Below, piece after piece: positions 1 through 42,215 of a stretch of DNA of 42,215 nt (its first letter is position 1; each line of letters opens with the position of its first letter). Source of the stretch: Candidatus Margulisiibacteriota bacterium. GTDB taxonomy: Bacteria; Margulisbacteria; Riflemargulisbacteria; GWF2-39-127. Location: the NCBI GenBank assembly GCA_003242895.1, contig QKMY01000005.1, positions 1 to 42,215 of the forward strand, read 5' to 3'. Both the position numbers and the translations under genes were made by a program. Below the pieces are notes generated by a model. That model was not told where the DNA came from, did not search any database, and saw nothing but the letters and a program-made list of their open reading frames with translations.

Positions 1-365
1 TATTCAAAATCGTTAATTTTTAACGATATAGGCTTTGCTATGCTTATTTTTCAAAAAACTACTTTTAAAAAAGTCCTTGACCTATTACCGCATCACTTTT
101 GAATAATTCACAAAATGATATAACGGCTAAAGTGCCAACACATCCATAAATCACCCACAAGATCAAATGTCTAACTTACCCGGCAAAACATTAATAACTA
201 AATCCCCTATTTATACCTGTATGCTATTAAGGTCAACATATTAGTTTTTGTTATGAATATCATATAGTATAAAAGCTTTAACTTACAATTGCATGAATTT
301 CCCCATAATGTTTAGTGGATTTGGGACTGGGTCAGGTTTGCTTGCTTCGACCTGTATGCTCCTTG

Positions 366-387
366 TCGTTGACAACCTTGTCAACGA
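366..387. promoter_or_regulatory. perfect 22-bp palindrome, operator-like
   Basis: The two 10-base arms TCGTTGACAA and TTGTCAACGA are exact reverse complements separated by CC. This size and symmetry fit a dimeric repressor operator, but no gene start follows closely and the regulator is unknown. It could also be the decayed remains of a regulatory region of a lost gene. Confidence 0.4.
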
Positions 388-424
388 TGAGATACTGCGA
401 TCGCCGGCCCAGAGGGCGCCCCGG

Positions 425-442
425 CTCCTCGAGTCAGATATG
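425..442 (+). repeat. 18-bp direct repeat, left copy
   Basis: The 18 bases starting CTCCTCGAGTCAG and ending ATATG are identical to 3435-3452 in the same orientation. The two copies lie on either side of the toxin-antitoxin and metallopeptidase genes, as would the target duplication or attachment sites of an inserted cassette. That role is inferred. Confidence 0.7.
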
Positions 443-571
443 CCAGAGGCGTTAGACAACATAATACCGCTTAGTGTCTGTATCTATTCAGGGTGAGTGG
501 TTGGAACAGGCATCATATTACGCCTGGATAAGTAAGAAACTAGCAGTCCTGGCTCACGAAAACTGATTTCT

Positions 572-856
572 TTACCTAAATGAAAACTCCAAGTTTTTAC
601 CTAGTGCTTTTGATACCTTTACCAGTGTCGATATCTTTATATCTTCTGTGTGCTTTTCTATCCTTGATATTGCTGACTTTTTTGTATGAATAGCATTGGC
701 TAATTCTTCTTGGGTTAATCCAGCTTTTTTTCTTTCTTCCTTTATCATCTCTCCAATTGCCTGTAGTTTAAAATCCTCATATTCTTCATCATAATTCCTG
801 AATTCTTCAGAATATTTTCTTGAAACTTCCTTTTTATGGTCATCATACCTTATCAT
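572..856 (-). CDS. XRE-family antitoxin of a HigB/HigA-type module
   Basis: A 94-residue DNA-binding protein. Residues about 35-90 form a Cro/C1-type helix-turn-helix (GLTQEELA, then KSAISRIEK), and the N-terminal third is highly charged. Its start codon overlaps the stop of the HigB-like toxin reading frame by four bases (ATGA at 853-856), the usual toxin-first order of higBA modules. Family knowledge: the antitoxin binds and inhibits the toxin and represses the shared promoter. The antitoxin frame is intact although its partner is frameshifted (853-1192), so it may now act only as an autoregulator or neutralise related toxins elsewhere. The class is secure; the exact antitoxin subfamily is not. 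Confidence 0.82.
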
Positions 857-1192
857 CTTTGTCCCCTCCTCAAATACTCGTTTTTATATTTAATGGCGAG
901 CTCAATCTGTCCTTTATCTGTCTTTTGCGTCTTTTTCTGATATCCATTTGTTAATATTACTAAACTGTCCTTATCAAAAAAGCAAAATATTCTATATATA
1001 TTCTATTCTTATTTCCCATATCCCTGCTGCTCCGTCTATTTTATCTAAAAATTTTCTAGGCACTCTGTCAAAACTTTGTATAATATCAAATACGAAAAAT
1101 ATCTTCTTTATCACTTCTTGGGTTTGCCCGTCAATAAATTCTTTGATTGGACATCTTCCATTAGTCGAATAATATAATATTTTTCTGCTCAT
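853..1192 (-). pseudogene. frameshifted HigB/RelE-like toxin (phage Gp49-like)
   Basis: The first 66 codons read as the N-terminal half of a HigB-like mRNA interferase, with the family pattern ending IWEIRIEY, and then hit a stop at 992-994. The rest of the toxin (IYRIFCFF, then [10 protein letters not shown]) continues in another frame to a stop at 853-855. The shift falls in a short TA repeat (about 993-1000); adding back one TA unit restores a continuous protein of about 112 residues ending LRRGQR. It is therefore a recently broken toxin, or less likely a programmed or phase-variable frameshift. It is placed directly before the intact antitoxin gene. Confidence 0.75.
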
Positions 1193-1362
1193 ATTCTGAT
1201 TATACCCTTTTTATTTATTAAGTAAACCTACATGTTAACTTTAGCAATTTAATCTCTTATTCATTACTCATTAGTTCTTTCCCCCGGTATTTTCTTGATA
1301 GTTTATCTACTCTGATAAAAGGTACTTGATGCGTCTCGTTACCTCCTTGCGCCACAAAGAAT

Positions 1363-1377
1363 CGCACATCATGTGCG
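1363..1377. repeat. short palindrome upstream of the toxin-antitoxin promoter
   Basis: CGCACAT-C-ATGTGCG is a perfect 7-bp-arm palindrome, nested inside a second pairing of TTGCGC (1347-1352) with GCGCAA (1375-1380). It lies about 30 bases before the -35 box of the BrnT-like operon. It may be an operator or an end-of-transcript hairpin for the leftward genes; there is no T-tract to decide for a terminator. Confidence 0.35.
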
Positions 1378-1404
1378 CAAAGACAAAAAAACACCTAACA
1401 ATTA

Positions 1405-1433
1405 TTGACATTAGGCACACATTGTAGTTATAT
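1405..1433 (+). promoter_or_regulatory. promoter of the BrnT/BrnA-like operon, probably leaderless
   Basis: A perfect -35 box TTGACA (1405-1410) is followed after 17 bases by TTATAT (1428-1433); an overlapping TATAAT lies at 1431-1436. Either -10 box would start transcription at or next to the ATG at 1441, and no Shine-Dalgarno sequence precedes that ATG, so the toxin message is probably leaderless. Confidence 0.6.
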
Positions 1434-1440
1434 AATTAAT

Positions 1441-1695
1441 ATGAAAACATTCAACTGGAATACAGAAAAGAATCAGCAGCTAATAACAGAACGAAAAATA
1501 TCTTTCGAACAAATCGTTCAGTGCATAGAAGAAGGCAGATTACTTGATATCGTTGCGCACCATAATCCAGACTCTTATTCTAATCAGCAAATACTTATTG
1601 TTGAATATCAAGGATACTATTATTTAGTTCCTTTTGTTGAATCAGAAACTGAGTATTTTCTTAAAACAATAATTCCTAGCAGAAAGCTTACATAA
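1441..1695 (+). CDS. BrnT-like / DUF4258-type toxin
   Basis: An 84-residue protein starting FNWN near the N-terminus, with a compact alpha/beta pattern of four to five strands and a hydrophobic core such as YYYLVPFV near the end. This matches the BrnT/RelE-like toxin fold (DUF4258 neighbourhood), whose members cleave mRNA. An upstream in-frame extension to 1405 runs through the -35 box, so I use the ATG at 1441. The antitoxin follows after 16 bases. The toxin has no ribosome binding site while the antitoxin has a strong one, which would keep antitoxin in excess. Assignment rests on fold pattern and gene pairing, not on a diagnostic residue. Confidence 0.7.
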   Translation: MKTFNWNTEKNQQLITERKISFEQIVQCIEEGRLLDIVAHHNPDSYSNQQILIVEYQGYYYLVPFVESETEYFLKTIIPSRKLT

Positions 1696-1711
1696 TTAAG
1701 GAGGATAAAAA

Positions 1712-1987
1712 ATGAAAAACTTAAATAAGGATGAAAATGACATTCTTCAATCTTTTGAACAAGGAGCGCTAAAATCTGTTATCACAAACAAAAGCCAGCT
1801 AGATAAATTTCAAAAAGCTGCAACAGCTACACTTCAAAAAAACAAGAGAATTAATATTCGCGTATCCGAAAAAGATCTCAATGATATCAAGCTGAAAGCC
1901 GTTGACGAAGGACTGCCATATCAAACCCTAATATCAAGCGTTTTACATAAATTCGTAACTGGTAGATTAAAAGAAAGAACAACCTAA
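1712..1987 (+). CDS. BrnA/CopG-type ribbon-helix-helix antitoxin
   Basis: A 91-residue protein. The N-terminal part (LNKDENDILQSFEQGALKS) is typical of antitoxins that wrap a BrnT-like toxin. The C-terminal part (RINIRVSEKDLNDIK, then GLPYQTLISSVLHKF) is a ribbon-helix-helix DNA-binding domain. A strong AAGGAGG at 1698-1704 stands eight bases before the ATG. It is co-transcribed with the toxin at 1441 and by family knowledge represses that promoter as a complex with the toxin. Both genes appear intact, so this module is probably active. Which named family (BrnA or a sister group) it belongs to is less certain. Confidence 0.8.
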   Translation: MKNLNKDENDILQSFEQGALKSVITNKSQLDKFQKAATATLQKNKRINIRVSEKDLNDIKLKAVDEGLPYQTLISSVLHKFVTGRLKERTT

Positions 1988-2010
1988 ATATATCAGAATA
2001 TCCAAAATGA

Positions 2011-2157
2011 TTCGCTGAAATCAAAGAAAAAGTTATTATTGCTCGTCAAAAAGCTTCACTTGCCGTTAATTCAGTTCTAATGGAATTATACTGGGATTTA
2101 GATAAAAAAATAGCAGAAAAAGAAAATAATACTAAATGGGGCAGCGGTTTTATTTAG
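2011..2157 (+). pseudogene. remnant of a DUF1016 (YhcG-like) PDDEXK nuclease
   Basis: Forty-eight codons read EIKEKVIIARQKA, NSVLMELYWDL and KWGSGFI, a close match to the N-terminal domain of DUF1016 proteins, which carry a PDDEXK nuclease at the C-terminus. The frame opens directly after a stop (TGA at 2008-2010) and ends at 2155-2157 where the family would continue for some 250 more residues. No nuclease domain follows. It is the stump of a truncated gene and adds to the impression of a decaying accessory region. Confidence 0.75.
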
Positions 2158-2236
2158 AAGCTATCAATTAACCTGTTTCTGCTTCGTCAACATGCTTAAA
2201 CAACATAGCATATTGCTTCGCCGTCCCTGGCTCAGG

Positions 2237-3379
2237 CTAACAAGTTGTAGTATCAACACTGCAGAGTGGTATTCCCAGGGTTTTTAACACTCGATTCAGG
2301 TATTCGATCAAATACCCTATCCGACGGATATAAATATCGGCACATTTACTTTTTGCTTCTTCAGGATCAATTTTTGTTTGGCAAAATGAACATAACTTAT
2401 CATTTTTATTAGTTAAAAAATAGTCGGTGAAGTAGTCCTCCATCTGCGGATATAGCTTGAATAGTTTTTGCAAAGACTGTTTTAGATCCTGATAATGCGG
2501 ATCTTGCGGTTTAGAGGGAAACTCCATGACTGAAAACAACCTTTCTGCAATATGTTCAACGAACGCTTCCTCAATCATATTGTCATCAAAGCCTTCAAAA
2601 CATAAATGTACTCCTTCATGAATAACAAGATAAACAAAACTTAATTTATCTTTATAATAATTGTTGATATTGATAAAGCTCTTATGGTTAACTTTATTGG
2701 CATGTTCAGTATAGTCATTTGTGACGTTAGTTACTGCCGACAGAGATAATGGTGCGGGCTTAAGAAAAACGCTAATGAACGCTTTTTGAAACTGTGTATC
2801 AATATCAATTAATAGAGCTTGAATATCCGCAGGAACAGCCTTTATAGCTTTAGCTTCGTCGGCTCTGCTATTGATTATCATTCTAATAGCAACTTCCTCT
2901 ATAATTGCTTCCCTTGTGGTTTGATAACTACCGTTATTTTTTTTAAAAAACCTGAAGGTATTCACATTCCATTGTTCATTAGAGCTTTTGTATTTGTCAA
3001 AGTAATATTTGCCAAGTTGTTCGTCACTGCCATTAACCGGCATGTCCCCGAATTCTCTTATTTCTTCAGCTAATAATAGCAAGAATTCTAAAATCTCTTC
3101 ATTATTATAAATTCCTGCAGTACAGAGCTCATTTTTAATTACAGAGTTGTCTTTCAAACTATTCCGATCATTACAATAACTGAAAAGAATTGTTGTTAAT
3201 TCTGGTATCGAAGCAAAATGTTCTATAAGATTTGAATACAAACCAAGTTTCTGTCCGATATAATCTTTAAATACATCAATATCATTGCCCCTCCGAAAGT
3301 TCTGGTCAAAACTCAAATGATCTGTATATTTTCTTTCGACTTGAGAATGGAAACTTATAATTTTTTTATAGTTAACCAT
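2237..3379 (-). CDS. putative zinc metallopeptidase (HExxH), unrecognised family
   Basis: I do not recognise this 380-residue protein. Its best feature is HEGVH at residues 254-258, followed about 17 residues later by EEAFVEH (E271, E272, E275), the spacing of a gluzincin-type zinc protease (HExxH plus a downstream Glu). The protein looks cytosolic: no signal peptide and no membrane segments. The last 45 residues contain several Cys (CSFC, then KCADIY and a terminal C), possibly a small zinc-binding tail. I place the start at the ATG at 3379, which has AAAGGTG five to six bases upstream; an upstream GTG start at 3409 is possible. It lies inside the region bracketed by the 18-bp repeat, beside toxin-antitoxin genes, so a role in conflict or cargo of a mobile cassette is a guess. 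Confidence 0.55.
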   Translation of the reverse strand: MVNYKKIISFHSQVERKYTDHLSFDQNFRRGNDIDVFKDYIGQKLGLYSNLIEHFASIPELTTILFSYCNDRNSLKDNSVIKNELCTAGIYNNEEILEFLLLLAEEIREFGDMPVNGSDEQLGKYYFDKYKSSNEQWNVNTFRFFKKNNGSYQTTREAIIEEVAIRMIINSRADEAKAIKAVPADIQALLIDIDTQFQKAFISVFLKPAPLSLSAVTNVTNDYTEHANKVNHKSFININNYYKDKLSFVYLVIHEGVHLCFEGFDDNMIEEAFVEHIAERLFSVMEFPSKPQDPHYQDLKQSLQKLFKLYPQMEDYFTDYFLTNKNDKLCSFCQTKIDPEEAKSKCADIYIRRIGYLIEYLNRVLKTLGIPLCSVDTTTC

Positions 3380-3434
3380 AGGAGCACCTTTCATATTAAT
3401 TATTCCCACGTAAATTATTTGTGAAACTTATGGC

Positions 3435-3452
3435 CTCCTCGAGTCAGATATG
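3435..3452 (+). repeat. 18-bp direct repeat, right copy
   Basis: Identical to 425-442 and in the same orientation. It falls about 55 bases upstream of the metallopeptidase gene and touches the interspersed repeat at 3456-3507. Confidence 0.7.
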
Positions 3453-3455
3453 GCA

Positions 3456-3507
3456 TCCATTGCGCGAATTGTTGGCCCTTCCTCAGCTCAACTCCATTTC
3501 GGTTACG
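3456..3507. repeat. interspersed repeat, copy 1
   Basis: About 52 bases that align with 41774-41826 at roughly three quarters identity, including the identical core ATTGTTGGCCCTT and a shared TTTCGG(C/T)TACG end. It is intergenic here. The other copy lies at the end of a transposase remnant, so both may be ends of the same insertion-sequence family or a short non-autonomous element. Confidence 0.5.
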
Positions 3508-3583
3508 CGACAGGTTGAATTGTGGTAACATATTACAGTAATGACATCCTTGGACAGATACATATTTTAAGGAGACTGGAACG

Positions 3584-4285
3584 ATGAACACCTGGATTTA
3601 TAACGAATTCAAACATTGCGGAGTTGATTACGCGGATGTTAAACAAGCGGAAAACTATGATAACCAACATCAAAAGTTTAGGAATTACGAGCAGGAACTC
3701 ATTGGCATGATAGAGTTTCTGTCATTGCAGAATACGCAGGAGATGACACTCATTGATTTGGGGTGCGGAACCGGAGCTACGGCAATTTTGGCTTCGGCAA
3801 AATTCAAAAGAATATATGCGGTTGATGTTTCGGAAGTAATGATAAATCAGGCAAAAACTAAAATGGCTACCATTAATAACATCGAATTTATAAATTCCGG
3901 TTTTTTAAGTTATGAACATAAAGCTGAACCCGCAGATATAGTGTTAACAAAAGCAGCATTTCATCATTTACCGGATTTCTGGAAACAAATAGCACTGATA
4001 AACATGAACAAAATGCTCAAACCCGGAGGAATTCTTTATATTTTCGATATCGTTTTTCATTTTGAACCAACCGAATACAAGAATAAAATTAATGATTGGG
4101 TAACAGGATTTGAAATAAAAGCCGGTAAAGAATTCAGAACAGAAGTTGAAACACATATTAGAGATGAGTTCAGTACCTTTAATTGGGTAATGGAAGGAAT
4201 GCTGAAAAAAGCAGGATTCATAATTGAAAAAAGCAGAACAAGTGACGGATTTATAACTGAATATTTTTGTAAAAAAGTTGAATAA
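3584..4285 (+). CDS. class I SAM-dependent methyltransferase
   Basis: A 233-residue cytosolic methyltransferase. The SAM-binding motif I is IDLGCGTGATA (about residues 57-67), followed by the acidic end of strand 2 in YAVDVS and a motif IV-like LTKAAFHH, then the KPGG turn before strand 5. Length and order fit the Methyltransf_25/11 Rossmann families. AAGGAG lies about ten bases before the ATG. Its substrate cannot be told from the sequence. The small gene at 4317 follows after about 30 bases and may be co-transcribed. Confidence 0.82.
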   Translation: MNTWIYNEFKHCGVDYADVKQAENYDNQHQKFRNYEQELIGMIEFLSLQNTQEMTLIDLGCGTGATAILASAKFKRIYAVDVSEVMINQAKTKMATINNIEFINSGFLSYEHKAEPADIVLTKAAFHHLPDFWKQIALINMNKMLKPGGILYIFDIVFHFEPTEYKNKINDWVTGFEIKAGKEFRTEVETHIRDEFSTFNWVMEGMLKKAGFIIEKSRTSDGFITEYFCKKVE

Positions 4286-4316
4286 ACAATAATAACTGAT
4301 AAATAAGGATATGTTT

Positions 4317-4481
4317 ATGTGCCGGGATAGTAATAGTACGCCAGACCAGGACAAAGCCAGCATTAATAAATGGTTAAATAAAGAGCGCGACACCAATAAG
4401 CAGGCTGATGAGTATAATGACAAAAAAGGCACCACTGACGATGGACAGTGGCCGGAATGGTATCGACGGGCAAGGAAATAG
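4317..4481 (+). CDS. small charged hypothetical protein
   Basis: A 54-residue open frame, rich in Asp, Lys, Asn and Arg, ending WPEWYRRARK. AAGGAT stands about eight bases before the chosen ATG; a slightly earlier ATG at 4311 is in frame but too close to that site. It follows the methyltransferase at 3584 with the same orientation. The composition is that of a soluble, perhaps disordered protein. I do not recognise a family. Confidence 0.5.
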   Translation: MCRDSNSTPDQDKASINKWLNKERDTNKQADEYNDKKGTTDDGQWPEWYRRARK

Positions 4482-4517
4482 TCCGGACTAGCTGGAACGC
4501 GCTTGAAGCATCTATTT

Positions 4518-4793
4518 TTACCGCGCTAATTCATCTAATCTGGCGTAAAGTTCCCTATCATCTATGTTTCTCATTTTTTTGGCATTCTGAAAATCTTCCG
4601 GGTCCAGATTATTTTTTTTCAAAAACTCTATGATGATTTCGCTGGCTAATGCCGGATCTTTATATTGATTCAATAAATCAAGAAACGATTCATCAAGCTC
4701 GTATCCCTCATCATCATTATCCGACAAATCCTCAGCAATAAAGACCTTCGGCTTTTCCTCAAATTTCTTTGCCATTTTTTTTCCTGGTTTCAT
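4518..4793 (-). CDS. hypothetical acidic protein
   Basis: A 91-residue protein with a basic N-terminus (MKPGKKMAKK), an acidic middle (SDNDDEGYELDE) and a helical C-terminal half containing ALASEIIIEFLKKNNLDP and RELYARLDELAR. No transmembrane segment or signal is visible. GGGAG lies eight bases before the ATG at 4793, so I prefer this start to an upstream one at 4847. It follows the methyltransferase at 4819-5514 by 25 bases on the same strand and is probably in one operon with it. Function unknown. Confidence 0.6.
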   Translation of the reverse strand: MKPGKKMAKKFEEKPKVFIAEDLSDNDDEGYELDESFLDLLNQYKDPALASEIIIEFLKKNNLDPEDFQNAKKMRNIDDRELYARLDELAR

Positions 4794-4818
4794 AACCGTT
4801 CTCCCTCTTTTGATTAGA

Positions 4819-5514
4819 TTAACTCGACTTACCGACTCCATGTGCATTAGTTTTTATAATAAGCAGCTGATTGCCCCCTACCTGGAATTCGTAGTCAACT
4901 TTTTTAATCTCTATTTTCTTATAGCTGAATTCTTTTAATATTTCACCTAAATAACTGGATATCTCAGCATTAACATCAAGAATCGGAAAAATTCTTACCT
5001 CCGGAGCAATTCTCAGCATTTCAGCGATGGCATCCCGATGGAACTGATACGACAAGTTATCCGTGTATAAAAACAGGAAGTGGGAGCAGAGAGCAATATC
5101 AAAAGAATTATCTTCAAAAGGAAGTGCAGGAAGCTCGCCGGGAACGTATGTATGAGGGTTTTCTTCATAAGAATTCAAAAATAACCGCATAGCGTCCATT
5201 CGTATTTTGCCTAGTTCTTCGACAGAACCTATAGTGTTCCATATAAATTTGTCTTGATTTTTTCTGGTTTGGCTGATAACGGTGTCATACGTTTCTTCTA
5301 TTCGTCCTTCAATCTGCTTTTTTGTTAAGTTATAAATCGGATCAACAGAAATGACATCTCCGCCGAGCTGATTACAAGTACAATTAAAACTAGCCGGACC
5401 TCCCCCGCAATCGAGTATTTTTAAACTCATGTCCGAATCGGTTAAGGCAAACATTCTTTTGTACTCATCATAATTTCTGCCCCAGGGAACCACTTCTTTA
5501 TAGTTAAATGCCAT
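4819..5514 (-). CDS. SAM-dependent methyltransferase-like protein
   Basis: A 231-residue protein with a Rossmann methyltransferase core. Motif I is unusual: ILDCGGGPASF in place of the standard LDxGCGxG, followed by ISVDPIY at the end of strand 2. A later segment LPFEDNSFDIALCSHF is the normal motif IV of this superfamily. The start is the ATG at 5514, four bases after AAGGAG; an in-frame start at 5538 lacks a site. The 91-residue gene at 4518 follows closely. Substrate unknown. Confidence 0.75.
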   Translation of the reverse strand: MAFNYKEVVPWGRNYDEYKRMFALTDSDMSLKILDCGGGPASFNCTCNQLGGDVISVDPIYNLTKKQIEGRIEETYDTVISQTRKNQDKFIWNTIGSVEELGKIRMDAMRLFLNSYEENPHTYVPGELPALPFEDNSFDIALCSHFLFLYTDNLSYQFHRDAIAEMLRIAPEVRIFPILDVNAEISSYLGEILKEFSYKKIEIKKVDYEFQVGGNQLLIIKTNAHGVGKSS

Positions 5515-5549
5515 AATACTCCTTTTTATATCCCGCACGTCAAAGCTTA

Positions 5550-5717
5550 TCAGGCAAATCCAGCCATAGTTTGCGTTAGTTCATGGACCGACTGAAGGAT
5601 CGGGGGTACGTGCCAATCAACGATGTTGTCAGATATCAAATAATCTTTTAGGTTAATAGATTCCCGAATCTTTTCTCCGTAGTTAACCCTCTTCTGTTTT
5701 GGCAAGGGATTAACACC
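5550..5717 (-). pseudogene. possible gene remnant (transglutaminase-like N-terminus)
   Basis: An open stretch of about 55 codons reads through KIRESINLKDYLISDN and IVDWHVPPILQSVHEL before a stop at 5550-5552. The pattern of a short N-terminus followed by YL..(x)..IDW..P.I resembles the beginning of bacterial transglutaminase-like proteins, but there is no catalytic Cys-His-Asp core, no ATG and no clear ribosome binding site. It may be a truncated gene or a chance open frame. Confidence 0.3.
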
Positions 5718-5822
5718 GCTAATTTAATACAATTATACGACGATCCATGGTGTTTATAAATGGCAACTTACAAAAAATTATCTGTTTTAAATCGCCTGAT
5801 AGAATAATTATTCAAATTCCCA

Positions 5823-5828
5823 TATAAT
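5823..5828 (+). promoter_or_regulatory. -10 box giving a leaderless message for the U32 gene
   Basis: A perfect TATAAT ends six bases before the ATG at 5835. Transcription from it would begin on the start codon. There is no Shine-Dalgarno sequence before the ATG. No good -35 box is visible 16-18 bases upstream, which weakens the call somewhat. Confidence 0.5.
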
Positions 5829-5834
5829 GACTCT

Positions 5835-7664
5835 ATGGAAAAGATTGAACTCCTGGCTCCGGCCAGAAACCTTGAATGCGCAATCGCGGCAATTAAATGC
5901 GGTGCAGATGCTGTCTACATCGGAGCGCAGCGATTCAGCGCACGGAAGTCGGCTGCAAATACACTGGAAGATATCGCTGCACTGGTTCTTTATGCTCATA
6001 AGTACTGGTCAAAAGTCTATGTAACGATTAACACTATCCTTACCGATGCTGAGCTTTCCGACGCGCACAACCTGATAAAAGAGCTTTACGCTATTGGAAC
6101 AGACGCAGTTATTATTCAGGATATGGGGTTGCTGGAATTGGACCTGCCCCCTATTCCGTTGTTTGCGAGTACGCAGTGTAATAATGTTACTATAGAGAAA
6201 ATCCAGTTCCTGGAAAAAGTTGGCTTTTCCAGAGTGATACTTGCCCGTGAATTGTCCCTTGATCAGATAAAAGAAATAAGAGCTCATACGACCATCAAGC
6301 TGGAATCGTTCGTACATGGCGCGCTATGTGTCAGTTATAGCGGGCAATGTTACTTAAGCTGCGCTATCGGCGGAAGAAGCGGTAATCGGGGACAGTGTGC
6401 GCAACCTTGCCGCAAGATGTACTCCCTCATCGATGCAACCGGAAAAGAGCTGGCTGCAAAAAAGCATCTGCTTTCTCTCAAGGATTATAACGCTTCTGAT
6501 TATCTGGAAGAGCTTCTTGCAGCCGGAATCACCTCCTTCAAAATAGAAGGACGGCTTAAAGATGTCGGCTATACAAAAAATATTGTACGGTACTACCGGG
6601 AGAAAATAGATGGTTTTCTGGATAACAAACACTATAAAAAAGCCTCCAGCGGAACAAGCCAGGCAAACTTCGTACCAGCCCCCAGCAAAACATTTAATCG
6701 CGGCTATACCGATTATTTCTTAAAAGGCCGAACAACAGCTATTCACTCGCCTGATACCCCCAAATCGATAGGGGAATATATAGGAAAAGTGTGTGATCTT
6801 CGGAGAAATTCGATCATTATCGATTCTGATAAAAAGCTGCATAACGGCGATGGCATATGCTTTTTTGACGATAACGGACAGCTCGGTGGAACCCTGATTA
6901 CCAGAGTCGAGGATCCACAGGTTATGCCTCAGTCCATGAGTGATATTAAGATTGGCACGGCAATCTACCGCAATGCCGATATTGAATTCGAAAATATCCT
7001 TAAATCAGCAAAAATAGAAAGAAAAATAAATGTATCTTTCACTCTTAAAGAAAAAGACACACAACTGCAGTTATCTGTCATAGATGAAGACGGGACTGAA
7101 GCCGCATACGCTATTGAGATGCCGGTTTCGGTTGCCCAGAACCCGCAGGTAATTCAGCAGAAAATAAAAGAACAATTGCAAAAGCTCGGAGATACAATAT
7201 TTCGAGCTACTGAAATCGACCTTGGAATTGATCCCCGGACCTTTATTCCGATTAGTGCAATTAATGAAATGCGCAGACAAGTTATCTCACAGTTAATACT
7301 CGCACGAGAGACCGCTTATCCGGTGATCACGGAACAACGGAAGCCGAATAATGTGCCATACCCAGAAAAGAGCCTCGATTATCGTGGCAATGTGTTCAAT
7401 GAAAGCGCGAACACATTCTATATACGCCACGGGGTTGAACAGATTGATCCGGCAGCGGAAACGGGCATCCCGATGGCAGGAAAGCGCGTCATGACAACTA
7501 AGCTTTGCCTGAAATATCAACTGGGGTTATGTTCGAAACAAGGGAATAAGGTCAACTATGAAGAGCCATTATTCCTGGTTGATGAGATGAAAAAAAAGTA
7601 TCAGTTGCATTTTAATTGTGAACGCTGTGAAATGGAGCTCTACTTTAGTGAGCGTGTTCAGTGA
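5835..7664 (+). CDS. peptidase U32 family protein, RlhA-like
   Basis: A 609-residue U32-family protein. It opens with ELLAPARN and GADAVYIGAQRFSAR, the TIM-barrel start of the family, and carries the U32 signature at about residues 158-192 (FVHGALCVSYSGQC, then NRGQCAQPCR) with its conserved cysteines. The C-terminal third resembles DUF3656, ending with a cysteine cluster (KLCLKYQLGLC, then NCERCEM). Family knowledge: E. coli RlhA with this domain order hydroxylates cytidine 2501 of 23S rRNA, and related proteins bind iron-sulfur clusters. An RNA-modifying role is therefore more likely than proteolysis, but cannot be proved here. The gene appears to be leaderless. The unknown secreted-protein gene begins 58 bases downstream. 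Confidence 0.82.
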   Translation: MEKIELLAPARNLECAIAAIKCGADAVYIGAQRFSARKSAANTLEDIAALVLYAHKYWSKVYVTINTILTDAELSDAHNLIKELYAIGTDAVIIQDMGLLELDLPPIPLFASTQCNNVTIEKIQFLEKVGFSRVILARELSLDQIKEIRAHTTIKLESFVHGALCVSYSGQCYLSCAIGGRSGNRGQCAQPCRKMYSLIDATGKELAAKKHLLSLKDYNASDYLEELLAAGITSFKIEGRLKDVGYTKNIVRYYREKIDGFLDNKHYKKASSGTSQANFVPAPSKTFNRGYTDYFLKGRTTAIHSPDTPKSIGEYIGKVCDLRRNSIIIDSDKKLHNGDGICFFDDNGQLGGTLITRVEDPQVMPQSMSDIKIGTAIYRNADIEFENILKSAKIERKINVSFTLKEKDTQLQLSVIDEDGTEAAYAIEMPVSVAQNPQVIQQKIKEQLQKLGDTIFRATEIDLGIDPRTFIPISAINEMRRQVISQLILARETAYPVITEQRKPNNVPYPEKSLDYRGNVFNESANTFYIRHGVEQIDPAAETGIPMAGKRVMTTKLCLKYQLGLCSKQGNKVNYEEPLFLVDEMKKKYQLHFNCERCEMELYFSERVQ

Positions 7665-7722
7665 TCCTGAGTATTTTTAAGGAACTATCGAACCCCGGTT
7701 AAAGCTTAAGGAGTTTTTATTC

Positions 7723-10230
7723 TTGCAAGTTATAACAAAAACTATTTGCCGGATAATGATTACGGTACTCCTAGGTTTTAGCGTTGCCAGTCCAGGTATT
7801 GCCCAAGAGAAAATCAGGAACAATTATGCCTCTCCCTCAAAAAAAGCCCATCCATTACCTGCAACGCGTTGGGTAGCGGTGGGATATTCCGATCTACTTG
7901 ATAAGAATAAGATAATCAGAACCGGGCAGCCGCTGCGCTCAGCCTTAAGCGATCCCGCCCTGCGCGGCGCAGTTCAGCCATTTGTTGATCGATATTCGTA
8001 TCTTTTACCCTACGCAGTTGAGATGTTAAATGGCCCTAACCCATCCTATCATAAGGATATAACAGCTGATTACCCGATTGGAACGAGTCAGCCGGCATGG
8101 GTAGCCATCGTGCGCGAAGGAACAATCGTCGTAATGACCGACCATTCAGGGAGTGCACAAGTCTTTCTCCCGGCAGAGAGCGCACATTCTGCGTATGTAC
8201 AGCACTACCCGGTTATCCGGCACGCTCTCTCGACACTCCTGCCCACGGATGGATCAGCATTAGCTGTCGAAGTGTACGCCTATAAGCATAGCTACCGAAA
8301 TTCAGAATTTCAGCTTAATCCCCAGCCTTATCGCTTTCGTTCGGCGAGTTTTCCTCGACCGGCAGGAACTATACCGCTCGATCTGGCAGGGCTGGAAACT
8401 TTTTTTACTCGCGGAGGGCAGCTGGAATGCGCTGAGATTTCAAGACAAAAGGGACTGATCCTCTATGCAAAAGAAGCTTCGAAACAGACTCTATCCGGAC
8501 AAAAAATTGCTCTTTCCGATTTCGCTGTTGCGTACCGGGCAGTTTTTCATGCGGGTGACAACCAGGCGTTCATTAGTCTGGACCCGCACAAAGACATTAC
8601 CAAGACTACGGTTAATTTCGGCGGACTGCTTGAGGATACCCGGATCGGCTCTGTAGTACTGGAAGCGGATAAACGTTTCAAGACCATTTCCAGTGGAATT
8701 GATCCGACGACCTACCAGGATATGCGACAGTATACGCGACGTTTTGTTCCGGGATTTTTGTCGGTTTCCGAAAGGGAGTTTGTTACCGACTATGAAGACA
8801 ATTCCAGTAACTGGATAAAAACGCGGTTCTGGTTCTACCCTGATTCGATCGATATGATAACTGATGCAGCTAATCATTTTGTCAAGATTAATAGCCCCCA
8901 ATTCACAGCTGATGCAGAGCGAAGCAGCGATGATTTTTCTTCCAATGCAGAGTATCAGAGAAAAAAGAAACAGGCGCTTCTGCCAAGCATTCGAAAGAAT
9001 ATCGATCATTTGAACCAGCATTACGCTGAGTATGCCAAAGCATATCAGGATATCAACGAACTTTCGAATGTTGGCCGGCTAATGGGAATATGCAGTTGGC
9101 TCAGTAAGGCCAAGGCACCTTGGCTGGACCTTGCTGAGCTGTTGTCAGTCGAACTGCCGCCCTGTCAGACGGAACGGGAACGAACACAGATGATAACCGT
9201 TTCCTACCTGGCAACAAACAACGCGGCAATAAACGAAGAGACAGTCAATGAGAAGGTAAAGGTCAGCTTTTTAAGTCCTCTGCTCGACCAGCCAGTGAAA
9301 GCATGTTTTGGCAATCAGGATAACCTGGCTGAGTTTCTGGCGAGAAAAAGCAACAAACCAGCGACTACAATGGATTTTTACAAAAAAGAATCCCGGAAAT
9401 TATTTAATGCTCCCATTACAGCACGAGAATTGATTTCTTCAAAACATGATCTTGAAATGTTTGCGGTTTATAACGCCGGCCGGATTGATAAAGGTCCGGT
9501 ATATATCGCTGACAAAGAAATTATCGAAAAAGAGAAAAAAACACTGGATACAATATTTGCTACTCTCAACACAATAAAAAAGCAAATCGATTCGCCGGAT
9601 GTCACAAGTAAAAACTTGTTAATCGAGAAATACAAGGAGCTGGTTAATCTCTACAATTCAAAGGGAGAAGCGCTCACAAAAAAAATCGAGAACTATAACG
9701 CCCTGGTCGGTAACTCAAGACATAAATTATTCGTCGAAATTAGTGGCGGCATCAATTTGGAACCTAAATATTTCGCAATAAAAAAATCAACGGATGCTAA
9801 TGAATTCCGTCATTTAAAACACGTCAAAGACAACAATTGGACGCAGTTCGCTAATTCTGGAAAGTGGATTAGGAGTCGGGTCGACAGTCCTAGAGGACCA
9901 AGAGCTCAGACTCCTCCGCAAAAAAAACAATCTGCCTTTGATTCTATTCCAGGATTATCATTCCTTCGTTCTCTCAGAAACGAAAAACCTATCGCCAGCA
10001 AAAATAAACCTCAAGATAATTATTCGATTACCAGAAATGCCCAGACTCAGTCCTGGAGTGATTCATACTCGGAGCAGGCTTCCGTAAGCCGCACCAGGAG
10101 CTTTGACGGAACAAGGAAAACATTGAAGATCACCGATTATCACAATGGCAAAGTCGCATCAGAGATCAAAGGTGAAATGGTCAATAACAACAAAATTGTC
10201 TTCACGAAAATTCCGGACAAAGACAACTAA
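7723..10230 (+). CDS. large secreted protein of unknown function
   Basis: I do not recognise this 835-residue protein. The N-terminus is a signal peptide: basic residues, a hydrophobic run (IMITVLLGFSVASPG) and a likely cleavage after GIA before QEK. The body is a mixed alpha/beta globular region to about residue 570, then a coiled-coil stretch around 600-670 rich in Lys and Glu (such as KKQIDSPD and YKELVNLYNSKGEAL). A Ser/Pro/Gln-rich low-complexity segment occupies about 725-790 and a short terminal domain follows. The start is a TTG nine bases after AAGGAG; a later ATG would cut into the signal peptide. It ends 13 bases from the convergent PycTM gene. An extracytoplasmic or cell-surface role is the only inference supported. 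Confidence 0.6.
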   Translation: MQVITKTICRIMITVLLGFSVASPGIAQEKIRNNYASPSKKAHPLPATRWVAVGYSDLLDKNKIIRTGQPLRSALSDPALRGAVQPFVDRYSYLLPYAVEMLNGPNPSYHKDITADYPIGTSQPAWVAIVREGTIVVMTDHSGSAQVFLPAESAHSAYVQHYPVIRHALSTLLPTDGSALAVEVYAYKHSYRNSEFQLNPQPYRFRSASFPRPAGTIPLDLAGLETFFTRGGQLECAEISRQKGLILYAKEASKQTLSGQKIALSDFAVAYRAVFHAGDNQAFISLDPHKDITKTTVNFGGLLEDTRIGSVVLEADKRFKTISSGIDPTTYQDMRQYTRRFVPGFLSVSEREFVTDYEDNSSNWIKTRFWFYPDSIDMITDAANHFVKINSPQFTADAERSSDDFSSNAEYQRKKKQALLPSIRKNIDHLNQHYAEYAKAYQDINELSNVGRLMGICSWLSKAKAPWLDLAELLSVELPPCQTERERTQMITVSYLATNNAAINEETVNEKVKVSFLSPLLDQPVKACFGNQDNLAEFLARKSNKPATTMDFYKKESRKLFNAPITARELISSKHDLEMFAVYNAGRIDKGPVYIADKEIIEKEKKTLDTIFATLNTIKKQIDSPDVTSKNLLIEKYKELVNLYNSKGEALTKKIENYNALVGNSRHKLFVEISGGINLEPKYFAIKKSTDANEFRHLKHVKDNNWTQFANSGKWIRSRVDSPRGPRAQTPPQKKQSAFDSIPGLSFLRSLRNEKPIASKNKPQDNYSITRNAQTQSWSDSYSEQASVSRTRSFDGTRKTLKITDYHNGKVASEIKGEMVNNNKIVFTKIPDKDN

Positions 10231-10243
10231 TAGAAAACGTCAA

Positions 10244-10801
10244 TTACCTGCCAAGAAACCCGGCATGTGAACATAAGATCGAGATAAGGCCTATATACAC
10301 GACCATAAGAATGAGTGAAAGATAAAAGAAATTTACAGCAACACGCAAATTGGCAGTTTTGCGGGACAATATCCTGGACACCTCATAAAGCTGATCGAGG
10401 ATTTCGTTAAACATTCGATCTTCATTAATATCATCGTATTGGGTAACAAAATCAGCCTTCTTCATTCTTGCAATATGTTCAAAATAAAATACCGAATGGT
10501 CTTGGTGAGAAAAATGTTTTGATAGCCGTGGTTTGATGATCTTAAACAACATATAATATAGTTGTACCAGGAGAACAATAACCAGAGTTGCTCCGACAAT
10601 GAAAGTCACAACAGATAAAAAAGTTCCTGTTGAATGCTTGAACGTAAACGGATTAACATAGGTAACATTTGAGGAAAAGTCGATAAGCGCTTTGATAACA
10701 AAGCTATAGACAAGCAATATTATGCTGGCCTTCTGGTCAGTAAACTTAATTAAGTCCTGCACGTTCTTAAAATCTTCTAAAATAAAATTGATTTTGTTCA
10801 T
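10244..10801 (-). CDS. PycTM (DUF5706) membrane protein, Pycsar-effector-like
   Basis: A 185-residue membrane protein. The N-terminal helix carries LIKFTDQKASIILLVYSF, the hallmark of the PycTM/DUF5706 family, whose members start with a (F/A)(A/T)D-x-KA motif entering the first membrane helix. Further membrane segments lie at about residues 60-88 and 155-178, with a charged cytosolic loop between. Family knowledge: PycTM proteins are effectors of Pycsar anti-phage systems that damage the membrane when a PycC cyclase makes cCMP or cUMP. No cyclase gene is adjacent here. GAGAGGG lies seven bases before the ATG. It may be an orphan effector, an effector that answers a distant cyclase, or a house-keeping relative. 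Confidence 0.68.
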   Translation of the reverse strand: MNKINFILEDFKNVQDLIKFTDQKASIILLVYSFVIKALIDFSSNVTYVNPFTFKHSTGTFLSVVTFIVGATLVIVLLVQLYYMLFKIIKPRLSKHFSHQDHSVFYFEHIARMKKADFVTQYDDINEDRMFNEILDQLYEVSRILSRKTANLRVAVNFFYLSLILMVVYIGLISILCSHAGFLGR

Positions 10802-10933
10802 AATTACCCTCTCAGGTCTTGTGATAATGTATCATTATAATCATAAAAAAAATTAACGGTCAACGTTCAAACCAGCGATGGTTATGTTTATCGATTATAT
10901 TTGATGAATGAGCGTACCTGCGGAATCAGTGGA

Positions 10934-11320
10934 CTATGAACTCTCAAGGTAGGAGATAGTCTCTATTTCGATTTTTGCTCCCATTGGCAAGGCCGCCACC
11001 TGATAGGCCGCCCTGGCCGGAAAATCTTGTGTAAAGTACTGCGTATAGATCTCATTCACTGTTTTAAAATCACTAATATCCGAGAGGAGTACCGTAACCT
11101 TAACAACATGCTCAAAATCCATTTCAGCTGCGCTAAGGATTGCCTTGATATTAGCAAAAACCTGCCGCGTTTGTTCTTCAATCGTGGTCCCTTTGATCGT
11201 CATTGTTTGCGGATCAAGAGGTATTTGACCTGAAATGTAGAGGAATGGCCCGGCTTTAACTGCTTGAGAGTAAGGGCCTATTGCCTTAGGCGCCGCATCG
11301 GTTGATATGATTTTTTTCAT
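10934..11320 (-). CDS. ridA: RidA family enamine/imine deaminase
   Basis: A 128-residue RidA (YjgF/YER057c/UK114) protein. Typical features are AIGPYSQAV near the N-terminus, LYISGQIPLDP, EEQTRQVFANIKAIL and the C-terminal FPARAAYQVAALP, whose Arg binds the substrate carboxylate, followed by the invariant EIE. Family knowledge: RidA trimers hydrolyse reactive enamines and imines such as 2-aminoacrylate made by PLP enzymes, preventing damage to other PLP enzymes. The start at 11320 has GGAAGTG seven bases upstream; a longer frame to 11416 lacks support. It is monocistronic or in a loose run with the methyltransferase at 11438. PLP enzymes for biotin synthesis lie nearby. Confidence 0.92.
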   Translation of the reverse strand: MKKIISTDAAPKAIGPYSQAVKAGPFLYISGQIPLDPQTMTIKGTTIEEQTRQVFANIKAILSAAEMDFEHVVKVTVLLSDISDFKTVNEIYTQYFTQDFPARAAYQVAALPMGAKIEIETISYLESS

Positions 11321-11437
11321 ATTACACTTCCTTTTTTGCTCAGTTACATTATAAGAAGGTTTTTGGTTTTCGACCACACTCAGGTTTCTTTGCAATTTTG
11401 CGCCTGCCCTTTGCACACCCGGCGTTCAAATACGTCA

Positions 11438-12610
11438 CTATAAACCGTTATCCTTTTCCAATTTTTCTTCTTTTAAAGCCTTTTGTATTTCATTAAGCAG
11501 GCTTCCAAAGCGAGACCATTGAGAGTCAGCATCAGCTAATTTGCATCCAAGCATAAGCATTTTTATGATTTCCAGCGGATTTACATTCAGCGAGTCAAAA
11601 TATTTTGACGTCAACTCAAGTCCTTTTCCATAGTCCTTTTGGGCTACCATTAAAAGAGCATAGTCTTTTATTGCCTCAAGATACATTTTTTGCATACCGC
11701 GTTCCAACCCGATTTCAGTAGTGATTACCGCTTCGGCAAAATGTTTTTTAGCAGAATCTCCTTCCACGGCATTTATCCTGAATCGATTTTTATACACGTT
11801 CAAAAACTTAACTATTTCTTTATAATCTTCCCCCTCTTTATCGAAGTCGATAGCTTCCTTGCGAAACACAGTTCCTTTCCTCAAAACGAAGCAGATACAA
11901 TTTTGAATACCGTCAGCAATAATATCAAATCCCGCTAATCGAAAAAGGATAGTTATCGTTCTATAGGAAAAGTTATACAGATGGGCATTTTGAAAGAAAT
12001 TATATTCAAGGTCACCATAAGGTTGTCTGATATCAGGAACCTCAATATACACCACTCCGTTTTCGCTCAGCATATCCCTTACTAACCCAAGTGATTGCAA
12101 GGGATCTTCGAAGTGTTCCAGTACATGATCAAGAATTATCAGGTCAAACTTTACGGTGCTGCGAGGATAATCCTCAACCATTCCGCAAAAAACTTCAAAA
12201 CCGTAATTTTCTGAGGCACTCTGCGCAAGGTTACTTGCAGGCTCAATTCCGAATACAGAAATATCGTTCCTGAGATTTTTTATTTCGCTGAGCAGCACAC
12301 CATTTGCGCACCCGATTTCGAGTACCTTCCCATTCTCAGGTACATAATTAATGAAAACCTGGGCTTTTGCTCTTTTTCCAGCCCGGTATTCGACGCTATC
12401 AATATCAACTAGGGTGTATTGTTCCCGATACTGCTTATCGTAATAACTTTTTAAAGATTCCTTTGTTTGTCTGGGATTAATAAAAACCAGCCCGCACATT
12501 TTACATATTACATTCGTAACTTTGATATCATACCGCGACGTACCGCATAGCCGTTCATGGCTATCACTGCCACATAGCATGCATGGAACTCTCTGGTCCA
12601 TAGGAGACAT
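11438..12610 (-). CDS. zinc-ribbon class I SAM methyltransferase
   Basis: A 390-residue protein. The N-terminus has two CxxC knuckles (CMLCGS and CKMCGL), a small zinc ribbon seen ahead of Methyltransf_23-type domains that often act on sugars or small molecules. The Rossmann domain follows, with motif I VLEIGCANGVLL (about residue 95), FGIEPA on strand 2, LIILDHVLEHFEDP as motif IV and a GVVYIEVPD strand. The last 150 residues are helical with no recognised motif. AAGGG precedes the first ATG by only three bases, so the next Met (residue 4) may be the real start. The substrate is unknown. Confidence 0.75.
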   Translation of the reverse strand: MSPMDQRVPCMLCGSDSHERLCGTSRYDIKVTNVICKMCGLVFINPRQTKESLKSYYDKQYREQYTLVDIDSVEYRAGKRAKAQVFINYVPENGKVLEIGCANGVLLSEIKNLRNDISVFGIEPASNLAQSASENYGFEVFCGMVEDYPRSTVKFDLIILDHVLEHFEDPLQSLGLVRDMLSENGVVYIEVPDIRQPYGDLEYNFFQNAHLYNFSYRTITILFRLAGFDIIADGIQNCICFVLRKGTVFRKEAIDFDKEGEDYKEIVKFLNVYKNRFRINAVEGDSAKKHFAEAVITTEIGLERGMQKMYLEAIKDYALLMVAQKDYGKGLELTSKYFDSLNVNPLEIIKMLMLGCKLADADSQWSRFGSLLNEIQKALKEEKLEKDNGL

Positions 12611-12632
12611 TACCCTTCTTGCTGATTTTCAT

Positions 12633-12661
12633 ATTATTCGGTATAACAGGTGAACCTTCAA
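12633..12661 (-). promoter_or_regulatory. promoter of the zinc-ribbon methyltransferase gene
   Basis: On the minus strand TTGAAG (12661-12656) is followed by 17 bases and AATAAT (12638-12633). Transcription would start about 15 bases before the coding region. The two boxes match consensus at most positions. Confidence 0.45.
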
Positions 12662-12728
12662 AAAAGTTATTCACTGCAACACAAACTTTATGCAGGCTAA
12701 CTGACCTTATTATACTTGAATATGTCGG

Positions 12729-14078
12729 CTAAATCCCGGTAACTTTAATAATAGACTGCTTCAAGTTTTCAAGAAGATCAGCTATTTCCTCTTCAGCAAT
12801 ACTTAATGGAGGTACGAGAACTATAACATTCCCGAGCGGGCGTAACAGGAACCCTTTATCAAGCATATCTTTGCAAACACTAATTCCAGTCCTCTCGTTC
12901 CACCCATAGGCTTGTTTGCTACGTTTATCAAGGACCAGTTCTATCCCCACCATTAATCCCTGCTGACGGATATCCCCGACATGACACAAATCACGAAAAG
13001 GAACTAACAAAGAAGTAAGCAATGCAATTTTGTTTTGAAGTTTCTCGATAACCCGATCTTTCTCAAAGAGATCCAGGCTAGCTAGGGCCGCACTGCACGC
13101 CAGCTGATTTCCGGTATACGAATGCCCGTGAAAGAAAGTCTTCTTCTCATTATACTCACCTAAAAATGCCTGATAAACAGCCTCCGTGGTTAGGGTCGCA
13201 GCCAACGGCAAATAACCACCGGTCAATCCCTTGGCAACACACATGATATCAGGAGAGACACCTTCATGCTCACAGGAAAACATTTTTCCTGTACGGCCAA
13301 ACCCGGTAGCCACTTCATCGACAATAAGTAAGATTCCATATTCACGGCACAGTGTTTCGACTTGTTTAAGGAATCCTGGAGGAGACGTAATCATCCCGGA
13401 AGCGCCTTGAATACGGGGTTCGATAATGAGACCGGCAATCTCCTCGTGATGTTCCTTCATGATGGTTTCCAGCTTATAAAAGCAAGTATTGCTGCATCGG
13501 CTTTCAGAGCTGTCGCAGCGATAACAATACGGATAAGGGGCCTCATAGGTTTCGAATAATAGCTGTTTATATGTTTCATGAAAATCGTCCATGCCCCCTA
13601 CACTGACCGAGCCTATAGTGTCTCCATGATAAGCGTTTTTGAAGGAAATGAATTTTGTTTTGTTTCTTTGGGGAGTAGCGATCTGCTGCCAATATTGGAA
13701 GGCTATTTTAAGTGCGATCTCGACTGACGTAGAACCGCTATCGGAATAAAAAACTTTCACAAGGTCCCCAGGAACAATCGCAACAAGCTTTTCTGCCAGA
13801 AGGATTGAGGGAACATTGGCAAATCCCAGCAACGTCGAATGGCTGACGGTTTGGACTTGCCTGATAATTGCCTCATTTATTTCTACGCGGTTATGGCCGT
13901 GAATATTTACCCACAAGGAAGAAATCGCATCCAGATATTTTTTCCCGTTAACATCAAATAAATAGTTTCCCATTCCCTGTGCCATTATAATTGGTTCTTG
14001 TGCCAACCAGTCTTGCATTTGGGTAAAAGGATGCCAGAGGTACTGTTTATCAAGTGCTTCTAATTGTTTATAGTCCAT
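12729..14078 (-). CDS. bioA: adenosylmethionine-8-amino-7-oxononanoate aminotransferase
   Basis: A 449-residue PLP aminotransferase that makes 7,8-diaminopelargonate from KAPA, using SAM as amino donor. Class III motifs are clear: the start KQYLWHPFTQM typical of BioA, the phosphate-binding SGSTSVE, IVDEVATGFGRTGKMF with the PLP-contacting Asp254, and the Schiff-base Lys283 in VAKGLTGGYLPLAAT. A short Cys-rich insertion (CYRCDSSESRCSNTC, about residues 185-199) is present, as in BioA of several anaerobic lineages. It is the last gene of the bioB-F-D-A operon and overlaps bioD by 11 bases. Length is normal for the family. Confidence 0.95.
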   Translation of the reverse strand: MDYKQLEALDKQYLWHPFTQMQDWLAQEPIIMAQGMGNYLFDVNGKKYLDAISSLWVNIHGHNRVEINEAIIRQVQTVSHSTLLGFANVPSILLAEKLVAIVPGDLVKVFYSDSGSTSVEIALKIAFQYWQQIATPQRNKTKFISFKNAYHGDTIGSVSVGGMDDFHETYKQLLFETYEAPYPYCYRCDSSESRCSNTCFYKLETIMKEHHEEIAGLIIEPRIQGASGMITSPPGFLKQVETLCREYGILLIVDEVATGFGRTGKMFSCEHEGVSPDIMCVAKGLTGGYLPLAATLTTEAVYQAFLGEYNEKKTFFHGHSYTGNQLACSAALASLDLFEKDRVIEKLQNKIALLTSLLVPFRDLCHVGDIRQQGLMVGIELVLDKRSKQAYGWNERTGISVCKDMLDKGFLLRPLGNVIVLVPPLSIAEEEIADLLENLKQSIIKVTGI

Positions 14079-14769
14079 AGGGTTTACACGTCTCGAAAAG
14101 TTTCCTTGTATTGATTTCTTTATCTAACAAGTTAGCCAGTTGATCGTAACTTTTTTGATACGCTTTATTATAACTTATTTTAGCGATGACAGGAACCTTC
14201 GCCAGCCGATTTATCAACTGATAACTGCTATCCGTTGTCATATCGTCATCAAGACATAAGTTATAAATAATACCCGTAACCTCGATGCCGCGCTGTTGTA
14301 GTAAGGTCGTCGTCATAAGGGTGTGGTTTATCGTACCCAATCGGGCAGGTGAAACCACGATAGTCTGCAATCCAAGGTCCGCAATAAGATCAAGTACCAG
14401 ATAATTCTCGGCAAGCGGTACCATAATACCTCCGACTCCTTCAATGATGCTGATATCATGGGATTGAATAATACGCTTAATTCGGGAAAGCAAATCGGGG
14501 ATATCTATTGTTTCATTCTGGAGTTCTGCAGAACTCATTGGAGCCAGCGGATATTTAAGAAGGACGGGATTGATTACGCCCATAAGGTCAGTGGACCTTG
14601 ATGCCTCTTGCAACCGGATAGCATCAGAAGAAATTGATTCACCGGTAGCTACAGGCTTACAACATCCGACATTAAGCCCCAGCTTACAGAATGCCCGGCA
14701 TAATCCTGCCCCGACCAATGTCTTTCCAACTTCCGTATCCGTAGCTGTAATAAAAAAAGCTTTCCCCAT
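14068..14769 (-). CDS. bioD: ATP-dependent dethiobiotin synthetase
   Basis: A 233-residue BioD, which closes the ureido ring of diaminopelargonate with CO2 and ATP. The P-loop is TATDTEVGKT near the N-terminus, followed by CKPVATG, and the core IEGVGGIMVPL strand that shapes the active site. AAGGAG stands seven bases before the ATG, overlapping the end region of bioF (12-base gap). The 3' end overlaps bioA by 11 bases, which suggests coupled translation. Confidence 0.94.
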   Translation of the reverse strand: MGKAFFITATDTEVGKTLVGAGLCRAFCKLGLNVGCCKPVATGESISSDAIRLQEASRSTDLMGVINPVLLKYPLAPMSSAELQNETIDIPDLLSRIKRIIQSHDISIIEGVGGIMVPLAENYLVLDLIADLGLQTIVVSPARLGTINHTLMTTTLLQQRGIEVTGIIYNLCLDDDMTTDSSYQLINRLAKVPVIAKISYNKAYQKSYDQLANLLDKEINTRKLFETCKPYGL

Positions 14770-14781
14770 TTCAAATCTCCT

Positions 14782-15960
14782 TTATTGCACTGATGCGATA
14801 GTATATTTTTTGCAAACAGTTACAAGCGTTTTCGCCAGGAATTCTATCTCTTCGCAGGTATGTGCTGCATTGATAGCGATTCTAATTCTCGCAGTATTCG
14901 GCGGTACCGTAGGTTCACGAATGGCCAGCGCAAGAATATGATTTTCTTTTAAACACTCAGCAAACGCTAGTGCCTTCCCGGTATCCCCGATAACCAAAGG
15001 AAATATAGCACTCTCTGAATGAGAAACCGGGATATCGAGTGCTTTAATTAATTTCCTGAAAAATTTAAGTTTCTTATGATACTGGTCAATGTACAAAGCA
15101 TTGGCAAATAAAAATTCTATATTCGCAGCTATTGCACCACATAATGCCGGAGCAATTCCGGTTGTATAGATAAACGGTCTGGCAGTAGAAACCATATAAT
15201 CAATCAGTTCCTGTGACGAGCAGATAAACCCGCCCTGAACGCCAAGTGCTTTGGAACAGGTTCCCATGATTATGGGACTTCCCTCTGTAGAAGCATAATA
15301 CTCTTCGATCCCCTTCCCCGTTTTCCCGAGCACTCCGGTAGAATGGGCCTCATCGATAATCAGTCGGGCTTTATGTTTTTCGCAAACTGAAATTAGCTCA
15401 GGCAATGGGGCAATATCCCCATCCATGCTGAATACAGCTTCGGTAGCAACATAGAGATTGTCATACCGGCCCCGGTATTTTGTAAGAATACGGTCTAAAT
15501 CTGCCGGGGAATTATGCTCAAAAACAAGCAGCCTAGCGGCAGAGAGTTTGACTGCATCAACGATACTGGCATGCGCCAGCCGGTCGATGACAATCGCATC
15601 TTTGGGGGTAGTTATTGCAGTAAAAAGTGCCAGGTTCGCCATATACCCGGTCGGGAACAATAAAGCAGCCTCACGCTTCTTCAACCGGGCAAGCAATCTT
15701 TCGGTAGCCACATGAAGCGAGGTTGTCCCACAGATAAGCCTGGAAGCAGTTGCCCCGGCCCCGAAATCATCAAGGGCTTGCTTTGCTGCCTCAAGCGCGC
15801 CTTTATGCCCGGAAAGGCCCAGATAATCATTTGAACAAAAATTAAGATAGGCAACACCGTCTATCTCAATAGCATTTAATTTTTTTTTAACTATTTCTTT
15901 GGTTGTTCTGAGAAGATTGGCTTGCTTTAGCAAGGCAAGCCGGCTATGGATCTCTTCCAT
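14782..15960 (-). CDS. bioF: 8-amino-7-oxononanoate synthase (KAPA synthase)
   Basis: A 392-residue alpha-oxoamine synthase condensing pimeloyl thioester and alanine. Family motifs are NFCSNDYLGLSGH, GAGATASRLICGT, IIDEAHSTGVLG with the PLP-contacting Asp and His, and the Schiff-base Lys237 in MGTCSKALG. Its ATG shares one base with the stop of bioB (TAATG at 15958-15962), and AGAGGT inside bioB serves as ribosome binding site. Downstream it is followed by bioD. Close relatives (2-amino-3-ketobutyrate CoA ligase) share the fold, but the operon settles the assignment. Confidence 0.94.
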   Translation of the reverse strand: MEEIHSRLALLKQANLLRTTKEIVKKKLNAIEIDGVAYLNFCSNDYLGLSGHKGALEAAKQALDDFGAGATASRLICGTTSLHVATERLLARLKKREAALLFPTGYMANLALFTAITTPKDAIVIDRLAHASIVDAVKLSAARLLVFEHNSPADLDRILTKYRGRYDNLYVATEAVFSMDGDIAPLPELISVCEKHKARLIIDEAHSTGVLGKTGKGIEEYYASTEGSPIIMGTCSKALGVQGGFICSSQELIDYMVSTARPFIYTTGIAPALCGAIAANIEFLFANALYIDQYHKKLKFFRKLIKALDIPVSHSESAIFPLVIGDTGKALAFAECLKENHILALAIREPTVPPNTARIRIAINAAHTCEEIEFLAKTLVTVCKKYTIASVQ

Positions 15961-16931
15961 TAAGAAACCTCTAGTCCGAGATTACAGATCATTTCCAGAT
16001 CTTTTTGAGCCGGTCGGCCCTGAGTCGTAAGATAATTTCCCAGCAAGATCACATTCGCGCCCGAAACCAGCACAAATGACTGGAGATCTCCCATACGGGA
16101 TTCCCGGCCTCCAAGAACACCGACATCTATTCGGGGAAAAACAAACCGATAGGCAGCAATAAGTTTGAGTGCTTCAAGCGGCTTGAGCGAAGGCGCATCA
16201 GCAGCTTTCGTTCCCGGGATCGGATGAAGAATATTGATGGGAACAGAATCGACATTCAGTTCCCTGAGTGTGAACGCCAGCTCAATCCGTTGAAAAGAGG
16301 TCTCTCCCAATCCAAAGATTCCGCCACTGCATACTTCAAGGCCAATTTCTTTTGCATCCTTAACTGTTTGAACCCGATCTTCGTACTCATGAGTTGTACA
16401 AATCGCGGGAAAGAAACTGCGGGCAGTTTCAAGATTATGATGAAACCGTTTTAAACCGGCAGCCTTGAGTGCTAGAAGCTGTGCCTTTGTTAGAATCCCG
16501 AGAGAAGCACAGGATTTTAATGAGACATTTTCAGTGACGCCCTTAATCCCATTGGTGATAGCGTCAAAATCGTTTTTATCTGCGGCTCCGCGACCGCTCG
16601 TAACAACGGAAAAACACGTAGCTCCATGCTTCGCAGCTCTCTCCGCCTCGGAAATAATCTCCGATTGAGAGACTAGAGGGAATTCAGCAACATCAGTATT
16701 GAAATGCGCAGACTGGGCGCAGAAGCTGCAATTCTCCGAGCACGAGCCGGATTTAGCATTGACCAGAGAACACAGCTTAACTTTATTACCGAAAAAATGA
16801 GATTTGATTTTATTGGCTGCCGAAGTAAGCAGAAACACCTCTGCGTCAGAACAGTTGATAAGTAATTCAGCCTCTTCCAGTGAAATCTGATAGCCATTTA
16901 TTACTTTATCAGCCAATGATAAGAAATCCAT
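15960..16931 (-). CDS. bioB: biotin synthase (radical SAM)
   Basis: A 323-residue BioB that inserts sulfur into dethiobiotin. The radical SAM cluster motif is C64-x3-C68-x2-C71 in SCSENCSFCAQS; VVTSGRGA, the Cys in LKSCASLGIL, HHNLETA, CSGGIFGLGE and NILHPIPGT are all family signatures, including the Cys ligands expected for the [2Fe-2S] cluster that donates sulfur. It is the first gene of bioB-F-D-A. AGAGGA lies eight bases before the ATG and a promoter is visible at 16968-16997. Confidence 0.96.
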   Translation of the reverse strand: MDFLSLADKVINGYQISLEEAELLINCSDAEVFLLTSAANKIKSHFFGNKVKLCSLVNAKSGSCSENCSFCAQSAHFNTDVAEFPLVSQSEIISEAERAAKHGATCFSVVTSGRGAADKNDFDAITNGIKGVTENVSLKSCASLGILTKAQLLALKAAGLKRFHHNLETARSFFPAICTTHEYEDRVQTVKDAKEIGLEVCSGGIFGLGETSFQRIELAFTLRELNVDSVPINILHPIPGTKAADAPSLKPLEALKLIAAYRFVFPRIDVGVLGGRESRMGDLQSFVLVSGANVILLGNYLTTQGRPAQKDLEMICNLGLEVS

Positions 16932-16967
16932 TACGAGGTCCTCTCTAGCGTTTCTTTTTGAGAGATA

Positions 16968-16997
16968 ATTGTATCATGTCTATATTCTTAGAGTAAA
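16968..16997 (-). promoter_or_regulatory. promoter of the bioBFDA operon
   Basis: On the minus strand TTTACT (16997-16992), then 18 bases, then TGATACAAT, an extended -10 (TG-n-TACAAT; hexamer 16973-16968). The leader would be about 30 bases. I find no recognisable BirA, BioQ or BioR operator overlapping it. Confidence 0.5.
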
Positions 16998-17016
16998 TAA
17001 GCTTTGCTTCTTTAGC

Positions 17017-17035
17017 CAGGGCTATCGCATACTAA
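17017..17035 (+). repeat. 19-bp intergenic repeat, copy 1
   Basis: CAGGGCTATCGCATACTAA is identical to 38307-38325, in the same orientation. Both copies are intergenic, one upstream of bioB and one upstream of the phosphofructokinase gene. The 21-kb separation makes a chance exact match of this length unlikely. Confidence 0.65.
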
Positions 17036-17155
17036 TTGAAACAAATGGAATTAACCCGCCCAACAGCATAAATGAGCTATTATTCTCTGTTGTCCCTCCC
17101 AGGAAGGGAGTGGAAATATCTATAGAAACCTGATAAATATTACAAAAAGAAAAAG

Positions 17156-17770
17156 TTAAGTAACGTCATTAAGATAATTATATAAGTTACCTTCAGGATA
17201 ATCTTTTTCGCAGGTTATCTTATTCTCGCCAGGAGTAACAATAAACTTGTAATTTAGCAGATACGGGTTCGAAACTAACTCCGGGTTAACCTCATATCGA
17301 AAAATGATTTTGCCGGTCGTTCCATTATCCTCATAATCTATTTCCGCCAGTTTATGTGACTTATTATTAACCCACAGATACTGTTGCAAAACAAGAAACA
17401 GGTCCATGGTGACCCCTGCGCGCAATATATCATCTGTTGAAATATTTTGCCTAAATATAAGGACTTCTCCATCAACATTTACAAATAAGTTCCTTAAGCT
17501 TTCTTTTTGCTGTTCATATGTGGGGAAAATATCAGAGCGCATGATCTTCCCGGATGAAAAATCCAGTTGCCGGTGACCATCGGCAAGGTTCAATTGTGGA
17601 CGCGCCATATCTTTATAGTTAATTACAACCAGCTTTGAATCATTAGTATTGCCATATCCACTGAGAGCTTTCACATTTGGCGAACAGAAACGTATGAATT
17701 TTAATTTAAGGTCATTGATGGTTGCCGAATATGGAACTTCATCTCTGATTTTTATAATTTTCTTATTCAC
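17156..17770 (-). CDS. hypothetical protein between the biotin operons
   Basis: A 204-residue protein with no recognised family. It has no signal peptide or membrane segment and a beta-rich pattern in its second half (KIIFRYEVNP, YKFIVTPGENKITCEK). The start is a GTG at 17770 with AAAGGA about 12 bases upstream, a weak arrangement; a downstream start is possible. It lies between bioB and the divergent bioH-like gene, transcribed toward bioB, and could be a biotin-related or simply an interposed gene. Confidence 0.5.
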   Translation of the reverse strand: MNKKIIKIRDEVPYSATINDLKLKFIRFCSPNVKALSGYGNTNDSKLVVINYKDMARPQLNLADGHRQLDFSSGKIMRSDIFPTYEQQKESLRNLFVNVDGEVLIFRQNISTDDILRAGVTMDLFLVLQQYLWVNNKSHKLAEIDYEDNGTTGKIIFRYEVNPELVSNPYLLNYKFIVTPGENKITCEKDYPEGNLYNYLNDVT

Positions 17771-17985
17771 CGGCCACTCACGTCCTTTACTTGTACTCTG
17801 CAGGGAACTTTATTAACCATTATTTTGTTTAATGTAACAGCACTATATGTTTTTAGAATATTTCGGCACTCACCAGAGCGCACTATCAGACTTTTTGAAC
17901 ACATAAATATATTGCAAAAATCCTCCAGACATTGCATCGATAATATTTGTTGTATGTAAATAAACTGGCGGGGCCTACAAATACT

Positions 17986-18014
17986 TTGAAATACAGCTCT
18001 ATATTTGTTAGAAT
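17986..18014 (+). promoter_or_regulatory. promoter of the bioH-bioC pair
   Basis: TTGAAA (17986-17991), a 17-base spacer and TAGAAT (18009-18014) preceded by TG (18006-18007), an extended -10. This is the best-formed promoter near the biotin genes. The leader would be about 36 bases; no strong Shine-Dalgarno precedes the ATG at 18057. Confidence 0.6.
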
Positions 18015-18056
18015 AATCTACACCGTCACTTAATCTGCTCTAAAAGAAATATAACT

Positions 18057-18875
18057 ATGGAACTTATTACTTCCGATGGAATTAAAATAAACTTTGAAGT
18101 CTCCGGAAAAGGAAAACCGGTCATCTTTATTCATGGCTGGACCATGGACCAATCCGTTTATTTTTACCAACAGAAAGAGCTCAAAGAGTATCAGATAATA
18201 ACCGTCGACCTAAGAGGTCACGGAGCTTCCGATAAAAGTGAACCGATAGACCTGTCGTTTCCTAGAATGGGCAAAGATATCGCCGAACTAATATCCAGCC
18301 TTCCAATAACTAGCCCGGCCATTGCCGGCTGGTCTATGGGCGTATCAATCATTCTTTCATCGATCGACACGTTACAGCCGCTTGCCGGTTCATTTATTTT
18401 CCTGTCCGGCACTCCTAAGTTCATAGCCGGAGATAACCTTTCATTTGGCATGCGGGCAACAATAGCGAATCGATTAGCTGACAATATAAAAACCGACTAC
18501 CAACCGGCTCTATCTAATTTTTATCAACTTATATACCATTCCGAATGCGTCAATAAGGAAGAGAAAAAAATGCTTGAGTCACTCTTTAACAAGCTCCCCG
18601 GCTTAACTCCGCAAACCGTAGCACAAAAGACACTTGAACACCTCTACGAAGCAGATTACAGAGACCTTCTCAAAAAAATATTGGTGCCGACTCTGATCAT
18701 TTCTGGTACACTTGACAAAATTTGTTCTCCAGCCGCCTCTGAATATATGGCTAAGCTTATTTCGAACTGCGCATTTGAACCTATACCCGATGCCGGGCAC
18801 ATGCCTTTTCTTACGAAATCAGAACAATGCAATACGATTATAAAGGATTTTTTAAACCACCTATATGCGCCTTGA
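18057..18875 (+). CDS. bioH: BioH-like alpha/beta hydrolase (pimeloyl-ACP methyl ester esterase)
   Basis: A 272-residue alpha/beta hydrolase. The catalytic triad is visible: Ser93 in the nucleophile elbow GWSMG, Asp221 in SGTLDKI and His249 in AGHMPF; HGW at residues 26-28 forms the oxyanion hole and DLRGHG follows. E. coli BioH uses GWSLG and AGHAPF in the same positions. Its gene overlaps bioC by 11 bases, and the bioBFDA operon lies on the other side, so removal of the methyl group from pimeloyl-ACP methyl ester is the likely role. Other esterase isozymes do the same job in other bacteria, so the name bioH is by function and motif, not by proven orthology. Confidence 0.8.
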   Translation: MELITSDGIKINFEVSGKGKPVIFIHGWTMDQSVYFYQQKELKEYQIITVDLRGHGASDKSEPIDLSFPRMGKDIAELISSLPITSPAIAGWSMGVSIILSSIDTLQPLAGSFIFLSGTPKFIAGDNLSFGMRATIANRLADNIKTDYQPALSNFYQLIYHSECVNKEEKKMLESLFNKLPGLTPQTVAQKTLEHLYEADYRDLLKKILVPTLIISGTLDKICSPAASEYMAKLISNCAFEPIPDAGHMPFLTKSEQCNTIIKDFLNHLYAP

Positions 18876-19656
18876 ACAGATAACAAATAACTTCTCTAAA
18901 AAAGCTTCAAACTACAACTCCAAAGCTGTAATGCAAAAAGAGATAGCTGAAAAGCTCGCGTTATTTTTACCGGATAAAGAGTACAAAACTATTCTAGATG
19001 TCGGATGTGGGACCGGGTTCCTCACAAAACTCCTCCGACAAAAATATCCAAACAGTACAATTATCGGCGTAGATATTGCGCCCGCAATGATCGAAATTGC
19101 AAAAGAAAACGTTCCCGATGCCGAATTCCGATGCTGCTCGATCTACGAAATAGAAGACCTCAAAAATCAATTCGACCTGGTTGTATCGTCATCTGCACTT
19201 CACTGGATGCATGATCTATCTGAATGTTTTGCCATACTTCACGATATCCTTGTTCCCAATGGAGAAATAATTACCGCCATCTTTGTAGACGAATCACTTT
19301 TCGAATTAAAAGACTCGTTCAATTATGCTTACGAAAATACCAGGATCAAAAAGAAAAAACACGTCATAGATTTTCCCAAAAGCCAAGAAGTCATCGAAGA
19401 CCTCTCGAAGAAGTTCGAATTACTCTTCAACGAAAAAATAGCCTATTTTCTCAATTATTCCTCCGCAAAAAACTCAATAAAGGCCATTCGCGAAATAGGT
19501 GGAAATTATTCATATCTGTACAACCAATCATTTACTGAAAGAAAAACTATCTTTTCAACCGTTTTCACTTATTATGACAAAAAATACAGAGGAACAGCTG
19601 ACACAGTAATCCAAAGCTGGGAGATACTAATGCTCGGAGCAAAACGCAATGGCTAA
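18865..19656 (+). CDS. bioC: malonyl-ACP O-methyltransferase
   Basis: A 263-residue BioC-type methyltransferase that caps malonyl-ACP so that fatty-acid synthesis can build pimeloyl-ACP methyl ester. The N-terminus NNFSKKASNYNSKAVMQ matches the BioC pattern (FS.AA..Y...A..Q); motif I is ILDVGCGTGFLT, strand 2 ends GVDIAPAMI, and the substrate-side SSSALHWMHDL matches the SS.A.QW..DL segment of BioC. The ATG lies inside the end of the bioH-like gene, which suggests translational coupling. Its 3' end overlaps the convergent gene at 19653 by four bases. Confidence 0.88.
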   Translation: MRLEQITNNFSKKASNYNSKAVMQKEIAEKLALFLPDKEYKTILDVGCGTGFLTKLLRQKYPNSTIIGVDIAPAMIEIAKENVPDAEFRCCSIYEIEDLKNQFDLVVSSSALHWMHDLSECFAILHDILVPNGEIITAIFVDESLFELKDSFNYAYENTRIKKKKHVIDFPKSQEVIEDLSKKFELLFNEKIAYFLNYSSAKNSIKAIREIGGNYSYLYNQSFTERKTIFSTVFTYYDKKYRGTADTVIQSWEILMLGAKRNG

Positions 19657-21452
19657 AAAGGTTTCTGTTTCAAGATCTCGCCCTGAATCTCTGACTTTTT
19701 TTTCTGTACCTGTTTAAAAACGTTATTTACCTGAGCGTTCCACTCATTTTTTAGCCGGTTATAATTACTATTAACCTGTTTTTGTATCGATTGATATTCT
19801 GATTCCAACTCATTGATCTTCGGCGCAACTTCTTTATCCCACTGCTGAGAGAGTTGTCCTTTAATTTTTTGAGCCTGCACTTGCAGTATTCCTTTTGAAG
19901 CACGTTGAAAGAGAGCATCGAGATTAGTATCGATAAATACTTTCTTTCCATCCTGCCGGATGTTGATACGATAATCCTTTGTACTGCTCAGCATAGCGTA
20001 GAGTATCTGGTGAAAAGTATTTTTGGCATCATAGGTACCGGATGGCACGAAATCTGCATTGTTTGCTTTCACAACAACATTCGAGTTTATCGAGCCATTG
20101 GCATAATCGAGCAATCCACGGAAAATAAGCTTTCCTGAAGCAACGTCAAAAGGAATATACGTGGGATCCCAATATCTTTTTGCCAGGGGCAGGTTATCAC
20201 TTGCTGCCGCGAGGTGAAATACCCTCCTGTTTTTCCGGTAATCAAGGAACCCATTGATACGAACCGTGCCCTTAACATTCGCCCTCACCGAGTTAATAAC
20301 AAAAGTCGTTGGAATGTTTCGAATATCCTGATCGGATGTCACTTCTTTAATCACTCCATTAAAACTTATCCGATAATTTTCCGTGGTAAGGCTATCTACA
20401 TTGAACTGCCCGGAGAGGTTTAAGGTTTTGATCAAAAATTTTGGCTGAGCTCCCGGAACAGGCAAAAACTGTTTTTCAAGTCTTGTAACTAATTTCTCGA
20501 TTACACCGGGTTTTCTTTGTTTAACCCTTTTTTTTACTTCCCGGTACATTTCATTATATTGTTTCACCGAATCAATATATGCCATATATTTTTCTCCGAT
20601 TATCCGGTTAAAAAGATTCGGAACAGTTGATTGCGCTAATGAAACTTTGTTTTTAATTGTCGCAATATCCTTCCTACTCTGGAGTTTCACTTGAGTGATA
20701 TCCTTCTCTATTTTTTTAAAATCATTTTTCACAATATAGTTTAATGTCGTAATGGTAGTCTGGAAATTTCTGATATCGCTATTTAACCTATCTAATTGCT
20801 GGTAATATTGAGTATATTCCTGAAGGCTCTGTGGACTTGTGCGGGATATACGGTCCCATCTCGACTGAATGTTTTCTAGTTTTCCTGGAATGTTCGTACT
20901 GGCGATTTGTTGATTTACTGTCTCAGGTAGAAGTTTTATTGCGCTTGAAGACTGATTTAGCTTCTCAAAAGTTTTAAGCGAGTTTAGGTCGACAATATCG
21001 TTAAGATGTAATCTTTTTGAAATCTGACCTAAAGAGTAATATTTCTTTAACTCTTCCAGGCTCGGCAAGGTTGTTCCTTGTGTTTTTCCCGGCATTACAA
21101 CTGCAAGAGTAGCTCGTTTTGTAGCGAATCGAAGATCGTCAATATTCATCGTATCGATTAAATAGTGAAACCGAAGCACTGATGAGGTATCATAGGTAAG
21201 CTTGCAGTGCTTAAAACTCGCAAGGTTCCTCATCGGATTGTTACGATCTCCGATTTGGACATTATACAGGTCCATTGTATGGTTGCGCAGTGATAACCGG
21301 AGATCTCCGATATCAACCTTAGCTCCCAGGATTTCTTCCCCGTTTCTGGCAATTCTCGATTTTACAATTTGATCAAGCAGAAGGAAACGAAAGACAATAA
21401 TCCCAGCCACGATGATAATAAGGAATAATACAAACCCGTATATTTTTTTCAT
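19653..21452 (-). CDS. TIGR03545/AsmA-like envelope protein
   Basis: A 599-residue protein anchored by one N-terminal membrane helix (YGFVLFLIIIVAGIIVF). The next 100 residues follow the TIGR03545 pattern: a helix ending in GAKVDIGDLRLSL, then LYNVQIGDRNNPMRNL and a series of short beta strands, as in AsmA-like proteins of diderm envelopes. The middle (about 165-330) is helical with coiled-coil potential; beta-rich segments follow (about 340-480) and a second coiled coil ends the chain. Family role is not established; AsmA relatives are linked to outer-membrane lipid transport. I use the second Met (GGATG upstream) rather than 21461. The predicted topology places most of it in the periplasm. 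Confidence 0.7.
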   Translation of the reverse strand: MKKIYGFVLFLIIIVAGIIVFRFLLLDQIVKSRIARNGEEILGAKVDIGDLRLSLRNHTMDLYNVQIGDRNNPMRNLASFKHCKLTYDTSSVLRFHYLIDTMNIDDLRFATKRATLAVVMPGKTQGTTLPSLEELKKYYSLGQISKRLHLNDIVDLNSLKTFEKLNQSSSAIKLLPETVNQQIASTNIPGKLENIQSRWDRISRTSPQSLQEYTQYYQQLDRLNSDIRNFQTTITTLNYIVKNDFKKIEKDITQVKLQSRKDIATIKNKVSLAQSTVPNLFNRIIGEKYMAYIDSVKQYNEMYREVKKRVKQRKPGVIEKLVTRLEKQFLPVPGAQPKFLIKTLNLSGQFNVDSLTTENYRISFNGVIKEVTSDQDIRNIPTTFVINSVRANVKGTVRINGFLDYRKNRRVFHLAAASDNLPLAKRYWDPTYIPFDVASGKLIFRGLLDYANGSINSNVVVKANNADFVPSGTYDAKNTFHQILYAMLSSTKDYRINIRQDGKKVFIDTNLDALFQRASKGILQVQAQKIKGQLSQQWDKEVAPKINELESEYQSIQKQVNSNYNRLKNEWNAQVNNVFKQVQKKKSEIQGEILKQKPF

Positions 21453-21461
21453 AGCCAGCAT

Positions 21462-21781
21462 CCATTGTTTATCTTATATCATTCTTACAATAAATTAAGG
21501 TCGGTACATTATGCTGGGACATTATAGACAATTCTAGCCATTAGACAAGGTCCGGAATACCCGCCGGGAAGCTGTCACAGGTTGTTATTATTACCTTTAA
21601 ACTAAGACTATTCTGAGGTAAACTCATAGTAAGGCTCCTGGTATAATTTTCTGTCCATATCAGACAGACTCCTTAGGAGACCCTTTTATCTATTATTTTG
21701 CCCTAACAAAAAGCTACTTTCCGAATAGTTCCAGGTGCGGAACTGGAAAAAGTTATTTAAAAAATCAAGGAGAATTTGTCA
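21462..21781. other. intergenic region upstream of the DUF3795 gene
   Basis: No gene seen. It contains a likely promoter (extended -10 at 21639-21647), a short palindrome CTCCTTAGGAG near 21670, and a hairpin with arms AGTTCC (21727-21732) and GGAACT (21739-21744), which lies in the presumed leader about 25 bases before the ribosome binding site. Confidence 0.5.
21639..21647 (+). promoter_or_regulatory. extended -10 promoter of the DUF3795 gene
   Basis: TGGTATAAT combines a perfect -10 hexamer (21642-21647) with an upstream TG. The -35 region at 17 bases (TAAACT) is weak, as expected for extended -10 promoters. The leader would be about 125 bases. Confidence 0.45.
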
Positions 21782-22129
21782 ATGAAAACGATAACTGCTG
21801 ATAAAAGTTTGATTGCTGCTTGCGGGCTTTATTGCGGCGCTTGCAAACGATATTTGAATGAAAAATGTCCCGGCTGCAAAAAAAATGAGAAAGCGACCTG
21901 GTGCAAAACCAAAAGCTGCTGCAGCGAGAATAATTATTCTAGTTGCGCGGATTGCAAAACAGTTTCCGAAGCTAAAGATTGCAAAAAAGTAAACAATCTT
22001 ATCTCAAAGTTTTTTAGCTTGATCTTTCGCTCGAACAGGCTTGAATGCATAAATATTATCAAGAAAAACGGCTATGATAAATTCGCCCGGGAAATGGCAG
22101 AGAAAAAAACAATGACCATAAAAAAATAA
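21782..22129 (+). CDS. DUF3795 cysteine-rich protein
   Basis: A 115-residue protein with about a dozen Cys in the first 70 residues, in the DUF3795 order: AACGLYCGACKRYL, CPGCKK, WCKTKSCC, SSCADC and a final CKK, then a helical tail with FSLIFRSNRLECI. The spacing suggests bound zinc or an iron-sulfur cluster; the family's role is unknown. I choose the ATG at 21782, nine bases after AAGGAG, rather than the TTG two codons earlier. Likely cytosolic. It stands alone, followed by an aminotransferase gene after about 130 bases. Confidence 0.82.
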   Translation: MKTITADKSLIAACGLYCGACKRYLNEKCPGCKKNEKATWCKTKSCCSENNYSSCADCKTVSEAKDCKKVNNLISKFFSLIFRSNRLECINIIKKNGYDKFAREMAEKKTMTIKK

Positions 22130-22257
22130 AGCGCCTGCATTGGAAAAAAACTATTAGCCTGCGTACGGTCATTAGAGTAGAATATAAGCAACAGATAATT
22201 GGGTGCAGCAAAAAGTTAGCAGAAAAAGCAAAAAATTACCGAATCAAGGAGTAAGCT

Positions 22258-23466
22258 ATGAACCACCATTTTTCACGAAGAATGAATAACGCTCACAAAT
22301 CATTTATTCGGGAAATATTAAAGGTAGGCGAGAATCCTTCCGTAATTTCGTTTGCAGGAGGGCTTCCTAATCCTGACCTTTTTCCCATAAAAGAAATACA
22401 GGAAGCGTGCAATAAGGTACTTACAACCGGCGGTGCCGATGCCCTGCAATACAGCACAACCGAAGGATATCTGCCGCTCAGGGAATACATAGCCGGACGC
22501 TACCTAAAACGCTTCGGGCTTACAGTTGACCCTGCCGAAATACTTATAACGAACGGTTCCCAGCAAGGCTTGGACTTGCTGGGGAAAATATTTATCGATG
22601 AAGGAGACAATCTCATTATCGAACAGCCGGGATATCTGGGGGCAATTCAGGCATTTACGGCGTATACCCCTAATTTCTTCCCGGTTCCGCTTAATGAAGA
22701 TGGCATAGATATCGCAACTTTCTCTGAAACAGTAGCAACCGCCAAAGCCAAGTTTTTTTACTGTGTTCCGAATTTCCAGAATCCTTCCGGGATAACCTAT
22801 ACGAAAGAATGCCGGGAACAGGTAGCCCGCATACTCGACAAATCAGACACACTCCTGATCGAAGACGATCCTTATGGAGAACTGCGGTTCATTGGGGAAC
22901 CCAGCCCTACGTTCAGAAGCTATTTAGGAACTAAAGCAATAATTTTAGGAACCTTTTCAAAAATCGTTGTACCATCATTTCGGCTTGGCTGGGTCTATGC
23001 TCCCAAACGGATCATGGAAAAGCTTATCATCGCGAAACAAGGAACGGATCTCCATACGAATTACTTTTCACAAAAGATAGTGTCCCAGTATTTACAAGAC
23101 TATAACATTGATGATCATATAGAAAAAATTAAAGTAGTTTACAAAAAACATCGCGATACAATGATCCGAATGATCGAACAGCATTTCCCGTCAGAAATAG
23201 AATATACCAAACCTGAAGGCGGCATGTTCTTATGGGTCACATTGCCGGCAGGACTTACTTCGATGGCGCTGTTTGAGAGAGCATTAACAAAGGATGTCGC
23301 CTTTGTTCCCGGAAATCCGTTTTTTGTAAATACCAAAGGGAACAACACGTTACGGCTGAATTATTCGAATGCTAATGAAGAAATGATAGAAAAAGGCATA
23401 AAAAAGCTAGGAGAAGCCATAAAGGAACTCATAACAAGTCAGGCAAAAACTCTATGTCCCGCTTAA
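22258..23466 (+). CDS. PLP-dependent aminotransferase (2-aminoadipate/MocR-type fold class I)
   Basis: A 402-residue class I/II aminotransferase. Characteristic elements are ISFAGGLPNPDLFP, LQYSTTEGYLPLREYIA, ITNGSQQGLDLLGKIF, the NPSG turn, the DDPYGELRF strand and the Schiff-base Lys in GTFSKIVVPSFRLGW. These match the 2-aminoadipate aminotransferase (LysN) group and MocR-type catalytic domains without the DNA-binding part. Likely substrates are aromatic, branched or 2-aminoadipate amino acids; the sequence alone does not choose. A weak AAGGAG site precedes the ATG. Its end overlaps the convergent RLAN/ATP-grasp gene by 15 bases. Confidence 0.85.
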   Translation: MNHHFSRRMNNAHKSFIREILKVGENPSVISFAGGLPNPDLFPIKEIQEACNKVLTTGGADALQYSTTEGYLPLREYIAGRYLKRFGLTVDPAEILITNGSQQGLDLLGKIFIDEGDNLIIEQPGYLGAIQAFTAYTPNFFPVPLNEDGIDIATFSETVATAKAKFFYCVPNFQNPSGITYTKECREQVARILDKSDTLLIEDDPYGELRFIGEPSPTFRSYLGTKAIILGTFSKIVVPSFRLGWVYAPKRIMEKLIIAKQGTDLHTNYFSQKIVSQYLQDYNIDDHIEKIKVVYKKHRDTMIRMIEQHFPSEIEYTKPEGGMFLWVTLPAGLTSMALFERALTKDVAFVPGNPFFVNTKGNNTLRLNYSNANEEMIEKGIKKLGEAIKELITSQAKTLCPA

Positions 23467-24924
23467 ACCATGTTTTCTGTACTCAATTCGTTTAAGGAAA
23501 ACTTTCATAATTTTTAAATACATTTCCGCTTTGATGACGGCATCTTCGACACCGGAATCAATCGTCGGATTATCGTTAATTTCAATGACATACAGCTTAC
23601 CCTCGATCTGCTTGATATCCACACCATACAGCCCATCTCCGATGAGATTCGCCGCTTTCAGTGCAATACTCACCACCTCTTTTGGCGAATCCTCAACAGC
23701 TAAGGTTTCGAAATCACCATAAATACTTCGCCCGGAAGAAGTACGCTTAACAATCTGCCAGTGTTTATCAGCCATATAGTATTTGCATACATATAACGGC
23801 TGTCGATCAAGGACCCCAACCCGCCAATCAAACGTTGTAGGCAAAAACTCCTGCGCGATTATCATATCCGATTCCTCAAGCATCAACTTCACTTTTTCTT
23901 TAAATTCTCTCTCATCGTCAACTTTTATTACCCCCAGAGAAAAAGAGCTATCAGGCAATTTCAGCACACAGGGAAACCCGAGCTGATGTTTGACCGGGGA
24001 GACATTCGCATTATGAAGAATGACAGTCTTTGGTGTGTTAATTTTATGCCGTTTTAATAGCTCAGACAGGTAAACCTTGTTCGTACAGCGCAATATCGAC
24101 TCAGGATCGTCAACAAGCACCAGACCATCTCTCTCCGCCTGTCGCGAAAACTTATAGGTATGATGGTTTACCTTCGTCGTTTCCCGAATAAAAAGGGCAT
24201 CAAACTGAGCAATCCTTCCCAGATCATTTTTTCCAATAATTTCCGGTTCCAATCCCACTGTTTTTGCAGCTCTCAAGAATTTTTGCATAGCCTTGGGGTT
24301 TGATGGACTATCCTTCTCTTGGGAATTAGCAAGTATCGCTATATCATACCGATAGAATTCTCTTCTTGGCCGATTACAGCGGCGATTATCGAAATACTCC
24401 CTTGCGGCAAAGACAATGAATTCACGATGGTGCTCAGGAATATCACTCACCGATAAAGGTTTAATAGTTTGAAGATGCCACTTATTATTACTGCAAACAA
24501 AACTGGCACGCAAAAGCGGCGCTTGAAATACATAAAAAAGTTGAACGCTTAAACGTTCATATATCTTAGCAACAGTCCTTGCAAAATAAATACTGATCGT
24601 AAATTTAGTTGATTTAATATGCCGCAAGCTCTTCTGGATAAGTTGGTCAAGTTCATCTGAAATAAAGCGTATTACCGGCTGTGAATTCATATCAAGGATA
24701 TTGCTGATCTCAGGTAATGGCTTATGCGCACGCGCTGCAGCTAACAACGAGACATAGTAACCGATACTCTGGTATTGATATGATCGGCAAAGATTAAAAA
24801 CCCTCGTCCGGTTAAACTCACTGAAATCATCCTTGCGCAAGTATTCCCTTGCAGAAATAACTACAACTCCAGGAATATCTATCGGCCAATCTTTAGGATT
24901 GTTAACAACAACTAATATCTGCAT
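23452..24924 (-). CDS. RimK-like ATP-grasp protein with RLAN domain
   Basis: A 490-residue ligase-like protein. The N-terminal part (about 1-150: QILVVVNNPKDWP, ISAREYL, RVFNLCRSYQYQSIGYYVS) matches the RLAN domain found ahead of RimK-like ATP-grasp domains. The ATP-grasp part (about 250-480) has the family order: LKLPDSS, the IAQEFLPT strand, FDWRVGVLD, GDGLYGVDI and the metal-binding EINDNPTID. Such enzymes join an amino acid or peptide to a carboxylate through an acyl-phosphate. The substrate is unknown: RLAN proteins are usually found with acetyltransferases or glutamate-cysteine-ligase-like genes, neither of which is here. Probably cytosolic. Confidence 0.82.
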   Translation of the reverse strand: MQILVVVNNPKDWPIDIPGVVVISAREYLRKDDFSEFNRTRVFNLCRSYQYQSIGYYVSLLAAARAHKPLPEISNILDMNSQPVIRFISDELDQLIQKSLRHIKSTKFTISIYFARTVAKIYERLSVQLFYVFQAPLLRASFVCSNNKWHLQTIKPLSVSDIPEHHREFIVFAAREYFDNRRCNRPRREFYRYDIAILANSQEKDSPSNPKAMQKFLRAAKTVGLEPEIIGKNDLGRIAQFDALFIRETTKVNHHTYKFSRQAERDGLVLVDDPESILRCTNKVYLSELLKRHKINTPKTVILHNANVSPVKHQLGFPCVLKLPDSSFSLGVIKVDDEREFKEKVKLMLEESDMIIAQEFLPTTFDWRVGVLDRQPLYVCKYYMADKHWQIVKRTSSGRSIYGDFETLAVEDSPKEVVSIALKAANLIGDGLYGVDIKQIEGKLYVIEINDNPTIDSGVEDAVIKAEMYLKIMKVFLKRIEYRKHGLSGT

Positions 24925-25282
24925 AAACCAGTTTCATAACTATAGACACTTAATTAGGCAATAATTTTAATAACTTTTTAAGATAAAACCTTCAGTCTTA
25001 ACTGTTTTCAAATCCCGTTTAATTATCATCTGACTAAGCCACCTGTTGCCAGGCCTTATTCTATACGAAAAGTCTAATAAACAAAAGAAGCAATATAAGT
25101 CACAAACAGCACTTGCAGTCAGGCGGATAATTTAAAAAAATATTTTGCTTTTTTTAACACAAAAATTTGTGCTGGAAAAAAATATTTTTTTGATGTATTT
25201 TATGCACAAATTAAAGACAATAAAAATGTTCATTTATGATAAAGCAATATTATTATTACTATTAAAACAAAAACAATACTTA
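24925..25282. other. AT-rich intergenic region upstream of the epimerase operon
   Basis: No gene seen on either strand. A strongly AT-rich stretch around 25130-25280 includes a near-palindrome CACAAAAATTTGTG (about 25159-25172) and a related GCACAAATT nearby at about 25203. These could be regulator sites or simply the AT-rich upstream part of the operon promoter; I cannot fix the promoter with confidence. Confidence 0.45.
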
Positions 25283-25388
25283 GGTTACCTCGTTATCGAC
25301 AATAGTGACAAATGAAATCGATAATGTAGCGTGTTCGCGCAAACAGATCGAACATAATGCGTAAAATGACGATCAATAAGAGGTAACT
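25283..25388 (+). ncRNA. candidate structured 5' leader (three-way junction) sequestering the RBS
   Basis: Three nested complementary pairs can be read directly. P1: GGTTACCTC (25283-25291) with GAGGTAACT (25380-25388). P2: GTTATCGA (25292-25299) with TCGATAAT (25318-25325). P3: GTGTTCG (25331-25337) with CGAACAT (25349-25355). Each contains one G-U pair at an end. P1 closes a junction holding P2 and P3, and its 3' strand is the ribosome binding site (GAGGT) of the gene starting at 25391. In this fold the operon would not be translated. It does not look like a riboswitch class I know. Transcription through this stretch is assumed, not shown. Confidence 0.5.
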
Positions 25389-25390
25389 GA

Positions 25391-26482
25391 ATGAGTAAGC
25401 TGCTAAACATACCGAAACAGCACACACCGAAACTCTGCACCCTCATCACCGGCGGGGCCGGCTTCATCGGGATCAATTTATCGCATCGGCTTCTCAAATC
25501 TGGAAAGCCAATACTCATTTTGGACAACCTTTCGAATCCATATGCAGAACAAAATCTAAAATGGCTTCGTGCCCTTCATGGAGACACCGTTCAGACACTA
25601 ACAGCAGATATCCGGGACAGAGATTCTTTGCATGACGCCATACAAAAATGCGACGAAATCTTCCATCTTGCTGCCTACGTTAAGCTCGGGAAAGATCTGG
25701 CTGAGCCGATGAACGCCTTCGAAGCAAACTGTTGCGGGACCTTGAATATATTGGAAGAACTTCGATCCCAGAGTAAGCCAATCCCGCTATATTTTGCTTC
25801 TAACAAGGAAATCTATGGATCTCTTGCCGATATTGCACTAAGGAAAAACAAAACAAGATATGAGCCTGAAAATATTTTTTTTGCGTTAAATGGCATAAGC
25901 GAAAATCGACCTCTGGACTTGGAAAATCCGATAGCCTGCTCAAAAGGAACAGCAGATCAATATATCATGGCCTATTCAAGGAAGTTCAATATACCGGCGA
26001 TAGTCTTTCGTCTGAGTACTGTTTATGGGTATCACCAATGGTACGGCAACTGGGTAACACAAGGTATCATAAGTACAATAGCCGGAATCCAGGAACATGG
26101 GGAATGGGATTTTCTGCAAGTTACCGATTTGCTGTTCATCGACGACCTCATTGACGCGTTTTTCTTAGCGAGAACGCATATCAGTAAGATGTCCGGACAG
26201 GCCTTTAATCTTGGCGGCGGACCGGACAATACAATAAGTGTTATAGAATTTCTCGATCTTATCCAAGAAATGTTCCACCCGCACCATCCAATTATTGTAA
26301 CTGATACCCCGAGAAGCCGGGATCAGGCATATTACGCGACTGATTATTCCCATTTTAACAGTAATACGGGATGGCATCCTAAATTTGACATTAAGCACGG
26401 ACTTGAAAGGGTCTATGGCTGGTTGCTCGAACGAAGGAATGAAATCCCGGCATTAATAAACGTCAGGAGCGCCACATTATGA
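25391..26482 (+). CDS. NAD-dependent sugar epimerase/dehydratase, CDP-paratose 2-epimerase-like
   Basis: A 363-residue extended short-chain dehydrogenase. The NAD-binding TGGAGFIG lies at residues 20-27, LDNLSNP follows strand 2 and FHLAAYV is the next core strand. The best resemblance is to CDP-paratose (tyvelose) 2-epimerase: ASNKEIYG, PLDLENP, CSKGTADQYI and the following FRLSTVYG. The usual catalytic Tyr of the YxxxK motif is Ile181 here (PIACSK) while Lys185 is kept. Either another residue takes its role or the protein does not do normal epimerase chemistry. First gene of a five-gene run; its stop overlaps the next start (ATGA at 26479-26482). It ends three bases after the structured leader. 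Confidence 0.82.
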   Translation: MSKLLNIPKQHTPKLCTLITGGAGFIGINLSHRLLKSGKPILILDNLSNPYAEQNLKWLRALHGDTVQTLTADIRDRDSLHDAIQKCDEIFHLAAYVKLGKDLAEPMNAFEANCCGTLNILEELRSQSKPIPLYFASNKEIYGSLADIALRKNKTRYEPENIFFALNGISENRPLDLENPIACSKGTADQYIMAYSRKFNIPAIVFRLSTVYGYHQWYGNWVTQGIISTIAGIQEHGEWDFLQVTDLLFIDDLIDAFFLARTHISKMSGQAFNLGGGPDNTISVIEFLDLIQEMFHPHHPIIVTDTPRSRDQAYYATDYSHFNSNTGWHPKFDIKHGLERVYGWLLERRNEIPALINVRSATL

Positions 26483-27798
26483 AATTTGCACTTATTAATC
26501 CTCATTGGTCATTTAAAGGAAGCATCTATTTCGGTTGTAGAGAGCCCCACCTGCCTATCGAATACGGCTACGCAAAAACTCTCTTGGAAAAGAAAAAACA
26601 TGAAGTCCTCATTATTGATTGCCATAGGGAAAACTTGTCAGTAATGGAGTTACGGAACAAAGTCATTACCTTCAACCCCGATTATATAGTGATAACAACC
26701 GCACCCACGTATCTTTATTGGCGATGCACACCTCCGGAGCTGACGGCCCCGATTGAAACTATCGAGGCTATCAAAGACCTTGATTGTATCAAAGTCATTG
26801 TCGGCCCACATGGATCAGTTACCCCAGTGACAACACTTCGCAAACTGGGTGCAGATATAGTCATTATAGGAGAATGCGAAGAAATAATCCCATTGCTGAA
26901 TGACAAAAACCGCAACAAATGGAAAGACATCCACTCTATCTGCTATAAAGACAGAGACCAAATCTTCGTAACCGGGGGACCGCATGCGTCAAATATGAGC
27001 TTATTACCCCCGATCATATGGTCCAAAGCAACCCTCGACCAATATCGGCATCAGCATCACCGTTTTGACTCCAACGAATCCAGTAGCGGCGCTGAACTTG
27101 AAGGCTCAAGAGGCTGCCCGTACAACTGTTTATTCTGCGCTAAAGATAACTTTCGGAACAGGTATCGAAAAAGACCACTCACAATTGTACTTAAGGAACT
27201 GGATAATCTCATTAACAATGGAATTGAATACATCTATTTTATCGACGAAATATTTCTTCCCGACAAAGAATTACTTTCGGCCCTCATAGAAAGGAACATA
27301 AAATTCGGTATGCAAACAAGGATCGATCTCTGGAACCGGCAAACGATCGATCTTCTTAACCGGGCAGGATGCATATCGATGGAAGCGGGAATTGAAAGTA
27401 TTAGTGAAAAGGGACAGTTAATGATTAATAAGCAATATATAATTTCAACTGAACAGGCAACAGAATACCTGATATATGCAAAAAAAAGAATACCGTTTGT
27501 ACAAGCCACCTTAATTGACTCCAGACTCGACAGTCAGGAAGCTATTGAGAACTGGAGGCAATACTTACAGCACTTCGGCGTTTGGGCAAACAAGCCCTAT
27601 CCGTTATTTCCCTATCCAGGCTCGGCAGAGTACGCAAAAATGTGGGGAGACCCTGATATGCAGGCCTGGGAACGTGCCCAGGAATACTATCATAATACCT
27701 ATACGGAGTTTAATGACTTACAGGAAGAGCATTTTCTTCATTTATCAGAGCGGGAAGTGAGGTCGATACATGAACAACGCATGCGCATTACCAATTAA
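26479..27798 (+). CDS. B12-binding radical SAM protein (TIGR04295-like)
   Basis: A 439-residue protein. The N-terminal 180 residues form a cobalamin-binding-type Rossmann domain (LINPHWSF, GYAKTLLEKKKHEVLIID, IVGPHGSVTP, IIGECEEIIP). The radical SAM domain has C213-x3-C217-x2-C220 in SRGCPYNCLFC, with EAGIES later for the SAM-binding strand. The histidine usually seen in the DxHxxG cobalamin motif is not evident. Domain order and the segment YFIDEIFLPDKELL fit TIGR04295. Such enzymes make methylations or rearrangements on unactivated carbons. It shares overlaps on both sides, 4 bases with the epimerase gene and 29 with the glycosyltransferase gene, so the three are surely one transcript. Confidence 0.8.
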   Translation: MKFALINPHWSFKGSIYFGCREPHLPIEYGYAKTLLEKKKHEVLIIDCHRENLSVMELRNKVITFNPDYIVITTAPTYLYWRCTPPELTAPIETIEAIKDLDCIKVIVGPHGSVTPVTTLRKLGADIVIIGECEEIIPLLNDKNRNKWKDIHSICYKDRDQIFVTGGPHASNMSLLPPIIWSKATLDQYRHQHHRFDSNESSSGAELEGSRGCPYNCLFCAKDNFRNRYRKRPLTIVLKELDNLINNGIEYIYFIDEIFLPDKELLSALIERNIKFGMQTRIDLWNRQTIDLLNRAGCISMEAGIESISEKGQLMINKQYIISTEQATEYLIYAKKRIPFVQATLIDSRLDSQEAIENWRQYLQHFGVWANKPYPLFPYPGSAEYAKMWGDPDMQAWERAQEYYHNTYTEFNDLQEEHFLHLSEREVRSIHEQRMRITN

Positions 27799-28942
27799 AC
27801 GAATATTGATGACCGGAGAAATAACCAGCACTATCTGGACATACATGATGGAGCTAATCAAAGCACTCGATGAATATAACATTGAAGTAGTTTTGGCAGC
27901 GATGGGAGGGCTTCTTCCTGATGAACAAAAAGAAGAAATAAAAAAATTAGCAAACATCAAGGTATATGAAAGCAATTTCAAGCTTGAATGGATGGAAAAA
28001 CCATGGAAAGACCTGGAAAAAGCCGGCAAATGGCTGCTTATGCTGGAAAAGCTAACGAAACCGGACATTATACACTGCAATAGCTATGTATACGGCGCAC
28101 TTCCCTGGCACAATCCGGTTGTACTCGTAGGACATCCATATGTACTCCACCAACTCGCACTCCAGGCAGACGTCACCAAAGAACACGAAAAATACTATCA
28201 GCACGTACAAAGCAGTCTGGACAAAGCCGCGTCTATTGTCGTACCAACAAAACAGTTACTGTTTATGCTCGAAAAAAAATTCGGGCAATTAAGCAGAGCA
28301 CGCATCATTAGATACAGCAGGAATCCCTCACTTTTTCCACTTGGGAAAAAAAATCCGTTCATTTTTTCTTCTGAAGAGACATGGAATGATATTCCCTCTA
28401 TTGAAACGCTGAACAATATAGCGCCATCTCTGAATTGGCCAATCTATATAGCTAAAAATAGCGATGTCCCAGGAGAGAAACCTAACCCTTACCGCAACCT
28501 GTTAATCCTGGACCGGTTATCCTCAAAGCTCGCACGTTCCTGGCTAACCAGCGCAGCTATCTATGTTCTGCCATCAGGCAATGAATCCTTCGGCTTCTCA
28601 GTTCTCGAAGCTGCCTTGTCCGGATGCGTACTGGTATTGGGAGATACCCCGTCTCTCAGGGAGCTGTGGGGTGATTGCGCTGTTTACGTTGCTCGCAATG
28701 ATGAAGAAGGATTAAAAACAACACTAAAATTCCTTATAACGAGCAGGGACTTTTGCCAGAACATAGCTGCACGCTCTCACAAACAGGCACTCGAATATAT
28801 TCCCAAAAATATGGCAAAAAGTTATATTTCTTTATATCAGGAACTCAATATAGCACGTTACCAGAAATCAACGCTCACGATAAAACAAGATACTCCCCAA
28901 AAATACTGTGTCACTCAGCAGGCTACTTGTTTAAGCGCATAA
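27770..28942 (+). CDS. GT4-family glycosyltransferase
   Basis: A 390-residue GT-B glycosyltransferase. The C-terminal half has the group 4 donor-site motif: SGNESFGFSVLEAALSGCVLVLGD, with the two Glu (E-x7-E type spacing) that hold the nucleotide sugar, then LRELWGDCAVYV. The N-terminal half has MTGEITSTIWTYMMELIKALDE, an acceptor-side Rossmann pattern, and HPYVLHQLALQ. Donor and acceptor are unknown. Start ATG lies 29 bases inside the radical SAM gene with GAGGT upstream. It is probably part of a cassette that makes and attaches an unusual sugar, judged only from its neighbours. Confidence 0.82.
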   Translation: MNNACALPIKRILMTGEITSTIWTYMMELIKALDEYNIEVVLAAMGGLLPDEQKEEIKKLANIKVYESNFKLEWMEKPWKDLEKAGKWLLMLEKLTKPDIIHCNSYVYGALPWHNPVVLVGHPYVLHQLALQADVTKEHEKYYQHVQSSLDKAASIVVPTKQLLFMLEKKFGQLSRARIIRYSRNPSLFPLGKKNPFIFSSEETWNDIPSIETLNNIAPSLNWPIYIAKNSDVPGEKPNPYRNLLILDRLSSKLARSWLTSAAIYVLPSGNESFGFSVLEAALSGCVLVLGDTPSLRELWGDCAVYVARNDEEGLKTTLKFLITSRDFCQNIAARSHKQALEYIPKNMAKSYISLYQELNIARYQKSTLTIKQDTPQKYCVTQQATCLSA

Positions 28943-28954
28943 AAGGAGGGATTT

Positions 28955-30076
28955 ATGTTTATAAGCGATCCTGATTTAAATGAATTAGCTACCTATACAA
29001 GGGCCCAGGGGGCCATAAGTATTTATATTTACACTCCGCCCGATGAAAGCTTACAAGGATTCCGGACACGGCTCCATAGCTTTGGCGATGGCATAAGAAA
29101 AGAATCGGCCCAGTTTAATAATAGAGACCTTACCTTGCTCGTTCGAAAGTTTGAAGAGCTGGAACAACAATTTGTTGATAATCACGTTGAGAAAAAAGCG
29201 AGGACCTATTGTTTATTCTGGTCACCAGATTATTTCAAGCTTATCGAAGTACCTGTTAAGCTCAAGGAACAATATCGAATAAATCAAAGTTTTTATATTT
29301 TCCCAATACTGGGTCCGCTCCAACAATTTGAGCGCTTTGCAATTCTGGTATTTAACAAAAAAAAAGCTCGCATTTACAACTATTATCTTGAAAAAATCAA
29401 AGAGGAACAGTATATCGAGCATGATTATGTCATGCCGAAAACCAGACCCCCCGATGCCTATAAAGACAAGGTATTTCTAAATAAGCTTGATGAGGAATAT
29501 AATCGGCATCTGAAAGAGGTATCGATTTCATTATTTAATTATTTTAAAGAAAACAAATTCGACAGGTTACTGATTGCTTCGCAGCAAGACAAGATCAACG
29601 ATATCAAGCCTCACTTGCACTCCTACCTTCAACAAAGTCTTGTAGGGGAATTTGTCGCAGATGTTAATGATACCATCTCCATAATACAAGAAAAAACAGA
29701 AGAAACTGTCAATACCCATAGAAAAACAAAAGAAAAGAACCTGCTCAACCAGTTAAATCAGGATTTAGGCCGCCGGAAGGCTGTGTACGGCGCTCATGAT
29801 GTCGTTGACGCGCTGAGGGAGAAAAAAATCAAAGAAATCTACATTTCCCCGGATTTTCATATTAGCGGATACGCCTGTCCGGAAGAACATTTCTTCTCAG
29901 TTGATTATATCGGCGAGAAAAAATGTGCGCCTGACAACTCGGCAATGAAAAAAGAACAAAACTTAGAGGAAGATATTGCACAGGAAGCTTATCAGCAAAA
30001 CGCAAAAATTGTTTACATCTTTTACCCGGACGAAGAATTTAGCAAACATAATATCGCAGCTACCTTAAGATATTAA
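28955..30076 (+). CDS. baeRF-family (bacterial archaeo-eukaryotic release factor) protein
   Basis: A 373-residue protein with the two middle-to-C-terminal domains of archaeal/eukaryotic release factor 1 relatives: an N-terminal region (SIYIYTPPDE), a middle core with FAILVFNKKKARIYNYYL, the charged loop after it, and a C-terminal domain around VVDALREKKIKEIYISPDF and KIVYIFYPDEEFSKHNIAATLRY. No GGQ tripeptide is visible, so peptide release as in RF1 is not supported. Family knowledge: baeRF proteins are often annotated as host-attachment or ribosome-rescue-like factors and occur with stress genes. Strong AAAAGGAGGG before the ATG. Gap of 12 bases to the glycosyltransferase gene and 27 to the DUF2267 gene. 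Confidence 0.75.
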   Translation: MFISDPDLNELATYTRAQGAISIYIYTPPDESLQGFRTRLHSFGDGIRKESAQFNNRDLTLLVRKFEELEQQFVDNHVEKKARTYCLFWSPDYFKLIEVPVKLKEQYRINQSFYIFPILGPLQQFERFAILVFNKKKARIYNYYLEKIKEEQYIEHDYVMPKTRPPDAYKDKVFLNKLDEEYNRHLKEVSISLFNYFKENKFDRLLIASQQDKINDIKPHLHSYLQQSLVGEFVADVNDTISIIQEKTEETVNTHRKTKEKNLLNQLNQDLGRRKAVYGAHDVVDALREKKIKEIYISPDFHISGYACPEEHFFSVDYIGEKKCAPDNSAMKKEQNLEEDIAQEAYQQNAKIVYIFYPDEEFSKHNIAATLRY

Positions 30077-30103
30077 CGTATAAAAAACAAGGAGGGATTC
30101 TCT

Positions 30104-30538
30104 ATGAGCATGACCGGATTAGGAGTTTTTGATACAACCGTACAAAAATCAAACTTATGGTTAAAATCGATTATGGAAGAATTGGATTGGAACGACAAAC
30201 ATAAAGCATACCTGGCACTGAGAATAGTACTGCACACATTGAGAGACCGGCTCACGTTCGAAGCGGTAGTCGAGTTCGGAGCACAGTTGCCGATGCTTAT
30301 CCGTGGGCTTTATTATGAAGGGTGGGAACCGGAAGGGAAACCAATTAAGTATAAGCACAAGGAAGATTTCCTGGCACCGGTTGTCAGTCATTTTCAAGAT
30401 GATCCGCTACTGGATGCAGAGAGGGTTGCGCGTACGGTTTTTGATGTCATTGCAAAAAACGTCTCGGAGGGTGAAGTAAAAACAATAAAAAATCTTCTCC
30501 CGAAAGATCTTAGTAGCTTGTGGCCAAAAGCTGCGTAA
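30104..30538 (+). CDS. DUF2267 protein, copy 1
   Basis: A 144-residue helical protein of the DUF2267 family. Markers are the N-terminal SNLWLKSIMEELDW, AYLALRIVLHTLRDRLT, EFGAQLPMLIRGLYYEGW and the tail VIAKNVSEGEVKTIKNLLPKDL. A close paralogue (148 residues) lies at 33511-33957 after PEP synthase. DUF2267 proteins are frequent in bacteria under oxidative or starvation stress but their action is not known. AAGGAGGG stands about eight bases before the ATG. Last gene of the five-gene run; a long inverted repeat follows within ten bases of the stop. Confidence 0.85.
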   Translation: MSMTGLGVFDTTVQKSNLWLKSIMEELDWNDKHKAYLALRIVLHTLRDRLTFEAVVEFGAQLPMLIRGLYYEGWEPEGKPIKYKHKEDFLAPVVSHFQDDPLLDAERVARTVFDVIAKNVSEGEVKTIKNLLPKDLSSLWPKAA

Positions 30539-30548
30539 ATAGAGCGGG

Positions 30549-30607
30549 CTGGTTAGTTGTCAGTTATTAAGACTACTTTGTATTTTCAATAACTGACAGC
30601 TGGCTAA
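30549..30607. terminator. long inverted repeat after the DUF2267 operon
   Basis: The arms at about 30549-30568 and 30588-30607 pair over about 20 positions, including the exact 10 bp GTCAGTTATT/AATAACTGAC (30559-30568/30588-30597) and several G-U pairs further out; the loop is 19 bases. It sits ten bases after the operon's stop codon. It lacks a clean T-tract, so it may be a terminator/processing stem or the skeleton of a small mobile repeat. Confidence 0.45.
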
Positions 30608-31039
30608 TCCCTAAATCTCTGAACTGCATAATCGATATCGGTCTTAAGAAAATCCCGTAAAGCGTTTTTCTTGAGCTTATTGATATTTTATTATATTTTT
30701 TGAATTGGGTACGGATATCTCAACAATCTGGCATACCACCCAAAATATATGATCAAACATTATATAAAGATATGATAATTTAGTGGATTGACAAAGATAA
30801 TCCAAGATGATACCTTTGTCCGCACGTAAGAAGGCGTGTCACGATGAATATTCTTTATTATTGTTAAATTATTCCTGCCATTTTGCTTTTTACCAGATAA
30901 TAACAGGTAAACACATAAAAAATGAGATTAATTGATAAACAACCTCGCAGTCATTTCTACCCCTGCGCAATGTCGCAACAAATAACGGACGTTTATAGTG
31001 GTTTCATTGAAAGGCATTCATTTGAAAGGAGAAAGAAAA
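30608..31039 (+). promoter_or_regulatory. long leader and promoter region of PEP synthase
   Basis: No gene is seen in about 430 bases. A perfect -35 TTGACA lies at 30788-30793, with a weak -10 (TACCTT) after 17 bases. A possible hairpin follows from GACAAAG (30790-30796) and CTTTGTC (30814-30820), overlapping the promoter. Transcription from here would give a leader of over 200 bases, room for regulation. AAAGGAG stands nine bases before the ATG at 31040. Confidence 0.45.
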
Positions 31040-33445
31040 ATGATCAACCGAAGTAATTATACTGAATGGTTCGAACATATCGGTGCAGATGATGTCAATT
31101 TTGTCGGCGGGAAAAATGCCTCTCTGGGAGAAATGATCAGCTCATTAGGAAATCAGGGGATACAAGTTCCGGGAGGATTTGCAACTACCGCTACGGCGTA
31201 TTGGGTTTTCATTGATGCGAATGATCTCCGGGGAAGAATCTCAGAACTGCTGGATAACATGAAAAACCAGCAGAAATCGCTTGAGGACACGGGCAAAGCA
31301 ATTCGAAGACTATTTTTAAACGCAATGATTCCCGAACATCTCTCCGTGGCCATTAGAAATTCGTATAGAGATCTGGGGACTAGATATGGCAAAGAAAACG
31401 TTGATGTTGCAGTAAGGAGCAGTGCCACAGCGGAAGATCTCCCCGGAGCAAGTTTTGCAGGGCAACAGGAGACCTTTCTAAATGTAACAGGAGAGGATGA
31501 TCTGATGGATGCCTGTAAGCGATGCTACGCGTCCCTCTTTACCGATCGAGCCATAGTTTATCGCGAAAATCAGGGCTTTGATCATATGAAAGTCGCACTT
31601 TCAATCGGCATCCAGAAAATGGTTCGCGCTGACAAGGCTGGCGCAGGGGTAATGTTCACTCTTGATACTGACACCGGGTTTCGAAATGTGACCATGATAA
31701 ATGCTTCCTGGGGTCTGGGAGAAAATGTAGTCCAGGGAAAGGTAAACCCTGATCAATATACCGTTTTCAAACCTTTACTCGACAAAGACAATTTAAGACC
31801 GATCATTGAAAAAAACTTGGGAACCAAGGAAATCAAGCGGGTATATTCTACATTCGGTACTCAGGCGACCAAAGATGTTAACGCATCGAAACAAGAGCAG
31901 CAAAGCTTTGTCCTTAATGATGACGAAATTCTGACGCTGGGAAAATGGTCTGTCATCATTGAAAAACACTATAACCGGCCAATGGATATAGAATGGGCTA
32001 AAGATGGCGAAACCGGCAACCTCTATATAGTTCAGGCCCGGCCTGAAACCGTACAATCACGCAGAAAAACAGGCTACGCAAAAATATATACGCTAGCCGA
32101 AAAAGGCAAAAAGATAATAAAAGGACTAAGCATCGGGCAGGCAATTGCTTCGGGCAAAGTGAAAGTGATTAGAAGCCCTCACGATATGGACCAGTTTGAA
32201 GATAAGGATATTTTAGTAACCGGGATGACAGATCCGGACTGGGTTCCAATAATGAAAAGGGCCGCTGGCATTATCACTGATCAGGGAGGCAGAACGTCAC
32301 ATGCAGCGATTGTTAGCAGAGAGTTAGGAGTTCCCGCTATCGTCGGCACAGAGAATGCAACGCACGTCTTAAAAAATGAGCAGGAAATAACTATGTCCTG
32401 TGCCGAAGGAGAAGAGGGTTATGTCTATGAAGAACGGCTCCATTATGAGATATCAGAAATAAATTATAATGATCTGCCACGAGTAGAAACACCTCGTATT
32501 CTGATAAATATTGCCAGTCCCTCCGAAGCTTTTAACTGGTGGCAATTACCGGTCCGGGGAATTGGTCTGGCGCGGATAGAATTCATTATAAGCGATATTA
32601 TCAAAATCCACCCGATGGCCCTTGCCCGGTTTGAGCAGATTGAGGATAGGGATATACGAAAACAGATTGAAAAACTAACAACTCTTTATCCGGACAAATC
32701 AGAATATTTTATAGATCACCTATCACGCGGAATCGCCAAAATAGCAGCTTCACAGTATCCACACCGAGTTATTGTAAGAATGAGTGATTTCAAGTCAAAT
32801 GAATACGCCAACCTAATCGGCGGAAAATTATTCGAATATTCTGAGCCAAACCCTATGTTGGGATTTCGAGGAGCTTCTCGCTACTATAACGACCGCTATC
32901 GTGACGGATTCGCGTTAGAGTGCATGGCGGTAAAACGAGCTCGCGATGTTCTGGGGCTTTCAAATATAGCCATAATGATCCCCTTCTGCAGGACATTGGA
33001 AGAAGCAGACAAGGTACTAAACGTACTCTCGGCAAATGATTTGAACAGAGGCGAAAACGGTCTCCAGATTTTTGTAATGTGTGAAATTCCATCGAACGTT
33101 ATTCTGGCAACCAGGTTTGCAGAAAAATTTGATGGATTTTCAATAGGAAGTAATGACCTTACCCAGCTTGTTCTGGGCGTTGATAGGGACTCCGCAGAAC
33201 TATCAGGGCTATTTAACGAAGAAAACGATTCAATAAAAATAATGATCCGGGACCTTATTAACAAAGCCCATCAGGCAAACCGTGAAGTGAGCATTTGCGG
33301 ACAGGCCCCGAGCGACCTTCTTGATTTTGATACGTTCTTGGTACAGGCAGGTATAGACTCAATTTCTATCAATCCGGACAGCTTCGCAAAAGTGATTCAA
33401 CGAATTGCAGAAGTGGAACAGGGTCGAAGGCTCAAGGTAGCATAA
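31040..33445 (+). CDS. ppsA: phosphoenolpyruvate synthase
   Basis: An 801-residue PEP synthase (pyruvate, water dikinase), which makes PEP from pyruvate and ATP for gluconeogenesis. The N-terminal nucleotide-binding domain starts VGGKNASLGEM and has RSSATAEDLPGASFAGQQETFL. The swivelling phosphohistidine domain has GGRTSHAAI with His421 (E. coli position also 421). The C-terminal PEP/pyruvate barrel has GFRGASRYY, CEIPSNVILA, SIGSNDLTQ and the Cys in SICGQAPSD. I use the ATG at 31040 (nine bases after AAAGGAG), which matches family length; the upstream extension to 30998 is not supported. DUF2267 paralogues flank it on both sides. Confidence 0.95.
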   Translation: MINRSNYTEWFEHIGADDVNFVGGKNASLGEMISSLGNQGIQVPGGFATTATAYWVFIDANDLRGRISELLDNMKNQQKSLEDTGKAIRRLFLNAMIPEHLSVAIRNSYRDLGTRYGKENVDVAVRSSATAEDLPGASFAGQQETFLNVTGEDDLMDACKRCYASLFTDRAIVYRENQGFDHMKVALSIGIQKMVRADKAGAGVMFTLDTDTGFRNVTMINASWGLGENVVQGKVNPDQYTVFKPLLDKDNLRPIIEKNLGTKEIKRVYSTFGTQATKDVNASKQEQQSFVLNDDEILTLGKWSVIIEKHYNRPMDIEWAKDGETGNLYIVQARPETVQSRRKTGYAKIYTLAEKGKKIIKGLSIGQAIASGKVKVIRSPHDMDQFEDKDILVTGMTDPDWVPIMKRAAGIITDQGGRTSHAAIVSRELGVPAIVGTENATHVLKNEQEITMSCAEGEEGYVYEERLHYEISEINYNDLPRVETPRILINIASPSEAFNWWQLPVRGIGLARIEFIISDIIKIHPMALARFEQIEDRDIRKQIEKLTTLYPDKSEYFIDHLSRGIAKIAASQYPHRVIVRMSDFKSNEYANLIGGKLFEYSEPNPMLGFRGASRYYNDRYRDGFALECMAVKRARDVLGLSNIAIMIPFCRTLEEADKVLNVLSANDLNRGENGLQIFVMCEIPSNVILATRFAEKFDGFSIGSNDLTQLVLGVDRDSAELSGLFNEENDSIKIMIRDLINKAHQANREVSICGQAPSDLLDFDTFLVQAGIDSISINPDSFAKVIQRIAEVEQGRRLKVA

Positions 33446-33510
33446 TAAATAATTTCCGGATCCAGGAAAAGCAGCTTGGTTAAATAAAATCAAAAACGGG
33501 GGGATATGCA

Positions 33511-33957
33511 ATGGATGAACATGGGATTTGTGCAAATACAATAAAAACAGCGAATGAATGGTTAACTTTTATAATGAACGAGTTAGGCTGGGAAGATAAA
33601 AGAAAATCTTATATGGCATTATATTTGGTACTTCAAGCCTTACGAGACCAATTGAATACCGATGACGCAGCAGAATTCGGAGTTCAGTTGCCGATGCTTA
33701 TCAGGGTACTCTATTATGAAGGGTGGAATACAAATCTTAAGAATAGGAGACCGAAAAGAAAGGACTTTTTTCTCTCTATTAAGGAACAATTTAAAGATAG
33801 CAAGGAGATCAAACCGGAAACAGTTGCCAGTGCCGTGTTCAAGCTATTATCAAATCGCGTCTCAGTAGGAGAAATCAAAGATATAAGAAAGTTATTACCT
33901 TATGAATTGCGCAAATTATGGCCCAAAGAAGAGCTGGCCAGGTATCAGGCTGCTTAA
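33511..33957 (+). CDS. DUF2267 protein, copy 2
   Basis: A 148-residue DUF2267 protein, paralogous to the gene at 30104: both have the block EFG(A/V)QLPMLIR followed by LYYEGW, and similar tails ending LPxELRKLWPKE or LPKDLSSLWPKA. The first part NEWLTFIMNELGWED matches copy 1 as well. A GGGGGGAT ribosome binding site precedes the ATG. It follows ppsA by 65 bases with a small hairpin between, so co-transcription with PEP synthase is likely. Function unknown. Confidence 0.85.
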   Translation: MDEHGICANTIKTANEWLTFIMNELGWEDKRKSYMALYLVLQALRDQLNTDDAAEFGVQLPMLIRVLYYEGWNTNLKNRRPKRKDFFLSIKEQFKDSKEIKPETVASAVFKLLSNRVSVGEIKDIRKLLPYELRKLWPKEELARYQAA

Positions 33958-33971
33958 TTATGATTAAAAAA

Positions 33972-34000
33972 TTAAGAAATAAAGGAATTAATGATATAAT
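33972..34000 (+). promoter_or_regulatory. promoter upstream of the helical protein gene
   Basis: TTAAGA (33972-33977), a 17-base spacer and a perfect TATAAT (33995-34000). Transcription would start near 34007, giving a leader of about 150 bases before the ATG at 34156. Confidence 0.5.
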
Positions 34001-34155
34001 ATAATTGTCATGCAGCACCCTATTAATATATTATACGATGCAAATATGCCTCTATTACGAGTACATAGCGCATTAACTCATCACAGCATGGATTATAGCT
34101 TTACCAATTACACGCTATTTGCGCATATTTTTTAGCTGATTTTGGAGGATAGTCG

Positions 34156-34698
34156 ATGATAAACTCTGTAAATAAATATTCAAATAATTTCGTCCCAAAC
34201 GTTATAGGCGAAATAAAAGAAGATGCAAAAAAATGGATTGTCCTTATTAACGAAACCAGAGAATTTCTCAATTGTCATATTCAGCAACAAAAAGATAACG
34301 GGCACTGGAACACGATAAATACGAATTTCAAATCACTTATTATGTATGCCCTGAATTACTTCAGTCGAGGGAAGGATGAGTTATCAAAAATAACCAACGA
34401 AACATTGACTGACTTTACTTCTGAACATGCAAATAGATTAAGAAAATTAGCCGAATTGGCACAAGATCTGGAAAAAGACTTTGAACAATTATGGCAACAA
34501 AAATACTTGCAAAATGAATATCGCAAAAAAAATATCCGTATACTCGAGACTCTCTACAACAAAACCAAAGGCATGGCTGCCGACATGACAAACCTTGCCC
34601 AATTGGCATATCGGATGGAAAACCGACTTAACCTTGATCATGGTCCAGAAAACACAAAGGAAGAAAGCAAGTCAAAACCCATATTCTTTAGTCTATAA
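34156..34698 (+). CDS. helical hypothetical protein
   Basis: A 180-residue protein that appears all-helical, with heptad-like segments from about residue 75 to 160 (SEHANRLRKLAELAQDLEK, RKKNIRILETLYNKTK, AQLAYRMENRLN) suggesting a coiled coil or helical bundle. No membrane segment or signal. GGAGGA stands about eight bases before the ATG. I do not recognise a family. The size and fold class are loosely like DGR accessory (Avd) proteins, but nothing specific supports that and it lies 4 kb from the DGR-like target. Confidence 0.55.
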   Translation: MINSVNKYSNNFVPNVIGEIKEDAKKWIVLINETREFLNCHIQQQKDNGHWNTINTNFKSLIMYALNYFSRGKDELSKITNETLTDFTSEHANRLRKLAELAQDLEKDFEQLWQQKYLQNEYRKKNIRILETLYNKTKGMAADMTNLAQLAYRMENRLNLDHGPENTKEESKSKPIFFSL

Positions 34699-34777
34699 CA
34701 ATCAATATCTCATAATCCCGGCGCGACACCAGCTTGGAGTATGAAAATAACTTTTTTAACACTAAACGCATGTCGTA

Positions 34778-34799
34778 GGGGCATAGCGCACTATGCCCC
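34778..34799. repeat. strong palindrome between genes (REP-like or terminator stem)
   Basis: GGGGCATAG and CTATGCCCC are exact 9-bp arms around a four-base CGCA loop, about 80 bases after a stop codon and 125 before the next start. There is no T-tract. This kind of stem is typical of REP-type elements or of transcript ends. Confidence 0.5.
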
Positions 34800-34923
34800 A
34801 TATACTTAATAGATCCCTTTATCCCTCAAGCTACCTGACTACAATAAAAACCATAATTTCAAATTGAACATTTTTCAAAATTATGATTAACTTTCCCCAA
34901 TCTTTAAGGTAATAATTAGAACT

Positions 34924-36366
34924 ATGAAGAAACTCGTCCAAAACATTAGCATCACAAATTCAGAATCTATTTTTTTGAAAAAGAAAACCTTATCATTTGC
35001 AGAAGCCTGCTCTCGATTAATTTCAAAGAACCCTTTACTCACATGTATAGTTACGGCTTTCATTATGATGAGCTGGCCCTTTGTTTATTATCCGTTAACT
35101 GACGGAGATGTTGCTCATTGGATAAAGGTTGCCAACCATGTAAGAATTAACAATCTGTTTCTTACCTCAATTAATGATCAGACACATGGCCCGATTCTCT
35201 CTTGGGCATCAGGAATCATCACGAAAATAGCTCCGCATTCGTTCTACAGCTATGCGTTATGGGATATTGTCCTGGGTCTATTTGGAATATGGTTAATTTA
35301 CTTCTTTTCATACAAAATCTGGCATAACCGCAAAATTGCCCGATTAAACGCGGTGATCCTTTCATCAAGCTTAGCTTATATCTATCTCATCAGAACCCCG
35401 ATGTACGACTTTACTTCAGCTATTTTTTATTTTGCTTTTGCCGGAATGTATCTCCTTTATATCCTTGAAAAAGACGAAACAAACCGATACTTCCTTTTAT
35501 CATTACTCTTCGTAGGTCTTGGCAGTCTCAGCCGCTTTTCAATATGCTTGGGCCTCGCTGAGATCTATATGGTCCTCGTATCGCTGGCATACAAGCGTAA
35601 GTTCACGCTTATTATTCGCGACGGGTTTTTAATTTTTTTACTCCCGTTGCTGTTCAATCTACCCTGGATCATCGGACAAACACATGTCTACGGGAACAAA
35701 TTCCTCTCTGATTTTTTCTATGATAATTTTGGAAGATATATCAAAGAGCCAGGCACAAAGTCTGAGATCAACAAAGATTTTTACGCATTTCCGCTCTATG
35801 TCATTGTAGGTATGCTTCCCTTTACTAGTTTACTAGTTGCCTCTTTCTTCAGAAAAACATTTCTTCAGCGGATACGACAGCAAAAAGTATACCAAGCACT
35901 AGTAGCCGGATTCCTGCCTGGTCTTATAATATTTTCGTTATCAGGCCACCCCAAGCTCGGACGATATATATCATTTGTTTTTCCCTTTGTATCAATGCTT
36001 TTAGGCCATACTTTGTATATATATGATCTAAGAGACAAAAAATTATTAAAAAAAGTCGGATGGATAACCTTAATAATTATGATACTGATTGCAATTATCT
36101 TCTTAGTTGTCATTAAACATTTTCTTTTTGAAGCACAAGAAGGCTCACTCTTAACCGTAGGGTTAATAACGTTAGTGTTTTCTATGTTAGCCGTGATGTA
36201 TTATGTTATCAAATATAAGCCGGACTTACTGACAAAAAAACCTGAAACAATTCTATTCCCAATAGCCTTACTTTATATGGGATTCTTTACAATTTTAACA
36301 TACGAGACACTTCATGTAGGATTCTTATTAGCTATCAGACAAGAAATACTTAGCATTATCAAATAA
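34924..36366 (+). CDS. GT39-like membrane glycosyltransferase
   Basis: A 480-residue integral membrane protein with about ten to twelve predicted membrane helices. The first periplasmic loop has YYPLTDGDVAHWIKVA, where the acidic residues lie as in the catalytic DE/DxD site of the ArnT/PMT-type (GT39/GT83) glycosyltransferases, which use lipid-linked sugars. It is shorter than typical ArnT proteins (about 550) and lacks a large soluble C-terminal domain. Role: probably transfer of a sugar from polyprenyl phosphate to an envelope acceptor. Its ribosome binding site is weak (AAGGTA about 12 bases upstream). It stands between unrelated genes. Confidence 0.7.
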   Translation: MKKLVQNISITNSESIFLKKKTLSFAEACSRLISKNPLLTCIVTAFIMMSWPFVYYPLTDGDVAHWIKVANHVRINNLFLTSINDQTHGPILSWASGIITKIAPHSFYSYALWDIVLGLFGIWLIYFFSYKIWHNRKIARLNAVILSSSLAYIYLIRTPMYDFTSAIFYFAFAGMYLLYILEKDETNRYFLLSLLFVGLGSLSRFSICLGLAEIYMVLVSLAYKRKFTLIIRDGFLIFLLPLLFNLPWIIGQTHVYGNKFLSDFFYDNFGRYIKEPGTKSEINKDFYAFPLYVIVGMLPFTSLLVASFFRKTFLQRIRQQKVYQALVAGFLPGLIIFSLSGHPKLGRYISFVFPFVSMLLGHTLYIYDLRDKKLLKKVGWITLIIMILIAIIFLVVIKHFLFEAQEGSLLTVGLITLVFSMLAVMYYVIKYKPDLLTKKPETILFPIALLYMGFFTILTYETLHVGFLLAIRQEILSIIK

Positions 36367-36367
36367 C

Positions 36368-36395
36368 TTTTCACAGATAAGTTATTCGATATAAT
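36368..36395 (+). promoter_or_regulatory. promoter of the DHp-domain gene
   Basis: TTTTCA (36368-36373), 16 bases, then a perfect TATAAT (36390-36395). A 13-base direct repeat AAATAAATTTATG is present twice in the leader (36404-36416 and 36422-36434). The leader is about 80 bases. Confidence 0.5.
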
Positions 36396-36478
36396 ATAAA
36401 TACAAATAAATTTATGTTTAAAAATAAATTTATGCGGGAAATGATAGAAAAGGGAAAAAGATCGAAAGGATATTGAAA

Positions 36479-36862
36479 ATGGTACTTAGCAAAAAAATAA
36501 ATTATGAAGTTCTGGCTAATAATAACGATGTAAAACTAGAAGGAGTTGTTGAGACTGCCAGGGCTGTATGCCACGAATTGTGCCAACCGCTTCAAGGTGC
36601 TTTAACCTTCGTAGAACTCCTCCTCCAGAATATGCCAAAAGAGAACAATCTTTATGACTTCTCAATCAATATTAAACAAAACATTGATGAAATTGCAAAT
36701 ATAACCCGCAAATTAAATAACATTACAAAATATGAAATCAAAGAATATGTTGCCGGGGTAAATATAATTGATATTCATAAAGCCAGTTCAGATTTTCCCA
36801 GCAATAGCATTATGATAAAACCTTTTCATTGCAATGTACATAAAAAAATCAATTCGAAATAA
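36479..36862 (+). CDS. stand-alone histidine-kinase DHp (HisKA-type) domain
   Basis: A 127-residue protein that contains the dimerisation and phosphoacceptor helices of a histidine kinase and nothing else. The H-box is AVCHELCQPLQGALTFVELLL with phosphoacceptor His32 (the common family form is HELNQPL). The second helix (INIKQNIDEIANITRKLNNITKYE) follows at the proper spacing. The IIDIHKAS segment ends it. There is no ATP-binding domain (N, G1, G2 boxes) in frame or just downstream. Such short proteins may relay phosphate like Spo0B. I use the ATG at 36479 (AAGGAT about nine bases upstream) over the TTG two codons earlier. Confidence 0.72.
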   Translation: MVLSKKINYEVLANNNDVKLEGVVETARAVCHELCQPLQGALTFVELLLQNMPKENNLYDFSINIKQNIDEIANITRKLNNITKYEIKEYVAGVNIIDIHKASSDFPSNSIMIKPFHCNVHKKINSK

Positions 36863-36885
36863 TCAATTCTCGAAAAAACTAATAA

Positions 36886-38214
36886 TCAGACCTTATTTTT
36901 CATCAAAATAGGCTGTCTTGTTGCCTCTAGAACATCTCTCCACAAGCTGCTTTCAGGATTAACATAATTCCGCTGTAAGACTGCCAATTTAATTGGGATA
37001 TGAACAAAACAATTATTAACCTGACTGATGAGGATCTTTGTTTTCCCTGCCATTGCTGCGTGAACAGCATGACTCCCAAGTCGAGCACAATAAAGAGAGT
37101 CACTGGGTATAGCCGGTGCACTTCTAATTATATAACTCGGATCAATATACTTGAGATTTATCTCGATATTCTGACTTTTAAAATAATCAATAATTTTTTT
37201 CTTCAAAAAGATACCGATATCACCCAGCTTTTTGTTCCCAGACTCATCTTTATCGTTTGTTTGTTCAAGCAACCCCTGTCCAGCACCCTCTGCTACCAGG
37301 ACTACTGCGTGGTTTCGTGCTTCAACCCGTTTCTTTAACAGGGATAAAAGACCGTTATCTCCCTCGATATCAAAAGGAACTTCAGGAATAAGTACAAAAT
37401 TCACGTCGTTCATAGCCAGTGCAGTGTATGCAGCAATAAAACCTGACTCACGGCCCATTACCTTCACCACGCCGATACCATTAATAGCGCTATCAGCCTC
37501 TATATGAGCGCTGCTTACAGCTTCAACGGCCTTAGCAACTGCCGTTTCAAATCCAAAAGACTGCTGAACAAAGCTCAAATCGTTATCAATCGTTTTCGGG
37601 ATCCCGACAACTGCAATCTTCAGTCCCCTTCGCTCTAATTCTTCGGCAATAAAAAGCGCACCTCGTTGGGTTCCATCCCCACCAATAGTGAAGAGCATAT
37701 TAATATTTAATCGCTCAATTGCATCTACGATATCATTTATTCGATCTCCTCCTCCACGCGATGAACCGAGTATCGTTCCTCCCATCTGGTGGATATCCTT
37801 TACAATATGGGGATTAAGGTCCATGGTCGAAAGATTATACTCCGGCAAGAACCCCCGGAATCCAAATCTTATACCAGTCACCCGCCGGACACCATATCGA
37901 TACCATAACCCGCGGACTATCGCCCGGATAACGTCGTTCAATCCAGGACATAACCCTCCGCACGTTACAATTCCCGCATGAACATGCCCTGGGTTAAAAT
38001 ATATCTTTTCCCGAGGCCCAGCCTGCTCAAGCAAATTATCTTTTCTATAGGCTTTTGAATGGTCATCGGCTTTGGCAGTAATATTATAGATAATGAAATC
38101 ATCATCATTAACAAAATCCGCCTCATTATCACCACTATTATTTGAAAAAAGAATTGGTGAATTTATTCTGGGAACTCCAAGCGATGGAATACTAAAATCA
38201 AAATGATCTAACAT
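36886..38214 (-). CDS. ATP-dependent 6-phosphofructokinase, plant/clade-X type
   Basis: A 442-residue phosphofructokinase. GGLCPGLND (about 86-94), the GGDGTQRGA nucleotide site (178-186) and GIPKTIDND (204-212) with the catalytic Asp identify the family, and MGRESGFIA follows later. The Gly after GGD points to ATP; PPi-dependent enzymes carry Asp there. The Lys of PKTIDND is shared with the plant-type/trypanosomal ATP enzymes. The combination is the clade-X ATP-PFK. I chose the ATG at 38214, which has GGGAG about seven bases upstream, rather than the TTG at 38229. It is a core glycolysis gene and stands alone, convergent with the DHp gene. Confidence 0.88.
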
Positions 38215-38306
38215 AATAAAATCTCCCAAATTATCTACACAGGATTTTAAACATATCTATTTTATTACTTTACTATAACTAGTACAAGTAAAAAAGTATC
38301 TTTCCA

Positions 38307-38325
38307 CAGGGCTATCGCATACTAA
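38307..38325 (+). repeat. 19-bp intergenic repeat, copy 2
   Basis: Identical to 17017-17035 (CAGGGCTATCGCATACTAA). The flanks differ, so the shared block is confined to these 19 bases within the window. Confidence 0.65.
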
Positions 38326-38528
38326 AATTCCATCCCTGAATGCCCTTATCAGGGATCTATAAACTATAACCTATAATAGGCCTAATTCCAGCGTCGGTAC
38401 GAAAATGGCCAAACAGACAATCAGGAGTTGTAAAAGTCCCCAAAAAGCACCTATGTTTAGTAATAAATTTCCAAGAAATATGCATATAGATATAATTTGT
38501 TACGATATATTAATATAAATAGGATTAT

Positions 38529-38550
38529 CTCCTAATTATGTCATTAGGAG
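38529..38550 (+). promoter_or_regulatory. hairpin/operator upstream of the AAA-FGE gene
   Basis: CTCCTAAT and ATTAGGAG are perfect 8-bp arms with loop TATGTC. The 5' arm contains CTCCT, complementary to a ribosome binding site, but the gene's own site (AAGGA at about 38576) lies outside the stem. It could be an operator or an mRNA stem. Confidence 0.4.
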
Positions 38551-38586
38551 TAAGAATATAAACATATTAATGATAAGGAAAACTCG

Positions 38587-41007
38587 ATGAACATTTTCAT
38601 AACCAAATTGATTTGTTTTACAGATGCAGTCTCTACTCAAACACTAACAGAAAAAGCCTTCGGAGTGACCGAAGAGGTTCATGCCCGGGCACTTTCTGCG
38701 ATGGAGTTATCAGCTAAGGCGAGAAACCTTTATTCCCATATAGCTCAAAACAGGATAATCGGCCTGGTGCCTGATATGGGGTTTAATCGGGACGGACAGG
38801 AGACAAAAGAAATCGGTTTAAATTCTGACAAGTCTATGTTATTGCACCCGGAAAGTTATAGCGCGTTTATCTTGTATTCAATCCTTACCAAGTTAATAAA
38901 TGGCTCAGTAATGTACCTTGGCGATCCTGGGACAGGCAAGACCAGTATGGCAATGATGATGGGAATGGCAGCAGGCAGAGAATATAACCAGCTCAAAAAA
39001 GAAGTCGTCCATGGACAACCTCAATTAACGATCAGTGATCTATTCGGGAACCTGAACCTGGCAGAGTATCAGAAAGGCGCTGTTAAAGCCATATTCCATG
39101 AACGAATAACTAATCAACAAGCCGACCTGATCATTGACGAAATTAACCGTATCCCGACCAAGACCCAGTCCGCAATTTTGAATCTGCTGGCAGAAAAATA
39201 TGTAGAATTGTTTGGGCAGGTAATGGATGTTAATGACAGGGCCATATTTGCCACGATGAACGATAAGAACGGTGGCGGGACCTATGATCTGATAGATGCC
39301 CTGCGTGATAGATTTAATATAGCTGTAATGGCCTATCCACGTAATTATACCTATACAGGAATAACCACTCCTGATAATACCTCCAAATTCCCGGAAGAGT
39401 ATATTTTCAAGGCGGATGAACTCAATACCCTAAGAACTCAGATTGAAGGCCTAAAGGTATCCAGTGATGCACAGCGCAGACTGCAGTTTTTCTTATCAAT
39501 ACTCAATACAGCGGAAAATGCCGCAAATATGCCTGAACACGGATACAAGGCAAATGTGTCCGGCTCAGGAGTAAAAAGTTCCTCGGTGTTCAACAGCAAA
39601 GGCCATGATGACGCAAAAAAATATCCAGGAGCTTTGATTGAAGGAACCGTGAGTGACCGCTTTCTGCGGTCAGTGCTGCATTATGCAAAAGCACTGACGT
39701 GGTTCAGGGGTAAGGAGCAGTGCGATACCGAAGATATTGCGGCGGTAATAACCCCAGCGTCGCTGCATCGGTTTACACCTTCTCCGCACTTTGAAAAGAT
39801 TGATCTAATGTACAAATATGATGCCTGGGAGAGAAGCCGGTATTTGTGGCAACAGGCTATGGATAAATATGATACGAGGTATCCCGGCAAACAGGAGACG
39901 GTAAGCGAAATAAAGAGCGTATCTCAATATTTTAGCGATGAACAATATGAACAGGCATCGGCATACGATAACTACTGGGACCTGAAGGATGCAGTCGAGG
40001 AACTGCCGGACTCCGGCGGGAAGTTGTCAGTAATTTATAAATCTATGGAAGAGTTTGCGAAGGATCATCTGGAGGGTTCTGAAGGACTGGAAGAACTGCT
40101 GGCCATGAAACTATTGTTTTACGAACACTATGGGCAGGTGCTGGATGGCAAGGCACTCCAAAATATCATCACCGAGACAGCTACACCTTCGCAAGTAAAG
40201 GAAAAAGTTGTTCAAAAAACGAGTCCGGTAGCAGTAACGAATAATATTGCTAATACTGATAGCGCTAGTATGAAATATGTTAAGATTCCCGGCGGCAATA
40301 ATATCCAGTTTGGTTCAACCGAATTTGATGATAACCCAGCGCATACAGTGAGCCTATCACCATTTAGTATAAGTGAGACTCCTGTTACCCAAGCGATGTA
40401 TGAGCAGGTAGTGGGAAGCAACCCATCCAGCTTCACAAAAACAAATGATAAAATCAAGGCCGCTGGAATAACAGATACTGGCAAACATCCAGTAGAGAAA
40501 GTCAACTGGAATGAAGCGAATATATATGCCCAGAAGTTGTCATTACTGGCAAATGATATAGATGCCAAAATAAAAAAAGATATTAAAGATTTGTGTCCGG
40601 ACGATTATAACAAATATGTACTAGAGCATCCCGGGAAAGGTTTGTACCGGTTGCCAACGGAAGCGGAATGGGAGCATGCAGCACAAGATGAAGGAGATGA
40701 ACCCTGGAGAGATCAGAATAGCGGCGACAGAACGCACAGTGTGGATGAAGGTAAGGCAAACAAATACGGGCTAAAAATGAGGGGAAATGTATGGCAGTGG
40801 TGTGCTGATACGTGGGATAGAGAATTTTGGAAGACGACGAAAGGACAAGACCCAGTAAATCTGAGCACACGCGGTTCCCGTGTGGTCCGCGGCGGTTCTT
40901 GGAGCCTTAGCGATGATGACCGCTTTCGCGCCGCGTACCGTGGCAGCTACGATGCGAATGATCGTCTCAGCAATCTCGGCTTCCGTCTCGTCAGAACTGG
41001 TGAGTAA
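38587..41007 (+). CDS. MoxR-type AAA ATPase fused to an FGE-like C-type lectin domain, probable DGR target protein
   Basis: An 806-residue two-domain protein. AAA module: Walker A GDPGTGKT (residues 112-119), Walker B LIIDEINR (181-188), then FATMN, the sensor-1 region, and ALRDRF, the arginine-finger region, in the MoxR arrangement. A helical linker (about 420-545) follows. Residues 562-806 form an FGE/sulfatase-modifying domain (YVKIPGG, FGSTEFDDNPAH, LPTEAEWEHAA, GNVWQWCAD, VVRGGSW, GFRLVR), which has the C-type lectin fold. The two catalytic Cys of true formylglycine-generating enzymes are absent, so it is a binding domain. The last 130 bases look like a DGR variable region (see 40871-41003). 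Such AAA plus lectin proteins are expected to sense a ligand and switch an ATPase; that is inference. AAGGA lies about eight bases before the ATG. Confidence 0.82.
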   Translation: MNIFITKLICFTDAVSTQTLTEKAFGVTEEVHARALSAMELSAKARNLYSHIAQNRIIGLVPDMGFNRDGQETKEIGLNSDKSMLLHPESYSAFILYSILTKLINGSVMYLGDPGTGKTSMAMMMGMAAGREYNQLKKEVVHGQPQLTISDLFGNLNLAEYQKGAVKAIFHERITNQQADLIIDEINRIPTKTQSAILNLLAEKYVELFGQVMDVNDRAIFATMNDKNGGGTYDLIDALRDRFNIAVMAYPRNYTYTGITTPDNTSKFPEEYIFKADELNTLRTQIEGLKVSSDAQRRLQFFLSILNTAENAANMPEHGYKANVSGSGVKSSSVFNSKGHDDAKKYPGALIEGTVSDRFLRSVLHYAKALTWFRGKEQCDTEDIAAVITPASLHRFTPSPHFEKIDLMYKYDAWERSRYLWQQAMDKYDTRYPGKQETVSEIKSVSQYFSDEQYEQASAYDNYWDLKDAVEELPDSGGKLSVIYKSMEEFAKDHLEGSEGLEELLAMKLLFYEHYGQVLDGKALQNIITETATPSQVKEKVVQKTSPVAVTNNIANTDSASMKYVKIPGGNNIQFGSTEFDDNPAHTVSLSPFSISETPVTQAMYEQVVGSNPSSFTKTNDKIKAAGITDTGKHPVEKVNWNEANIYAQKLSLLANDIDAKIKKDIKDLCPDDYNKYVLEHPGKGLYRLPTEAEWEHAAQDEGDEPWRDQNSGDRTHSVDEGKANKYGLKMRGNVWQWCADTWDREFWKTTKGQDPVNLSTRGSRVVRGGSWSLSDDDRFRAAYRGSYDANDRLSNLGFRLVRTGE
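40871..41003 (+). other. putative DGR variable region (VR) in the lectin domain
   Basis: By hand count 81 of these 133 bases are G or C, against 59 of the preceding 130. In the 26 codons 40903-40980, 24 end in C or T, as expected where AAC/AAT codons of a template repeat have been randomised at adenines. These codons give exactly the positions that vary in known FGE-type DGR targets: after RGGSW, around (R/A)A(Y/N)R and before GFR. The invariant 3' part (GGCTTCCGTCTCGTC) would be the mutagenic-homing anchor. No template repeat or reverse transcriptase is present in the window, so the assignment rests on composition and pattern. Confidence 0.6.
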
Positions 41008-41114
41008 TACTTTGTCCTTTTACTTTTTTACACTTTGAATAGAATTGCAACTTTTTTCTATACTGAAAAATCTGTTGGAAGCAAAATATATCCGAAATAA
41101 AAAAGATCATCTGA

Positions 41115-41399
41115 TCAAAAACAATATTTTTCAATTAAATCAAGCAGATGTTCCGGAACATCCTGGAAAAAAGAATCGAAAGTAAGAGGCTGGTATTCAG
41201 GATCAATTTTGTATCTATAAAGTGAATAATGATTATCGAACACAACAGGAGGCAATATAAGGAGTTGAGGGTTAACATTTGGAAAATCTTCATTTAGTAT
41301 TTGTAACGGAGTATTCCATTTTTTGCCACTATTTTTCTTATCATATTGAACCAGATTTGTTTGTTGGCTGCTTGGGTAAAGAAATCTTTTTTTGAACAT
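41115..41399 (-). CDS. hypothetical protein
   Basis: A 94-residue protein with no recognised motif. It is rich in Tyr, Phe, Pro and Asp (LLILPPVVFD, YRYKIDPEYQPLTFDSF) and ends in a helix VPEHLLDLIEKYCF; no signal peptide or membrane helix. GGAGG lies six bases before the ATG, which makes a real gene likely. It is divergent from the coiled-coil gene at 41490. Confidence 0.55.
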   Translation of the reverse strand: MFKKRFLYPSSQQTNLVQYDKKNSGKKWNTPLQILNEDFPNVNPQLLILPPVVFDNHYSLYRYKIDPEYQPLTFDSFFQDVPEHLLDLIEKYCF

Positions 41400-41489
41400 T
41401 GTCGCCTCCGGGCTTCAAAAAACGGCGTTTATCAATGCCATTTATTAGCTTTCGTGTTATAATAATTCTATCAATAAAAGGAGTTTTTT

Positions 41490-41753
41490 ATGGAAACACA
41501 AGTACTAAGCCAAATCCTTGAACAACTTAACAAGCTTACCACGAAAGTCGATAATATCGATGTTAAAGTGGATAAACTAGGTCTTGAATTTGAAGAGCAT
41601 AAAAGTGATATCAAGTTGGTTGCTGAAGGTCATTCCATTCTTAATCGGAAACTCGATGAACAGGCTGAAGTACTTAATGGCATTGATAAACGCCTGCAAA
41701 ACGTTGAAAACCAAGTTATTTCCCACGAACAAAAATTACGACTCATTAAGTAG
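41490..41753 (+). CDS. small coiled-coil protein
   Basis: An 87-residue protein made almost wholly of heptad repeats (LSQILEQLNKL, KVDNIDVKVDKLGLEFEEH, IDKRLQNVENQVISHEQK), so a parallel or tail-to-tail coiled coil. AAGGAG lies six bases before the ATG, and TATAAT at 41457-41462 provides a -10 box about 28 bases upstream. Short proteins of this type occur in many bacteria, often near mobile elements; no function is known. It lies between the AAA-FGE gene and a transposase remnant. Confidence 0.65.
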   Translation: METQVLSQILEQLNKLTTKVDNIDVKVDKLGLEFEEHKSDIKLVAEGHSILNRKLDEQAEVLNGIDKRLQNVENQVISHEQKLRLIK

Positions 41754-41773
41754 CACCGACGACACCGCTGCGG

Positions 41774-41826
41774 CCCATAGCACGGATTGTTGGCCCTTGC
41801 CTCATCTCGATGCTGTTTCGGCTACG
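41774..41826. repeat. interspersed repeat, copy 2
   Basis: Aligns with 3456-3507 over its length (shared core ATTGTTGGCCCTT and TTTCGG(C/T)TACG). It abuts the stop of the transposase remnant at 41846, which suggests a link to an insertion sequence end. Confidence 0.5.
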
Positions 41827-41845
41827 TTAATATGCTTCAAAACAT

Positions 41846-42135
41846 TTATATTTTGCTTTTATTGCTCGTAAATCCTTGCTCTTTTCCCATACGCTTACGT
41901 TCCTTGATTTTATTGTTCCGTTTCAAAACTCTATATACCGTTATAGCCGCCACTCCAATATCGTATTGATGTTTCAAGTTAGTAGCAACCATTTCTTCTA
42001 ATCCTCGGCATTCTATTATTTTATTTTCTAGTTCTTCTGAGGTTTTATTAGGGCTATTATGGGTATATCCACGGCAGGTTCCTTTCTTTTAGTAAGTTCG
42101 CACTCACTATTATAACCCCAACTCCTAAACAGAGA
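41846..42135 (-). pseudogene. remnant of an HTH/IS481-like transposase
   Basis: A minus-strand frame reads GYTHNSPNKTSEELENKI, then LKHQYDIGVAAITVYRVLKRN and KERKRM before a stop at 41846-41848. The pattern (SPN.TSEELE..I, then a helix-turn-helix ending VYRVLKRNN.I.ER) is that of the DNA-binding part of IS481/IS3-type transposases. Upstream the homology continues (GYNSECELTKRK) in another frame, with a one-base shift around 42082-42092. No DDE catalytic domain follows. The protein is truncated and frameshifted, so it is an inactive insertion-sequence scar. Its 5' end may run past the window. Confidence 0.65.
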
Positions 42136-42215
42136 ACTATAGCAACTCAAAAAAACATTGTAGTGATATTGAAAAATAGAGGAGAACAAGAATCACCTAA
42201 TTGGTGAGAAAATAT

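Follow-up and report, generated by a model that had tools for sequence, protein, structure and literature searches.

The window considered here, that is, the whole 42,215-base stretch of DNA that was analysed, is the complete contig C5 of a 3.35 Mb genome in 82 contigs, rated 100% complete, whose host phylum, Margulisbacteria in GTDB usage, we take to be the same as 'candidate division WOR-1'. Towards its downstream end lies a gene that joins a MoxR AAA ATPase to an FGE-sulfatase domain, followed directly by a pyrimidine-rich element and a fragment of an avd gene (Table 1). Pfam recognizes AAA_5/AAA_3 and, at residues 363-404, AAA_lid_2, which bears out the MoxR-type assignment made in a preliminary description of this DNA, and the best solved relative of the AAA domain is 2r44 (5e-7). 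The FGE domain forms the C-terminal end of the protein, closing with RGGSW...GFR, and the tail, with which a gene of the C-type-lectin fold ends at its 3' side, thus occupies the place of a variable region (VR) of a diversity-generating retroelement (DGR). The solved structure closest to this domain by sequence is itself a DGR target, TvpA of Treponema denticola (2y3c, E=2.1e-28), followed by the FGE enzyme 6muj (9.8e-17); a structure prediction of the domain was set aside at a pLDDT of 38.6 (4-row alignment). The same MoxR-FGE architecture is found in a paralogue at C7:12847-15264 (77% identity) and on the WOR-1 contig METM01000026.1 (39%), the latter being the one relative returned by a genome-wide peptide pattern. 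Elsewhere the window carries a phosphofructokinase gene (Pfam) and, as read from the open reading frames, what appear to be genes for biotin synthesis and pyruvate phosphate dikinase; these are otherwise ordinary-looking cellular genes, and the window is therefore not phage. Viral contigs contained no relative of the ATPase-lectin gene and no match to the tail pattern, the tail DNA gave no match to phages and plasmids or only matches of 31-36 bases at E 0.01, and Rfam had no match between 38000 and 42215. The contig breaks off 1.2 kb downstream of the gene in a dispersed repeat, copies of which, 92-100% identical, lie at the ends of C19 and C62 and inside or at the ends of C43, C58, C61 and C81.

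Table 1. Features of the ATPase-lectin locus, in positions of the window
Feature	Position	Strand	Basis or remark
MoxR AAA ATPase with C-terminal FGE-sulfatase (C-type-lectin-like) fusion, 806 codons; DGR-type target gene	38587..41007	+	Pfam
MoxR-type AAA domain (AAA_5/AAA_3), about residues 105-247	38899..39327	+	Pfam
FGE-sulfatase domain, residues 564-803, 4.4e-39	40276..40995	+	Pfam
Variable-region-like tail RGGSW...GFRLVRT	40888..40998	+	hypervariable core codons 773-797 = 40903-40977
Post-VR pyrimidine-rich element CTTTGTCCTTTTACTTTTTTACACTTTGA	41010..41038	+	common to confirmed DGR targets of the phylum
avd fragment, 30 codons, IELQLFSILKNLLEAKYIRNKKDHLIKNNI, matching bAvd at about residues 41-70 and lacking both its N- and its C-terminal part	41039..41128	+	profile 22.9 bits
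108-base dispersed repeat at contig end (assembly break)	42108..42215	.	also at ends of several other contigs

The tail stands out by composition. The G+C rise first described from the letters alone is exact (81 of 133 bases at 40871-41003, against 59 of 130 at 40741-40870), and only 15 of the 42,083 sliding 133-mers of the window reach 81 G+C or more, all of them starting at 40858-40872, so that the GC peak of the window is one place. A jump this sharp has the look of a DGR-written tail here, since the VR of the complete cassette L016 has a G+C content of 0.63 against 0.42 upstream; in L016, all 24 of the 24 differences between VR and template repeat (TR) fall at template adenines. The count of 24 out of 26 core codons ending in C or T also proved accurate, but FGE tails are generally rich in such codons and the raw figure therefore overstates the case; the informative number is the excess of C/T third bases conditioned on the amino acids, for which 16.4 would be expected if codons were used as in the gene as a whole (P=2e-5) and 17.1 if they were used as in 16 ORFs of the window (P=2.5e-4). 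Across 605 sliding 26-codon segments of these ORFs, P nowhere fell below 0.0056. By this measure the window tail is the most extreme of 47 FGE-type tail motifs scored within the phylum and beyond, and the confirmed DGR targets of L016 (0.0074) and L014 (0.021) are both weaker. The template of L014, a DGR confirmed in this phylum, has AAY codons at 13 positions (hereafter template-N positions); there the codons of the window tail end in C or T every time, as do those of the confirmed targets of L014, L016 and L019, while the paralogue does so at 10 of 13, and some FGE tails with the full 13 belong to genomes in which no reverse transcriptase (RT) was found. Between the window gene and its paralogue, codons 770-796 differ 24 times at first and second positions and 7 times at third positions, the most extreme ratio in the gene; the paralogue's tail shows no GC jump, and one recent template for both tails was ruled out because their 3' constant parts differ synonymously at codons 797-801. 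Taken together, the conditioned codon excess, the template-N positions and the GC jump sustain the variable-region signatures that had been ascribed to the tail.

The flank says more about a DGR past than the tail does. Behind the stop codon, confirmed targets of the phylum carry an element of the type CYTTTTnC...TTTACACYTT, which the window shares with five of them and which was picked up post hoc, on inspecting the flanks of a small phylum set; the window copy ranks first among the window's 4216 60-mers, both strands counted, and its score is reached in 4 of 500 dinucleotide shuffles. Leave-one-out scores over the FGE set fall into a high group, containing the confirmed targets, and a low group; element strength and codon bias do not vary together over that set (Spearman 0.14, p=0.38). 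The 77% identical paralogue has no such element, and the distant MoxR-FGE gene of G051 has one. As separate observations, the pyrimidine-rich stretch lies just 3' of the stop in the targets of L014, L016, L017, L018 and L019 and also in L051 and L052 from other phyla, is often followed by a G-rich run, and is accompanied by a long perfect hairpin in L016 only; it is possibly an alternative to the known post-VR hairpin. No inverted repeat with a stem of at least 7 follows the window VR, unlike in BPP-1 and L016, and L014 and L017 lack one as well. Directly after the element comes the avd fragment, which scores 22.9 bits (E 4.6e-6) against a profile built from five Avds of the phylum; in 647 kb of fetched sequence, scanned both as it stands and reversed (1.3 Mb), the best chance match reached 11.5 bits, and everything else above that value was an Avd at a DGR or RT locus. 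Pfam bAvd does not recognize these 30 codons, and the remaining 1.1 kb of the contig yielded no RT remnant. Where the cassette is intact, avd immediately follows the target gene in the same orientation, and the fragment therefore lies in the expected slot and on the expected strand.

Such cassettes do exist in the phylum, for which the literature searched holds nothing on DGRs. RVT_1 matches occur in 18 of 74 genomes; FGE-target DGR cassettes lie on G002 contig 21, G068 contig 189 and G033 contig 4, the complete ones, L014 (G068) and L016 (G002, from the window's own class), are ordered FGE target, bAvd, RT and template, and L017, L018 and L019 likewise have RT and Avd matches. They are frequently found on contigs of 4-7 kb, one of them between Tn3-type inverted repeats. 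In that one, L016 1-5140 (G002 contig 21), terminal inverted repeats that match exactly over at least 39 bases enclose a complete DGR, a resolvase and a DUF4158 protein. DUF4158 is the N-terminal domain of Tn3 transposases, and a Tn3-like transposon apparently carries the DGR of L016, provided that the contig ends did not arise in assembly. A second relic was seen on G054 contig 115 (L105), where an FGE target and post-VR element are followed on the minus strand, at about 9504-9623, by an avd fragment of 40 residues scoring 47 bits, the G054 genome having no RVT_1 match. Post-VR elements were also noted behind FGE genes of other genomes without an RVT_1 match (L075/L107 in G060, L088/L104 in G016 and L010 in G051), and orphan DGR-type targets may be common in the phylum.

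The preliminary description had placed the tail as a target distant from its cassette, and had proposed a genome-wide search for a near-identical copy differing at adenines and for a DGR reverse transcriptase, holding that the failure of both would count against the DGR reading. No second copy of the tail was found by BLAST in the 3.35 Mb genome, and an adenine-tolerant pattern, in which any non-A base of the tail may be A in the template, matched the tail itself alone with up to 3 mismatches across the whole assembly, and the same approach with the tail of the C7 paralogue also returned no template; in the control loci L014, L016 and L017 it finds the real template/variable pairs. RVT_1 (PF00078) has a single match in the genome, C4:5361-6383 (L012), which was ruled out as a DGR driver as it carries a GIIM domain and is a group II intron maturase, and tblastn with the DGR RT of a same-class genome matched only this C4 locus and no DGR RT. 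With neither template nor DGR RT in the assembly, the distant-cassette placement is not supported, the more so with the avd fragment and the post-VR element lying directly behind the gene, and the results speak against present activity; past writing by a DGR is not refuted by them.

We therefore consider it likely that the gene is a DGR target whose cassette decayed in place around it while the variable region survived as last written; the avd fragment and element directly behind it point to this in-place decay. Very probably the gene's end was once randomly rewritten by a DGR. The ancestral cassette would have run from the FGE target gene through the post-VR element, avd and RT to the template repeat, and mutagenic retrohoming would have overwritten the 3' end of the MoxR-FGE gene from a template rich in G+C and in AAY codons, the template RNA being copied with errors at adenines and the cDNA taking the place of that end, as the DGR mechanism has it (PMC3240598, PMC8144416). 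First and second codon positions would thereby have been randomised with the C/T third bases staying fixed, giving the FGE domain new ligand-binding surfaces. Most of avd, the RT and the template would later have been lost by deletion, so that the variant written last, the pyrimidine element and the 30-codon avd scrap remained, and with RT and template gone the present variant would be frozen. That the tail itself was written by the lost cassette, and in what order the parts were lost, we infer; as the C/T pattern is still intact, the loss may be recent or the pattern under selection. The gene has the appearance of a sensor that once varied and is now frozen, and we do not class the locus as a working DGR.

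Ongoing diversification of the tail is unlikely. It would call for an RT and template that still act in trans on a remote target and are missing from the assembly because they lie past the contig break, on a mobile element or in unbinned sequence, and the break at a dispersed repeat behind the gene, the small contigs and the Tn3-type setting of phylum cassettes, and the C/T ending still kept at every template-N position all suit this idea. Trans activity is documented by Dore et al. for Thiohalocapsa PB-PSB1, and they also describe a locus whose RT and TR show only in structural variants (PMC10907252); together with the contig's ending in a repeat, this precedent leaves a trans-acting or missing cassette a small probability. 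Against it speak the completeness rating of the genome, the lack of any DGR RT by profile or tblastn, the lack of a template copy in the adenine-tolerant search and the broken avd next door, and we regard it as improbable. Somewhat less probable again is that tail, element and avd scrap were imported jointly by recombination from a DGR target on another replicon, no cassette ever having worked here: the GC jump sets in abruptly on its 5' side, near 40858-40872, the paralogue has neither element nor jump, and DGRs are mobile, but VR replacement by retrohoming yields an equally sharp edge, and since a distant relative, the MoxR-FGE gene of G051, carries the element too, the target state is more readily seen as inherited. 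The reading as an ordinary FGE/C-type-lectin tail that was never a DGR target, its pattern due to protein composition, local gene conversion or chance and its flank similarities coincidental, can draw on the RGGSW...GFR frame and the C/T-ending codons common to all FGE tails, on the genome's lack of RT or TR and on the paralogue without a GC jump, but is very improbable given a codon excess that persists after conditioning on amino acids and an element and avd scrap that are independent of the protein and placed exactly as in DGR cassettes, the scrap disfavouring it strongly.

The function, as we infer it, would be that of a ligand-sensing MoxR ATPase working with a vWA-type partner like the paralogue's neighbour. 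A vWA-like gene with DASGS and HEIGHH motifs adjoins both the paralogue and the WOR-1 relative (the G051 gene), its protein having no Pfam match; the window holds no vWA partner, and no VMAP protein was noticed. In its own right, a conserved MoxR partner with the HEIGHH motif was seen at L011 10290-12269, L010 9316-11052 and L098 3-479, with DASGS in the first two, and as these proteins match nothing in Pfam or PDB they probably represent an undescribed metallopeptidase-vWA protein family. MoxR would act as the motor, and on ligand binding its ATPase would drive the remodelling of an effector, in line with proposals for MoxR-vWA systems (PMC7159879, PMC10907252). It is an improbable further step that a MoxR with a fused diversified lectin serves as an immune-type sensor and that DGR machinery brought in on transposons or in unassembled replicons acts in trans to rewrite its orphan VRs, which are common in this phylum in the absence of a resident RT.

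Published surveys take the RT as their starting point and state that remote targets are missed (PMC8144416). Here a DGR target is recognisable after the loss of template and RT by three independent marks, namely the third-base signature, the post-VR element and the avd scrap, and if these marks hold, frozen or orphan DGR targets become countable in incomplete genomes. DGRs, FGE targets and MoxR-linked conflict systems are already known; as far as the literature searched shows, the direct MoxR-FGE fusion as a DGR target, a relic with an avd scrap and a phylum-specific post-VR element are new.

Compared with DGRs that have FGE/CLec targets (TvpA and the phylum cassettes), the locus is alike in its VR in an FGE tail, its C/T third bases at template-N positions, its GC jump, its post-VR element and an avd directly behind the target, and differs in having an avd fragment only, no RT, no template repeat and no post-VR hairpin with a stem of at least 7, and in that its target is a MoxR ATPase fusion. 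With the formylglycine-generating enzymes (SUMF1, bacterial FGE) it has the Pfam domain in common, the tail aligning end to end, but the two active-site cysteines of the FGE tail (CHxxxC) have no counterpart in the window's SWSLSDDDRF stretch, and the domain is for this reason likely a binding scaffold. DGR-linked MoxR conflict systems had been invoked in the preliminary description, and they are indeed published: the MoxR-vWA ternary systems with a DGR-diversified FGS (Kaur et al., 2020, PMC7159879; Dore et al., 2024, PMC10907252) share with the window a MoxR and a variable FGE/FGS lectin, but in the available text of these papers the FGS is either a fusion partner of the vWA protein or encoded next to MoxR, whereas here it is carried by MoxR itself, and with this direct fusion the DGR-diversified conflict sensors that have been proposed take a compact form.
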